From Myxacorys almedinensis A (GTDB lineage: Bacteria > Cyanobacteriota > Cyanobacteriia > Leptolyngbyales > Leptolyngbyaceae): a DNA stretch of 64,000 bases. The position numbers and the translations under genes were made by a program. The DNA is taken from contig NZ_WVIE01000022.1 in the NCBI RefSeq assembly GCF_010091945.1, positions 1 through 64,000 on the forward strand, written 5' to 3'. This document shows positions 1 through 64,000 of the stretch, piece after piece (position 1 is the first letter of the stretch; the number at the start of each line of letters is the position of its first letter). Below the pieces are notes generated by a model. That model worked only from the letters and a program-made list of their open reading frames with translations, was not told the DNA's origin and made no database searches.

Positions 1-60
1 TGCCATCAACCGAAGAAGCCTGCGATTGCCATTGACTATAATTTGCTGCCTTCGCGTTAA
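1..60 (+). CDS. C-terminal end of an ORF truncated by the window edge (...CHQPKKPAIAIDYNLLPSR*), function unknown; would lie inside the putative transposon
   Basis: Frame 1 is open from base 1 to TAA at 58-60; too short to identify. Confidence 0.25.
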   Translation, partial: CHQPKKPAIAIDYNLLPSR

Positions 61-114
61 ACCGAACTGACGTTAAGCTAAAATTTTGGAAAAGTAGGAA
101 GAAATAGGTCTTCA

Positions 115-281
115 GAATTGACACGTATTCCTTCGCTATCTCTCACGAATTGACACACAATTCTTCGCCGCTTCTCACGAATTGATATGTATTTCTCCGC
201 ATACCCTACGAATTGACACGCAATTCTTCGCTATCGTGACATTCAATCCTTCGCTACGGACACTTATTTCTTCGCTCTACA
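115..281. mobile_element. Putative terminal end of a Tn7-like transposon (type V-K CAST or related TnsB/TnsC/TniQ element); body extends to the left, out of the window
   Basis: Six copies of consensus TGACAcgcaATTcTTCGCt at about 115-137, 147-169, 179-201, 210-232, 237-255, 258-276, spaced 32,32,31,23,21 bp; outer boundary CTACA at 277-281 (minus strand 5'-TGTAG); 20 bp from tRNA-Cys 3' end. Confidence 0.6.
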
Positions 282-301
282 GAGGGCTTGAATTGTGTTG
301 A

Positions 302-372
<71 letters not shown>

Positions 373-393
373 ACTTGCATCAAATTCAGTGTA

Positions 394-1029
394 TCACTTC
401 GTGCCAAATAAGCGATCGCCAGCATCACCCAGTCCTGGAATGATATACCCGTAGGCATCTAAGCCCTGATCAATCGCGGCGGCGTAAATCGGAACATCTG
501 GATGGTGATCTTGGAAATGGTTAATACCTTCGGGAGCCGCTAGAATGCACAGAAATTTTATCGACTTGGGATTGGTCTGTTTTAGGCGATGAACGGCGGC
601 GACTGCGGAATTTCCGGTTGCCATCATCGGGTCAACGATGAGCATGTCTCGATCTTCGATGTCGTGCGGCACTTTAAAGTAGTACTCGATGGGAACGAGC
701 GAATTTGGATCACGATAAATGCCGATGTGACCCACTCGTGCGGATGGAATCAGTTGCAAAATGCCATCTAAGATGCCTTGTCCTGCTCGCATGATCGACA
801 CCACGACTAGTTTTTTATCAGGTGCCAGGATCGGGGCTTCCATTTCTGCCATGGGAGTTTGGATGGTTTCGTAGCGCAAAGGGAGGTCTCGCGTCACTTC
901 GTATGCCAGCAGCATACTGATTTCGGTCATGAGCGATCGAAACTTGGCGGTGCTGGTTTCTGCTTTTCGCATGAGACTCAGCTTGTGTTGAATTAACGGA
1001 TGCTCGATAATGGTGATGTTTTCAGCCAT
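394..1029 (-). CDS. upp: Uracil phosphoribosyltransferase
   Basis: UPRT motifs [39 protein letters not shown]. Confidence 0.95.
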
Positions 1030-1049
1030 AAATAGGGATTTATTTGGGA

Positions 1050-2306
1050 TTAGAAGACGGTTCCGTCACTGATAATTTGAAGGGGAGGCGTGCCGCCGGG
1101 TCGTAACTGCGAGGCAATTTTTCGCCCTGCTGCCCAGGTTCCGCCTTGAAGAATTTTGACGAGGGGAAGTTCTGCTGAGGTTAAGTCTAAGCGGTGTCGA
1201 AGGGTGTCAGCGATGCGATCGAGCAAACTCACGGTGAGCGATCGCCACTCGACAATCAGTTCAGAACCCGGTGCGTGATGGGCTTGTAAGAGTTGCTCGT
1301 CTTTGAGGCGCAGAAGACCCAAATCGAGGCACAGCCCGCCATTGCGATATTCAGGAAGTCCGGTCATTTGGTCAAGATCGGTGATTGTGAGTCCTAATTC
1401 TTGCAACGGTTCTAAGAGGGAATAGGTGAGCCACTGAGACAATTTGTGAAAGGGAACCAGATCGGCAAAGGGGTCACCGCTTAAGGCAGAATGCACCCAA
1501 ACGTCTCCCAAATTGACGCCTGAAATCGCAATCCGTCCTGACCAAATGGTTTCTAATCCTTCTAGGACAGACTGAAACACGGTTGTAGCGGATAGATTGT
1601 TATTCTCAGACTGCTCCAACAGGTAATCTACTAAATTACCGATTCGAGGATGAGCGGTTCCGAATAAATTAGGATGGCGGTAGAGCGATTGACCGAGGTT
1701 TTGGAGGAGATGCGATCGCGGCTCTAATCCAACTAAAGGATTCCGATCACTGACCTGAAATCCGGCGGCTAATCGCTTGGGTGTCACGGCTTGCAATCCT
1801 TTTGCGTCTGCTTGGTAAGGATGGTCAGGATGACTAGAAAACATGCCTTGACAGAAACAATCAAAACTAGCTACTGCCAACCCTTCGGAGCGTTGCCAAA
1901 CCTGATGGGTTTGTGGCTCAATATATTGCCAATGTGCGCCTGCTCCAGCATCGAGTAAGACACTCGGAACCACTAGATCGAATTTAGTTTTAGCGCGTTC
2001 GAGAGCAGATAAGCTAGCTAATTTTTGCTCCAGGTTTTTTAGTCTTACCGATCCGCCGACTTCAAAATGTCGCCATCGACTGTGAAATGGAATATTTAAA
2101 TCTGGATACTGTTCGCGAATCACAGTGAGTACATAATCAGCAACAGAATTGAGTTGCGTTAGGTCACATCGGAAATACGCAAGACGATCTGCTTGAGCTA
2201 ATGCAAAAAGCTGTTCGCTGCGATCGCGGATAGATTGGGGAGAACGAAGATAGGCGATGGCTTTGCGAGACGCTGAAGGCATCGCATCAATAGAAGCCTT
2301 AGACAT
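1050..2306 (-). CDS. URC4/urg3 family (DUF1688) protein, uracil catabolism
   Basis: [11 protein letters not shown]-like and [10 protein letters not shown] segments typical of DUF1688; adjacent to GTP cyclohydrolase II-like and UPRT genes. Confidence 0.85.
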
Positions 2307-2314
2307 AGGAAAAA

Positions 2315-3601
2315 CTATTCTAGTCCTCGTCCTTGGATGGCAGCAAGTTCTTCTTCGGTGAGAACGTCGGCTTTGGTGTAATAGCCTGCGGCTTTCTTCG
2401 CTTCGATTTCAACTCGTGCATCTGCTGGAATTAACTCATCAGGAATCGGGACGCGCTCAATGATTTCAATTCCTGAATCGGTAACGGCATCGTGTTTCAT
2501 ATCGCTCATGGAAATAAAACGATCGATGCGAGTGATGCCGAGCCAATGCAACACATCGGGCATCAGTTCTTGAAATCGCATGTCTTGAACTCCGGCAACG
2601 CATTCAGTTCGAGCAAAATAGGCATCGGCGCGATCGCCGCCTGCTTGACGTTTGCGAGCGTTATAAACCAAAAATTTTGTGACCTCTCCAAGCGCCCGTC
2701 CTTCTTTGCGGAAATAGACGATCACGCCTGCGCCGCCTGCTTGAGCGGTTCTGATGCATTCCTCAATGCCATGCACGAGGTAAGGGCGACAGGTGCAAAT
2801 ATCCGAGCCGAAGACATCGGAGCCGTTGCATTCATCGTGAACTCGGACGGTGAGGGATTTTTGGGGATCTGCGATCGCATCCGGGTCACCCACGATGTAA
2901 ACCGTCATGCCCCCAATCGGAGGTAGAAAAATCTTCAGATCGGGACGGGTCACGAGTTCGGGAAACATGCCGCCCGTTTGCTCAAATAAGGTTCGACGCA
3001 AAATGCTTTCATCGACGCTGAGGCGCTTGGCGAGTCCGGGCAGATACCATACAGGCTCGATCGCGGCTTTTGTGACGACCAAATCGCCGCCTTTTTTCAT
3101 GATCTGTCCGTCTTCTTGCAGCCGCCCCTTGCTCACAGCGTCTTGCAGTTCGGGCATGTTGATATGGGCTTTTGTAATGGCGATCGTGGGGCGAATATCG
3201 TAGCCTTTTTCATAAAACTTGGTGTAGACCTCACCGACGATCGCGCCAAATGGATCGAGGGAGACAATTTTATCCGGGTCAGACCACGCAGGATACGGAC
3301 CGATGCGAGCGGCAGGGGACGTGTTGGTGAGATCGGCGCGATGGTTGGCATCGAGTTTTCCACTGGCAATGGCTAGAGCGCGATAAACGGCATAAGACCC
3401 AGAATGAGTCCCGATCACATTACGATGAGCAGGCGTCGTCACCGTTCCGACGATCGGACCTCGCTTCGTCGGATTGGCAGAACCCCACTCTAAAGCATCG
3501 GGTTTCGGACCAAATCGGGTCGGATGCGAGGTGAGAACGATCGGCTGTGATGTTGGACGCTTCGGCTGACTAACCATAGAAAGATACTCCCCATTCACCA
3601 A
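2315..3601 (-). CDS. GTP cyclohydrolase II-like protein (URC1 type)
   Basis: GCHII zinc-site-like CNGSDVFGSDICTCRPYL and RKEGRALGEV; N-terminal extension as in URC1-type proteins. Confidence 0.85.
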   Translation of the reverse strand: MVNGEYLSMVSQPKRPTSQPIVLTSHPTRFGPKPDALEWGSANPTKRGPIVGTVTTPAHRNVIGTHSGSYAVYRALAIASGKLDANHRADLTNTSPAARIGPYPAWSDPDKIVSLDPFGAIVGEVYTKFYEKGYDIRPTIAITKAHINMPELQDAVSKGRLQEDGQIMKKGGDLVVTKAAIEPVWYLPGLAKRLSVDESILRRTLFEQTGGMFPELVTRPDLKIFLPPIGGMTVYIVGDPDAIADPQKSLTVRVHDECNGSDVFGSDICTCRPYLVHGIEECIRTAQAGGAGVIVYFRKEGRALGEVTKFLVYNARKRQAGGDRADAYFARTECVAGVQDMRFQELMPDVLHWLGITRIDRFISMSDMKHDAVTDSGIEIIERVPIPDELIPADARVEIEAKKAAGYYTKADVLTEEELAAIQGRGLE

Positions 3602-3659
3602 ATACGATCTAGCAGTGAGTCCTAGATCGTAGCAAGAGAAATCCCTTTAGGGCAGTGTT

Positions 3660-4835
3660 CTAGACGGCAGATTTCTGCAATGCTTCAATAATGTGAATAT
3701 TCGCCTTTGGGAAGGGGTACTGATCTAATTCACGAGCCATCACCCAGCGGATCTCATCACATTCAATCGGCTGCGGATCGCCGCTAAGATGCTGGCAATG
3801 ATGAACATTGAGCGTGACGCGAAAATGACTGTAGGTATGGTCAACCACCGTTAAGCGATCGCCAACCTCAATTTCAATGCCCAGTTCTTCCTGAATTTCA
3901 CGTTTGATACACGCTTCGATCGTTTCTCCAGGCTCAACCTTGCCTCCCGGAAATTCCCACAAGCCGCCCAGCAACCCTTCTGGTTTACGGCGATCGATAA
4001 GAATTTGGTTGCGATCGTTCCAAATCACAGCAACCCCGATGATCTTATGAAGCAACGGCGCACGAGGTTCTGACATGGGCAGTTCTGATTGAGTTCCTAA
4101 ATTGTAAGCCCGACAGTGACGCTGCCACGGGCAGAGCAAACAGGCAGGCTTTTTGGGCGTACAGATCGTTGCCCCCAGATCCATAAACGCTTGATTAAAC
4201 TCGTGCGATCGCGCCGGATCAAGCATCGCCTCAGACCAGTGCCACAATGCTGATAATGCTCGATTCGGTGGCACATCCAACGCCATGAGTCGCGCTAACA
4301 CCCGCTTTACATTGCCATCTAGAATGGCTAATGGCTGATTAAATGCAGCACTGAGAATGCCACCTGCGGTCGTTCGTCCAATTCCAGGTAGCGCCAAAAC
4401 CGCATCCAACTCTTGAGGAAAAAGACCGTGGTGCTGTTCAACAATGGTTTGAGCGGCTCGATGCAGATTTCGGGCACGGGCATAATATCCCAACCCTTCC
4501 CACGCTTTCAAAACGGCTTGCAAATCAGCTTTTGCCAGGGCATCAACCGTAGGAAAAAGAGTCATCCAGCGCTCGAAATAGGGAATGACCGTCTTCACCT
4601 GCGTCTGCTGAAGCATAATCTCTGAGATCCAGATTGCGTAAGGATCACGAGTTCTTCTCCACGGCAAATCTCGCCCCAATTGGGCATACCACGTCAGCAG
4701 CGAAGATCGCAGTTCTGAAACCGCAAAATTCGGCAGATGGGGAGCCTCATCTGCCGACAGGGAAAGTCTCATTTTGGACTGCTTTGGGGGCACAGGTTGA
4801 ATAGGGACAGAGCAGGAAGATGCAGAGGCTATCAA
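3660..4835 (-). CDS. mutY: A/G-specific adenine glycosylase with C-terminal NUDIX domain
   Basis: HhH LPGIGRTTAGGI, Fe-S cysteines CTPKKPACLLCPWQRHC, NUDIX GGKVEPGETIEACIKREIQEELG. Confidence 0.95.
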   Translation of the reverse strand: MIASASSCSVPIQPVPPKQSKMRLSLSADEAPHLPNFAVSELRSSLLTWYAQLGRDLPWRRTRDPYAIWISEIMLQQTQVKTVIPYFERWMTLFPTVDALAKADLQAVLKAWEGLGYYARARNLHRAAQTIVEQHHGLFPQELDAVLALPGIGRTTAGGILSAAFNQPLAILDGNVKRVLARLMALDVPPNRALSALWHWSEAMLDPARSHEFNQAFMDLGATICTPKKPACLLCPWQRHCRAYNLGTQSELPMSEPRAPLLHKIIGVAVIWNDRNQILIDRRKPEGLLGGLWEFPGGKVEPGETIEACIKREIQEELGIEIEVGDRLTVVDHTYSHFRVTLNVHHCQHLSGDPQPIECDEIRWVMARELDQYPFPKANIHIIEALQKSAV

Positions 4836-4929
4836 AAATCAACTTCTACATGCGGCGTTGCTGAGGGCTAGGGAGAGGGCAGATCTGCAATTCATACTCA
4901 GATTCAGCAACGCCCTACATGCCAGGCTG

Positions 4930-5256
4930 CTATTCCGTCTCGATCGCTTGCATCGACTTCTCAAACGCCATGCGCTGCTCAACATTGCGGAGGAAATATC
5001 CGCTCATAATCGCTGATGCCAGCAACCGACCTAAATTCTCACGGTTTGTAGTAATGGTCACTTCAAAGCCTTCTGGTGATAAGCCGCCCAGTAACCCGAT
5101 AATATTGCGCTCCATAACCTGCATCACTTCAGGAGACGTGGGTTTTGAAAGTTGAGCGATCGCTTCTGGGCTTAAAGACTGAACGTACTGCCACAACATG
5201 CCTGCATCAGCATTGCTACTCAAAAATTCAGGAACTTGGTTGGATGTCTCGTTCAC
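4930..5256 (-). CDS. DUF760 domain protein
   Basis: MQVMERNIIGLLGGLSPEGFEVTITTNRENLGRLLASAMMSGYFLRNVEQR-like sequence, conserved in cyanobacteria. Confidence 0.75.
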   Translation of the reverse strand: MNETSNQVPEFLSSNADAGMLWQYVQSLSPEAIAQLSKPTSPEVMQVMERNIIGLLGGLSPEGFEVTITTNRENLGRLLASAIMSGYFLRNVEQRMAFEKSMQAIETE

Positions 5257-5389
5257 AGTATCTACCTCAATAGGAGGACTTAATCCATTTCGTTAACCTT
5301 ACTTTAACAAGCGATGGGTATCTCGGAAGTCAGTAGAACCGAACCGAAAAAGTTCGGAATTCGCTGAAGGGATGCTTAGCAGCCTACGG

Positions 5390-6346
5390 CTAACTTGCCA
5401 AATATTCGCCCATCTCTCCCTTGCGTTTTCTCAGCTTGGTGAGTGCCTCCCGCTCAATTTGGCGGACGCGCTCACGACTGATGTTCAGACGATCGCCAAT
5501 CTTAGCCAGGGTCAAGGCTTTGCCATCTTCTAAACCAAATCGCAACGTCAGCACTTGTTGCTGTTGCGGCGTCAGGTCTGCCATCAAAACATCTAAGTCT
5601 TGGCGCAGGGAGGTTTGGGCGGCATATTCTTCGGGGGTAATGCCCTGGTCTTCGAGCAGTTCGCCAAGCTCAGTGTCTTGGTTATCGCCAACCCGCAAAT
5701 CGAGCGATAGCGGCACCCGTGCCCGTTCAAGATATTCACGCACGAGTTTTGCAGGCAGATCTAGCTCTGACGAAAGTTCGGCGATCGTAGCGGCGCGTCC
5801 GTGCTGTTGAGCCAAGCTGCGCTGCGCTTTCTTGATCTTGTTGAGTTTTTCAGTGATGTGAATGGGCAAGCGAATGGTGCGCCCTTTTTCTGCGATCGCA
5901 CGGGTAATCGCTTGCCGAATCCACCAGTAGGCATAGGTCGAGAAACGGTATCCTTTGGTGGGATCAAACTTTTCAACGCCGCGTTGCATGCCGATGGTGC
6001 CTTCCTGAATCAAATCCATCAGATCAACATTGCGCTTGGTATATTTTTTCGCAACCGATACCACAAGGCGCAGATTGGCTTCTACCATGCGACGCTTAGC
6101 ATTTTCGCCATCCGCGATCGCTTGATGCAACTCTGCAACGGCGAGGTCAGCCGCCTGTGCCCAGGTTTCGGGAATGGGCGATTGTCCGCTCTGAGCGATC
6201 AACGTTTCTTTGATCTCATTGAGAACCGTTAACCGCTGAACTTGTTTGCCGTAAAGAATTTCTTGCTCGTGGGTAAGTAAAGGAACCCGCCCAATTTCCC
6301 GCAAATAGGCGCGAACTGAATCAGTGGGGGTCTGCACGGTTTTCAT
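5390..6346 (-). CDS. RNA polymerase sigma factor, RpoD/SigA-related group 2
   Basis: Regions 1.2-4.2: [86 protein letters not shown]; start taken at MKTVQTPTD (6346) rather than the ORF start 6547. Confidence 0.92.
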
Positions 6347-7163
6347 AATCGGATGCTCAACACTAACGATGAACTTTAGGGTAGAAATTTGAGGGTAGGG
6401 AAGATGGCGGTGGGGTAGACGATGCTTTGGAGGGAACAGAGGAGGGGAGGTTTTAGAGCGCGTGTCAGGTGAATAAATTAGGGTCGTGGGTGGAGGGGTA
6501 GGCGTATGGCTGAAGCAAGGGAGAGGGGATGTGCAGAAACTTGGCAACCGATTTGCCTAAAACAACCTCGTGTAGACCATCAACAAATCATCAACAAATA
6601 CAGGAATGTGGGAGGCAAAGCATTAGACGCGGTTTGGCACGGCTTGGTTCTATTAAGATTATCTATGAAAGGGTTACAAAATGTAAAGTTTCTGAGACCT
6701 ATTTAGAGCAAATAGATAGTGATTTAGGTAATAACTCATACTCAATTCAGGTTGTGCTTTGCCCTTGTCACTAAATTAGCTAAAAATAGAGTTTGCTAAT
6801 GCAGCCTTGGAAACAAAACAGGGAATCCAATCTACCGAAGCAACCCGATCACCTAAGAAATAAGGATTTTGTTTTGTTTTGTTAAGTTGACAAACAAGCT
6901 ATTAGATGAAGGTACTTTAATGAGTGACAAATCACATCCGTCTAGTGAAAGATAGGTGCTTGTGGCGCGCCTTCGCCTCCGGCACTTGTTAGTAAAAGAG
7001 CAGAGCCAAAATTGGCTGACATCATCGCTTTGGAACCACCTTGTTTCTAATTCGTGAGCTAAGCATTTGATCCGGATCGGTGCTGCGAGGTTAGATGAAT
7101 TTGGAGACGGCGATTTTTGGAGACAGGGATTTGGGGGCAATGCCGAGAGAGGAGGAGCCGCCT

Positions 7164-10100
7164 CTAGCTGAGATATTCTTGCAGCGATCGCACGGTCAAC
7201 GGTTGAGACTGCAACGACCGAATCGCCGCCGCCGTTGCCTTTGCCCCTGCGATCGTGGTGATCATTGGGATCTTATACGTTAACGCTGTTCGCCGAATCA
7301 ACCGATCGTCTTCGTGGGCTTCTTGACCAGAAGGCGTGTTGATAATCAGTTGGATGCGCTCGTTTTTGATCGCATCCAACACATGGGGTCTGCCCTCATG
7401 CAGCTTCAGGACTAGCTCGACGTCTAAGCCATGTTCCATCAGCGTTTTACGAGTTCCTTCTGTGGCGATGACGCTAAAGCCAAGCTCGATCAAGTCTTTG
7501 ATCGCAGGCACAACCGCCGCTTTCTCGCGATCGTTCATCGACACAAACACGGTTCCGTTGAGCGGCAAGCGCTGACTCGCGGCAAGCTCAGCTTTGGAGT
7601 AGGAGGTGCCAAAGTCGGCATCGATCCCCATCACTTCGCCCGTCGATCGCATTTCGGGTCCCAAAATCGTGTCGGTTCCGGGAAATTTCTCAAACGGCAG
7701 CACCGCTTCTTTCACCGAAATATGCTTGGGAATCACTTCTTGGGTAAAGTTGAGTTGCTCTAAGGTTTTGCCAGACATGACGCGCGCCGCCATCTTCGCG
7801 AGCGGAACGCCAGTCGCCTTCGAGACAAACGGCACCGTTCGAGAGGCGCGGGGGTTGGCTTCAATAATGTAGACCTCATCATCTTTAATCGCAAACTGAA
7901 TATTCATCAAACCGATGACATTGAGCGCTTTTGCCAGTTGCACTGTCCAGGTGCGGATGCGATCGCAGACTTCCGGGTTGAGAGTCATGGTAGGAAGAGA
8001 GCAAGCCGAATCCCCAGAGTGAATGCCTGCTTGTTCGATATGCTCCATAATGCCGCCGATCACCACGTTGCCCGTGGCATCTGCGATCGCGTCTACATCA
8101 ACCTCGATCGCGTTCTCTAAAAATCGGTCAATCAAAATCGGATGATCTGGCTCCACCAAAACGGCGTATTTCATATAGCGTTCAAGGTCAGTATCCGAGT
8201 AAACGATTTCCATCGCCCGTCCGCCCAAAACGTAACTAGGACGCACCACAACCGGATAGCCAATCTCTCTAGCCACTCGTTTTGCATCCGGAAAACTTCG
8301 CGCAATTCCGTTGGCAGGTTGCTTGATCTCTAAGGTTCGCAGAATTTTTTCAAAGCGTTCGCGATCTTCTGCGATGTCGATCGAGTCGGGAGAGGTTCCC
8401 CAGATTTTCGTTTCGGTGGCGGTTTCGTTGAGATATTTATCCAACGGAACCGCCAACTTAAGCGGCGTTTGCCCCCCAAACTGAATGATGATGCCTTGAG
8501 GGTTCTCGGCTTCAATAATGTTGAGAACATCTTCTTTGGTGAGCGGCTCAAAGTATAAGCGATCGCTGGTGTCATAATCCGTCGAAACGGTCTCTGGGTT
8601 AGAGTTCACCATGATCGTTTCGTAGCCATCTTCTCGCAGTGAAAACGAGGCATGACAGCAGCAGTAGTCAAACTCAATGCCCTGACCGATGCGGTTCGGT
8701 CCGCCGCCCAAAATCATCACCTTGGGCTTGTCAGAAGGCAGCACTTCGCTTTCTTCTTCGTAGGTAGAATAATAGTACGGGGTCAGGGCTTCAAATTCTG
8801 CTGCACAGGTATCCACCGTTTTGTAGACCGGAATTACACCGAGCGACTTGCGGTACGTGCGGACGATATCTTCGGTGGTTTTCGTGGCGTAGGCAATTTG
8901 ACGATCGCTAAATCCTTTTCGCTTGATGGCATACATTTGATCTTTTGTGATTTTCTCCAGCGCGTTCTGCTTGAGAAATTTCTCAGTTTGCAGCAGGTCT
9001 GCTAATTTATCGAGAAACCACGGATCGATGTTGGTGAGTTCAAAAATTTCGTCTACGCCCATGCCCATCTTCATCGCGTGATAGACGGTGAAAATGCGAT
9101 CGGGGTTGGGAGTCCGCAGCCCAGCCCGAATTTGCTCTAGGCTCGGCAGTTTTTCATCGCGATCGCAGCCCCATCCGGCGCGTCCGGTTTCGAGCGATCG
9201 CAGCGCTTTTTGAAACGATTCTTGAAACGTACGCCCGATCGCCATTGCCTCTCCAACCGACTTCATTTGCGTCGTTAGATACGGCTGAGATCCCGGAAAC
9301 TTCTCAAAGGCAAAGCGAGGAATTTTCGTGACCACGTAATCGATCGTTGGCTCAAAGCTCGCCGGAGTCTTCTTCGTAATGTCATTGGGAATTTCGTCTA
9401 GCGAATAACCAACCGCCAGTTTTGCCGCCATCTTTGCGATCGGAAATCCAGTCGCTTTTGAGGCAAGCGCCGAACTTCTCGACACCCGTGGATTCATTTC
9501 GATCACAATCACATCACCCGTCACCGGATTGACTGCAAACTGAATATTTGATCCACCCGTCTCCACGCCAATTTCTCGAATGATTTTGATCGACGCATCT
9601 CGAAGCCGCTGATATTCTTTATCCGTCAAGGTCTGAGCCGGAGCCACCGTGATCGAATCTCCGGTGTGAATGCCCATCGGATCAAGGTTCTCGATTGAGC
9701 AAATGATCACGACGTTATCTGCCAAGTCGCGCATCACTTCAAGTTCATATTCCTTCCAACCCAGCAGAGACTGCTCGATCAAAATTTGAGAAACTGGGCT
9801 GGCATCTAGACCCGACTGAGAGATTTCTTCAAATTCCTGCTGGTTGTAAGCGATCCCGCCACCACTTCCGCCCATCGTATATGCAGGACGAATAATTAAC
9901 GGATACGATCCAATTTCTTGTCCGATCGCTTTGGCTTCCGCCATCGTTTCAGCCAGACCAGAGGGGCAAACGCCCACACCAATCCGCAGCATTGCTTCTT
10001 TGAAAAGTTTGCGATCTTCCGCCATCTCGATCGCGGGTAGCTTTGCCCCAATCAGTTCGACCCCATATTTTTCTAATGTGCCATTTTTCGCCAACGTGAC

Positions 10101-10397
10101 GGCAAGATTGAGCGCTGTTTGCCCGCCCATAGTGGGGAGCAGGGCATCAGGGCGCTCTTTGGCAATGATGGTTTCCAAAATCTCTGGGGTGAGCGGCTCG
10201 ATGTAGGTGCGATCGGCAGTTTCGGGATCGGTCATGATGGTCGCTGGGTTAGAGTTGACCAGCACTACCTCGTAACCTTCATCGCGCAGCGCTTTGCAGG
10301 CTTGGGTTCCAGAATAGTCGAATTCGCAGGCTTGACCAATCACAATCGGCCCAGAGCCAATCAACAAAATCTTATGGAGGTCGTTGCGACGAGGCAT
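7164..10397 (-). CDS. carB: Carbamoyl-phosphate synthase large subunit
   Basis: 1077 aa, two ATP-grasp halves ([51 protein letters not shown]). Confidence 0.98.
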
Positions 10398-10470
10398 GAT
10401 AGGGCTACCGTCTCATTTGTAAAATCCAGTTCATTGTAGAGGGTTTCCCATTCAGATTTGTTACACCTTT

Positions 10471-10503
10471 ATCTATTTTGTAGAATTATCTATTTTGTAG
10501 AAT
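10471..10503. repeat. 16-bp direct repeat ATCTATTTTGTAGAAT x2 (17-bp period) upstream of carB
   Basis: Exact copies at 10471-10486 and 10488-10503. Confidence 0.85.
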
Positions 10504-10639
10504 CGACCTGGATTGACCCCGCAAATTATCAACGCCTAAAAAAGTGGAGAGGCATTTTGATCTTGGCAGCTAGCTGCGATCGCAAGTTGCCCCCGAAAAG
10601 CCCTGCCTTGAGTCATGCTGCAATCTTCCCAAGCTGGGT

Positions 10640-11995
10640 CTACGGAATAATGTGCAAAACGTTCAGACTAATCGTCACCATGGTTAGGAATAAAATAAAG
10701 CCAATCGTATCGAGCATGGTGGTCACAAGCGGGCCACTAATCAACGCTGGATCGATCTTGAGCCGGACAAAGCCAATCGGTAACAACGTTCCTAGGGTCA
10801 CGGCGACTAAACTATTGGTTGCCATCACCAAGCCTGCCATAACAGATACCCACCGCTCTTCGGGCGTAGTCCAGATCAAAGAAATGATCACCATTGCCAG
10901 ACCCAGGGCGAGCGCGGTTCCCAACCCAGCGATCAACTCTTTACGCAAAATTTTGAGCGTATCTTGCGGCGTCGCTTCGCCCACACTCAACGATCGAATC
11001 GTCACCGTTAATGACTGAATGCCCACCGTTCCCCCCGTATTAGAGAACAACGGCATCACCACAGCAAGCACCGGCACCGCCGCGATCGTAGTTTGAAAGG
11101 GCGCGATCGCACTCGATGCCCCAATATAGAGACCCATGATTGCCAACAGCCATGGCAACCGGCTTTTAATCTTCGACAAAGGAGACGAGAGGGATGATTC
11201 GCCCCCGTCTGCCACCCCTGCTAGCCGCTGGATGTCTTCTGTGGCTTCTTGTTCAAGAATGTCAACCACATCATCGACGGTAATAATTCCAACCAAGCGA
11301 TCTTCTCGATCAACGACGGGTAACGCCAGCAAGTCATAGCGCTTCATCAGTTGCGCGACTTCTTCTTGCAGCATTTCGGTGCGGGCTTTGATCACGCGAT
11401 CGCTAGCAATATCTTCAATTCTGGCATCTGGAATCGAGAATAATAACTGCCGCAGCGATACGACCTGCTTGAGTTTGCGGTTGTTATCGGTAACGTAGGC
11501 ATAGTAGACCGTTTCTTTATCGCGGTCAGCCAAACGCATTTTGCTGAGGGCTTCGCCCACCGTCAAGCCCTGCCGCAACCGAACGTATTCGGTCGTCATC
11601 ACCCGCCCTGCGGTGCCTTCGTCATAGCCTAGGATGGTTGCCGTAGCCTGACGTTCTTCGGGGCTAAGCTGCTGGACAAGCCGCTTTACAATCCCAGCGG
11701 GTAGTTCATCAAACAACTCGGCTCGGTCATCGGGGCGCATCGACTCGATAATGTGGCACATCTGGACATTGTGCAACGAGCCAACTAGTTCCTCACGCAC
11801 CTCATGGGGAAGGTATTCAAAAACGTCTGTCGCTTGAGTTTTGTTTAATAACCGGAATGCGATCGCACGCCGCTCTTCGGGCAACCCTCTGATATAGTCA
11901 CCCACATCGATCGCGGGCATTTCATTTAGCTCAGTTTTGAGCCGATTCAAATCGCCAATTTCAGACAGCGAAGTCCGAATTTCTTGGGTGAGCAT
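10640..11995 (-). CDS. mgtE: MgtE-type magnesium transporter
   Basis: MgtE_N (LPHEVREELVGSL), CBS pair, C-terminal TM domain with NTGGTVGIQS and TNSLVAVTLGTLLPI. Confidence 0.95.
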   Translation of the reverse strand: MLTQEIRTSLSEIGDLNRLKTELNEMPAIDVGDYIRGLPEERRAIAFRLLNKTQATDVFEYLPHEVREELVGSLHNVQMCHIIESMRPDDRAELFDELPAGIVKRLVQQLSPEERQATATILGYDEGTAGRVMTTEYVRLRQGLTVGEALSKMRLADRDKETVYYAYVTDNNRKLKQVVSLRQLLFSIPDARIEDIASDRVIKARTEMLQEEVAQLMKRYDLLALPVVDREDRLVGIITVDDVVDILEQEATEDIQRLAGVADGGESSLSSPLSKIKSRLPWLLAIMGLYIGASSAIAPFQTTIAAVPVLAVVMPLFSNTGGTVGIQSLTVTIRSLSVGEATPQDTLKILRKELIAGLGTALALGLAMVIISLIWTTPEERWVSVMAGLVMATNSLVAVTLGTLLPIGFVRLKIDPALISGPLVTTMLDTIGFILFLTMVTISLNVLHIIP

Positions 11996-12342
11996 ATCAC
12001 AATCTCCTCAATCGTCCCCCGCGCTGGGAGATTGAGCCTGCCAGGCGAAAGGGTCTATCTAGTGTTGGCTAAATGGACGTCGTCCATGAACTTTATAAAA
12101 ATCAACATCAATATCTGTTGCAGATATCGCTACGACTATGCTAACCCTGATGCAGCAATTCCACAATGTAGTAAAGCGTACCCTAGAAAAAGTCCCTCTT
12201 TTGGTCAATGTTGCCCTCTAAACGGTCTGTCTTGGTCAGCATTACTTCTCTTTCCTACAGAAGATGACCAAAACAGGAAGGGTTCCAACCCGCAATCAAA
12301 GAAAGTTAGCATTGATGAGTTTTTTCTTCAATCATCACAAAA

Positions 12343-13269
12343 ATGGCAAATCTATCTACTCAATTTTTTGCTCGACATTTTTTTGCTCGACATTTAGGAA
12401 ACCTTTGGCGTCGTAATCCTGCTCAATCCGCCGCATCCAAGCTTCGAGCGGTATACCTGCTGCTCCTACTGCCGATCTTACTTATGGGGTGTCAATCAAC
12501 ACCTGTCGAAGCCCCACAACCCTCGGTTTCTGCTGATTCTGCCTCTTCAAAAGCGGTCGCTCAGCCTGTGCAAACAAAGGTGCCACCGCCCCCCACCGCC
12601 TCTGCCGTTCCAGCCTCAAAAGCGGCGGTTCGGCGCACTCCAACTAAGGCTCCCCAACCTGCCACCTCTATCTCGCCAAAATCTGGCTCCCCAAAATCTG
12701 GTTCACCAAAATCTGGCTCCCAAAAATCTGGTTCGCCTAAACCGGTTACCCAACCTGCAAAAAACGCTGCTAAACAGCCGACATCGCCAAAACCGAGCGC
12801 TCAGCCTAGGCAAACCAAGGCTCCGCAACCTGCCACCTCTATCTCCCCAAAATCTGGCTCGCCAAAACCGGTTGCCCAACCTGCAAAAAACGCTGCTAAA
12901 CAGCCGACATCCCCTGACCAAAACACGATTCCCGTGACGCTGTACGAACTGGATAATCAGTGCAATAGGTTTGTCTCCAAGAAAATCAGAGTTTCTAAAG
13001 TAAAACCCCTGGAAAAAACGGTCGGGCAGGTGTTAGGAAATCTAAACAGCGATGATTTTAGCGTGTCGGGCTATCGAGTTAGCGTTGCAAAAGGGGTTGC
13101 CACCATTGATTTTAGAACACCGACCAATTCTAAACGGCAGTTAAGATCGCTTTCAAACTGTGAGCAGTTGGCGCTGTATGGTGGTTTGAGAAAAACGCTA
13201 ACGGGAAATAAAGTGTTGAAGATTAAGTCGGTGCAGTTTGCCGATCGCGGGCAAAAGCTCAAGCCATGA
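12343..13269 (+). CDS. Putative lipoprotein with Pro/Lys/Ser repeat linker and C-terminal GerMN-like domain
   Basis: Lipobox LLMGC; repeats KSGSP; C-terminal region resembles the GerMN fold (VTLYELDNQC...LALYGGLRKTL). Confidence 0.6.
   Translation: MANLSTQFFARHFFARHLGNLWRRNPAQSAASKLRAVYLLLLLPILLMGCQSTPVEAPQPSVSADSASSKAVAQPVQTKVPPPPTASAVPASKAAVRRTPTKAPQPATSISPKSGSPKSGSPKSGSQKSGSPKPVTQPAKNAAKQPTSPKPSAQPRQTKAPQPATSISPKSGSPKPVAQPAKNAAKQPTSPDQNTIPVTLYELDNQCNRFVSKKIRVSKVKPLEKTVGQVLGNLNSDDFSVSGYRVSVAKGVATIDFRTPTNSKRQLRSLSNCEQLALYGGLRKTLTGNKVLKIKSVQFADRGQKLKP
12641..12914. repeat. Intragenic repeats: ~100-bp imperfect duplication (12641-12788 vs 12811-12914), first copy expanded by a ~15-bp unit (CCAAAATCTGGyTCs)
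   Basis: Near-identical DNA encoding KAPQPATSISPKSGSP...KPV(A/T)QPAKNAAKQPTSP twice. Confidence 0.85.
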
Positions 13270-13472
13270 AACAGCTTAGAAAAAGGACAAGTCTTGATTT
13301 TCTAGTGAAAGAATCTAGCAAAAATCTGCGATTTGCTAAGATATCCGCAAGCTAGGTTTACATTAAGTTAGAAACAGAAAGCTAGAAACATCAGTAAGTT
13401 AGAGACATCAGGTAAAAACAGAGACCTATCCTACCGATGGGAAATCCCCCTACCCCTTTATTGAGGAACACG

Positions 13473-13598
13473 ATGATGGATGTCAAACTTGTTTTAGTCG
13501 TCTTGACGGCAGTATTTACGATCGCATGTCTATTTTTCGGTACACGCAACGGGTTTTACGATACAGACAATTATCATGGCAATGGGTCGGCTCACTAA
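13473..13598 (+). CDS. 41-aa single-TM small protein MMDVKLVLVVLTAVFTIACLFFGTRNGFYDTDNYHGNGSAH, conserved-looking cyanobacterial protein, possibly PSII-associated (Psb35-like)
   Basis: Intact ATG..TAA ORF preceded by TTGAGGA; TM helix and GFYDTDNYHGNGSAH tail; below the ORF-track length cutoff. Confidence 0.7.
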   Translation: MMDVKLVLVVLTAVFTIACLFFGTRNGFYDTDNYHGNGSAH

Positions 13599-13791
13599 AA
13601 GGTTCGCTTCAGGCTTCTGTTGCCTAACTGTGACGCTTATATTCACTCGTAGCCCCGCCATTTTAAGAAATGTCCTGGGTTATCCCGTTTTGGGGCTTCA
13701 ACCCTGGTTGAGGCAGCACGGCATTTCAGAGAACCCGCGCTTTATTCTAAACTAGGGATCATCAGACCCCAATCAGACGGCGGGTGACTAC

Positions 13792-15468
13792 GTGGCTCAA
13801 CTGGAATTTTTTCCCTTTGGTGTAGGTCATGCAGACGAGGGGGTATCGTTCCTCATCCGGATGGGACCTTACCAGATTTTGCTTGACTGTGGCTTGCGGG
13901 ATATGGCGCTACTGCCATCAGATTTGCCCCCAGCAGACCTGGTGTTGTGTAGCCATGCCCACGCCGATCATGCAAGGGGGCTGCTCTCCCTTCATCGAGC
14001 GTTTCCCCAATTGCCGATTTATGCCACCGAGGTTACGACTCAACTGCTGGCCCTCAATTGGACAACAGAGCGATCGCAAGTTCCGTTGTTTGCTCAGGCG
14101 TTGCCGTGGCGATCGCCCGTAGAGTTTCAAGATGGGCTAACGGCAGAACTGTTTCCGGCAGGGCACTTGCCAGGAGCCGCCGTAATTTTGCTCACCTACA
14201 CGCCACGAGGATCACAGGCTCGCCCGTACACCGTGCTCTATACCGGAGATTTCTTTTTATCCAATTCCCGGTTGGTGGAAGGGCTACGGCTCGAAGAGTT
14301 GCGCGGGCTAGAGCCAGATGTGCTGATTGTGGAAGGCAGCTATGGCACGGCGAGATATCCTCACCGTCGGCAGCAAGAAAATCAGGTGGCAGAACGCATT
14401 AGTCAGGCGCTGAGCGCTGAGCGCAATTCTGAAGGACAGGTCGGGCATCAATCGGTGCTGCTGCCGTTGCCAACTTTGGGGTTGGGGCAAGAGTTGTTGA
14501 TGCTGCTGCGGAGCCATCATCTGTTTACCGGACGAGACGTTGATATTTGGGTTGATGGCACGATCGCAGCAGGATGTGATGCCTATTTAGAGTTGTTGCC
14601 GCATTTTCCGGCTTCGGTTCAAAATTTTGCGCGGCATCAGTCCTTGTTTTGGGATGAGCGGGTGCGCCCACGGGTGCGGCGACTGCCATCTGACCAGCGT
14701 GAAACCGTGGGCAACACTCCTTGCATTGTGCTTACGGATCTAACTTCAGATTGGAATGCTTTCTTTCAGCCAGACACGCCTTGGTTGGTGCTGTTGCCAC
14801 AACACCTAGCAGACCCATTTTTGCTACCCAATTCTGACCAATTGACGATGGAAACCTACCTTTTGGCGCAGCATTGTGATGGTCCAAGCACGACGCAGTT
14901 GATTCATAATTTGCGTCCGCAGCACGTTATTTTTGTGCATGGCAATCCCAACTATCTGGCAGATTTGACGGGGCTAGAGGAGCTACACAATCGCTATCAT
15001 CTCCATTCTCCCTCGGCGGGAAGCCTAGTCGAGTTGCCCATTGGGGAAACGTTCTTGCAGCCTGCGCCGCCGGAGACGACCTATGAAGGAGAACTCGCAG
15101 AGTTGGGAACGGTCGTGACGTTTACCCTGCCTGATGCCATTACGGCTGACTCGCGCTGGCGAGGCTTGGCAGATACAGGGCTGATAGAAGCGCGGTGGCA
15201 AGGGCAGGATTTAGTGTTGCGAGGGCTAACCCAGCGAGAACTGCTAAATCAGATCAGCGATCGCATCTCTCTTTCAACAGACGGCACCCTCAAAGACTCG
15301 TGTGCTACCTGTCGTCATTGTCGAGGGCAGCGCTGTTGGAACCCAGGGTCGCCCTTGTTCAACTTTAAGGTGCCCCCTGAAGGATACTGTCCTGCTTACG
15401 AGCCAACCCCGCCCGATGAGAAACCTGTTCTCGATCACCCATTTCCAGATCAGATAGAGGAAAATTAG
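13792..15468 (+). CDS. MBL-fold (beta-CASP-like) metallohydrolase with C-terminal Cys-rich segment
   Basis: GTG start; CSHAHADHARG (HxHxDH), LLDCGLRD; C-terminal CATCRHCRGQRCW...YCPAYEP. Confidence 0.85.
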   Translation: MAQLEFFPFGVGHADEGVSFLIRMGPYQILLDCGLRDMALLPSDLPPADLVLCSHAHADHARGLLSLHRAFPQLPIYATEVTTQLLALNWTTERSQVPLFAQALPWRSPVEFQDGLTAELFPAGHLPGAAVILLTYTPRGSQARPYTVLYTGDFFLSNSRLVEGLRLEELRGLEPDVLIVEGSYGTARYPHRRQQENQVAERISQALSAERNSEGQVGHQSVLLPLPTLGLGQELLMLLRSHHLFTGRDVDIWVDGTIAAGCDAYLELLPHFPASVQNFARHQSLFWDERVRPRVRRLPSDQRETVGNTPCIVLTDLTSDWNAFFQPDTPWLVLLPQHLADPFLLPNSDQLTMETYLLAQHCDGPSTTQLIHNLRPQHVIFVHGNPNYLADLTGLEELHNRYHLHSPSAGSLVELPIGETFLQPAPPETTYEGELAELGTVVTFTLPDAITADSRWRGLADTGLIEARWQGQDLVLRGLTQRELLNQISDRISLSTDGTLKDSCATCRHCRGQRCWNPGSPLFNFKVPPEGYCPAYEPTPPDEKPVLDHPFPDQIEEN

Positions 15469-15477
15469 CGCTGAGCA

Positions 15478-17043
15478 ATGGAAGCGTTGATTGAGTCGGC
15501 TGATCTTAAAAGAGCAAGGGTTCCGCTAAAGTGGTATTCTTTCAATCCAAAACCTGTTGTTCCTGAACCTCTAGATCTTGTGCGTCCTTCAATTTCTCCT
15601 CTTTGGTTTGTTGGTCTAATCGCCTTTATTGCACTGCGATTGGTCTTTTGGCTGAAAGCGTTTCCGAACTCAGACGAGGCCTATTACTGGCTTTGGGGGC
15701 AACATCTCCAATGGTCTTATTACGATCATCCACCCTTGCAAGCGTGGGTGCAGGGAGCCTTTGCAGCATGGCTTGGACGATCAGAATTTGTGTTGAGACT
15801 TCCTAATTTATTCACTAATATTATTTTCTTTTATACCTATTACTGCATTGCAGCCTATCTCTATCCCAAACAAACCCCGAAACGGTTTTGGTTGAGTGTT
15901 TTGCTGGTTTTGGCGTCACCATTGTATTTTGTGTTTCTGGGATTAGCTTGGCATGATCATTTACTGATTACGTTCTCGTTGGTGTCTGCATATCAATTTA
16001 CTCGATTTGCGGATGGCGTCATTGCAAATGGTCGAGGAGAAACGGGGCACTTGTATTTTGCCGCAGGTGCGATCGCGCTTGCCGGTTTATCCAAATACAA
16101 CGCGATCTTCGTCGTTTTTGGGTTTTTTGCCACAATTGTTGTTGTGCCAGGGTTGCGGCGTTTGTTGGTAGATCGGCGTCTCTATATTGCAGCTATTATT
16201 GCAATGAGTGCTCTCATTCCGATTGTAGTATGGAATTACTCTAATGATTTTCAGTCGTTGCAATATTATGTTAATCGCAGCGTGAATCCAGTAGCAGGTG
16301 GCATTAAGATTGGCGCGTGTCTTGGGTTTCTCGGAGCATCCTATTTTCTTGTTTCTCCCTTTTATTGGAATGGATTTTTTCGAGTTTTACGAAATAGAAC
16401 CCGGCTGAAAGAAATAACCTCTGTCTATCCGATCGTTGCTTTTTGGATCTTTCTCATTTCTTCTGTGATTCTCACGATCGTTTCATTGATTTCCGCAGCG
16501 TTATATTATTGGAACATCACAGCATATATTTTACTGTTTCCTTTGCTGCCATTCGTCTTTTCCAAGCGCCCGCCACTATCTGCGCTGCTCTACGGCTTGC
16601 TGATTTCATCTCTTGTGGTGATTCACTACACAGTGCTTCCCCTGTCTGCCTTTTTAGACCAATCGGTTGATCCCGATTCGCGCATGTTATTTGGATGGCG
16701 CGAGGTTGCTAGTGAAGTCACAAAGCAGGCAAAAAACCTGGGAGAGCCGCCCTTATTGATCACGACAGATTATCGCTCGGCATCAGCTTTGGCTTACGAG
16801 TTAAACAACAAAGATGTGATTGCTGTGAGCGATCGCATCGACCAATTTGATTTTTGGCACCCTGATCGCGAGAAACTACAGGGAAAAAATGCGGTCATTG
16901 TTTGGGATGATTGGCATCCGGCAACTGGGAAACTCTTGCCAAAATTTGATCGGGTATCTGAACCAATCACTGTTCCTGTCACACGATTCGGAATTTTGCT
17001 CAAAAACTACTATATACAAAAAGGATATTGGTATAAGCCGTGA
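15478..17043 (+). CDS. Glycosyltransferase family 39 / ArnT-like membrane protein
   Basis: FPNSDEAYYWLWGQHLQWSYYDHPPLQAW PMT-type motif, many TM helices. Confidence 0.85.
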   Translation: MEALIESADLKRARVPLKWYSFNPKPVVPEPLDLVRPSISPLWFVGLIAFIALRLVFWLKAFPNSDEAYYWLWGQHLQWSYYDHPPLQAWVQGAFAAWLGRSEFVLRLPNLFTNIIFFYTYYCIAAYLYPKQTPKRFWLSVLLVLASPLYFVFLGLAWHDHLLITFSLVSAYQFTRFADGVIANGRGETGHLYFAAGAIALAGLSKYNAIFVVFGFFATIVVVPGLRRLLVDRRLYIAAIIAMSALIPIVVWNYSNDFQSLQYYVNRSVNPVAGGIKIGACLGFLGASYFLVSPFYWNGFFRVLRNRTRLKEITSVYPIVAFWIFLISSVILTIVSLISAALYYWNITAYILLFPLLPFVFSKRPPLSALLYGLLISSLVVIHYTVLPLSAFLDQSVDPDSRMLFGWREVASEVTKQAKNLGEPPLLITTDYRSASALAYELNNKDVIAVSDRIDQFDFWHPDREKLQGKNAVIVWDDWHPATGKLLPKFDRVSEPITVPVTRFGILLKNYYIQKGYWYKP

Positions 17044-17426
17044 TGGATTGCATTCAGTTGACAAATATTCGAGGCTATGGATACACAGGCGCACTGCCAG
17101 AAGAACAAGTGCTTGGGCAATGGTTTGAAGTCGATCTGATCGTGTGGGTTGCATTAGAAAAAGCAGGACAGAGCGATCGCTTGGAAGACACGCTCGACTA
17201 CCGCGAGATTATTGCCCAGGTGCAGCAGTTGGTTGAAACCTCGCGATTTGCCCTGCTAGAAAGATTGGCAAGCGCGATCGCAGAGTCTGTATTAGCGTTT
17301 GAACGGATCACCCAAGTGCAAGTTAAACTCACTAAACCTGCCGCCCCGATCCCTAACTTTGGTGGCAAAATCACGATTGATATTACTCGCCAACGCACGT
17401 CAAATCAGGCTAGCCGCGCCCAGTAA
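17040..17426 (+). CDS. folB: Dihydroneopterin aldolase
   Basis: MDCIQLTNIRGYGYTGALPEEQVLGQWFEVDL...DTLDYREI; overlaps preceding stop codon. Confidence 0.92.
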   Translation: MMDCIQLTNIRGYGYTGALPEEQVLGQWFEVDLIVWVALEKAGQSDRLEDTLDYREIIAQVQQLVETSRFALLERLASAIAESVLAFERITQVQVKLTKPAAPIPNFGGKITIDITRQRTSNQASRAQ

Positions 17427-17429
17427 AAA

Positions 17430-17453
17430 GCCCCGCCAATCGCTGAACGGGGC
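17430..17453 (-). terminator. Hairpin GCCCCG-N12-CGGGGC; on the minus strand followed by TTTTTA, candidate terminator for the nfi transcript
   Basis: 6-bp perfect GC stem with U-run on minus strand. Confidence 0.5.
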
Positions 17454-17477
17454 ACTAGACGCAGTTAGGAGGTGTCT

Positions 17478-17543
17478 ATGGGTTTAATTTATCCAAGAAA
17501 ACCAAAAGGTAGAGCGGACTTAAGCATTTCTTTATTCGGCTGA
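17478..17543 (+). CDS. Possible 21-aa small ORF MGLIYPRKPKGRADLSISLFG
   Basis: ATG preceded by TTAGGAGGTGTCT (strong SD), TGA at 17541-17543. Confidence 0.35.
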   Translation: MGLIYPRKPKGRADLSISLFG

Positions 17544-17603
17544 TAAGAATTTAAGTTCCTTCATACGACCCGTTCTCTGCCTACAGTAGGCTCTAATCAG
17601 CCT

Positions 17604-18263
17604 TTACCCTGACGCCAATTTATGAGCATGGCGCGTTGTTTCCGGTAAACGATATTTTGTCGTGCAACCCATAACGTACGCAACGGCAGTTTCTAAACTG
17701 ATGCGATGCCCCGACGAAATGTAGAGCGGTTTGGTTTGAGGACGAGTTCGCAGCACTGCCCCGATCGTATCTCCTTTGTGCTGCAAAGAAACCCATGCTC
17801 CGCGCTGATCGGGAACCTCACCGTGCTTGCCCACCAGTAGCGATTTTGCCACCCCGATCGCAGGCATATTGGTCAACAATCCCACATGGCAGGCAATCCC
17901 AAAACGGCGCGGATGGGCTAACCCTTGCCCATCACAAAGCAATAGATCCGGCGTTGTTTTAACGGTTTCAAGGGCATCTAGCACCGCAGGCACTTCCCGA
18001 AACGAGAGAAAGCCTGGAATGTAGGGAAACGTAGTCGGGCGACGCGCGATCGCATGATCACAAAGCTGCAAGGTTGGATAGGTTAACACCGCCACGGCTG
18101 CCCGCGTAATGGTTCCCTCCTCTTCAAACCCCACATCGATCCCCGCTACATAATTGACAACCCCAAAGCGATCCTGCGTCACTATTTCTTGACGCAACTC
18201 TTGCTGAATGGCAATGGCGGCATCGGTGGTTAACGCCCATTCATGGCGGTGCTGAATTTGCAT
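17604..18263 (-). CDS. nfi: Endonuclease V (deoxyribonuclease V)
   Basis: YVAGIDVGF, PYIPGFLSFREVPAVLDAL, LLCDGQGLAHPRRFGIACHVG. Confidence 0.95.
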   Translation of the reverse strand: MQIQHRHEWALTTDAAIAIQQELRQEIVTQDRFGVVNYVAGIDVGFEEEGTITRAAVAVLTYPTLQLCDHAIARRPTTFPYIPGFLSFREVPAVLDALETVKTTPDLLLCDGQGLAHPRRFGIACHVGLLTNMPAIGVAKSLLVGKHGEVPDQRGAWVSLQHKGDTIGAVLRTRPQTKPLYISSGHRISLETAVAYVMGCTTKYRLPETTRHAHKLASG

Positions 18264-18347
18264 AGGTGCTTGCGTTGATTGTGACTATCACTTTACTTGG
18301 TGGTGCGGTTCCCCTGAATCGACCTAAAATGCCATATATCACTGTAG

Positions 18348-20696
18348 ATGGGTGCAATGCTAGGACGACTGCTAGATGGACGGTATCAAATTGTGAGAGT
18401 ACTGGGCGCGGGCGGCTTTGGGCATACCTACATTGCTCAAGACACCAAACGACCGGGAAAGCCGATTTGTGTGCTCAAGCATTTGAGTTTTGCCACTCCT
18501 GACCCGGCAATCCTCAAACAAGCAAGGCGGATGTTTGTTGCCGAAGCAGAAACCTTAGAAAAATTGGGAAGGCACGATCAGATTCCGCAGTTGCTTGCTT
18601 ATTTTGAAGAAGATCACGAATTTTATTTAGTGCAAGAGTTTATAGAAGGACATCCCCTCAGTGACGAGTTGAGCGGCGGTCAAACGCGATCGCAAGACTG
18701 GGTGATTGACTACTTGGAAGATGTCTTGAAAACTCTAGAATTTGTTCACACTCACGGGGTGATTCACCGAGACCTAAAGCCAGAAAATTTGATTCGCCGC
18801 GATCGCGATCAAAAACTGGTTCTGATCGATTTTGGAGCCGTTAAAAGCATTGAAACCTCGATAACTGACCCTCACGCTGACACGACGATCAGCGTTCCGG
18901 TATACACCTCTGGCTATGCGTCTAGCGAACAGTGTCTAGGAAAACCTCGCGTTACAAGCGATCTATATTCTCTGGGAATGATTGCCATTCAGGCTCTGAC
19001 GGGCATTCGCCCAACTCAGTTGCCCCAAGATCCCCATACCTGTGAACTCCGATGGCGCAACCACGCCACGGTGCGCGAAGAGTTGGCAATCGTGCTTGAC
19101 CTGTTGACGAAATTTCATTTTGCCCAGCGCTATCAGTCGGCAACTCAGGCGTTAGAAGCCCTCCACCAAATCCAGGAAGAGTCGCTGTTTACCCAGGCAC
19201 CGCTTTCTCTGTTAGACACAAGCCGACCGCTAGGCTCAGTAGAGCGCCATTCTCCTGCGTCTACCCTGCAAGACTCACTCCCAAAACAACCCCGTCTCCC
19301 GCATCTAAAAATCGCCGCGATCGCAGTTGGCGCGATCGCAATGCTAGGCACATCGATGTGGGCCCTAACCCGACTGCCCAAGTCTGCCATTCCCGTGCCG
19401 GTTCTGGGTCAAACCATCGTTGAGATCAGTCCAGATTCAGACTTGGACAAGATCAGTTTTGGCGAACGAGTGTTGGGTCTCGGAGCCAACGTTCCGCTCA
19501 AGCAGGAAGCCGCCGATCAATTTGGGGCAGGCAAGTTTGAGCAAGCGATCGCATCGTTGGAAAAAGCCCGCCAGGCGGATGGCACTGATCCAGAAACGCT
19601 GATTTATCTAAACAATGCTCGCATTGCCCACGAAAAAACGTACACGATCGCTGCCGTTGTGCCGATTAGTACGCAGCCTCGCCCTGCCGCCGAACTGTTG
19701 CGGGGAGTGGCGCAGGCGCAAGAGCGGCTGAATAACGCAGGCGGTATTGATGGCATTAAATTGAGAGTTGCGATCGCCACAGATGACAACAATTCAGACA
19801 CGGCGCAGCGCATTGCCAAATCGTTGGTGAACGCTCCAGATGTGCTAGGGGTGATTGGGCATGGCACCAGCGATACGACCTTGGCAGGCGGAGAAATTTA
19901 TCAAGCGAGCGGACTCGTTGCGATCGCTCCAATTAGTTCTTCAACCGATCTGGCGACACTAAGCCAATCCGTGTTTCGGGCAATGCCAAGTGACAAGCGC
20001 CCAGCCAAACGCCTGGCAGATTACACTGTGAATCAGCTTAAGAAACGCAAAGTTGCCATTTTTTACAACTCTACGAGCAAGTACAGCACATCGCTGAAAA
20101 ACGCCTTTAAAGATGCGCTATTTTTTGGCAGCAAAGGCAGTGTTGACGAGATTGATTTTAATACTCCGGACTTTGAGCAGACCGCAACCGTTGAAGCCGC
20201 TATTCGGAGAGGGGCAGAAGTGCTGATGCTGGCTCCGGATGACAAGTTTATCGATCGCGCCTTGCTGGTCGTGGCTGCCAATCGGCGGCGGTTGCCCATG
20301 CTGGCAGGCGATGTTATGTTTTCACCCCGAATTTTAAATAATGGTGATGCGATCGCAGGCTTAACGATCGCCGTTCCTCACTACCAGTTGGAAATCGAAA
20401 AATCTCTGTTTCAACGGCAGTCAACCGATCTTTGGGGCATCTCCGTTAACTGGAGAACCGTGCTTGCCTACGATGCAACTCAAGCGCTGATCACCGCGCT
20501 CCAACAGTCTCCAACCCGCAACGGCATTCGCACCATTTTAGCCCGACCCGATTTTGTTGCACCCGGCGGCATCCGCCCCTTTAGTTTTTCAACCGAGGGC
20601 GATCGCGAAACAAAAATCGCGCTGATGAAAGTGACACCAACGCGATCAAAGACCAAAACTCAAGCAAAGCAGTACGAATTTCAGCCCATCAAGTAA
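18348..20696 (+). CDS. Ser/Thr protein kinase fused via TM helix to an ABC-type branched-chain amino-acid (Leu/Ile/Val) binding domain
   Basis: Kinase: GAGGFGHTY, HTHGVIHRDLKPENLI, LIDFGAV; TM AAIAVGAIAMLGTSMWAL; C-terminal Peripla_BP-like AAVVPISTQPRPAAELLRGVAQAQERLNNAGGIDGIKLRVAIATDDN. Confidence 0.92.
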   Translation: MGAMLGRLLDGRYQIVRVLGAGGFGHTYIAQDTKRPGKPICVLKHLSFATPDPAILKQARRMFVAEAETLEKLGRHDQIPQLLAYFEEDHEFYLVQEFIEGHPLSDELSGGQTRSQDWVIDYLEDVLKTLEFVHTHGVIHRDLKPENLIRRDRDQKLVLIDFGAVKSIETSITDPHADTTISVPVYTSGYASSEQCLGKPRVTSDLYSLGMIAIQALTGIRPTQLPQDPHTCELRWRNHATVREELAIVLDLLTKFHFAQRYQSATQALEALHQIQEESLFTQAPLSLLDTSRPLGSVERHSPASTLQDSLPKQPRLPHLKIAAIAVGAIAMLGTSMWALTRLPKSAIPVPVLGQTIVEISPDSDLDKISFGERVLGLGANVPLKQEAADQFGAGKFEQAIASLEKARQADGTDPETLIYLNNARIAHEKTYTIAAVVPISTQPRPAAELLRGVAQAQERLNNAGGIDGIKLRVAIATDDNNSDTAQRIAKSLVNAPDVLGVIGHGTSDTTLAGGEIYQASGLVAIAPISSSTDLATLSQSVFRAMPSDKRPAKRLADYTVNQLKKRKVAIFYNSTSKYSTSLKNAFKDALFFGSKGSVDEIDFNTPDFEQTATVEAAIRRGAEVLMLAPDDKFIDRALLVVAANRRRLPMLAGDVMFSPRILNNGDAIAGLTIAVPHYQLEIEKSLFQRQSTDLWGISVNWRTVLAYDATQALITALQQSPTRNGIRTILARPDFVAPGGIRPFSFSTEGDRETKIALMKVTPTRSKTKTQAKQYEFQPIK

Positions 20697-20704
20697 TGTA
20701 AGGG

Positions 20705-21049
20705 TTAGTTTTGCGGAGACGCAGGCACTGCTGCCGGAACGCTCTGAGGCTGCTGAAAGCGCAGACGCTGCTGTTCTCTAAAAGAGCGAGCCGCAGAATC
20801 TAAATTTTCGCGCTGTTGAGCCTGAAAGGCAGCCGGATCAAGCGGACCTTGCGACAACTGCTGGATCAATTGCATTAGCCCGGTGGTGTTTGCATCGCCA
20901 CGGTTGTTAAACAAGTCGTTCAATGTATTGCTAGATTGAGGATCTCGAAGCAGATCCGCACTGTTTGGCGTTTGGGCAACGGCTTGAGATGCGATCGCAA
21001 CCCCTAACCCCACTCCCACAAATAAACTTAAAGCAAACGTCTTTGCCAT
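20705..21049 (-). CDS. Secreted hypothetical protein
   Basis: Signal-peptide-like N-terminus LSLFVGVGLGVAIASQAVAQ, Q-rich C-terminus. Confidence 0.55.
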   Translation of the reverse strand: MAKTFALSLFVGVGLGVAIASQAVAQTPNSADLLRDPQSSNTLNDLFNNRGDANTTGLMQLIQQLSQGPLDPAAFQAQQRENLDSAARSFREQQRLRFQQPQSVPAAVPASPQN

Positions 21050-21149
21050 AACCCTTGGCTCCCGCTAGGTAATCTTGAACGTTTTTAGTAATACTGCAAT
21101 TCTACTCAAGACGGAGATTTCTGAAAATTGTTTCCCAAAAGAGTATTTC

Positions 21150-22031
21150 TCAAGCGAGGCGACGCCGGAGCAACGGCTGGATGCTCGATAAAGCAACGAC
21201 GCAAAAGCCAACCAAGATCAGTAGCGCACCGCCTAGCGAAACAGTTCCCCAAGGAGCCTGCATAATGGTGCTGCTAAAACTCCAATCGCTATGGAGATAC
21301 ACATAGCGAATCGGTTCGATCGCATAGCTCAATGGGTTTAGTGTCGCCACAACTTGCAACCACCTGGGCATAAACGACAACGGGACGAGTGCCGTACTTG
21401 CAAACAAGAGTGGTAAATTTGTCACAAAGATAACGGCAATCAGTTCGATATGACCGGGCAATGCAAAGGCTAATCCTAAGCTTAACCCCGTCACGGCTAG
21501 CACAAGTAATAGAACGATGAATGCAACGAGGGCAAGCCCAAACACACTAGGTAACCCCGCTCCCAGAACGGCACTCATCCCGACGATCGCGGCGGTTTGG
21601 ATCAAACTTAGAGTAGTGATGAAAATTGCCGACGCCATCACAATCGAGAATCTTGAAGCGAGGGGCGCAACCAGTAGACGATTTAAAAAGCCAAACTCGC
21701 GATCGAACATGATCGGAAGTCCCGCATTTAGCGCCCCCCCAAACGCCGTAAACACGATCACACCTGCGCCTAAAAATTGCCCATAGCTGACGCGATCGCC
21801 AAACAACCCTTGAGGCGCATTTTGAAATAAGGCTCCGAATAAGACCAGCCACATTAACGGTTGGATGATGCCTGCCGCTAACGTAGAGGGGCGGCGCTGA
21901 AGCTGAATAAATAAGCGACGAGTCAGTGCCAAGGTTTCTTGCACCACGTCTGCCACCAGGTTGGACTGAGGCAGATCTAAGCGGCGTGGTTCAGCAAGGT
22001 CAGTCTTGGCAGGGGTAATGGTGCGGCTCAT
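21150..22031 (-). CDS. ABC-2 type transporter permease (DrrB-like)
   Basis: QRRPSTLAAGIIQPLMWLVLFGALF, six TM helices; next to ATPase gene. Confidence 0.88.
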   Translation of the reverse strand: MSRTITPAKTDLAEPRRLDLPQSNLVADVVQETLALTRRLFIQLQRRPSTLAAGIIQPLMWLVLFGALFQNAPQGLFGDRVSYGQFLGAGVIVFTAFGGALNAGLPIMFDREFGFLNRLLVAPLASRFSIVMASAIFITTLSLIQTAAIVGMSAVLGAGLPSVFGLALVAFIVLLLVLAVTGLSLGLAFALPGHIELIAVIFVTNLPLLFASTALVPLSFMPRWLQVVATLNPLSYAIEPIRYVYLHSDWSFSSTIMQAPWGTVSLGGALLILVGFCVVALSSIQPLLRRRLA

Positions 22032-22074
22032 ACAATAGTTTCCTTAGGGATACGACAGTGATACAACAGATGCA

Positions 22075-23112
22075 TCAGCGCATGTTTTGTTTTTTCTCAG
22101 TCTTTAAATCTCGATTGCCAGCAGCAGCAAGGTCGGCATCTAGCAGGGTGCGACCCGTCGCTGTGAGGTATACATCATCTAAGCTGGGGCGCGCCTGAGC
22201 AATGCCGAACGTAGGCAATCCAGCAGTTTGTAAGGCTTGCTGAACGCCAACCAACGCATCACTGTTGGGCGCAACGACTAAATTCAGAGAATTTCCCTGA
22301 GCCGCGTTGATAATTACTTCTTGAACAGTTGGCAGGGATTCTAGAAGAGACTTCGCGTGTTCGGCTTCGTCCATTGGAGAGAATTCTCGAATCCGCAGGG
22401 TGATGCGATCGCCGCCGACTTGATCTTTCAGGTCAGAAGGGGTGCCAGAGGCAATTACCGTGCCGCGATCGATAATAGCGACCCGATCGGCAAGCACATC
22501 AATTTCCTCTAAATAATGGCTGGTGATGAGAACGCTCGTTCCGGCTTCGCGCAGTTGCCGCAAGAAATTCCATACCGTGCTGCGGCTTTCGATATCGAGT
22601 CCGACGGTGGGTTCATCTAAAACCAAAACATCCGGCTGATGAAGCAATCCGGCGGCGAGGTCAAGCCGTTTTTTTAGACCCCCAGAATAGGTGCCGGTGC
22701 GCTTGTCTGCCCAGTCTTCTAGCCCTAGCAACGCGATCGTATCGGCGATCCGTTGTTTGGCGGCAGCGTTGGGGAGGTGATAGAGCGCTGCCTGCAACTC
22801 TAGAAGCTCTCGTCCGGTTAAGACTTTATCAAGCGCTACTTCTTGAGCAATGTATCCTAGCCGTTGCCGCGCCTGCCGTGGATTGTTAACGACAGAGATA
22901 CCAGAAACTTCGATTGTGCCAGCATCGGGTGCTGCTAAGGTACACAAGCACCGGAGCGTCGTTGTTTTCCCGGCTCCGTTGGGTCCTAGCAGTCCAAAAA
23001 TTTCGCCCGCTTCGACCTTCAGGGAGACATCTTTAACGGCTTCTACCGAGCCATAACGCTTCTGGAGTTTTTCGATTAAGACCGCAGGCATCATCGGCAC
23101 TCCTCTATACAA
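22075..23112 (-). CDS. ABC transporter ATP-binding protein (DrrA-like)
   Basis: Walker A GPNGAGKTTT, signature YSGGLKKRLDLA, Walker B VLVLDEPTVGLD. Confidence 0.93.
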   Translation of the reverse strand: MYRGVPMMPAVLIEKLQKRYGSVEAVKDVSLKVEAGEIFGLLGPNGAGKTTTLRCLCTLAAPDAGTIEVSGISVVNNPRQARQRLGYIAQEVALDKVLTGRELLELQAALYHLPNAAAKQRIADTIALLGLEDWADKRTGTYSGGLKKRLDLAAGLLHQPDVLVLDEPTVGLDIESRSTVWNFLRQLREAGTSVLITSHYLEEIDVLADRVAIIDRGTVIASGTPSDLKDQVGGDRITLRIREFSPMDEAEHAKSLLESLPTVQEVIINAAQGNSLNLVVAPNSDALVGVQQALQTAGLPTFGIAQARPSLDDVYLTATGRTLLDADLAAAGNRDLKTEKKQNMR

Positions 23113-23243
23113 TTCTTAATACGCAGGTTTCCCTATATTGTAGTGCTTTCGGTCATCAAGGTGACGGGGAATCAGGGTGTGGAGCAGCGACCCTAAAACC
23201 GAAGATGACTCACTTCTAGTTGGCGATCAAAGGGTGCAAATTG

Positions 23244-23298
23244 CCCTCTCCCGCAGGAGAGGGAGCCAAAAATTGGGCGGCTCTGCAAGAGAGCAGAG
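23244..23298. repeat. Two adjacent hairpins: CCCTCTCC-CGCA-GGAGAGGG and CTCTGC-N6-GCAGAG(TTTT)
   Basis: Perfect 8-bp (23244-23263) and 6-bp (23281-23298) inverted repeats in the intergenic region. Confidence 0.7.
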
Positions 23299-23320
23299 TT
23301 TTGCCAGAGTGCCAGATGAG

Positions 23321-24280
23321 CTACCACAATCTAGTGATTTGAGTTGCGATCGCGCCTACAAGGTGGCGAGTCACGGGCAAGCTATCAATCCCCATGCCTG
23401 CACACAGCAGCATCATGTAGAAAATTGAGTACTTGAACGCTGACCGAGCAACTTGCAGATCCGACGACGCCTGCATTAGGTTCCAGGCTTTCTGAACAAA
23501 AATGCCATTGAGCACCAGCGCGATCGCGGCGTATACCACGCCCATCACATGTAATGGGTACACCAGCAGCAATGTAGCCGGAATCAACGACAGCGTATAG
23601 TAGAAAATCTGGCGACTGGTAGACTCGTTGCCGACAACCACAGGCATCATCGGCACTCCGACCTTGGCATAATCGTCGCGGATGAGGATCGCCAACGCCC
23701 AAAAGTGCGGCGGCGTCCACAAGCAAATGATCGCAAACAAAGCCCACGCTGCCCAGCTTAGCTCGCCCGTAACGGCTGCCCAGCCCACCAGCGGAGGAAT
23801 TGCACCTGCTGCACCACCAATCACAATATTTTGAGGGCTATGGCGCTTGAGCCAGTGCGTGTAAACCACCACATAAACGAGAATGCCCGACAGGGCTAAA
23901 CAGGCACTGAGCAAATTAGCAAACACCGTTAGCAGCGTAAACGAGGCAACCGCCAGCGCGATCGCAAAGATCAGCGCATCTCGCGGACTCACCCGACCCG
24001 ACGGCAGGGGGCGATCGCGCGTCCGCTCCATCACATCATCAATATCGCGATCGTAGAGACAGTTGATCGTGTTTGCCGACCCCGATGCGAAGGTGCCACT
24101 GAGCAGCGTCACCAATAGCAACACCGGGTCAACCTGCCCTTCTGCGGCGATCCACATCGCCCCAGCAGTGGTGATCAGCAACAGCAAAATAATCCGAGGT
24201 TTCGTGAGTTGAACGTAGCTTTGAAGGATGTGCAGAAAATCTTGATTGCGGCGTGAAACGCCTGTCATTGCATTTTGCAT
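23321..24280 (-). CDS. ctaB: Protoheme IX farnesyltransferase (heme O synthase)
   Basis: UbiA-family [47 protein letters not shown]. Confidence 0.95.
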
Positions 24281-24382
24281 TCGCGGATTCCATAAACGAG
24301 AGAGTAGAGACGTGATGAATCTCAGCCATCGGTGGGCGCGATCGCGATCTATCCAGCGCGATCACGCCGCCATCCATCACCC

Positions 24383-25342
24383 TTATTCCAAGATCACCAG
24401 CGTTTCGTCGGATAAGATTGGCGGCTGATGGGCTAAAACCGCATGATCCCGCAGCGCCAGAGCCGCAAACCCAATCAGCGTGCCCAACAGTGCCGCCCCA
24501 ATTGCCTGATGCGCCACGGTCAGAGGCTCTACCTGCAACCGCAGCCGAAAGGTAGCAACCCCCAGCGTAATCTGCAATATCAGCAGCAAAGCCGCCCCAT
24601 TTGCCAACCGGCGCAGCGCAAACGAGAGTGCCGGAGTCCGCCATGCCAGCATCACCAGGGTCAGCACCGCGATCGTAGGCGGCACAACGCCGGCAAGATG
24701 GCTATTCATCACCGTACAGAGGGTTGAAGTTCCCAAACATTGGTGCAACGCCCACTGAGACGACACCAAGCCCCCTAAAATGCTCTGCGCGTACACCAGC
24801 ACCGCCGCACTGACGCCCACCCAGCGCAGTTTACCCACCGTTCCGACCCCTTTGTAAGCCACCAACGAGGCACCGATCGCCAGCAGAGTTCCAAAAAATA
24901 GGAGACCCGTCCCCAAGTGAGCCGTGACAATATCAAAGCGGAGTAACTCCGTCACGGTCAGCCCGCCTAAAATGCCTTGGAAGATCACCAGAAACAGGGC
25001 AAAACTCGCTGCCCAAGGCGTCCAGGTTGGCAAATCGCGGCGAAACCACCATGCCACCGCGCACAGCGCGATCGCGCCCACACCAATGGTAGTGGCGACC
25101 AGGCGATGAAACCATTCTAGAAAAACCTGGAGATTCATCTGCTGACGCGGCACGAGTTCCCCATAGCATAGGGGCCAATCTGGGCACGACAACCCCGCAT
25201 TCATCACACGAGTTGCGCTGCCTAACGCCATCAGAAAAAGCGTCGCGATCGCTAATCCAAAAACAAATCGCGTCATCCCCATTCTGACGAGGGCAGACGG
25301 GGGCAGAGACTCAGGGGAAGAGTAAAGGATAGAATTTGACAT
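24383..25342 (-). CDS. ctaA: Heme A synthase (COX15/CtaA family)
   Basis: GSATRVMNAGLSCPDWPLCYGELVP, FLEWFHRLVA, VAHQAIGAALLG. Confidence 0.93.
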   Translation of the reverse strand: MSNSILYSSPESLPPSALVRMGMTRFVFGLAIATLFLMALGSATRVMNAGLSCPDWPLCYGELVPRQQMNLQVFLEWFHRLVATTIGVGAIALCAVAWWFRRDLPTWTPWAASFALFLVIFQGILGGLTVTELLRFDIVTAHLGTGLLFFGTLLAIGASLVAYKGVGTVGKLRWVGVSAAVLVYAQSILGGLVSSQWALHQCLGTSTLCTVMNSHLAGVVPPTIAVLTLVMLAWRTPALSFALRRLANGAALLLILQITLGVATFRLRLQVEPLTVAHQAIGAALLGTLIGFAALALRDHAVLAHQPPILSDETLVILE

Positions 25343-25882
25343 CTGAAAAATCTATTAGTTCCGGTTTCTGTAGAGAAAATAAAAGTTCACGGAAATCGGA
25401 GCAGGTGCTCTCATTTCTACTTTAGTGATGGAATCTTGAATCCAACCAGGCTTTCGGAAATTCTTCGGATTCTAAATCGCTCAGCCTCAGAAATTTAAGA
25501 CCATTTCTTTTGAACTCCATTTGATCCCAAAAAAAAGGTTAAGGATACTTCCTCAGAAGGATAGATCAAAAGATGCTTGGCGTACCGTTGAGATAGAGAA
25601 CACCTGCATCTCTGAGCGCGATCGCGCTCAGTTTGGCGTTTTAGTAGGATTCAAACGGAATCCAGCCCACCGTGTTTTCGCGTTACTATCTAACTCAGGC
25701 GTTCTCTAAAACCACACCCCAGAACTCAAGCAAGCCGGGAACTCAAGGTTTTAACCGGTTAGGCTCCGAGCAAACAAACTGAGAGACGGCAAACCACCCA
25801 TAATTAGCCCTCTAAGTTGTTTCTCTCGATAGGTCTCTAAACTTTCCGATCCCCAGTCCCTAATGAATGAGAGTGATGAGCC

Positions 25883-26992
25883 GTGAATATCCCAAGTCAA
25901 ATTACAACGCTTCTAGCTGGCATTATTTTGACCCTGATCAGCTTTTGGTATGGTCAAAATCATAATCTGCTCCCCGTAGCAGCCTCTAGAAATGCGGCAT
26001 CGGTCGATAACCTGTTTGATGCCATGCTCACGATCGGGACAGGCATCTTTCTGTTAGTGAGCGGAATTTTGATTTATAGCGCCATCAAGTTTAGACGCCA
26101 GCCAGACGATATTAGCGACGGGCCGCCTGTACACGGCAACATTCCCCTAGAAATTCTCTGGACAGCGATTCCTGCCATTCTTGTGTTAGGGATTTCCGTC
26201 TACAGCTTTGATGTCTATACGACTCAGGGCGGCATGGATCCCATGGATCACTCCATGGCACACGGAAAAGCTCACCATCCGATGGCGGCAAACCCAGGGA
26301 GTGCCGTTGCAGCAACTCTGGTGGCTCAAGCCGATCCAAACCAGCAGCAAGCTGAATCGGTGTTGCAAGATCCAGCCACAAACGCGGTGCGTGAAGATAT
26401 TCCTCAACGGAAGGATGCACCTGCCTTAGGCACCGTTTCACCCCGGGTCGGGGCATCTCCAGACAATTCGGGAACGCCGCCTCAGTTAGTGATCAATGCC
26501 ACAGGCATGCAGTATGCGTGGCTATTTACCTATCCGGGCACTGAGGTGGTTGCCGGAGAACTGCACGTCCCCCTCGATCGCGATGTCCTAATCAATCTGT
26601 CTGCCAACGATGTTCTCCATGCCTTTTGGGTTCCAGAATTTCGCCTAAAGCAAGACGCTGTTCCCGGACGCCAAACCGAGATTCGGTTCACGCCCACCAA
26701 AGCTGGGGAATATCCCCTCATTTGCGCGGAGTTGTGCGGTGCCTACCACGGTGCGATGAAAACGATCGTAGTTGTAGAACCCCAAGAAGCCTACGATAGC
26801 TGGCTTCAGAGTCAGCAAGTTGCGAGTGCTGAGACGCGAGATCGGGCAGTTGCTGGAACGGTGCATCCTGCGCTAATCGCCGCGAACCCTGCCACCCTGA
26901 CCGATGAACAATATCTCGCTCCCTATGCCCACGATATGGGCATTGACGCTGCAATGCTTGACCAGCTTCGCCCTCACCAAAGTCATTCCTAG
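25883..26992 (+). CDS. ctaC: Cytochrome c oxidase subunit II
   Basis: CuA motif CAELCGAYHGAM, HAFWVPEF; GTG start. Confidence 0.95.
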   Translation: MNIPSQITTLLAGIILTLISFWYGQNHNLLPVAASRNAASVDNLFDAMLTIGTGIFLLVSGILIYSAIKFRRQPDDISDGPPVHGNIPLEILWTAIPAILVLGISVYSFDVYTTQGGMDPMDHSMAHGKAHHPMAANPGSAVAATLVAQADPNQQQAESVLQDPATNAVREDIPQRKDAPALGTVSPRVGASPDNSGTPPQLVINATGMQYAWLFTYPGTEVVAGELHVPLDRDVLINLSANDVLHAFWVPEFRLKQDAVPGRQTEIRFTPTKAGEYPLICAELCGAYHGAMKTIVVVEPQEAYDSWLQSQQVASAETRDRAVAGTVHPALIAANPATLTDEQYLAPYAHDMGIDAAMLDQLRPHQSHS

Positions 26993-27086
26993 ATTTTGAT
27001 CATTCCTAAACTTAAGGTAATAGCCAGTTGGCTTAGTTGATAGACATCGGGTATCTCTATCCCCCGCACCCCCTACATCTCTCGTT

Positions 27087-28850
27087 ATGACTCAAGCTGC
27101 TCAAATCCAAGAAAAAGGCAATCAGCTTGCCCACGGCAACAAACCGGGCAACTGGAAAGAATACTTCACCTTTAGCACTGACCATAAAGTGATCGGAATT
27201 CAATATCTGGTCACCACGTTTGTGTTTTATCTGATCGGCGGTGTGCTAGCAACCCTGGTTCGCACCGAACTCGCTACGCCAGAATCTGATTTTGTCAGCC
27301 GTGAGGTCTACAATGGTCTCTTTACCGTCCATGCAACGGTGATGATTTTTTTGTGGATTGTGCCTGCGGCAACGGGCGGATTTGGCAACTATCTCATTCC
27401 GCTTATGATTGGGGCGCGAGATATGGCGTTTCCTCGCCTGAATGCGCTGGCGTTTTGGATCATTCCTCCCACGGGGTTAATGCTGATGTCGAGCTTTTTG
27501 GTGGGCGCGCCTGGCGCAGGCTGGACGAGCTACCCGCCGCTTAGCTTGGTGAGTGGCAAAGCCGGAGAGATGATTTGGATTCTTAGCATTTTGCTGTTGG
27601 GAACCTCGTCGATTTTGGCGGCTGTTAATTTCATCGTCACCATTTTCAGGATGCGAGTCCCTGGTATGGGGCTAAACCAGATGCCGCTTTTTTGCTGGGC
27701 AATGCTGGCGACCTCGTTTTTGGCGCTGATTGCCACGCCAGTGTTGGCAGGGGCGATGATTTTGCTGTCGTTTGATTTGCTGATCGGCACGGCGTTTTTT
27801 AACCCGACGGGCGGCGGCGACCCGGTCGTTTACCAGCATTTATTCTGGTTTTATTCTCACCCTGCTGTGTACATTATGATCTTGCCGATTTTTGGCATGA
27901 TCTCAGAGATTGTTTCCGTTCATGCTCGCAAGCCGATTTTTGGTTATAAAGCGATCGCATACTCTAGTATCGCGATCTGCGGGTTGGGGTTGATTGTGTG
28001 GGCACACCATATGTTTACCAGTGGAACCCCGCCTTGGCTGCGGATGTTCTTTATGATCACCACAATGGTGATTTCTGTGCCCACGGGAATTAAGATCTTC
28101 AGTTGGCTGGCGACTCTGTGGGGCGGCAAGCTAGACATGAGTTCGGCGTTGCTGTTTGGCATGGGCTTTATTTGTCTGTTTGTGATCGGTGGAATTAGCG
28201 GCGTTATGACGGCTTCTGTTCCCTTTGATATTCACGTTCACGACACCTATTTCATCGTGGCTCACCTCCACTATGTCTTGTTTGGCGGCAGCGTTTTCGG
28301 GTTGTATGGCGGTTTTTATCACTGGTTCCCCAAAATTACGGGACGGATGATGAACGAAACCTGGGGAAAAGTCCATTTTTGGCTGACCTTTATTGGGTTT
28401 AACCTCGCCTTTATGCCCATGCATAAGCTAGGCATGGAGGGGATGAATCGCCGGATTGCAGAATACGATCCCAAGTTTGCCACTTTGAACTTGGTCTGCA
28501 CGATCGGGGCCTATTTGCTGGCAGTTTCGACCTTGCCGTTTATCGTGAATGCGACATGGAGTTGGGTGCGGGGCAAACCTGCGGGCGACAACCCATGGCG
28601 GGCGCTGACGTTGGAGTGGATGACGACTTCTCCGCCACCGGTCGAAAACTTTGAGGTTGATCCGGTGTTGGTGACTGGTCCTTATGATTATGGGATGGGT
28701 AGCCGCGCTAAAGACGTCGATGTTCCGTTTTCGGAAGCAGACGATCCGGCGTTGTCAGCCGGTCCAAGCTCAACGTTGCGCGCAAAACCTGATCCGGTTG
28801 TGGCGGCAAATCCTAGCGATCGCGGCACCGAAAGCCATAACCGAGACTAA
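27087..28850 (+). CDS. ctaD: Cytochrome c oxidase subunit I
   Basis: HCO motifs HLFWFYSHPAVYIMILP, VWAHHMFTSG, HDTYFIVAHLHYVLFGG. Confidence 0.98.
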   Translation: MTQAAQIQEKGNQLAHGNKPGNWKEYFTFSTDHKVIGIQYLVTTFVFYLIGGVLATLVRTELATPESDFVSREVYNGLFTVHATVMIFLWIVPAATGGFGNYLIPLMIGARDMAFPRLNALAFWIIPPTGLMLMSSFLVGAPGAGWTSYPPLSLVSGKAGEMIWILSILLLGTSSILAAVNFIVTIFRMRVPGMGLNQMPLFCWAMLATSFLALIATPVLAGAMILLSFDLLIGTAFFNPTGGGDPVVYQHLFWFYSHPAVYIMILPIFGMISEIVSVHARKPIFGYKAIAYSSIAICGLGLIVWAHHMFTSGTPPWLRMFFMITTMVISVPTGIKIFSWLATLWGGKLDMSSALLFGMGFICLFVIGGISGVMTASVPFDIHVHDTYFIVAHLHYVLFGGSVFGLYGGFYHWFPKITGRMMNETWGKVHFWLTFIGFNLAFMPMHKLGMEGMNRRIAEYDPKFATLNLVCTIGAYLLAVSTLPFIVNATWSWVRGKPAGDNPWRALTLEWMTTSPPPVENFEVDPVLVTGPYDYGMGSRAKDVDVPFSEADDPALSAGPSSTLRAKPDPVVAANPSDRGTESHNRD

Positions 28851-28925
28851 TCCGATTCAAAAGGGGTAAGGTGAGCAAATCTTTACCCCTGACCTTTTTA
28901 CCTGTTCACTTAGCTATTCGAGATC

Positions 28926-29546
28926 ATGACGACCCTCGATCCCGCAAAATTAGAGCGCAATCATCACCAAGCCGATCATCTTGAGGCTTCTGCCCATGGC
29001 GACCACCCCGATCACCGTATCTTCGGGATCATCGTTTTCCTCGTGGCGGAAGGCATGATTTTTCTGGGGCTGTTTATGGCGTACCTTGCCTTTCGGACAG
29101 TTGCCCCGACCTGGCCTCCCGAAGGAACACCCAAACTGGAACTGCTGCTACCCGGAATCAACACTGTGATTCTGATCGGCAGCAGTTTTGTGATTCACAA
29201 TGCAGACACCGCTATTAAAAAGAACGATGTGCGCGGATTGCGCTTGTGGTTTGGAATTACTGCCGCGATGGGCGCAGTTTTCTTGGTGGGTCAGCTTTAT
29301 GAATATTTTCACCTTGAATTTGGGTTAACCACAAACATCTTTGCCAGCACATTTTATGTTTTGACTGGGTTTCACGGGCTGCATGTCTGCTTCGGATTAA
29401 TTTTGATTTTGGCAGTATTGTGGCGATCGCTAAAGCCAAACCATTACAGCAGCAACAATCATTTCGGAGTCGAAGCGGCTGAAGTCTACTGGCACTTCGT
29501 CGATGTCGTGTGGATCATTCTGTTTTTGTTGCTCTACATCATTTAA
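28926..29546 (+). CDS. ctaE: Cytochrome c oxidase subunit III
   Basis: FLVAEGMIFLGLFMAYLAFR, YVLTGFHGLHVCFGLI, VEAAEVYWHFVDVVWIILFLLLYI. Confidence 0.95.
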   Translation: MTTLDPAKLERNHHQADHLEASAHGDHPDHRIFGIIVFLVAEGMIFLGLFMAYLAFRTVAPTWPPEGTPKLELLLPGINTVILIGSSFVIHNADTAIKKNDVRGLRLWFGITAAMGAVFLVGQLYEYFHLEFGLTTNIFASTFYVLTGFHGLHVCFGLILILAVLWRSLKPNHYSSNNHFGVEAAEVYWHFVDVVWIILFLLLYII

Positions 29547-29576
29547 AGCGCATCATTACCCCTGATTTTTGAGCCG

Positions 29577-29626
29577 ATTCGTAATTCGTAACTTGAAGTC
29601 TTTTCTTTCAACTACGGATTACGAAT
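29577..29626. repeat. Imperfect palindrome ATTCGTAATTCGTAACTTGAA...TTTCAACTACGGATTACGAAT
   Basis: ~20-bp arms around a short loop between ctaE and the next CDS. Confidence 0.7.
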
Positions 29627-29667
29627 TATCATGTTAAGCGCTGACTGAGCGCCAGGGGTGACTACAG

Positions 29668-31554
29668 ATGAATTTACCGTTTGTGTTAGATGTTGCGATC
29701 GGCTTAATTTTTACTTATCTTATTTTGAGTTTGTTAGCCTCTGAGCTACAAGAATTATTGACAACGGTGTTGCAGTGGCGCGCCAAACATCTCAAAGATT
29801 CGATCGAGGTTTTGCTTTCAGGTGGGTCGGGAACACGAGAGGAAGAGCGCGTCCGAGAGTTAGTATCGAGGCTTTATAACGATTCGCTGCTGCAAAACGT
29901 CAATCAAGAAGCAAAAGGATGGATAGCAAACGGCTTTCGGCATCTTTCAAGCGTGTTCTTTTCTGGTAACCGTAAAGGCGCGTTTGGCGGAGATTTATCC
30001 ACAGGTCCGTCTTACATTCCTTCAGAAACGTTTGCCAGCACCATTATTGAGCAACTGGGCATTACCTCGCTGATCGATCAATTAACAGAAGTTCGGTTTG
30101 AGGGGTTTGTCGATCGCATCGTTGGTCACTACTGTGTTGATGCCAGTGGTGATGCTGAGATTCCTAGCGATGAGGCGTTTCAAGATGATTGGCAGCGGGG
30201 CAGCATTCGGGTGTTAGCCGCAAAAGCCGGTATTTCTGGCTTAGAGAACGATCCGAGCTTCAAATTGTTGGTGGAAGAGTATGAAGCAATCTTGCGATCG
30301 CAGCAAACTAAGCAAGCCGATTTAACCACGAGTATTGAACGGCTGGCAGAAGCCCTGGAAATTTACATGGCGACCTGTTGTGATCCAGAGTCGCCTGATC
30401 CGGCTCAGAAAGAGTATGGGCGACGCTTGCGATCGTTGAAGCTGAGCGTGTTTGGCAAAGATAACGATCGCGCCATTCTCTCTGGCGGGTTAAAGCCGAG
30501 CCTGTCTGAAATTGCAGAACTCGTGAACCAAAGCAGCAATACCTACAAAGAAGTTTTGGGAAAATATGAGCGCTTAGCCAATGTTGCCAGACCACTTGAT
30601 GCACAGGTCAATTCAACGGTTCAAGCTCAACTTCAAGACTACAAAGAAAATTTGGAACCCAAAGACGCCGAAACCATCAAAACCTACGATGACCTACCGG
30701 CTGAGCAGCAGCACATCTTTCTAGAGACTGCCCTCAAAGATTTGACAGCAGCAGAGCGTCAACAGTATGAAAAGTACCAGTCTTACAAAAAGGTGCGCCG
30801 TGGCTTGAACCAGCTACCAGATTCGGTGAAAGAAAGCCTGTCAATTTTGGCGCGGCGTGCCCAAACACGAGTGCATCAGGTGGATAATGAACTCGATCAG
30901 TTCCGGGATGAAATTGCCCTATGGTTTGATCGATCCATGTCTCGCGCCTCTGGCGTTTACAAACGCAACGCCAAAGGGGTGGCAATTTTAGTTGGTCTGA
31001 TGCTCGCCGCCGGAACCAATGCCGACACGTTTCATATTTTCAATCGGCTTTCAAGCGATGATAGCTTGCGGCGGTTGGTAACAGAGCGCGCGGCACAGCT
31101 AGATCTAAGTCCTACGAATTCTCCCCGCCTATCGGCACAGCTAGAAGATCTGAAAAATCAGACGGATGATGTGTTGCGAGAGATTGCCTTTCCGATTAGC
31201 TGGAGTGCGGTTAATTTAGGGCGACAGCTTGGATGTCAGCCAAGAGATCCCCTCCAAACTCCGCCACCGCAAGCGCTCTCTCAGAGCGAGGATAACCAGT
31301 TTCGGCAAGAGTGGGCCGATCTCTATAAAGCGTGTGTGGTTGGGGGTCAAGCAACGATCAACACACCCGTACCGCTTCAGGTGGCAGAAATTTTTGTCCA
31401 TCGCCCTTTGGGGCTGCTGCGGATGCTGTCGGGCTGGGGGGTGAGTGGTATTGCGATCGCCATGGGCGCTCCGTTTTGGTTTGACCTGCTCGGTAAAGTG
31501 GTGAATGTTCGTAATTCGGGCAGCAAGCCAAAAGCCAAATCCGATCTCGATTAA
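29668..31554 (+). CDS. Hypothetical membrane-anchored protein (628 aa)
   Basis: N-terminal TM (LPFVLDVAIGLIFTYLILSLLASELQEL), long helical middle, C-terminal TM. Confidence 0.7.
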   Translation: MNLPFVLDVAIGLIFTYLILSLLASELQELLTTVLQWRAKHLKDSIEVLLSGGSGTREEERVRELVSRLYNDSLLQNVNQEAKGWIANGFRHLSSVFFSGNRKGAFGGDLSTGPSYIPSETFASTIIEQLGITSLIDQLTEVRFEGFVDRIVGHYCVDASGDAEIPSDEAFQDDWQRGSIRVLAAKAGISGLENDPSFKLLVEEYEAILRSQQTKQADLTTSIERLAEALEIYMATCCDPESPDPAQKEYGRRLRSLKLSVFGKDNDRAILSGGLKPSLSEIAELVNQSSNTYKEVLGKYERLANVARPLDAQVNSTVQAQLQDYKENLEPKDAETIKTYDDLPAEQQHIFLETALKDLTAAERQQYEKYQSYKKVRRGLNQLPDSVKESLSILARRAQTRVHQVDNELDQFRDEIALWFDRSMSRASGVYKRNAKGVAILVGLMLAAGTNADTFHIFNRLSSDDSLRRLVTERAAQLDLSPTNSPRLSAQLEDLKNQTDDVLREIAFPISWSAVNLGRQLGCQPRDPLQTPPPQALSQSEDNQFRQEWADLYKACVVGGQATINTPVPLQVAEIFVHRPLGLLRMLSGWGVSGIAIAMGAPFWFDLLGKVVNVRNSGSKPKAKSDLD

Positions 31555-31563
31555 GATTAGCCG

Positions 31564-32973
31564 TTACGAATTGAGAATCATTTTTTCCATTGCATCTTGT
31601 AAATCTTGAGTCAGGTCGGCGATCGCTTGTTTTGCAGAGCGCCGATCTTTTTTATAGGCAGCCCAGCGATCGCCGCCGAGGGAAATTGGATCTCCGATCG
31701 TGATGAGCGCCGTTTGTTTACCCAGCTTTGGGCGGTGAAATGCATTGCCGCCTTTGATGCGGGTAATGGTATCCCACATGATCAACACCGTTTCCGTAAA
31801 CCGCTCCGCCGTTGGTTTTTCGACCACATATTGCCCAGTGACAGCCACAAAACTTTCCACAATCCGCATATGCCAGATTCGCAACTGGGCTTCTTCTGCA
31901 ACTAGATCCGCCAGTCCGCGCTCTAAGGGTGAAAGCTTATCTAGCTGTAGATCTTCGCGATAGATACAATCCCACGCGGCTTGTTCGAGACGGCGACAGC
32001 GATCGATGACCGTTCCTTTCGCCAGCACGTTGAAATAGTCTTCGGGAACTTGTAGCGCGGTGTTCAGCAATTCTTGTAAGCGAATGGCAAATTCTTCATT
32101 CGTAATTGTATCTGCTTTGGCGTTCTCAGTAGTGCCTATTTTCTGATGGTAAAACCGTCGATAAAACTCTTCCATTTTGACTAACAAGTGTGCTGCCAAG
32201 CGATATAGTCGATGATATAAATGTTTTTCACTTCCCTTGCTTTCATCGATGTCGCTCTTGTTTAGCCCAGCATCTGTTTCTAATTCACTCAGTAGCTTCT
32301 CGATCGCGTCCCAAGGTGGCGTTGCGTAGCGATATTGCAGCCCCACAGGCACAATTACGACGTCTTCAGAGCGTCCTGCTTTCTGCACATCTTCGGCGCA
32401 CCAAAATCCGAGTTGAGAAATTCCAGGTTCTAGGGGGCTAATGATTTCGTTGTGCCCATTGGTTGCGCCTTCGGGGGCTGCCATCATGGGAAATTGCCCG
32501 TTGGCAAAGAGATCCCGCGCAGAGCGTAAGCCCACCCGATCGAGTTTACCGCGATGAATCGGTGTGCCGCCGAGTTTAGAGTACATCCACCCCACGATCG
32601 CACCTGCCCAGAGCGGAATGCCGCGATCGTACATAAAATGCGCGTGGGTTGGAGGTTGCAACCGAATGCCATGTTGCTTGGCGAACCGAGGCAAGAGGTG
32701 ATGCATCAAATACATCATGCTGGCGGGGTCGTCGGTGCTGGGATGGCGAAAGGCAAGCAGCAAGCGAATTTTACCGTCTTGAAACTGCTGATAGAGGTGC
32801 GCCAATTGTTCTAGGTTTTTGGCTTCGACCTCGCGAATCGGCGTTTTGAAGCGCAACCACAATGGCAAGGTCGATCGCAAGAAATACACAGCCTTGCGAT
32901 CGAGGGCAGGTGGAATAAATTCTAGAGGGGGTTGAACCTGTTGGAGTGAGCGAGGCAAGGGAGACTCCTTCAA
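31564..32973 (-). CDS. 1-acyl-sn-glycerol-3-phosphate acyltransferase-like (PlsC family) protein
   Basis: AFRHPSTDDPASMMYL block, APEGATNGHNEIISPLEPG motif. Confidence 0.75.
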   Translation of the reverse strand: MKESPLPRSLQQVQPPLEFIPPALDRKAVYFLRSTLPLWLRFKTPIREVEAKNLEQLAHLYQQFQDGKIRLLLAFRHPSTDDPASMMYLMHHLLPRFAKQHGIRLQPPTHAHFMYDRGIPLWAGAIVGWMYSKLGGTPIHRGKLDRVGLRSARDLFANGQFPMMAAPEGATNGHNEIISPLEPGISQLGFWCAEDVQKAGRSEDVVIVPVGLQYRYATPPWDAIEKLLSELETDAGLNKSDIDESKGSEKHLYHRLYRLAAHLLVKMEEFYRRFYHQKIGTTENAKADTITNEEFAIRLQELLNTALQVPEDYFNVLAKGTVIDRCRRLEQAAWDCIYREDLQLDKLSPLERGLADLVAEEAQLRIWHMRIVESFVAVTGQYVVEKPTAERFTETVLIMWDTITRIKGGNAFHRPKLGKQTALITIGDPISLGGDRWAAYKKDRRSAKQAIADLTQDLQDAMEKMILNS

Positions 32974-33210
32974 TCAATACCGGGATGCCAGCCATGGTAT
33001 GCGGTTAAATTCATCATGGCAGAGTTTCTGTTACACATTGATAAGCGTCTCTAGATTGTTTTTTGTTACTCATAAAAATTTTCTTCTCATTCCTTCTCTT
33101 ACAAAAGTCGAAAGGGAGTATGACAGATTAATTTACAGAAAAATTCATAGAAGCTGCGGTTCGATATCGGTTTTAGAGATCATGTTTCTCACAGTCAAAA
33201 AAGATCTAGA

Positions 33211-34530
33211 TCAAAAAATAAAATTCAGTTCTAATTCCCATTCTGCGCCCTCACGAATTAACTCAACTTGACGAATAAATTCACGGAAATAAAACCGCCG
33301 TTCAGATTCTGAAAGATCAAACCAAAATTGCGGAATCGAAACCGTTTGGGCGATCGCACTTAGATTCACCGGCGGCAATTGCGCCAATTTGCCTTGCAGT
33401 TCGGCAAGTTCAGCCCTCAAGTTATACTGTCTGAGATCCGCCGTTTCTAGATCTAAAACGCCCCTTTCTAGCAGAGACGGAATCTGATCGAGAATCGCTT
33501 GTTTTTGGGCGATCGCGCTTCCAATTTTCTGCTTAATTCCCTCCACATCTGGCAATTCAACGCCCGAAACCGCGCGAGGTAACTCCTCACAAATCTGCTC
33601 GATCGTCCGTTGCAAAATCGCATCATAGGCGATCGCTTTGCATTTCGGTTGGTTAGAACACGGGTTAGAGCACTGGGTTGGACGCAAATAAAGATACTCT
33701 TTCGCATTTTTGCGCCGACTACTGCGAGACTGAGTTACTCGTGCGATCGTCATGGGAGAGTGACACATCTTGCAGCGAACCAGCCCTGCTAGCGATCGCG
33801 GCGCACTTGCCGTCCGAGAGGGCAACCGCCGATTTCGTCTGAGCAGCCGATCCACCTGTGCTGCCTCGTCGCGGGAGATAATTGCTGTGTGAGTATCCGA
33901 GAGAACGTCTCCATTTTGATACTCCAAGTCGCCCCGATACACGGGATTGGTTAACCAACGGCTGCCGGTTGAAACAGAGATTTTTTTACCGTATTGCTTT
34001 TCTAAATACCGCACCGCACCCCGCACCGAACCAAACAGTAAAAACCGCTCAAAAAATTCTTTCACCACTGGGGCAGTACTGCGATCGAGAAGGTATCGAT
34101 TGCGGCTACGGCGATAACCATAGGGCGCTTTTCCGGGCGGGGCAAGGGCTTTAACACGATTGCGAGCGTGTCCTTGACGAATTCGCCTGCTTTGTTGATT
34201 GCGTTGGAGTTGCTGTAAAAAATTTAGAAATTCTGACTGTAAATTGGGTTCAGTCGATTCGATCGAAATGACTTTAACGTTGAGAGATTCGAGGTGAGAT
34301 AAGCGATCGCGCACGTCTTCCATCGAGTCGCCCAATTCTTCTAAGCGGCGAATTAAAAGATACTCCGCAGGCTTGGTTTGGCAATCGCTTAAAAGCTGCT
34401 GCAACTCCATTCGCGGCGTTTTTTCTGTCGCCAAATCTTGATACACGCGATCGATCTCCCAACCCCAAAGCGTTGGATCAGGGGTTGTTTCAAGTAATGG
34501 ATCGCTGTACAAATATGCAACGATTCTCAT
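33211..34530 (-). CDS. Serine recombinase-family protein (possibly XisF-like) with degenerate catalytic motifs
   Basis: Recombinase domain APPGKAPYGYRRS...VVKEFFERFLLFGSVRGAVRYLE...TNPVYRGDLEY; zinc-ribbon-like CKMCHSPM...CSNPCSNQPKC; N-terminal resolvase-like fold. Confidence 0.82.
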   Translation of the reverse strand: MRIVAYLYSDPLLETTPDPTLWGWEIDRVYQDLATEKTPRMELQQLLSDCQTKPAEYLLIRRLEELGDSMEDVRDRLSHLESLNVKVISIESTEPNLQSEFLNFLQQLQRNQQSRRIRQGHARNRVKALAPPGKAPYGYRRSRNRYLLDRSTAPVVKEFFERFLLFGSVRGAVRYLEKQYGKKISVSTGSRWLTNPVYRGDLEYQNGDVLSDTHTAIISRDEAAQVDRLLRRNRRLPSRTASAPRSLAGLVRCKMCHSPMTIARVTQSRSSRRKNAKEYLYLRPTQCSNPCSNQPKCKAIAYDAILQRTIEQICEELPRAVSGVELPDVEGIKQKIGSAIAQKQAILDQIPSLLERGVLDLETADLRQYNLRAELAELQGKLAQLPPVNLSAIAQTVSIPQFWFDLSESERRFYFREFIRQVELIREGAEWELELNFIF

Positions 34531-34597
34531 AAAAATTTATTGCCAAACGAAACAAGCAACGCTAGCGCCAATGCAACGTTGAATCATAACAGCCAAG

Positions 34598-34966
34598 CTA
34601 TGCGATCGCGCCCAACTCAATCACATGCCCATCCGGATCTTTGACAAACAACGCTGCCCGCCCAGAATTACTCATTTGAAATTCGCAACCATGGGCCATT
34701 AATTGCTCTTTTGTGGTGTCTATATCTGCGACCGAAAACGCTAAATGTCGGTTTCTTCCCCACTTTTCTGCATTTTGAGCGTCGCCAATGACGGTGGGAA
34801 CCTCAATCAAATGGACTTGTATTCCGTCTATCTCATACCATGTGCCCGAAAAGGTGAGGGTGCGATCGCGCTTTGGCAACCCCAGCACCGTTCCATAAAA
34901 GTGGTCAGATTGCTCTAGATTAGATACCGGAATTGCCGCGTGAAGGAATCGTGTAATTTGCATCAT
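34598..34966 (-). CDS. VOC family (glyoxalase/bleomycin-resistance) protein
   Basis: FLHAAIPVSNLEQSDHFYGTVLGL...RHLAFSVADID...LFVKDPDGHVIEL; start likely MMQITRF (34966) rather than 35023. Confidence 0.85.
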   Translation of the reverse strand: MMQITRFLHAAIPVSNLEQSDHFYGTVLGLPKRDRTLTFSGTWYEIDGIQVHLIEVPTVIGDAQNAEKWGRNRHLAFSVADIDTTKEQLMAHGCEFQMSNSGRAALFVKDPDGHVIELGAIA

Positions 34967-35107
34967 CAGAATCTGGGGCTTATAAAAATTGCCTGTGGTT
35001 CGATTATAAAATCTTGGCATCAAATTCTCTCAAGCGTTGCCCCCAGACGGAAACTTAAACTACCATCTAAAGCACCAATTCAATAAAAATCAATTCGACC
35101 AGGCTCT

Positions 35108-35431
35108 ATGCAAAAAACCTTCTCCTTGCCATCGACTTTAGTTGTTGCTGGATTCCATGCCCTCTCCGACCCTCTGCGAGTTCAAGTACTAGATTTGCTG
35201 CGAGATCAAGAACTATGTGTCTGCGACCTGACCGAAGCCTTGGGCGTGAGTCAATCCAAGCTGTCCTTCCATCTCAAGGCGCTCAAAGAAGCGCAACTGG
35301 TGCAAACCCGCCACGAGGGGCGATGGATCTACTACAGCCTCAATCTGTCTCAATTTGCTGTGCTAGAGCAGTATCTTGCAGAATTCCGCCGGTTTAGTCC
35401 CATTTTGCCTGCCCGTGCTTGTCGAGAATAA
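35108..35431 (+). CDS. arsR: ArsR/SmtB-family transcriptional regulator
   Basis: LSDPLRVQVLDLLRDQELCVCDLTEALGVSQSKLSFHLKALKEAQLVQTRHEGRWIYYSL (ELCVCDL metal-binding motif). Confidence 0.92.
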   Translation: MQKTFSLPSTLVVAGFHALSDPLRVQVLDLLRDQELCVCDLTEALGVSQSKLSFHLKALKEAQLVQTRHEGRWIYYSLNLSQFAVLEQYLAEFRRFSPILPARACRE

Positions 35432-35434
35432 TTT

Positions 35435-35484
35435 ATCAAATAAAATTGATTATTTTTGTTGCGCTTGTATCAACCAGGCTTGAC
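35435..35484. promoter_or_regulatory. Candidate ArsR operator: ATCAA-ATAAAA-TTGAT (35435-35450) and ATCAA-CCAGGC-TTGAC (35469-35484)
   Basis: Two inverted-repeat boxes 34 bp apart directly after arsR and upstream of pstS. Confidence 0.65.
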
Positions 35485-35509
35485 ATGTCAATTTTACTTG
35501 AAATATATA
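35480..35509 (+). promoter_or_regulatory. Sigma-70-like promoter TTGACA-N17/18-(A)TATATA for pstS
   Basis: -35 at 35480-35485, -10 near 35503-35509; -35 overlaps the second ArsR box. Confidence 0.6.
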
Positions 35510-35543
35510 AGGATTATCCCGCGCTGCAATTTGGGTAATTCTG

Positions 35544-36572
35544 ATGCAATCAAAAACAAAACGGTTCGTTGTGGGCTTTGGAGCACTCGTCTTGGTTGGC
35601 TTATTAGTGGCGGTGCTCAGCCCGCTTGCTCGCTCACGGCAGCAACCTCCTCCCTCGATCGTGCGGGTAGATGGATCAAGTACCGTGTTTCCGATCACGA
35701 GTGCGATCGCAAAAGACTATAACCAGAACAACGAAAAAGATATTCAGGTCAACGTCGCTATTTCTGGCACGGGGGGCGGGTTCAAGAAGTTTTGCGCGGG
35801 TGAAACTGATATCAGCAACGCCTCTCGCCCGATTACACAAGACGAGATCAACGCTTGCGATCGCGCTGATGTTCGTTATTATGAACTGCCGATCGCCTTT
35901 GACGCGCTCACTGTTGTGGTTCACCCCAACAATACTTGGGCAAAAGACATCACGGTAGAAGAACTCAAGAAAATTTGGCAGCCTGCCGCCCAAGGCAAAA
36001 TTACCAACTGGAATCAGATTCGAGCCTCTTACCCCAATCAACCCTTGAGGCTGTTTGGGCCAGGTAGAGACTCTGGGACGTTTGACTACTTCACCGAGGT
36101 CACAGTCGGACAAGGCAATAGCCGCAACGACTATGTAGCTAGCGAAGATGACAACACCTTGGTGCAAGGAGTCCGACAAGACCCCAATTCTCTGGGTTAC
36201 TTTGGGTTTGCCTATTACGAAGCCAATCAAAACCAACTCAAAGCCTTGGCGATCGATCATGGCAAAGGAGCCGTTTTGCCCTCCCGTGAGACGGTGGAAA
36301 AAGCGCAATATCAACCCCTTTCTCGCCCACTGTTTATTTATGTCAATTACAAATCGGCTCAAGATAAACCAGAGGTGTTGTCGTTTGTCGAGTTTTATCT
36401 CAAGAATGCTCGCCAGTCTGTGAGTGAGATCGGCTATGTTCCCCTGCCCGATGAAGCTTATCGCGTCGCCGATGGTCACTTCCATGTTGGGAAAGTTGGA
36501 ACGGCATTTGGAGGCAAGCCCCAACCTGAGCTAACGATTGGCGAAGTGTTGCAAAAGCAAAAAGTATTCTAG
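35544..36572 (+). CDS. pstS: PstS/SphX-like phosphate (oxyanion) ABC transporter substrate-binding protein
   Basis: [55 protein letters not shown]. Confidence 0.93.
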
Positions 36573-36647
36573 ATAGAACAATTTTTCTAGAATTGGCGTT
36601 TCTCGTTTAGCGATTGGAATTATCCACGCTAAACAAATATGTGAGGC

Positions 36648-36676
36648 TTGGCACATCAAGTTTTATTGAAATAATG
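36648..36676 (+). promoter_or_regulatory. Candidate second promoter/operator: TTGGCA-N17-ATAATG with ATCAA-GTTTTA-TTGAA box (36655-36670) in the spacer
   Basis: Alignable with the pstS promoter: aGGCTTG(A/G)CA..(T/A)TCAA.TTTTA.TTGAAATA. Confidence 0.55.
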
Positions 36677-36690
36677 GGAGTATGCAAAGT

Positions 36691-36722
36691 GGCGTTTTAG
36701 GGGCTATTACCCCTAAAACGCC
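36691..36722 (+). promoter_or_regulatory. Perfect 13-bp hairpin GGCGTTTTAGGGG-CTATTA-CCCCTAAAACGCC in the arsC leader
   Basis: Exact inverted repeat between the putative promoter and the arsC start. Confidence 0.85.
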
Positions 36723-36766
36723 CGAATCGAAACACTGTAAGTTAAAACTCATTGAGGGAGTTTGTG

Positions 36767-37174
36767 ATGAAGCGAGTCATGTTTGTTTGCAAGAAAAACT
36801 CTGCCCGTTCGCAAATGGCAGAAGGCTTTGCAAACCAGCTAGGAGCGGGAAAAATCGAGGTTGTGAGTTCGGGGCTAGAAGCAAGCCACGTTCGCCCAGA
36901 AGCGATCGCAACCATGAAAGATGCAGGGATCGATATCACTCACCAAACCTCGAACGCCCTGAGTGAGTTTAGCCCAGAAGACTTTGATGCGGTCATTTCT
37001 CTGTGTGGCTGTGGCGTTAATTTGCCGCCAGAGTGGGTCACGCGGGATGTGTTTGAAGACTGGCAACTCGACGACCCAGCCGAACAACCCGACATCTTTC
37101 CCCAGGTGCGCGATCAAATTAAAGAGCGAGTCACGCGCCTGATCGAGACTTTAGAAGCGGCTCCGGTAGGATGA
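36767..37174 (+). CDS. arsC: Arsenate reductase (LMW-PTP-like ArsC, cyanobacterial type)
   Basis: MKRVMFVCKKNSARSQMAEGFA (CX5R), SLCGCGVNLPPEW; start at ATG 36767 with GAGGGAG upstream. Confidence 0.92.
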   Translation: MKRVMFVCKKNSARSQMAEGFANQLGAGKIEVVSSGLEASHVRPEAIATMKDAGIDITHQTSNALSEFSPEDFDAVISLCGCGVNLPPEWVTRDVFEDWQLDDPAEQPDIFPQVRDQIKERVTRLIETLEAAPVG

Positions 37175-37662
37175 TGGAAAAGCAACCACCTCACCCGATC
37201 GAGCCGATTCAGCCGATCGAAGAGAGCCTATGGTGGGTCATTCCTAGCAAACTGGCAGGAGTTCGGAAGCCGACCCCAGAAGAACTGCCTCAGCTAAAAG
37301 CAGCAGGGATCGGCGCGATCGTTTCTGTGATGGACGATCCCGCTAACCTGGATGCCTATCAGCAGGCGATGCTTCCCTATCTGTGGTTGCCAACTAAAGG
37401 AGGGACGGCACCCAGCCGAGAGCAGATTCAGGAGGTGCAAGATTTTGTTGCCAGCCAAAACCGCTTGGGTCATGGGGTTGCCATCCATTGCACAAGCGGC
37501 AAACGGCGGACAGGCACCCTGTTAGCCGCCTACCTCATCTATTCAGGGATGGCTTACGAGGCAGCGATGCAAACGATTCTAACTGCCAACCCCAACGTTG
37601 AGCTACGAGAGGCGCAAGCCAATTTTCTACAGGCATTAGCTGAACGTCAGTCTCTGTCATAA
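37171..37662 (+). CDS. Dual-specificity/tyrosine phosphatase-like protein
   Basis: VAIHCTSGKRRTGTLLAAYLI (HCX5R) active site; overlaps arsC stop codon. Confidence 0.85.
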   Translation: MMEKQPPHPIEPIQPIEESLWWVIPSKLAGVRKPTPEELPQLKAAGIGAIVSVMDDPANLDAYQQAMLPYLWLPTKGGTAPSREQIQEVQDFVASQNRLGHGVAIHCTSGKRRTGTLLAAYLIYSGMAYEAAMQTILTANPNVELREAQANFLQALAERQSLS

Positions 37663-37787
37663 CGTGTTTTCGGGGCGGAGAAACCTTTTTGGGCGGTTGC
37701 CCATAGAATCTAAAGACGGCTCAAAGCTTAGCCTCGCTGACTTTAGACCCCTTAAAAAACCTCAAACCCAGAGTTACCATTTCATTC

Positions 37788-38456
37788 ATGACCCATTTCG
37801 ATCATCCTCCCAGAATTTTGTTCCTGTATGGCTCTTTGCGCGATCGCTCCTATAGCCGCCTCCTAGCCGAAGAAGCGGCACGCATTATTCAAGAACTTGG
37901 AGCCGAGGTCAAGTTTTTCGATTCACGAGATCTGCCCATTTATGGCAGCGTGCCAGACACCCACCCCAAGGTGCAAGAGTTGCGGCAATTAAGCCAATGG
38001 TCGGAGGGGCAAGTTTGGTGTAGCCCAGAGATGCACGGTCAGATCACGGGCATCATGAAAAATCAGATTGACTGGATTCCTCTCAGCATCGGAGCCGTGC
38101 GCCCCACCCAAGGCAGAACGCTGGCGGTGATGCAGGTTAGCGGGGGGTCGCAGTCGTTTAATGCAATTAATACCCTCAGGCTGTTGGGACGCTGGATGCG
38201 GATGTTTACCATTCCCAATCAATCGTCTGTGGCAAAAGCGTATCAAGAGTTTCATGAAGATGGCACGATGAAAGATTCGCCCTACCGCGATCGCGTGATT
38301 GATGTGATGGAGGAACTCTACAAATTCACGATTCTGCTGCGAGATAAGGTAGATTATCTCACCGATCGCTATAGTGAACGTAAAGAACAAGGCATTCACG
38401 AAACAATGAATGATATTGGCAACACCATTAACAATGCGAAATTGACAATCATGTGA
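37788..38456 (+). CDS. arsH: ArsH organoarsenical oxidoreductase (NADPH-dependent FMN reductase family)
   Basis: [58 protein letters not shown]. Confidence 0.95.
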
Positions 38457-38611
38457 AACACTCACTCGTTAAACGTTGCAATCGAAACGATGAATGCTAG
38501 AGCAATCAACACCTCCATCATAATTGTGAGATATAGATTGTGAGATATGGCAAGCCTCACCGCTCGTGAAATTTAGCAATCCGCCCATCCTTTAGAAGAG
38601 CGCAGTATACC

Positions 38612-39625
<1,014 letters not shown>

Positions 39626-39729
39626 TCACACCGTGGTAGAGAAACTGCGATCGCGCTTTGCAAAGAAGAATTACGACACCCTCAGAGGTTAGGGTCAGAG
39701 CCAATTTTGGCGCGGTCAACCTGAGGATC

Positions 39730-41997
39730 TTACGCCTCAATCACGACCCGCAAATTGCCCCGTTTCTTGGAAACCCGACACGACGTAGACGATCCGGATC
39801 GCTCAAACTCTAAATCTAGCAAGGTTGCCCCCACTCGCAAATTCTTGAGCGCTAAGAAATTGAGCGACTCTGGCAACGCCGGATCGATGATCCGCAAATA
39901 GTTTCCGGGAGCATCAGGCACTAGATTAACGATCATATGCACCAGTTGAAACACGCTGCCCGTTGCCCATGCCTGGGGAGAACATGCCACCGGATATTGA
40001 ACGGGTTCGTTGTCATCCATGCGTTCATAGCCGCAGAACAATTCTGGGGGGCGCTGATAGGGCTGATGGCGCGTCATGTCGAGCAAGCCTTTGCACAGTT
40101 CTAGAGCCTGATCGATCAACCCCAGCGATCGCAGCCCGATCGCCGTCAGCGTATTGTCGTGAGGCCACACCGACCCAATATGATAGCCCATCGGATTATA
40201 CGCAGGAGACGCACTGCTGAGGGTGCGAATGCCCCAACCGTTAAACATATCCGGAGCGCGCAGCCGCTCGGCAACGCTGTAGGCTTTTTCGGGAGTAAAA
40301 ATTCCCAAACTGAGGCAGTGACCAGGGTTTGAGGTGATACTATCGACCTGGTTGCCGTCTCCATCAAGCGCCAAGGCACAAAAATCTTGATCTTCCATCC
40401 AGAAATCGCGGTTAAAGCGCATCTTCAGATCTCTGGCTTCTTCTTCCCAGCGATCCGCTAGATCGATCCGCTTTTTCATGCGGGCAATTTGGCTGAGCCG
40501 CACCTTCGCCGCATAGACATAGCCTTGCACTTCGCAAAGCGTGATTGCCCCGTGAGCGAGTTTGCCCTTGCGATCGACAATGCAATTGCTCGAATCTTTC
40601 CAGCCTTGGTTGTCGAGTCCCCGTTTGGAGATGCGCTCATAGGCAAGATAGCCCGTTTCTTTGAGGTTGCGATCGCACCAATCCATCGCTGCGATCGCCG
40701 CCCCCCAGAGGCGATCAAGCGTCTCATAATCGGCTGTCCAAGCAAAATATTCGGCGTAAAGCATCAGCCAAAGCGGGGTGGCATCCACAGTTCCATAGTA
40801 GGGAGTGTGCGGCACTTCCTGGCAGCGCGCCATCTCCCCAAATCGGATCTCGTGCAGAATCTTTCCGGGCTGTTCTTCCCGCCAGTCGTCATCAACCTTG
40901 CCTTGATAGTGCGCCAAAATGGTCAGGGTTTCCCGCGCAATTTGCGGATCGAGCAACAGCGTCTGAGACGCCGCAATGATAGAATCGCGTCCAAACAGGG
41001 TTGAAAACCACGGAACTCCCGCAGAGAGCGCTTTATTTTTGCCAAAGGTTTGGCGCAGGAGATAAATATCTTGCCCTGCCCGCTCAATCACCCGATTGAA
41101 GGTACTTTTATCTGACAAAATCTGGGTGGCATGGCTTTGCCACAACTCTTCTTCGGCAAATTCCGCCGCTTTTGCCTGAGATAGGGTGATCGGCGCACTT
41201 ACTTTCGAGACGTTACGCCCATTGCTGAGAGGTTGCAGCCGATACCCCATTTTTTGAATTTCGTGGGATTGCAACTCAAGTTGCCAAACGGCAGTGTTGC
41301 CTTTGATGCAGTCTGGCTGGTGGTGAATAAATTCGATGTGAGATTCTAAAATGGCGTGGTCAAGCCCCTGATAGGCAAGGGTGAGATCCTTAACCGACTG
41401 ATCCTCATCATCGGTAAATACTGACTCGATTTCCGCAATCTCGACAGGCTCAGCAGCAGGTTTGGGCAGCAACCGCAGCAGACGACCGCGATCGCGGCGG
41501 GCATAGCCTCGCACTTCAAACAAATCAACGAAATCTGCATCGAAACTCAGACTAATCTCAAACCGCGCCGCATCGGTGCTGTAGTTCGCGATTTCAATTT
41601 CTTCAAACAAGCCACCATTTAAGACAAGTTCGCGTTTAATGCCGATCGTTTCTGCCTGAATCTGATCTCCTAACCGGGGATTGGCACACAAGACCGACAG
41701 CACAAACCCTTTTTCCGCCGTGCTGCTCAAGAGAATAGGCGGATGCCCATCAATTTGCAGTTCGAGGCGATTGAGGAACCGAGTGTCACTGCAAAATAGC
41801 CCCATACTGCTGCTGCGTCCATCGTCTGCTGCTCCGCCAATGTTGCCGAAGGTATCGGTCAGCAAAAATAGGTCATCATCTTTTAAAGTCAGGACAGGCT
41901 GAGGACGCTCATTGAGAACCGAGGGCCACTCTGAAACTGGAAGTTGGTCGGCAGGGACAAATTTTTTACCGTCGAGTTCGATGATCTCCGAGGTCAT
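39730..41997 (-). CDS. Amylo-alpha-1,6-glucosidase / glycogen-debranching-like glycoside hydrolase
   Basis: N-terminal GDE_N_bis (FGNIGGAADDGRSSSMGLFCSDTRFLNRLELQI), catalytic GVPWFSTLFGRDSIIAASQTLLLDP. Confidence 0.9.
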   Translation of the reverse strand: MTSEIIELDGKKFVPADQLPVSEWPSVLNERPQPVLTLKDDDLFLLTDTFGNIGGAADDGRSSSMGLFCSDTRFLNRLELQIDGHPPILLSSTAEKGFVLSVLCANPRLGDQIQAETIGIKRELVLNGGLFEEIEIANYSTDAARFEISLSFDADFVDLFEVRGYARRDRGRLLRLLPKPAAEPVEIAEIESVFTDDEDQSVKDLTLAYQGLDHAILESHIEFIHHQPDCIKGNTAVWQLELQSHEIQKMGYRLQPLSNGRNVSKVSAPITLSQAKAAEFAEEELWQSHATQILSDKSTFNRVIERAGQDIYLLRQTFGKNKALSAGVPWFSTLFGRDSIIAASQTLLLDPQIARETLTILAHYQGKVDDDWREEQPGKILHEIRFGEMARCQEVPHTPYYGTVDATPLWLMLYAEYFAWTADYETLDRLWGAAIAAMDWCDRNLKETGYLAYERISKRGLDNQGWKDSSNCIVDRKGKLAHGAITLCEVQGYVYAAKVRLSQIARMKKRIDLADRWEEEARDLKMRFNRDFWMEDQDFCALALDGDGNQVDSITSNPGHCLSLGIFTPEKAYSVAERLRAPDMFNGWGIRTLSSASPAYNPMGYHIGSVWPHDNTLTAIGLRSLGLIDQALELCKGLLDMTRHQPYQRPPELFCGYERMDDNEPVQYPVACSPQAWATGSVFQLVHMIVNLVPDAPGNYLRIIDPALPESLNFLALKNLRVGATLLDLEFERSGSSTSCRVSKKRGNLRVVIEA

Positions 41998-42731
41998 GAA
42001 ACTAATCTCTAGCTATGGGGTAAATCGGGGGACTGACGTTTAAATTTAGCGAATTTGCAGCCGAAATTGTTAGCCAACCCCAGAAAATTTGACAACAGTT
42101 TGGTAGCCCAGACTGCACAGCAAACGACTAAGTTTCGGGATTTTGCATCTCTTTTTTCTTCGGCGCACTACTTTTACTTTGGTAATGTTTTTAACTTAAA
42201 TCCTCTGGATTTACTGATCAGTTTCTTCGCTCGTGCTCTGTCTAGCACCATCAAGAACGCGGGTTCTCGCCCTCTCGTTACACCCGCAAGCAGAGCCTGT
42301 TTAAGATTGAGTCGTCAATTCGCTTAAAACCCTACGCTCAAAACCCTAATTTCAAAGCCTGATCGACATCGGACGAACGGCAGCGATCGCAGTGCGGTTC
42401 TTAAAGGATTCTTAAATTTTGCCCATCACCCAGGCTGGTCAAGCCATCTTGAACGGGGGTGCTGATCCTTCCTGCTCGTCCTGCGATTCTTTGGTGCCTA
42501 ACCTATCTTTCGTCACCCTGCCGAATGCGCTGCAAACGTGGTAGTATCCCAGATGCCCTCGTGTTAGTTATTCGCGACATTCAGCGCCCCAGAGCGCAAA
42601 TTTACACAACCACAACGAAAGTGCGATTAGCGCAAGGCACATCTCCGAAGGAACCGCGCATTTGGTGCAGATCTTGACTTAAACTTTCTTTCATCCCCCT
42701 ATCCCTTCACTCATCGTTGGATCTCTAGTTC

Positions 42732-44513
42732 ATGCAAGTGCCATCCTCTCGTCGTAGAACAAAAATCGTTGCCACGATCGGTCCAGCTACTAGCACCCCA
42801 GACACCTTACGAGACCTGATTAAGGCAGGAGCCACAACGCTTCGCCTTAATTTTTCTCACGGAACCCACGACGATCATTTACGCAGCATTCGGCTGATTC
42901 GCCAAATTTCGTTTGAGCTAAATCAGCCCGTCGGCATTCTTCAAGACTTGCAGGGACCGAAAATTCGTCTCGGACGGTTTGAGAATGGCTCGATTGTGCT
43001 GAACAACAATGACCCGTTTACCCTGACCAGTCGGCTGATTCCGGGAACGCAGGAGATCAGTTCTGTCACCTACGATCGCTTGTCTGAAGAAGTGCCGACC
43101 GGGGCAACGATCTTGCTCGATGATGGCAGGGTGGAAATGGTGGTGGAAGCCGTCGATCGCGAGGCGCGAGAACTGCGATGTCGAGTGGTGGTGGGAGGTC
43201 CGCTCTCGAATAACAAAGGGGTGAATTTTCCGGGGGTTTACCTGTCGATCAAAGCGCTGACCGATAAAGATCGCAAAGATTTGACGTTTGGGTTAGACCA
43301 AGGTGTGGATTGGGTCGCCCTTAGCTTTGTGCGAAATCCTCAAGATGTTTTGGAGATCAAGGAACTGATTTCCAGTGCTGGCAAGTCGGTGCCGGTGGTG
43401 GTGAAAATTGAGAAGCACGAAGCGATCGAGCAGATGGAGGCGATTTTGTCGATCGCCGATGGCGTCATGGTGGCACGGGGGGATCTTGGCGTAGAACTGC
43501 CCGCAGAAGATGTGCCGATTTTGCAGAAGCGCCTGATTACGACTGCCAATCGATTGGGCATTCCGGTGATCACCGCGACGCAGATGCTCGATAGCATGGT
43601 TCACAGTCCGCGTCCGACGCGCGCCGAAATTTCCGATGTCGCCAATGCCATTCTCGATGGAACCGATGCGGTGATGCTGTCGAACGAAACGGCGGTGGGC
43701 AAGTTTCCAGTCGAAGCGGTGGCGACGATGGCACGGATCGCCCTTCGCACCGAGCAAGAACCGAGCCATCGCACTTTAGAGGGAACTGGGCGCTCGATCC
43801 CCAACTCGATCAGTCAAGCGGTCGGTAAGATCTCCGAGCAATTGGGCGCGATCGCAATCATGTCGATGACCAAATCAGGGGCAACCGCACGAAACGTCTC
43901 AAAATTCCGTCCCAAAACTCCGATTCTTGCCGTGACGCCCCATGTGGATGTTGCTCGCCAACTTCAATTGGTGTGGGGCGTCAGACCATTGCTCGTGCTC
44001 GATCTACCCTCCACAGGTCAGACGTTCCAAGCCGCGCTCAATGTGGCGCAAGAGAAAGGCTTGGTGTCGGAGGGCGATCTCGTCGTCATGACTGCCGGAA
44101 CCTTGCAAGGCGTTTCTGGCTCAACAGATTTGATCAAAATCGAGGTGGTAACTGCTGTTCGGGGAAAAGGGATCGGCATCGGTCAAGGGTCGATCAGTGG
44201 ACGCGCCAGAGTTGCGCCCAACAGTGGAGAACTCTCTCGCTTTCTGTCTGGCGAGATTTTAGTGGCACCCTGCACCAGCGCTGACCACATCGACGCCATC
44301 CGTAAAGCGGCAGGGATCATCACCGAAGATAGTAGCTTGACGAGCCACGCGGCGGTGATTGGGCTGCGGTTGGGCATTCCAGTGTTGGTGGGAGTTAAAA
44401 ACGCGACAGGGGTGATCCGCGATGGTGAAATTGTCACGCTAGACATGCAGCGTGGGCTGGTCTATTCCGGCACCAACGGCGCAACCCAAACCGACTCAGC
44501 CTTGACCGTTTAG
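42732..44513 (+). CDS. pyk: Pyruvate kinase with C-terminal PEP-utilising mobile domain
   Basis: RRTKIVATIGPATS, MVARGDLGVELPAEDVPILQK, C-terminal GRARVAPN...SSLTSHAAVIGLRLGIPVLVG. Confidence 0.97.
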   Translation: MQVPSSRRRTKIVATIGPATSTPDTLRDLIKAGATTLRLNFSHGTHDDHLRSIRLIRQISFELNQPVGILQDLQGPKIRLGRFENGSIVLNNNDPFTLTSRLIPGTQEISSVTYDRLSEEVPTGATILLDDGRVEMVVEAVDREARELRCRVVVGGPLSNNKGVNFPGVYLSIKALTDKDRKDLTFGLDQGVDWVALSFVRNPQDVLEIKELISSAGKSVPVVVKIEKHEAIEQMEAILSIADGVMVARGDLGVELPAEDVPILQKRLITTANRLGIPVITATQMLDSMVHSPRPTRAEISDVANAILDGTDAVMLSNETAVGKFPVEAVATMARIALRTEQEPSHRTLEGTGRSIPNSISQAVGKISEQLGAIAIMSMTKSGATARNVSKFRPKTPILAVTPHVDVARQLQLVWGVRPLLVLDLPSTGQTFQAALNVAQEKGLVSEGDLVVMTAGTLQGVSGSTDLIKIEVVTAVRGKGIGIGQGSISGRARVAPNSGELSRFLSGEILVAPCTSADHIDAIRKAAGIITEDSSLTSHAAVIGLRLGIPVLVGVKNATGVIRDGEIVTLDMQRGLVYSGTNGATQTDSALTV

Positions 44514-44679
44514 ATCAAATCCTCCTGTTGGGCTGCGATCGCTGGCGTAAAGAAACCATGGAGCAACGGTTGGCTTGGGGCTGGGTAACCTTACCCGCAG
44601 ATTCACTCAACCCAGATCCACCCAACCCAGATACACTGAGAGTTGCTTTAGTCCCCACTGGTTTTTAGGAGGTTGTAAT

Positions 44680-46131
44680 ATGGCTCACGCCGCTTCTGTG
44701 ATTACGGCAATTAACCCAATTCAGTTTGGGACAGATGGATGGCGCGGGCTGATTGCAGCCGATTTTACCTACGATCGCGTTAGGCGGGTTGCCCCGATCG
44801 TGGCGCAGGTGCTAGCCGAGGAATATGGTTCCCAAACAGGCAGCAATACCGTGATTGTGGGCTACGATCGCCGCTTTATTGCCGAAGAGTTTGCCCGGGT
44901 GGCGGCAGATTCTATACGCGCGATCGGGTTTGATATTCTCTTTTCCGAATGCTTTGCCCCGACTCCTGCCTTTAGTTGGGCAGCAAAGACGCTCAATGCC
45001 TTAGGCGCGATCGTGATTACGGCAAGCCACAATCCCGGTGGCTATTCGGGCTTGAAAGTAAAAGGGGCGTTTGGGGGATCGGTGCCGCCGGAGGTGACGC
45101 AAAAAATCGAAGCCTTGCTAGCAGGTGGGCAGCCGCCTCAAGCGCAGGCTCCGGGTCGCTTTGAGACCTTTAACCCGTGGACGAGCTACTGCGAAGGGCT
45201 GCGATCGCTGGTCGATATTGCTGCAATTCGGGCTGCCATTACTCAAGGCAAGCTCACCGTGTTTGCCGATGTGATGCACGGAGCGGCGGCAGGCGGAATT
45301 GCCCAACTGCTCGGCGTTGAGATTCACGAGTTAAACAGCGATCGCGACCCCTTGTTTGAGGGCGGCGCACCAGAACCTTTGCCCAAATATTTATCCAAAC
45401 TTTTGCACCAGATTCAAGCATTTGAGAGCGATGGTTTAGCGGTTGGGTTAGTGTTTGATGGAGATGCCGATCGCATTGGCGCTGTCGATGGCAATGGCAA
45501 CTTCCTGAGTTCTCAAATTCTGATTCCTATTTTGATCGAACATTTGTCCCGAAAAGGCTACCGTGGCGAAGTGGTAAAAACGGTGAGCGGCTCAGATCTA
45601 ATTCCAAAAGTGGCTCAGCACAACCACCTTCCCGTGTTTGAAACCCCGATTGGCTACAAATATATTGCCGATCGCATGTTGGTTGCCAAGGTGCTGCTTG
45701 GGGGTGAAGAGTCGGGCGGAATTGGGTATGGGCACCACATTCCAGAACGCGATGCTTTATTAGCGGCGCTGTATGTGTTAGAAACCGTTGTTCAAACCGA
45801 ATTAGATTTAAGCGATTTGTACCACCAGATTCAGCAAAAAGTAGGATTTGATGCCGCCTACGATCGCATCGATCTTCCCCTTGCCAGCATGAACGTCAGA
45901 GCAAAACTTCTAGAGCAATTAAACACCAACCCCGTGCAAAACATTGCTGGGCGCGCTGTGATCCACTGCCAAACAGAGGATGGTTTCAAATTCCGTCTAG
46001 CGGATCAAAGCTGGTTGCTGATTCGTTTTAGTGGCACTGAGCCTGTGTTGCGGCTCTACTGCGAAGCTGCCACGATCGAACAGGTTCATGCCACCTTAAA
46101 TTGGGCAAAACAGTGGGCAAACTCTATCTAA
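44680..46131 (+). CDS. Phosphoglucomutase/phosphomannomutase family protein
   Basis: FGTDGWRG, ITASHNPGGYSG, VFDGDADRIGAVD, RFSGTEPVLRLY; start at 44680 with TTAGGAGG rather than ORF start 44575. Confidence 0.95.
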   Translation: MAHAASVITAINPIQFGTDGWRGLIAADFTYDRVRRVAPIVAQVLAEEYGSQTGSNTVIVGYDRRFIAEEFARVAADSIRAIGFDILFSECFAPTPAFSWAAKTLNALGAIVITASHNPGGYSGLKVKGAFGGSVPPEVTQKIEALLAGGQPPQAQAPGRFETFNPWTSYCEGLRSLVDIAAIRAAITQGKLTVFADVMHGAAAGGIAQLLGVEIHELNSDRDPLFEGGAPEPLPKYLSKLLHQIQAFESDGLAVGLVFDGDADRIGAVDGNGNFLSSQILIPILIEHLSRKGYRGEVVKTVSGSDLIPKVAQHNHLPVFETPIGYKYIADRMLVAKVLLGGEESGGIGYGHHIPERDALLAALYVLETVVQTELDLSDLYHQIQQKVGFDAAYDRIDLPLASMNVRAKLLEQLNTNPVQNIAGRAVIHCQTEDGFKFRLADQSWLLIRFSGTEPVLRLYCEAATIEQVHATLNWAKQWANSI

Positions 46132-46200
46132 AGTCTGCTAGTTCAGAAATCGGGGATCTGAAAACCTGTTTAGCCAACAGCTAGCTCATCATTCTGGTGG

Positions 46201-46356
46201 GCTGTCAAGGTGGAAGTGAGGGACTAGGAGGGGATGGGTGGAGAGGGGATGGGTGGCTGGGTCGGGAAGGAATCTAGCCCATCGACTCATCCACCCATTT
46301 ACCCATCGACTCAACGTTGACACTCTACTAGGTTGACAATCTACTAGATAGAGGAG
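46201..46356. repeat. Left arm of long imperfect inverted repeat flanking the GNAT gene
   Basis: CTGTCAAGgtggaagtgaGGGACTAGGAGG...CCACCCATttacccatcgACTCAACGTTGACA; matches reverse complement of 47145-47272. Confidence 0.75.
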
Positions 46357-46367
46357 ATGCGATCGCA

Positions 46368-46829
46368 ATGAAAATACGATTGTTTGAAAAAATAGACGCT
46401 GAGCAAGTCGCCCAGTTGTTTCACCAGACCGTGCGGGAAATTAACATTCACGATTACTCAAGCGATCAGGTTAAAGCATGGGCACCCGACAATATCTACT
46501 TTAGAAACTGGGCAGAGGTTTGCTCAAACCGCTTCACCTATGTTGCAGATAATGACGGTGCGATCGCTGGATTCGGAGAGCTAGAACCTGATGGTCATAT
46601 CGACTGTTTTTATTGCCATAAAGACTATCAGCGCAGCGGAGTAGGCAGCCAGATCTATCACGCGATCGAAGCCAAGGCGCTAGAGTTGGGAATCAGCCAC
46701 TTGCACACCGAAGCAAGCATCACCGCAAAACCATTTTTTCAACGGATGGGGTTTTCCGTCGTCAACCAGCAGGAGGTAACGCGGCGGGGTGCAACCTTTG
46801 TCCAGTACAAGATGGCAAAAGTGCTATAG
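46368..46829 (+). CDS. GNAT family N-acetyltransferase
   Basis: GFGELEPDGHIDCFYCHKDYQRSGVGSQIYHAIEAKA (acetyl-CoA motif), HTEASITAKPFFQRMGF. Confidence 0.92.
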   Translation: MKIRLFEKIDAEQVAQLFHQTVREINIHDYSSDQVKAWAPDNIYFRNWAEVCSNRFTYVADNDGAIAGFGELEPDGHIDCFYCHKDYQRSGVGSQIYHAIEAKALELGISHLHTEASITAKPFFQRMGFSVVNQQEVTRRGATFVQYKMAKVL

Positions 46830-47144
46830 ATTCCGACGCAGGCTCAGCCGCCTCTAAATCAGACCTTGTACTTTGCTAGGGATTAGACCTAGGGTTTATA
46901 CCGATGTAGGATGTACACCCATAAAGAATGACGCTGACAAACTCAAAGCTTTAGCTTGCCCCTCTTTGAGCCGCCAGCCAGAAAAATAAGCTCCACCTTT
47001 CTATCGGGTAAGCCATCCCAACTGATTGGAGTTCGCGTTTCAGTTTCGATTCACAATACTTCATTAAGTTGATTTCAAGCAGTGGCGCAACAGAGAACGA
47101 GCTAGATTTTCTCAACCGTCTACTAACCATTGTTCTAACGTAGC

Positions 47145-47272
47145 CTCTAGTGTTGTCAACCAAAGTAGAGCTACTAGCTAGATTGTCAACGTTGAGTTGA
47201 TGGGTGGACGGTTCTGATTACTAGCCTTTCCCTCTCTCCTCCTAGTCCCCATTTCAATCTTGACAGACCACT
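47145..47272. repeat. Right arm of the long imperfect inverted repeat
   Basis: Reverse complement reads CTGTCAAGattgaaatgGGGACTAGGAGG...CCACCCATcaACTCAACGTTGACA. Confidence 0.75.
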
Positions 47273-47443
47273 AGTGTGGCAAGTTAACTGCCTCTCCAAG
47301 CCCAACCCTGCCCCACCTTAGCAACGGCTGCTTTCATTTATTTGATATGATTCATCCTACATGCTGCTTGCGCTCACAAAAAAGCTAGAGCCAAGCCACT
47401 GATCGCTGCATTACCATCTTCATCACTTTAACGATTAGTATCC

Positions 47444-48220
47444 ATGCCCTTACTTCCCCTATGGCTGATCTACCCCGCCACACTAAGCCTATGGGACAAA
47501 ACAAGTGGAACCTGGATTAATCTCATCACCGTCCTCTTAGGAAGCCTTCTAGGGCTGCTCCTGCAAGATGCCTTGCCTCGGAGAATGCAGCGCATCATTA
47601 CCCAAGGTTTAGGGCTGCTTACCACCTTCTTAGGCGTCACCATGGCTGAAAGTTTGCTCAAGGTGCCAGCCGCACATATTGATGGAATCATTCTTGGATT
47701 AATTGCGATCGTAGTAGGCGGAGTGCTGGGCGAATGGTGGCAAATCGAAACCCATTTACGCACCTTGGGCAACTGGCTACAGCACCGGGTTAAGGGAGGC
47801 GGTAATTTCACCGAAGGATTTGTAGCAGCCAGTCTTTTATTTTGTGTGGGGCCAATGACCATTCTTGGCAGCCTCAACAATGGCTTAGCCGGTAATAACA
47901 CGGTGCTCTCGATCAAATCAGCAATGGACGGCTTTGCTGCGATCGCGCTGAGCAGCAGTTATGGCATCGGCGTTGCCTTCTCTAGTGCCATTGTTTTGCT
48001 CTACCAAGGCGGGCTATCGTTAGCGGCTGGGTTCTTTGCCCAGTCATTACCTGACCCTGCCACCGCACCTCCCATACTGCTCACCTCTGGCGTTGGCGGA
48101 CTGATGATCATCGGCTTAGGCTTAAATCTTCTCGAAGTCGCTCAGCTTAGTATTGCCTCCTTCTTACCTGCATTGATCTTTGCGCCGTTGCTGTATGCGT
48201 TGTTGCAACAGTTCACCTGA
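47444..48220 (+). CDS. DUF554 family membrane protein
   Basis: LITVLLGSLLGLLLQ, FVAASLLFCVGPMTILGSLNNGLAGNNTVLSIKSAMDGFAAIALSSSYGIGVAFS. Confidence 0.9.
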   Translation: MPLLPLWLIYPATLSLWDKTSGTWINLITVLLGSLLGLLLQDALPRRMQRIITQGLGLLTTFLGVTMAESLLKVPAAHIDGIILGLIAIVVGGVLGEWWQIETHLRTLGNWLQHRVKGGGNFTEGFVAASLLFCVGPMTILGSLNNGLAGNNTVLSIKSAMDGFAAIALSSSYGIGVAFSSAIVLLYQGGLSLAAGFFAQSLPDPATAPPILLTSGVGGLMIIGLGLNLLEVAQLSIASFLPALIFAPLLYALLQQFT

Positions 48221-48638
48221 TCACAACCGCCAACCCATCGGGAATAAGCAGAGCGATCAGCGCCGCGATCATCTGCTAAGAACTAGTAACATGCACCAAA
48301 CTCTGACTTGCCAACACCAACGTCAAAGCAATCACAACGTCAATATAGACAAATCAAACATAAATTTATTAAATTTTGGTGCTAAATTAGAAAATGTCTC
48401 TATAATGACAGCGACAGCGATAACAGCGATGCGATTTGCGTCAAAAATTTCGTAGAATCGCGAACCACTCTTGAGAGCAGAAATTCAACAATCGATCTCA
48501 GCGAGTAACGCAAGGTTTGCAGTCTGTTTACATCTGCAACTACCCCATGAGGGGAACTGCAACACAACCATAAAGCCCTTTACTAGGGCGCAGATCAAGC
48601 AAAGTTGTCAACTTTACCCAGAAACAAGGAACAGAACC

Positions 48639-49184
48639 ATGGCAGCAACAAAACGTCGATCACCCACATCAACGCTAGTTTCCAAGAACGCAATCACCCA
48701 GGCATCCAGTTCGTTGCAAGACCTGCCCGAAAAACCAAAAGAAATTTGGTCATTGAGAGAAGCCATCAACTTGCTCAAAGATCAGATCACCGTGGCACTC
48801 GATCGAGGGTACAGCTACACCGAAGTTTCGCAAATGCTATCGAAAACGGGTGTGGAAATCAGCCCATCAACGCTGAAATACTATCTGTCTTCTGCTCGTA
48901 AAGAAGACGGTGGAGGCAAAACCAAGACTCGTAGACGCCGCAGAACCCTAAATCTGCCTGCAGAAGCGTTGCAAAACGGAATGTCGGACGCCGCGATGGA
49001 AAAAGCGCCCGCCAAGGCGAAAACGGCTGATGATGCAAAAGCCCCTGCCACCAAAACAGCCGCCAAAAAGCCTGCCGCCGCCAAAGCCCCTGCCACCAAA
49101 ACAGCCGCCAAAAAGCCTGCCGTCGCCAAAGCCCCTGCCACCAAAACAGCCGCCAGCAGAACCCGCAAAAAAACGGCAGGCTAA
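48639..49184 (+). CDS. Small basic protein: helical N-terminal domain plus H1-like Lys/Ala/Pro-rich C-terminal tail
   Basis: MAATKRRSPTSTLVSK...REAINLLKDQITVALDRGYSYTEVSQMLSKTGVEISPSTLKYYLS; tail (AKAPATKTAAKKPA)n; ATG 48639 chosen over ORF start 48471. Confidence 0.75.
   Translation: MAATKRRSPTSTLVSKNAITQASSSLQDLPEKPKEIWSLREAINLLKDQITVALDRGYSYTEVSQMLSKTGVEISPSTLKYYLSSARKEDGGGKTKTRRRRRTLNLPAEALQNGMSDAAMEKAPAKAKTADDAKAPATKTAAKKPAAAKAPATKTAAKKPAVAKAPATKTAASRTRKKTAG
49035..49157. repeat. 45-bp in-frame tandem repeat (~2.7 copies) encoding AKAPATKTAAKKPA(A/V)
   Basis: Near-identical units at 49035, 49080, 49125. Confidence 0.9.
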
Positions 49185-49368
49185 TCGCGTTTACCATGTC
49201 AGCCAAACAGGGCGCTTCTCTTTACTGATGGGTCGCTTTACTTTTACTAAGGGGTGATTGAATGGGTCAAGAGCAGGGGCAAAGAGTCGCTCTTGATAGC
49301 AGCGCCGTGCAAGGTGCGCCTCCATTTACGGTATGGTGTGAAGGGTCGCTACATCTGGGTGATTCGCT

Positions 49369-50697
49369 ATGCAAAACCTTGCACAATTTTCACTGCCAGA
49401 AAGTTTAGAGGCTTTTTGGATGCCTTTTACAGCTAATCGCCAGTTTAAGGCAAAGCCTCGGCTCATGGCATCGGCTCAAGATATGCACTACACCACGGTA
49501 GACGGTCGGCAGGTGCTAGACGGAACCGCAGGGCTATGGTGCGTCAATGCTGGGCACTGCCGCGACAAGATTGCTCATGCGATCGCGCAGCAGGCAGCTA
49601 CGCTGGATTTTGCTCCGACTTTTCAGATGGGGCATCCCGGTCCGTTTGTGCTGGCAGAACGGTTAGCGCAAATGCTACCAGGAGATCTCAATCATGTGTT
49701 TTTCACCAATTCTGGCTCTGAGTCGGTAGATACAGCGCTAAAGGTGGCGTTGGCTTATCACCGGGTTCGAGGAGACGCTAGCCGCACTCGGTTAATTGGG
49801 CGAGAGCGGGGCTACCATGGCGTCGGATTTGGGGGCATCTCGGTGGGGGGAATTGCGCCCAATCGTAAGTTTTTTGGCAGCCTGTTGCCCGGAGTTGATC
49901 ATCTACCTCATACTCATAATTTAGAGCACAATGCCTTTAGCAAAGGGCAGCCTCGGTGGGGCGAGCACCTAGCAGACGAGTTAGAGCGCATCGTAACGCT
50001 GCATGACCCATCTACGATCGCAGCCCTGATTGTTGAACCTGTTGCTGGTTCAACGGGCGTACTCATTCCACCCGTAGGATATCTAGAGCGGCTGCGATCG
50101 CTCTGTACAAAATACGGCATTCTTTTGATCTTCGACGAAGTGATCACCGGATTTGGACGCTTGGGGAAGGCGTTTGCCACAGACTATTTTGGCGTCATGC
50201 CTGATTTAGTAGCCGTGGCAAAAGGCATTACCAATGCTGCCGTGCCGATGGGAGCCGTGATTGCCCGAAACGGCATTTACGACGCCTTTATGCAAGGTTC
50301 AGACCAAGCGATCGAGCTATTTCATGGCTACACCTATTCAGGGCATCCGTTGGCGTGTGCAGCCGCCATGGCGACGCTGGATATTTACGAAGAGGAAGGG
50401 TTGTTTGAGCGGGCAAATGGGTTAGCACCTTATTGGCAAGAAGCGGTGCATTCGTTAGCGGAATTGTCCTCTGTGATTGATGTTCGCAATTTAGGATTGG
50501 TGGCCGGAATTGAGTTGGAACCGCTGCCAGGAAAGCCGTCTGTCCGGGCTTATGAGTGTATGGTGCGGTGTTTTGAGCAAGGACTATTGATTCGGACAAC
50601 GGGGGATATTATTGCGTTGTCGCCGCCGTTGATTTTAGAAAAGCATCACATTGATCAGATGGTTGATCTGTTGGGCAGCGTGTTGAAACACGGATAA
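49369..50697 (+). CDS. Class III aminotransferase (omega-amino acid--pyruvate aminotransferase-like)
   Basis: VFFTNSGSESVDTALKVALAYHR, LIFDEVITGFGRLGKAFATDYFGVMPDLVAVAKGITNAAVPMGAV. Confidence 0.93.
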   Translation: MQNLAQFSLPESLEAFWMPFTANRQFKAKPRLMASAQDMHYTTVDGRQVLDGTAGLWCVNAGHCRDKIAHAIAQQAATLDFAPTFQMGHPGPFVLAERLAQMLPGDLNHVFFTNSGSESVDTALKVALAYHRVRGDASRTRLIGRERGYHGVGFGGISVGGIAPNRKFFGSLLPGVDHLPHTHNLEHNAFSKGQPRWGEHLADELERIVTLHDPSTIAALIVEPVAGSTGVLIPPVGYLERLRSLCTKYGILLIFDEVITGFGRLGKAFATDYFGVMPDLVAVAKGITNAAVPMGAVIARNGIYDAFMQGSDQAIELFHGYTYSGHPLACAAAMATLDIYEEEGLFERANGLAPYWQEAVHSLAELSSVIDVRNLGLVAGIELEPLPGKPSVRAYECMVRCFEQGLLIRTTGDIIALSPPLILEKHHIDQMVDLLGSVLKHG

Positions 50698-50756
50698 GCT
50701 TGCGAGGCTGCCAGGGTTGCGATCGTGGCTCGATGTTTTGAAGACGATCCGCCCAA

Positions 50757-52388
50757 TCATTGAGCAGAAACTAACGGCAGTTTTACGGTAAACGTTGTTC
50801 CTTTTCCTTCCCCGTCGCTTTTAACCTGCACTGTCCCACCGTGGAGTTCGACTAATTGATGCACGATCGCGAGTCCCAATCCCAATCCTTTTCCCATTCC
50901 AACTTCTGCGTCCTCAGATTGCCGGAAGCGATCAAACACATGAGGCAAAAACTTAGGGCTAATCCCAATTCCAGTATCGCTGACCATAATTTGTGCCATC
51001 GATTCTTCCGTTAGTGCTGAGACGTCCACCGTCACCTGCCCACCATTAGGCGTAAATTTAACAGCGTTAGTCAGCAGATTTAGCACAACCTGCTGAAGTC
51101 GGCTCGGATCGCCAGCTACACGCACAGGTGAGGGAGCCGTTTTGTCGGAGTTTTGCGGTGCGCTAATCGCGGCAATTTGGATCTGCTTTTGTTCAGCAGA
51201 AAACCGAACGGCATCAACAGCGGTCTCAATCGTAGAGTGTAAATTTACTACAACCCTCGCCAAATGCAGCTTGCCGCGAATGATACGAGAAACATCTAAC
51301 AAGTCTTCGATCAAGCGAGACTGAGCCTTGGCGTTGCGTTCGATGGTTTCAAGCGCGCGATCGCTAGCAGTGAGATCTAGATTGCGCGTACGCAGCAGAT
51401 TTGCCCATCCTAAAATGGCATTGAGCGGCGATCTCAACTCATGGGTCACCACAGCCAGAAACTCATCTTTGCTATGATTTTCAATCTCAGCTTCTTCGCG
51501 AGCCGCTTGCTCTTGCTTCAAGAGTTGCGTCCGTTCTCTTACATATTGTCTCAGCCGTTGTTCAATTTGTTTGCGATCCGTAATATCTTGTGTAATTCCT
51601 ACCAATCGCGTTGGTTGCCCTGTTTCGTCATATTCAACCCGCCCTTTGCAGTGCAACCAGCGAACCTCACCAGAGGGAGTAACCAGACGATAGCGGCTGC
51701 TCAACTGCGATTCCTTCGGAACTACGCCTTGCACCAATCGCGTCTCTATTGCCTGATTAAATCGCTGCACAACCAAGTCGCGATCGCTAGGATGAATGCA
51801 CTCAAGCCAGCCTTCAAACGTCTTGGTAAACGCTTCGGGTGATAGACCTAACACAGCCGCAACATTTTCTGACCAAGATAACTCTCCTGACTTTAAGTTC
51901 CATTCCCACGCGCCCACATGGGCAGACTCAAGGGCAAGCCGTAAACGATCTTCAGTACTTTTTAGAGCAAACTGGCTATGGGAAAATTGCTGTCGCAGGT
52001 GCCCAACTTGAAGGGCGCTCAGCATCGCCAAACGAAGTTGCTCTGGCGTCATGCTTTCTAGAGCTAAATAGTTTTGTGCGCCTGCTTTAATCGCCTTTAC
52101 AGCGAGAGACTCATCCCCGTGAGAGGCAACCACAATAATAGGTGGGAGATCGACGCCGCATTGAGCTTTTAGATCTGCCAAAAATTGCAGCCCGTTTTGG
52201 TCAGGTAGCGAAACATTAAGCAACACAACATCGGGTAGCATATGCTGACAGTGTGCTAACCCATCTTGAGCAGAAACCGCTTCATAAATTGAGTAGTCTT
52301 GCTCTAGGTCGTCTAGCAAAAAACGTCGATAAATCTGTTGGTTTTCACGACTACTATCAACAGTTAGAACAGTAAATTGCTGAGTCAT
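50757..52388 (-). CDS. Hybrid sensor protein: degenerate receiver domain + PAS (PAC) + histidine kinase
   Basis: Receiver-like N-terminus with PDVVLLNVSLPDQNGL, PAS WEWNLKSGELSWS, H-box FLAVVTHELRSPLNAILGW, HATPase GLGLGLAIVHQLVELHGG. Confidence 0.93.
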   Translation of the reverse strand: MTQQFTVLTVDSSRENQQIYRRFLLDDLEQDYSIYEAVSAQDGLAHCQHMLPDVVLLNVSLPDQNGLQFLADLKAQCGVDLPPIIVVASHGDESLAVKAIKAGAQNYLALESMTPEQLRLAMLSALQVGHLRQQFSHSQFALKSTEDRLRLALESAHVGAWEWNLKSGELSWSENVAAVLGLSPEAFTKTFEGWLECIHPSDRDLVVQRFNQAIETRLVQGVVPKESQLSSRYRLVTPSGEVRWLHCKGRVEYDETGQPTRLVGITQDITDRKQIEQRLRQYVRERTQLLKQEQAAREEAEIENHSKDEFLAVVTHELRSPLNAILGWANLLRTRNLDLTASDRALETIERNAKAQSRLIEDLLDVSRIIRGKLHLARVVVNLHSTIETAVDAVRFSAEQKQIQIAAISAPQNSDKTAPSPVRVAGDPSRLQQVVLNLLTNAVKFTPNGGQVTVDVSALTEESMAQIMVSDTGIGISPKFLPHVFDRFRQSEDAEVGMGKGLGLGLAIVHQLVELHGGTVQVKSDGEGKGTTFTVKLPLVSAQ

Positions 52389-52849
52389 GGTTCTTTATAT
52401 AGAGACTATGCTCTAGCCGCAAAGTATGTTTTATGGGTTCTGAATCTCAGATCTTCAGCAATTGACAGACAGAGCCAACTCGTCAAATCTAACGTTGCTG
52501 TCTCAAAAATATCAGAATATACCCCATTAGGTACAAGATATTACATTGAAAGTTATAACGGTAAGTAAAACGCCAGACATACGCTATTTTTGTCGTATAA
52601 AACACAGTTAAAAATACATTGTTAAAAACGAAAATCGCGCTTATAAACTATACGTACTAGTTTAAAGAAGTCTAGGCTTCTGGTTTAACCACTTTACTAG
52701 TTTAAGCGAATGACAAACTATTGAGTTTTTTCACAGAATATTGGTTTCTATATCAATCCCCATCTAGACGCAGGACGAGAGATTATACTGTTTGCAAAAT
52801 ACAGTCTTTCTATAAATTACATAGTACAGAAATTACATAGTACAAAAAA

Positions 52850-54070
52850 TCACACCGTACAAATCCGTTGGGTTTCTTGGGCGATCGCCCAATCTTCTTC
52901 AGTATGAATGACCAGAACTCGCACCGTTGAATCTGGAGTTGCAATGTCTTGATTTATTGGATGATTTTCATTTATTTCCGCATCTATTTTCAATCCTAAA
53001 AAACGAAAGGCTTCGCAGGTGCGCGATCGCACCTCAGCATTATTTTCTCCAACTCCTGCTGTGAATACTAATGTATCAATCCCACGTAGCGTTGCCATCA
53101 TTGCACCGATTCCAGCTTGCAAGCGGTGAATGTATATTTCAAATGCTAACGCTGCTTCTGAACTGTTTTCATTTGCGATCGCAGCTTGAATCTGGCGCAT
53201 ATCCGACGAAAGACCCGAAACGCCCTTTAGCCCAGAGTTTTTGTTTAAAAGATGATCCAGGTCATCGACTGAGTATTGTTCTTCCCGCATCAGATGGATC
53301 AAAATTCCAGGATCAATAGAGCCAGATCGGCTGCCCATCATCAAGCCGTCGAGCGGTGTAAAGCCCATGGTTGTATCAATACTCCGCCCATTTTGAATGG
53401 CAGCTAGAGAACACCCATTGCCCAAGTGACAGGTAATCAGTTTTAATTCTGTTAACGCTCGGTTTAGGAGGTGCGCGGCTCGATTTGCACAATATTCGTG
53501 ACTGATCCCGTGAAATCCATATTTCCGAATGCCCTGCTCAAACCATTTGTAGGGGATCGGATAAACCGCGCTGGGCAAGGGCAATTGAGCGTGAAAGGCG
53601 GTGTCAAACACTGCAACTTGGGGAACGACGGTTCCTAACCGATGCTCGATCGCTGCAATTCCTTCTAGATTGGCAGGGTTGTGAGCGGGTGCAAAAGTTG
53701 AAAGACGTGCGATCGCAGCTTTCACTTCTGGCGTAATCACGACGCTTTCTCGATACTCCTGCCCACCATGCACAACACGATGACCCACCGCCTCAATTTC
53801 GGATAGATCCTCAAGAACCTGAGTTTCACCGCTTGTTAAAGTGTTGAACATCGCCGCGATCGCAGACTCGCGATCGCGGGCTGAGAGTTCTTCGCGGTGC
53901 GTTTTTCCTCTACTGGTTTTCACGTCAATTTCAGCCATGCCTTCGCGGTGAGTCCAGTCAATTTTCGCCTCCCAAAGCGGCTGTAGAGGCTGATCTGACT
54001 GGCGTTCGGCAAGGTCATAAAAGGCGCTTTTTTGGCTGCTTGAGCCTGCATTGAGCACTAAGATTTTCAT
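52850..54070 (-). CDS. ackA: Acetate kinase
   Basis: MKILVLNAGSSSQKSAFYDL, GHRVVHGG, GNGCSLAAIQNGRSIDTTMGFTPLDGLMMGSRSGSIDP. Confidence 0.97.
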   Translation of the reverse strand: MKILVLNAGSSSQKSAFYDLAERQSDQPLQPLWEAKIDWTHREGMAEIDVKTSRGKTHREELSARDRESAIAAMFNTLTSGETQVLEDLSEIEAVGHRVVHGGQEYRESVVITPEVKAAIARLSTFAPAHNPANLEGIAAIEHRLGTVVPQVAVFDTAFHAQLPLPSAVYPIPYKWFEQGIRKYGFHGISHEYCANRAAHLLNRALTELKLITCHLGNGCSLAAIQNGRSIDTTMGFTPLDGLMMGSRSGSIDPGILIHLMREEQYSVDDLDHLLNKNSGLKGVSGLSSDMRQIQAAIANENSSEAALAFEIYIHRLQAGIGAMMATLRGIDTLVFTAGVGENNAEVRSRTCEAFRFLGLKIDAEINENHPINQDIATPDSTVRVLVIHTEEDWAIAQETQRICTV

Positions 54071-54258
54071 AGCTCTACGTCCTTGGCAGATGGTTCCAGC
54101 AAATTTTGAAAGTCTTAACTAAGGTTCGTCCTTGGCAGCAGATTCGGTAGATGAGGTTTCAGTATGTTTTCGGCAGCAATTGGTTGGCAATCGATCGGTT
54201 CTAACATCATCTGGTTCATCTAGTTTCCCATCCGCTGCCAATGCATCAGCCCTGCCAA

Positions 54259-56739
54259 TCACTCCGCCGATCGCGCAGTCGAATCATCTCCAACCATTGC
54301 CGACTCGGTACTGCTAGCGTGCTCAATCGTCTTTTTTTCTGATGATGAACCACTGTAATATTGCCATTTCCAGTCTTGAACTTCTGGCATATCTTCACCA
54401 TGTTCAATAATGTAACGCTGATGATCGATCAGCTTATCTCGAATGATCTGCTTTGTATATGCCCCTGTGTTTCTAAGTTTTGCTACGCGATCGATGACAT
54501 CGTTGGCTAAGTGGAAGCGATCGAGATCGTTAACCACAACCATATCAAAGGGTGTTGTCGTTGTGCCTTCCTCTTTATAACCGCGCACATGCAGATTTCT
54601 ATGATTGGTGCGGCGGTAGGTGAGACGGTGAATCAGGTAGGGGTAGCCGTGAAAGGCAAAGATGATCGGCTTATCGACGGTGAAGATCGAATCAAACTCG
54701 CGATCGCTTAGCCCATGAGGATGCTCGGTTTGGGGTTGGAGGGTCATCAAATCTACCACATTGACCACACGAATCTTGAGATCTGGGTAGTGCGATCGCA
54801 AGAAATCTACAGCGGCTAACGTCTCCAAGGTTGGCACATCTCCGGCACACGCCATCACAACATCAGGCTCATGACCGCTGTCGTTGCTTGCCCACTGCCA
54901 AATACCAAGCCCGGCGGTGCAGTGCTTAATGGCGCTCTCCATGTCGAGCCACTGCAATTCGGGTTGTTTCCCCGCAACGATCACATTGACATATTGACGA
55001 CTGCGTAAACAGTGATCCGCAACTGACAACAATGTATTCGCATCTGGGGGAAGATAAATGCGAATGACGTTGGGCTTTTTATTCATCACAATATCTAAAA
55101 AGCCTGGATCTTGATGAGTAAATCCGTTGTGATCTTGCCGCCAGACATGGGAAGTCAGCAGATAATTGAGCGATGCGATCGGCAATCTCCACGCGATATC
55201 TTCACACGTCTGGAGCCACTTGGCGTGTTGATTAAACATCGAATCAACAATGTGAATAAACGCTTCGTAGCACGAGAAAAATCCGTGGCGTCCGGTTAAG
55301 AGATAGCCCTCTAACCAGCCCTGGCAGAGGTGTTCGCTCAAGACTTCCATCACCCGACCGTCGGTGGAAATGTGATCGTCAATGGGTAAGATCTCTCCGG
55401 TAAACACGCGATCGCTGACTTCTAAAATGGCGTTGAGCCGGTTGGAATTGTTCTCGTCCGGCGACATGACCCGGAAATTGCGACTGTCCAGGTTGAGCGC
55501 CATCACATCGCGGAGAAACTCGCCAAGAATGCGCGTCGATTCTGTCTCAACGGTTCCTTCATCGGTCACGGGCACAGCGTATTGACGAAAATCGGGCAGA
55601 CGCAAATCTTGGAGCAGCAAGCCGCCGTTGGCGTGAGGATTTGCCCCCATGCGCCGATCTCCGCTCGGTGCGAGTTCTGCAAGCTCTGGTTTAAGTTTGC
55701 CAGTGTGATCAAACAACTCTTCGGGTTTATAACTCTTCATCCACGCTTCTAGCATCCTCAAATGCTCTGGGTTGCTTCCCAGTTTGGCAAGCGGAACTTG
55801 GTGAGAGCGGAAAGTATTTTCGATCGGCAGTCCGTCTACTTCTTTCGGGCCTGTCCATCCTTTTGGCGTTCTTAGAATGATCATCGGATACTGCGATCGC
55901 TGTTTAAATCCGTGGGTTCTGGCGTCTCGCTGAATGCCCTGAATTTCAGCCACGATTTCATCAAGCGTTCCTGCCATCAATTGATGCATCATTGCCGGAT
56001 CATCGCCTTCTACAAAGTAAGGTTTATATCCATAGCCAACAAATAAACTTTCGAGTTCGCGATCGCTCATCCGTGCCAAAACGGTTGGATTTGCGATTTT
56101 ATATCCATTGAGATGTAAAATCGGCAGCACTGCCCCATCGCGCTCTGGGTTGAGAAATTTGTTAGAGTGCCAGCTAGTTGCTAGTGCCCCGGTTTCGGCT
56201 TCTCCATCGCCAATAACACAGCACACCATCAGATCAGGATTGTCAAACGCGGCTCCGTAAGCATGAGCTAACGAGTAGCCGAGTTCACCGCCTTCATGGA
56301 TCGAACCGGGCGTTTCGGGGGCCGCATGGCTAGGAATCCCCCCCGGATAGGAAAACTGTAAGAACAGTTGTTTCATGCCCTCTTCGTCTTGAGTGATGCG
56401 GTTATATCGCTCGCTGTAGCTTCCTTCTAAATAGGTGTTTGCCACCATCCCTGGACCGCCGTGCCCAGGACCACAAATATAAATGGTGTTGAGGTCATAA
56501 CGCTTGATCAATCGATTGAAATGAACATAGATAAAATTTAATCCTGGCGTTGTGCCCCAATGTCCGAGCAATCTGGGTTTAATCTGCTCGATCGTTAAGG
56601 GTTGCTTCAGCAGAGGATTGTCCCGTAGATAAATTTGTCCGACCGATAAATAGTTTGCTGCACGCCAGTAAGCATCTAGCTTTTGCAGTTCTTCCGCAGC
56701 CAAAGGAGACTTGATTTGAACGGAGTTTGCAACGGTCAT
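54259..56739 (-). CDS. xpk: Phosphoketolase
   Basis: [21 protein letters not shown]-like, [48 protein letters not shown]. Confidence 0.97.
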
Positions 56740-56846
56740 AAGCTGTCACTCGCTAATGGGTTGGCGGTAATTGTGAACAATCGTAATCTGTCGCGTAATC
56801 TGTCGGGGGTGTGGAGTTTAGAAAAATACGATTAATCTGACCAATA

Positions 56847-57340
56847 TTAATTTAACTTCTGAACCGCTCGCTTGCTGTCTGCCAGTTCAGTCGGACTCCA
56901 ATAACTGCTCGGACTCCCATATCCATATATACCAATAGCGATTAAGCCGATCGCACTCAGGATGTAAACAATGGCGATGCCTGATCCTGCGCCAGTGCCA
57001 ACAACAGAACTGAGGCTAATTGCAATCGGGCGATCAGACTGCATCAAGGGTTCAAATACGCGATCGGCGAGTGGTCCCGCAATCAGGGATCAGGCTCACA
57101 AGCTGAAACATCAAGGATTGAATCGCAAACATGCGCCCTTGCAAACTCGGCTCAACGGTGGTCATCCAAATCGCGGTATCACAACTGTTCATCACCGGAA
57201 AATTGAACGAGGAGCAAAACTGTGCTGGAATCCACACTTGGGGAACTTGTCCCAGCCCAAACACTAGCTTGCTGACACCCGCCCCAATCATGCCGCGCAA
57301 CACCCCATCAACCGGTCGCCGCGATCCCTTCCACGCACGC
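56847..57340 (-). pseudogene. Frameshifted, 5'-truncated MFS transporter remnant
   Basis: Frame 1 ...VSKLVFGLGQVPQVWIPAQFCSSFNFPVMNSCDTAIWMTTVEPSLQGRMFAIQSLMFQLVSLIP, then after a ~1-nt shift IAGPLADRVFEPLMQSDRPIAISLSSVVGTGAGSGIAIVYILSAIGL. Confidence 0.75.
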
Positions 57341-57378
57341 ATGACGATCGCTCCAGTGAACCCGCCAGAAAAGCGAAA

Positions 57379-57397
57379 ACCCGCTACCAGAGCGGGT
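57379..57397 (-). terminator. Rho-independent-like terminator downstream of tRNA-Pro (ACCCGCT-CTGGT-AGCGGGTTTTCGCTTTT)
   Basis: 7-bp stem followed by T-rich tract on minus strand, 11 bp from tRNA 3' end. Confidence 0.65.
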
Positions 57398-57407
57398 CTT
57401 GCTTCTA

Positions 57408-57481
57408 TCGGAGCGACAGGATTTGAACCTGCGACCCCTACTACCCCAAAGTAGTGCGCTACCAAGCTGCGCTACGCCCCG
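57408..57481 (-). tRNA. tRNA-Pro (GGG)
   Basis: Minus strand CGGGGCG...CTACT-TTGGGGT-AGTAG...GGTTCAAATCC...CGCTCCG-A; anticodon GGG. Confidence 0.93.
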
Positions 57482-57578
57482 AATCTTGCATTATACGCAG
57501 ACTGTAAAGAGCAACGTCTCGAAGAACTGCGTTTAGCGCTTGATCACTATATCACACAGTGTCGGGTTCCATCAAATT

Positions 57579-57944
57579 TTAGAAGACATCCAAGGTGTGA
57601 ACGGCTTGCAGTAACCCTATTACGGCGGTTGCAGCCCAAGCCCCCTCAGCTTTCCTACCTGACGACACCATTAGCCGCAGCGTGTAAGCATGGGCATACC
57701 CCTCCGCCTCAAGCCAAACTAGAGAACTCTCTAGCTCACAGGCAATTTTTTCTTCATCCATTAATTCGCCTGCTGTGTGCTGTAAGGTTTGGCTGAGTTG
57801 CGTGAGCAAGCGGCAGAAATCATGAAACTCGGCTTCGGTTAATTCGACTGCCCATTCGTCGGCTCCTACTAATCCTTTAAATTTGGGAGCACTTGAGTCC
57901 CAGCCGATTCGCCACCCTGAGCCAGTTTTAAGCAGTCGTGCCAT
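57579..57944 (-). CDS. DUF1818 family protein
   Basis: RLLKTGSGWRIGWDSSAPKFKGLVGADEWAVELTEAEFHDFCRLL. Confidence 0.8.
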   Translation of the reverse strand: MARLLKTGSGWRIGWDSSAPKFKGLVGADEWAVELTEAEFHDFCRLLTQLSQTLQHTAGELMDEEKIACELESSLVWLEAEGYAHAYTLRLMVSSGRKAEGAWAATAVIGLLQAVHTLDVF

Positions 57945-57950
57945 AGGGTT

Positions 57951-58649
57951 TTATTTCAATAATTGCGCTCCGCCGGATGAGGGCTGGCTCGGCGGCGTGC
58001 TGAGGAGTCGCGGCGCTGGGGAAGCGGCAGGTGTTGATGCTCCTTGGTCTGACGGGCTGAAACTATCGACCAAAGCTTGGATGAGAGCGTTTCTCTGGTG
58101 ACGATCGAGCTTAGTCAGAGCGTCGCGATCGCGCTCCAGCGGATTTTGCTCTAGATTATCTGCACTGGGATAGGTGGACGCATCGATCGGCTCATTGATG
58201 CCCAAATAATCTGCCAACGTCACTTTCCAATCCAAGCGATAATTGACCGGTCGCCCCTTGACATAGTAGTGATAGCGAATCAGGCGACTGGCGAGCGTAT
58301 TGGTTGCATCGACCTTTCTAGTCTGTCGGTTGACATACTGATTTTCTAAAGGAAAGTTGGGCAACCGTTCGTAAACTTGCCGCCACACTTCTTGAATTCG
58401 GACTCGTCCGGAAGGGGTGGCATTGGTGGGCGCGGGGTCTGTTTGCGCCAAAAGAAGGGGTGAACCGAGTTGAAGCGTTTGCGTCTTTTTGCTAGGGAAA
58501 GCAAAATTCAGATGAGTACTGATCTGAACCTGCGGAGCGATCGCTTCACGAGCAATAACGGACAAAGGACGCCAGCTAGCCACCCCGAACGTTAGCAGCA
58601 TCAACCCTAGCAGCAACATTAGCTTCGATTGCTTCATCGTCTCAGGCAC
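57951..58649 (-). CDS. Hypothetical exported protein
   Basis: N-terminal hydrophobic segment LMLLLGLMLLTFGVASW; RIQEVWRQVYERLPNFPLENQYVNRQT. Confidence 0.65.
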   Translation of the reverse strand: MPETMKQSKLMLLLGLMLLTFGVASWRPLSVIAREAIAPQVQISTHLNFAFPSKKTQTLQLGSPLLLAQTDPAPTNATPSGRVRIQEVWRQVYERLPNFPLENQYVNRQTRKVDATNTLASRLIRYHYYVKGRPVNYRLDWKVTLADYLGINEPIDASTYPSADNLEQNPLERDRDALTKLDRHQRNALIQALVDSFSPSDQGASTPAASPAPRLLSTPPSQPSSGGAQLLK

Positions 58650-58716
58650 TCCGGTCTTGATTGAACGTCTAAAAAAGCGAGATGAATAGCATTTTCACCT
58701 CGCCCTAAACCTTACC

Positions 58717-58962
58717 TTATTCGCCGATAATCTCTGGCTGAGTCAATTCGTCGGACATTTCGATGATTGCCCGCATGACGGGTTTCATCATTGGATCTTC
58801 GCCGCTATCAAAGTCTTCAAAGCGCCGACGCTTAGCCCGGTTCGCCACTTGAACGGTGATGCGATAGCGGTTAGAGGCAGCGTTAATCAGGTCATCAGCA
58901 CGACGCATTAACTGAACTGTGTCAAAGGTTGGACGCTTATGGAGAGAGCCAGATTTTGCCAT
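58717..58962 (-). CDS. rpoZ: RNA polymerase omega subunit
   Basis: [35 protein letters not shown]. Confidence 0.9.
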
Positions 58963-59143
58963 AGTAGAAAGTTGGAGAGTGAAGAATGCAGTCTTTAATT
59001 AGATTATAGGGGTGACATTTGCTTGAAGCTTGTGTAAAGTTTTGAAAATGCCAATTGATGGTGATAAAGTCCGAGTAACTCGTTTTGAACCCTGTCTCTT
59101 TGAACGCTGAGCGTATAGCCCCATCCCTAATTCATCCGGTTTC

Positions 59144-59851
59144 ATGCAAATGCTTGCTTCTCTGTCTCAACTCAACAGTCCCCACACCTTGCAAGCTTCC
59201 CTGCGGCTGTTAGCCTTGGGAGACAGCTTAGTGTATGGCTTTGGTGACCCGGTGGGGGGTGGATGGGTTGAGCGGCTAAGGCGGCAGTGGATGACGCCGG
59301 GGGGAGCGAATCATGCACTTTATAACTTGGGGGTGCGGGGGGATGGAGTCCGGCAGGTTTCGGCTCGGTTAGAAGACGAATTTAAGAGCCGAGGCGAGTT
59401 GCGAAATCGGGTTCCGGATCTAATTATTCTGTCGGTTGGGGTAAACGATTCGCCACGATTGGGGCGACCCGACGGCAAGAACTACACCGATTTTGACCAG
59501 TTTCAATCTGACATGGCAGCGCTGCTCGATCGCGCTTGTCGATTGTGTCCTGTTTTGTTTGTTGGCATGATCCCGGTTGATGAAGCACAAATGCCATTTC
59601 TAAACTGCCTATATTACAACCACGCAGATCAATATCGCTACAAAGAGGCGACTCGGCTTGCCTGTGCAGAACGCCACATTCCCTATCTTGATCTGTTTGA
59701 TCAATGGATGGCTCGCGGGTTGGAGTGGAGCAAGACGCAATTTACGGACGATGGATTGCATCCCAACGTGTCGGGGTATCAAACTTTGTTGCACGATATT
59801 TTAAGTTGGCAAGCGTTTCAGCATTGGATCAGGGAAAGCGATAGGGTATAG
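59144..59851 (+). CDS. SGNH/GDSL-family hydrolase
   Basis: LLALGDSLVYGFGDPVGGGWVERL, LIILSVGVNDS, DGLHPNVSGYQ. Confidence 0.92.
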   Translation: MQMLASLSQLNSPHTLQASLRLLALGDSLVYGFGDPVGGGWVERLRRQWMTPGGANHALYNLGVRGDGVRQVSARLEDEFKSRGELRNRVPDLIILSVGVNDSPRLGRPDGKNYTDFDQFQSDMAALLDRACRLCPVLFVGMIPVDEAQMPFLNCLYYNHADQYRYKEATRLACAERHIPYLDLFDQWMARGLEWSKTQFTDDGLHPNVSGYQTLLHDILSWQAFQHWIRESDRV

Positions 59852-59873
59852 GGTGCTGATCGCTTAGGGGAAC

Positions 59874-60461
59874 ATGACGATGACTGTATTGGTGGTGGCG
59901 ACGGGCAATCCAGGTAAGCTGCGGGAGATTCAGCCCTATCTTGAAGGATTGAGGTGGGAACTGAAGCTGAAGCCGCCGGAGATTGAGGTGGATGAGGTGG
60001 GAACGACGTTCGCTGAGAATGCAGCGTTGAAAGCTTCGCAGGTTGCGATCGCAACCCAAAACTGGGCGATCGCCGATGATTCGGGTCTCGAAGTAACGGC
60101 GTTGGACAATGCACCAGGAATTTTCTCGGCGCGATATGGGCTCTCTGATGGCGATCGCATCGATCGGCTACTGCGAGAGTTGGGCGACCACGGCGATCGC
60201 TCAGCCCGGTTTGTGTGTGCGATCGCCGTGGCTCAACCGGATGGCGCGATCGCGCTGCAAACGGAGGGAATTTGTCTGGGTGAAATTCTCACGGCGGCGC
60301 GCGGAAAGGGGGGATTTGGCTACGATCCTATCTTTTATGTCCCCGACCAGGGGTTAACGTTCGCCGAAATGCCTGCCGCCCTTAAACAAGAGGTAAGCCA
60401 TAGAGGACGAGCCTTTCAGTCAATCTTGCCCCGCCTAAAAGCCCTAGATGCCGAAGCCTAA
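59874..60461 (+). CDS. rdgB: RdgB/HAM1 non-canonical purine NTP pyrophosphatase
   Basis: VVATGNPGKLREI, TFAENAALKA, AIADDSGLEVTALDNAPGIFSARY, GKGGFGYDPIF. Confidence 0.95.
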   Translation: MTMTVLVVATGNPGKLREIQPYLEGLRWELKLKPPEIEVDEVGTTFAENAALKASQVAIATQNWAIADDSGLEVTALDNAPGIFSARYGLSDGDRIDRLLRELGDHGDRSARFVCAIAVAQPDGAIALQTEGICLGEILTAARGKGGFGYDPIFYVPDQGLTFAEMPAALKQEVSHRGRAFQSILPRLKALDAEA

Positions 60462-60580
60462 TACCAATTTAAACACTGCCTGCTACGGATGAGGTCAAAT
60501 GCTCTAGTGGCGTCGAATAGCCATTCTGATCGCAGGACTGCCCTCGATGGGTCAATTCCAGAAAACAGTCGCCCAATCTT

Positions 60581-60664
60581 CTGAATGAACGAGTCAATAG
60601 CATGAATTAACTAGGGAAGATACTGAATGAACGAGTCAATAGCATAAATTAACTAGGGAAGATA
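60581..60664. repeat. 42-bp tandem duplication x2 (CTGAATGAACGAGTCAATAGCATRAATTAACTAGGGAAGATA)
   Basis: Units 60581-60622 and 60623-60664 differ at one position. Confidence 0.9.
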
Positions 60665-60872
60665 CTGAATCGAGGCATGGATGGATTGAACAGACAGGGC
60701 AATTAGCGCAGAGCGCACCTTCACAGAAATGGGCTTTGCCAAGCTCTAAAGCATCGCCTCCCTGCTCTTGCTTTCCCTGTTTCGAGGGATCTTCTCAAGC
60801 ATTTGTAGCAATGATTAATTGATTTGGTATTAGGGTCTCGTGAGGGGTCAACGACCCGCAGGCTAGAATCGC

Positions 60873-61715
60873 TTACAGCAGGCGGATACCGTTGATTAAC
60901 CCCTGACAAACTTGAGTGAGAAAATTGAGGTCGAGCGTTTCGATGCGATCGCTGGGTTTGTGATAGTTTGGGTTTCTCAAGTCTGCGGTATCGGTCACCA
61001 TGATCGCGCGGTAGCCCCGATCCCAAAATGCGGCATGATCCCCCCGGCGGGTAGAAGGTATGATCTGCCCTTTTAGCCCCGCAGGCAACCACTCTGCCCC
61101 AACTCCGACCCGCCGCATCACGCGACTCAGACGAATTAAATCTGGAATGGTCGGTAAATTTCCAATCAGTGCAATGAAGTTACCTTGAGACGGATAGAAC
61201 CGCTCTAACCCCGCCGGATAGCGTTGGGAATGGGGCTGAGCAGTGGCATAACCAAGCATTTCTAAGGCAATCATCAGCCGAAGCGGTTCGCCGTTGAGTG
61301 CGATCGCATATTGCGTGTTTCCAAACGTGTCAGACTGCGTGTAAATCTCTTCCATGTCAAACGCAACGAGGCGAATGGGCGATCGGGCGGGTTGCTCGCA
61401 AAATGCTTTTGCCATTTCTAGCAAAACTGCTACTCCTGTAGCGTTGTCGTCTGCGCCCGGAGAGCCAGGAACAGCATCATAATGAGCACCAATTAGAATC
61501 GGTAGACGCTGTTGGTATCTTGCGGCTGGAAGATCCAAAATGAAATTAGTATGAGTTCTACCATTAACTTTAAATAGGTGGGATTTAACGGTTCCCCATT
61601 GCTCAAAGTGTTGACGAATATATTGCTGAACATAAAAATGTCCTTGGGTTGCAAAATAAGGATCGCGTTCGCGAACTAATTCGCTAAGATGTAATTCTAA
61701 TCTTGTTTTTAGCAT
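60873..61715 (-). CDS. M28-family metallopeptidase
   Basis: LIGAHYDAVPGSPGADDNATGVAVLLEMA, VAFDMEE, HAAFWDRGYRAIMVTDTADLRNPNYHKPSD. Confidence 0.92.
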   Translation of the reverse strand: MLKTRLELHLSELVRERDPYFATQGHFYVQQYIRQHFEQWGTVKSHLFKVNGRTHTNFILDLPAARYQQRLPILIGAHYDAVPGSPGADDNATGVAVLLEMAKAFCEQPARSPIRLVAFDMEEIYTQSDTFGNTQYAIALNGEPLRLMIALEMLGYATAQPHSQRYPAGLERFYPSQGNFIALIGNLPTIPDLIRLSRVMRRVGVGAEWLPAGLKGQIIPSTRRGDHAAFWDRGYRAIMVTDTADLRNPNYHKPSDRIETLDLNFLTQVCQGLINGIRLL

Positions 61716-61911
61716 CGCACTCTTAAATTGCTGCTATGTTTTTTAATGTTATTCAACCTATACATAATGTGACGATCAAGACTAGCCAATCGTGATCGCG
61801 AGTTGGAATGCTTTGACTAACAAACGTCTTGCTCTCTGGCGTAGAGGTTGCCCGTTCATCTACTATTCGATAAAGTTTGATGAATAGGAACCCTCATCAG
61901 GAGCATTTTCT

Positions 61912-62472
61912 ATGGAAGGCTTAACAATTGTCGAGCTTGGGCATCCCATGTTAAGACAAACTGCCCATGCGATCGCAACCATTCAAGACGAGCACATTCA
62001 AACCCTGATCGATCAGCTATTGGTAACGGTGAACCACGCCAATGGGGTTGGAATTGCTGCACCTCAAGTGGCTCAGCCGTTGCAACTGATGATCGTGGCA
62101 TCGCGCCCCAGCCCTCGCTATCCAACCGCGCCAACCATGGAGCCAACGCCAATGCTCAACCCCCGCATTTTGTCTCACTCTACCGAAACCATAATCGGAT
62201 GGGAAGGCTGTCTCAGCATTCCGGGAATCCGAGGCAAGGTGCCTAGATATCAAGCCATCGAGATTGAATACTGCGATCGCAGGGGTCATGCTCACAAAAC
62301 TCAGCTTACGGATTTTGTGGCGCGTATTTTTCAACACGAATTCGATCATTTCAACGGCATTGTGTTTCTCGATCGCGTTGAAAACCCTCAAGACGTGATC
62401 ACCGAGCAGGAGTATCAGGCGCTATTTGCCCCGTCATCGAATCCAGAGATACCGCACTCCGATGCCAATTAG
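61912..62472 (+). CDS. def: Peptide deformylase
   Basis: GVGIAAPQV, GWEGCLSIPG, FQHEFDHFNGIVFLDRV. Confidence 0.96.
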   Translation: MEGLTIVELGHPMLRQTAHAIATIQDEHIQTLIDQLLVTVNHANGVGIAAPQVAQPLQLMIVASRPSPRYPTAPTMEPTPMLNPRILSHSTETIIGWEGCLSIPGIRGKVPRYQAIEIEYCDRRGHAHKTQLTDFVARIFQHEFDHFNGIVFLDRVENPQDVITEQEYQALFAPSSNPEIPHSDAN

Positions 62473-62805
62473 AAATAGCCCGTAAAGGGTCTTAATCGTG
62501 CTGCTGCTGATGTAAGGCTGATTGGCAAATACCGCCCCAAAAAAATTGCCAATCAGAAGACCGATGGCAATCACGATCGCATGGTTGATATTAAGATTGC
62601 CGCTCCGATAATACACCGCCGCCGCCAGAATACCAATCGGAAGAATTTGTGCAGCAATCGATGTTCCCGTTGCAAATCTTTGATCCATTCCCAATAACAA
62701 AACCATTGCTGGAACCATAATTGCTCCGCCCCCAATTCCAAATACTCCTCCCGCAACTCCTGCCGCCAAGCCAATCGCTAGAAGCTGAATAAGCAGATTA
62801 GACAT
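62434..62805 (-). CDS. TauE/SafE-family (DUF81) permease, half-size
   Basis: GVAGGVFGIGGGAIMVPAMVLLLGMDQRFATGTSIA; only 123 aa; 3' ends overlap with def by 39 nt. Confidence 0.88.
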   Translation of the reverse strand: MSNLLIQLLAIGLAAGVAGGVFGIGGGAIMVPAMVLLLGMDQRFATGTSIAAQILPIGILAAAVYYRSGNLNINHAIVIAIGLLIGNFFGAVFANQPYISSSTIKTLYGLFLIGIGVRYLWIR

Positions 62806-62856
62806 TCTTTCTCAACGTATTTTCTACAGGACTACAGGGATAGTATCGCAGTCTTC

Positions 62857-64000
62857 CTACATCCGCTCTAGGACTTGAATGCCAAGTAATGACAATCCCA
62901 GTTTTAACGTCCGCGCTGTGAGGTCGCATAACACTAGCCGCGAGGTGCGGGTCGGCTCTTCTGCTTGCAAGACCGGGCAGCGATCGTAGAACTGATTAAA
63001 TTTCTGACTTAACTCAAACAAATACTGACACAAGCGATTGGGCATCAACTCTTGGCTGACTTGCCCGATCAGTTCGTCTAATTGCAGCAGATGTCTTGCC
63101 AACGCAAACTCCGTTTCTTCGTGCAGCAAAATCTTGATATCTGCTCCCAAGTTGCCGAAATCAATCTGCCCTTTCCGGCTAATACCCTGGATGCGGACGT
63201 AAGCGTAAAGCATATATGGCGCAGTGTTGCCTTGCAGTGCCAACATTTTGTCGAAACTAAAAATGTAATTGCTGGTGCGGTTTTGGCTCAAATCGGCGTA
63301 TTTCACCGCGCTGATCCCCACAATGTGCGAGGTGTGCTCAATAAACGCTTGCGATTCGTGGCGGTCTTCTTCTTTGAGGCGAGTCTCTAAATCAGCGCGG
63401 GCACGAGCGATCGCTTCATCTAATAAGTCGCGCAATCGAACGGTTTCCCCAGAGCGCGTTTTCAGCCGTTTCCCATCTTCGCCCTGCACCAACCCAAACG
63501 GCACATGCACAACCTCTACCCCGTCCAAAATCCAGCCTGCCCGTCGTGCCACCTGAAAGACTTGGGCAAAGTGGTTTGCCTGCCCCACATCGGTAACGTA
63601 AATCAACCGATTTGCCCCATCGGTGTGAATGCGATAGCGAATCGCGGCTAAGTCAGTGGTGGCATAGTTGTAGCCCCCATCTGATTTTTGAATAATCAGG
63701 GGCAATCGCTCCCCTTCACGATTGGTAAAACCATCGAGAAAAACGCACTTTGCGCCTTGATCTTCGACCAGCAATCCTGCTTGCTCAAGATCGTCTACAA
63801 CGCCCTGCAAGTATGGGTTATAAAACGACTCTCCTCGTTCTGTTAAACAAATATCTAACAGATCATAAATCGTCTGAAATTCTCGCCGTGACTGATTGCA
63901 CAATAGTTTCCAGGCGCGATCGCTTTTCTGATCGCCAGACTGTAATGTAACAACTTGCTGTCGTGCTGCTTCTTGGAAGGCTGGATCGTCATCAAATCGT
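62857..64000 (-). CDS. argS: Arginyl-tRNA synthetase, partial (C-terminal part; N-terminus beyond window end)
   Basis: [52 protein letters not shown]; frame remains open through 64000. Confidence 0.95.

Follow-up and report, generated by a model that had tools for sequence, protein, structure and literature searches.

What is left of a decayed type V-K CAST stands at a tRNA-Cys gene near the start of contig C14, a reading to which we give a probability of about 0.9. It comprises a left end (LE) within the window (the whole 64-kb stretch of DNA analysed here, the first 64 kb of C14 in a 4.96 Mb assembly of 85 contigs) and very probably also the CRISPR array at the end of contig C17; the two would be separated by insertion sequences, and the machinery of the element was not found. 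The kind of element is already known as the V-K CAST, and this copy of it is decayed. C14 begins inside an IS982-family insertion that cuts the left end at position 77, and the local copy is a relic whose loss of function is well supported.

The left end and its attachment gene

The features at the beginning of the window are as follows.

1–77, plus strand: 3′ end of an IS982-family insertion sequence, the last transposase codons (...CHQPKKPAIAIDYNLLPSR, then stop) being followed by a terminal repeat ending GACGTTA
78–281, minus strand: surviving part of the left end of a type V-K CAST, aligned to the left ends of the cas12k-bearing FACHB-471, G015 and Lyngbya HA4199-MV5 elements
119–137, plus strand: repeat 1, TGACACGTATTCCTTCGCT, a putative TnsB site
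151–169, plus strand: repeat 2, TGACACACAATTCTTCGCC
183–201, plus strand: repeat 3, TGATATGTATTTCTCCGCA
214–232, plus strand: repeat 4, TGACACGCAATTCTTCGCT
237–255, plus strand: repeat 5, TGACATTCAATCCTTCGCT
258–276, plus strand: terminal repeat, GGACACTTATTTCTTCGCT, followed by the CTACA terminus
282–286, no strand: GAGGG, place of the presumed 5-bp target-site duplication, assigned from sequence only
302–372, minus strand: tRNA-Cys (GCA), the attachment gene, transcribed toward the element
336–352, minus strand: anchor protospacer AGGCAGAGGTCTGCAAA in tRNA-Cys, where the 17-nt anchor spacers of G038, G015 and FACHB-471 have their equivalent target
353–356, minus strand: PAM GGTA (GTN type), 71 nt from the terminus of the left end

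The sequence-only reading had described six repeats in one orientation with periods of 32, 32, 31, 23 and 21 bp, and the coordinates, a consensus search and a shuffle test return exactly this: six cores of ~19 bp, all on the plus strand within 119–276, whose starts are spaced by those distances. Allowing up to three mismatches over the 64 kb, the consensus search recovers only four of the six, with 0.00 chance matches expected. A count that needs no consensus gives six similar 19-mers in 115–281, compared with at most three in 300 dinucleotide shuffles. The statement that no repeat lies beyond 281 also stands, as array-quality copies are absent from the remainder of the window; none occurs elsewhere in the genome, and there is no second array.

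The terminus at 281 has the sequence 5′-TGTAGAG and reads leftwards into the element (minus strand from 281: 5′-TGTAGAGCG). A sharp boundary at this point, with TGTAG on the minus strand, had been proposed and is borne out by alignment with the relatives, in which conservation runs through CTCTACA (window 281) and is followed by divergence up to the tRNA. Because conservation stops there, position 281 is, on this alignment, the true boundary of the element. The placement of the array 20 bp from tRNA-Cys is likewise correct, with the terminus at 281 and the gene at 302–372 on the minus strand.

In V-K CASTs the left end sits downstream of a tRNA gene directed at the element, and the published distance from PAM to left end is 46–82 nt (PMC9938897). 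In the window the end lies downstream of a tRNA oriented toward it, and a GTN PAM with its protospacer is found inside that tRNA at 71 nt, within the published range and also within the 58–76 nt that separate GGTA from the end in the eight relatives that have one. Judged by tRNA orientation and PAM distance, which fit the published architecture, the end in the window is the left (cas12k-side) end in current nomenclature. The protospacer at 336–352 of tRNA-Cys varies among genomes (AGGCAGAGG, AGGCAAGGG, AGGCAGGGG) and roughly tracks the presence of an end, a loose correspondence to which lineage effects may contribute.

Relatives with cas12k at the same tRNA-Cys

Membership of the V-K CASTs is argued from the relatives, because the genome itself has yielded neither a V-K transposase nor cas12k. 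Among 42 genomes of the same family searched for the array, several have the whole array or just the outermost repeats beside this tRNA-Cys, and the same array is found there in G015, G029, G027, G038 and G025. In three other cyanobacteria cas12k and CRISPR repeats lie beside the tRNA-Cys array: G038 (G038:C92 is the same contig as Lyngbya sp. HA4199-MV5, L122), G015 (L071) and FACHB-471 (L123). These homologous, cas12k-linked ends support the proposal, already made from the letters of the window, that a V-K CAST end stands beside tRNA-Cys. PADLOC identifies Cas12k in G038/HA4199-MV5 (1.7e-187) and, truncated, in G015 (1.4e-116); the FACHB-471 gene is apparently full-length and is placed as in G015. 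G038 also encodes the V-K transposition proteins TnsB (2e-148), TnsC (6e-27) and TniQ (3e-57), and its contig carries in turn TnsB/TnsC/TniQ, a phosphorothioation-type defence cargo (DndB, DndC, PbeA), cas12k, CRISPR repeats, array and tRNA-Cys.

All three elements share the attachment gene and the left-end repeats with the window, and those of FACHB-471 and G015 share its spacing order as well. Their arrays are spaced by 32, 32, 31, 23, 21, 20 and 21 bp; the window has the first four of these spacings (32/32/31/23) and lacks two repeats before the last two, a deletion of 41 bp after repeat 4 relative to both left ends. Searches of the three elements for a right end, with a left-end matrix and the target-site-duplication motif, found nothing apart from V-K-like repeats that precede tnsB in G015 and are interrupted by an insertion sequence. 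At two further loci (L087 and L098, in G032 and G039) the outermost repeat alone is left beside tRNA-Cys, suggesting more remnants at this site.

In the same three elements, anchor spacers (AGGCARGGGTCTGCAAA) lie behind a truncated repeat ending GAAAG, ~345–368 bp away from the tRNA. They are 17 nt long and match tRNA-Cys at the GGTA PAM, with AGGCAAGGGTCTGCAAA in G038 and AGGCAGGGGTCTGCAAA in both G015 and FACHB-471. The anchor repeat-spacer unit (L076 ~18549, and the equivalents in L071 and L123) has the opposite orientation to the main CRISPR array, whereas in published V-K CASTs the anchor reads toward the left end.

The insertion pathway of V-K CASTs is established. Applied to the intact elements of the relatives, a truncated anchor crRNA together with Cas12k would recognise tRNA-Cys at the GGTA PAM, TnsC and TniQ would then recruit TnsB, and TnsB on the end repeat arrays would insert the element ~58–76 nt downstream; the repeats of the window are presumed to be bound by TnsB in the same way. 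In the present genome the element would have decayed, leaving the left end in the window and very likely the array on C17.

Related arrays also occur away from tRNA-Cys. Five loci (L080 and L083–L086) have a CTACA-type terminus with a spacing of 79/31/95/21 at non-tRNA sites, and no V-K transposase was matched in the DNA examined around them. G002 carries two-ended elements of ~237 bp that are 97% identical (L081:2736-2972 and L082:4425-4661); V-K-type termini bound each of them, a 5-bp duplication is not obvious, and they are possibly miniature derivatives; G025 has a short two-ended arrangement at tRNA-Cys itself. The sequence-only reading had held that the same array at unrelated loci lacking transposase genes would count against it. 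On their face the copies in G002 and at L080 and L083–L086 are of that kind, but their spacing differs or they are short and two-ended, and they resemble other ends or non-autonomous derivatives more than evidence to the contrary. The identification is not weakened by them, since it is the copies at tRNA-Cys that match best, and these are linked to cas12k. As far as their sequences tell, they show that V-K-type ends outlive their own machinery or travel without it.

Such copies bear on two other explanations of the window. It is very unlikely that the array belongs to a non-autonomous or miniature element, made of ends only and moved in trans, rather than to the remnant of a full CAST: the G002 elements do share the terminal sequence, and the G025 arrangement is short, two-ended and at the same gene, but the array in the window is arranged like the long left end of a full element, and the sequence that matches as its continuation is a V-K CRISPR array. 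The arrays at loci without a recognised transposase (L080, L083–L086) could be cited for a repeat family that does not move, or for regulatory repeats lying near a tRNA by chance; the sharp TGT...ACA-type boundary, the same tRNA, the shared spacing and the cas12k linkage in relatives make this highly improbable.

The probable remainder of the element

Positions 1–77 recur at 99–100% identity on the ends of contigs C13, C4, C11 and C22. The IS982 terminal repeat is present at five contig ends, and the bodies of the insertion sequence are absent from the assembly; G020 has a full-length homologue whose product is an IS982-like DDE transposase (Pfam DDE_Tnp_1_3). The other ends of this IS982 were considered as a route to the rest of the element and gave right-end copies only; it was the query with the FACHB-471 array that led to C17 instead.

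This homology query, made with the FACHB-471 array region, finds a V-K CRISPR array of about six repeats at the end of C17 (C17:67193-67590). Its 37-nt repeats end in GAAAG and are homologous to the arrays of FACHB-471 and G015, the identity being 79% across 490 bp for G015 and 70% across 643 bp for FACHB-471; as in those elements, it would lie near the left end. In G015 and FACHB-471 the order is array, ~0.13 kb, left end, with the anchor within that interval. Because array and left end are so close there, C17 and C14 are very likely the two sides of one element, joined across an assembly gap that would contain two insertion sequences; the C17 array segment ends at an insertion sequence other than the IS982 of the window. 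Both this link and the loss of function are well supported but not closed. The only exact match to the anchor in this genome is tRNA-Cys itself, and the place expected for the anchor falls between C17 and C14, within the assembly gap; since that interval would form a very short contig, the missing anchor is uninformative. A one-mismatch match at C1:81392 was rejected as an anchor unit, having no GAAAG repeat before it. The C17 segment also holds a further truncated repeat, GGGAAGTTGAAAG, with ACTAAGCGTGACGATCCCAATGCTTAAGTT after it (L131:17618-17665, with equivalents in L071 and L123), which is oriented toward the left end and kept in three elements; no target of its conserved spacer (ACTAAGCGTGACGATCC) was found in the loci examined.

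The sequence-only reading had placed the element body left of position 1, possibly with tnsB, tnsC, tniQ and cas12k. The direction holds, as the left end reads leftwards, but cas12k and V-K tnsB and tniQ were not found. A query protein that recovers cas12k in the relatives has no match in this genome, and no right end or target-site duplication of the element was found in the 85-contig assembly, which could lack a piece. Left of the array, C17 holds a TrbI-like gene, an insertion sequence and then SnoaL, GNAT and queG-type genes, with no match to cas12k or a tracrRNA; the FACHB-471 region expected to hold the tracrRNA gives one weak 51-bp match elsewhere, and a diverged tracrRNA could escape such a search. 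An intact and mobile element, with its cas12k and transposase genes left of the insertion sequence on DNA missing from the assembly, would be consistent with a contig that breaks at an insertion sequence whose bodies are missing and with completeness statistics that are compatible with a missing piece. We regard it as very unlikely, as C17 runs from the array directly into the genes just named, and the genome, which is listed as 100% complete, yielded no V-K tnsB, tniQ or cas12k.

The profile search that had been suggested for TnsB and TniQ gives matches (PF09299, Mu-transpos_C, and PF06527) confined to contig C8, although both profiles detect the V-K proteins of G038. At C8:5688-10790 (L019) a cluster encodes TnsA-like, TnsB, TnsC and TniQ proteins, the TniQ being closest to the I-B type; it is bounded by TTTGCTCACTTTATGCTTT repeats, lies between two tyrosine recombinase genes and is, by its sequence, a separate Tn7-like element. 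As no other Tn7-like machinery was found in the genome, the end in the window was considered as one of its ends. The C8 flanking repeats are unrelated to those of the window, which have no match in C8:1-20000, and we reject this assignment as most improbable.

A self-matching spacer and comparison with known systems

One spacer of the C17 array (L131:17302-17336, 35 nt) has a 100% match in the window; nothing else in the array matches the chromosome strongly.

17604–18263, minus strand: nfi, endonuclease V (Pfam 5.9e-77), an intact ORF containing the self-target
18092–18126, minus strand: 35-nt protospacer for the C17 spacer, exact match, E 9e-11
18127–18130, minus strand: GGTT (GTN) PAM of the self-target, the bases 5′ of the protospacer

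The target shows no transposon end and its reading frame is open; no convincing phage or plasmid match was found for the spacers of the array. The simplest reading is that the spacer is a piece of captured host DNA which does no harm, there being no Cas12k. It is very unlikely that transcription of the leftover array continues and that the array gained spacers after decay, perhaps through adaptation machinery of the host acting in trans, with a guide acting on nfi by itself or via another effector. Such a perfect self-match beside a suitable PAM is relevant to how CASTs acquire spacers, which has been noted as an open question (PMC11656645).

Taken as a decayed V-K CAST, the element resembles the Tn7-like systems ShCAST, AcCAST and AnCAST in having a left end downstream of a tRNA that points at it, a TGT terminus, an end-repeat array, a GTN PAM that lies in the tRNA as far from the end as is usual, and 37-nt CRISPR repeats very likely near the left end. 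It differs from them in that no V-K cas12k, tnsB or tniQ was found in its genome, and in a left end that is two repeats shorter and cut by an insertion sequence. The FACHB-471, G015 and HA4199-MV5 elements, in contrast to the copy in the window, retain the main array and the anchor unit as well as cas12k, which is truncated in G015. This is a clearly decayed CAST at a tRNA-Cys that several relatives also use for V-K elements and remnants, allowing stages of CAST loss to be compared at one locus. Degenerate cas12k genes and partial elements are reported in the survey of PMC9938897 as well; what sets the present case apart from those degenerate CASTs is a separate leftover CRISPR array with one spacer that matches the host chromosome perfectly.
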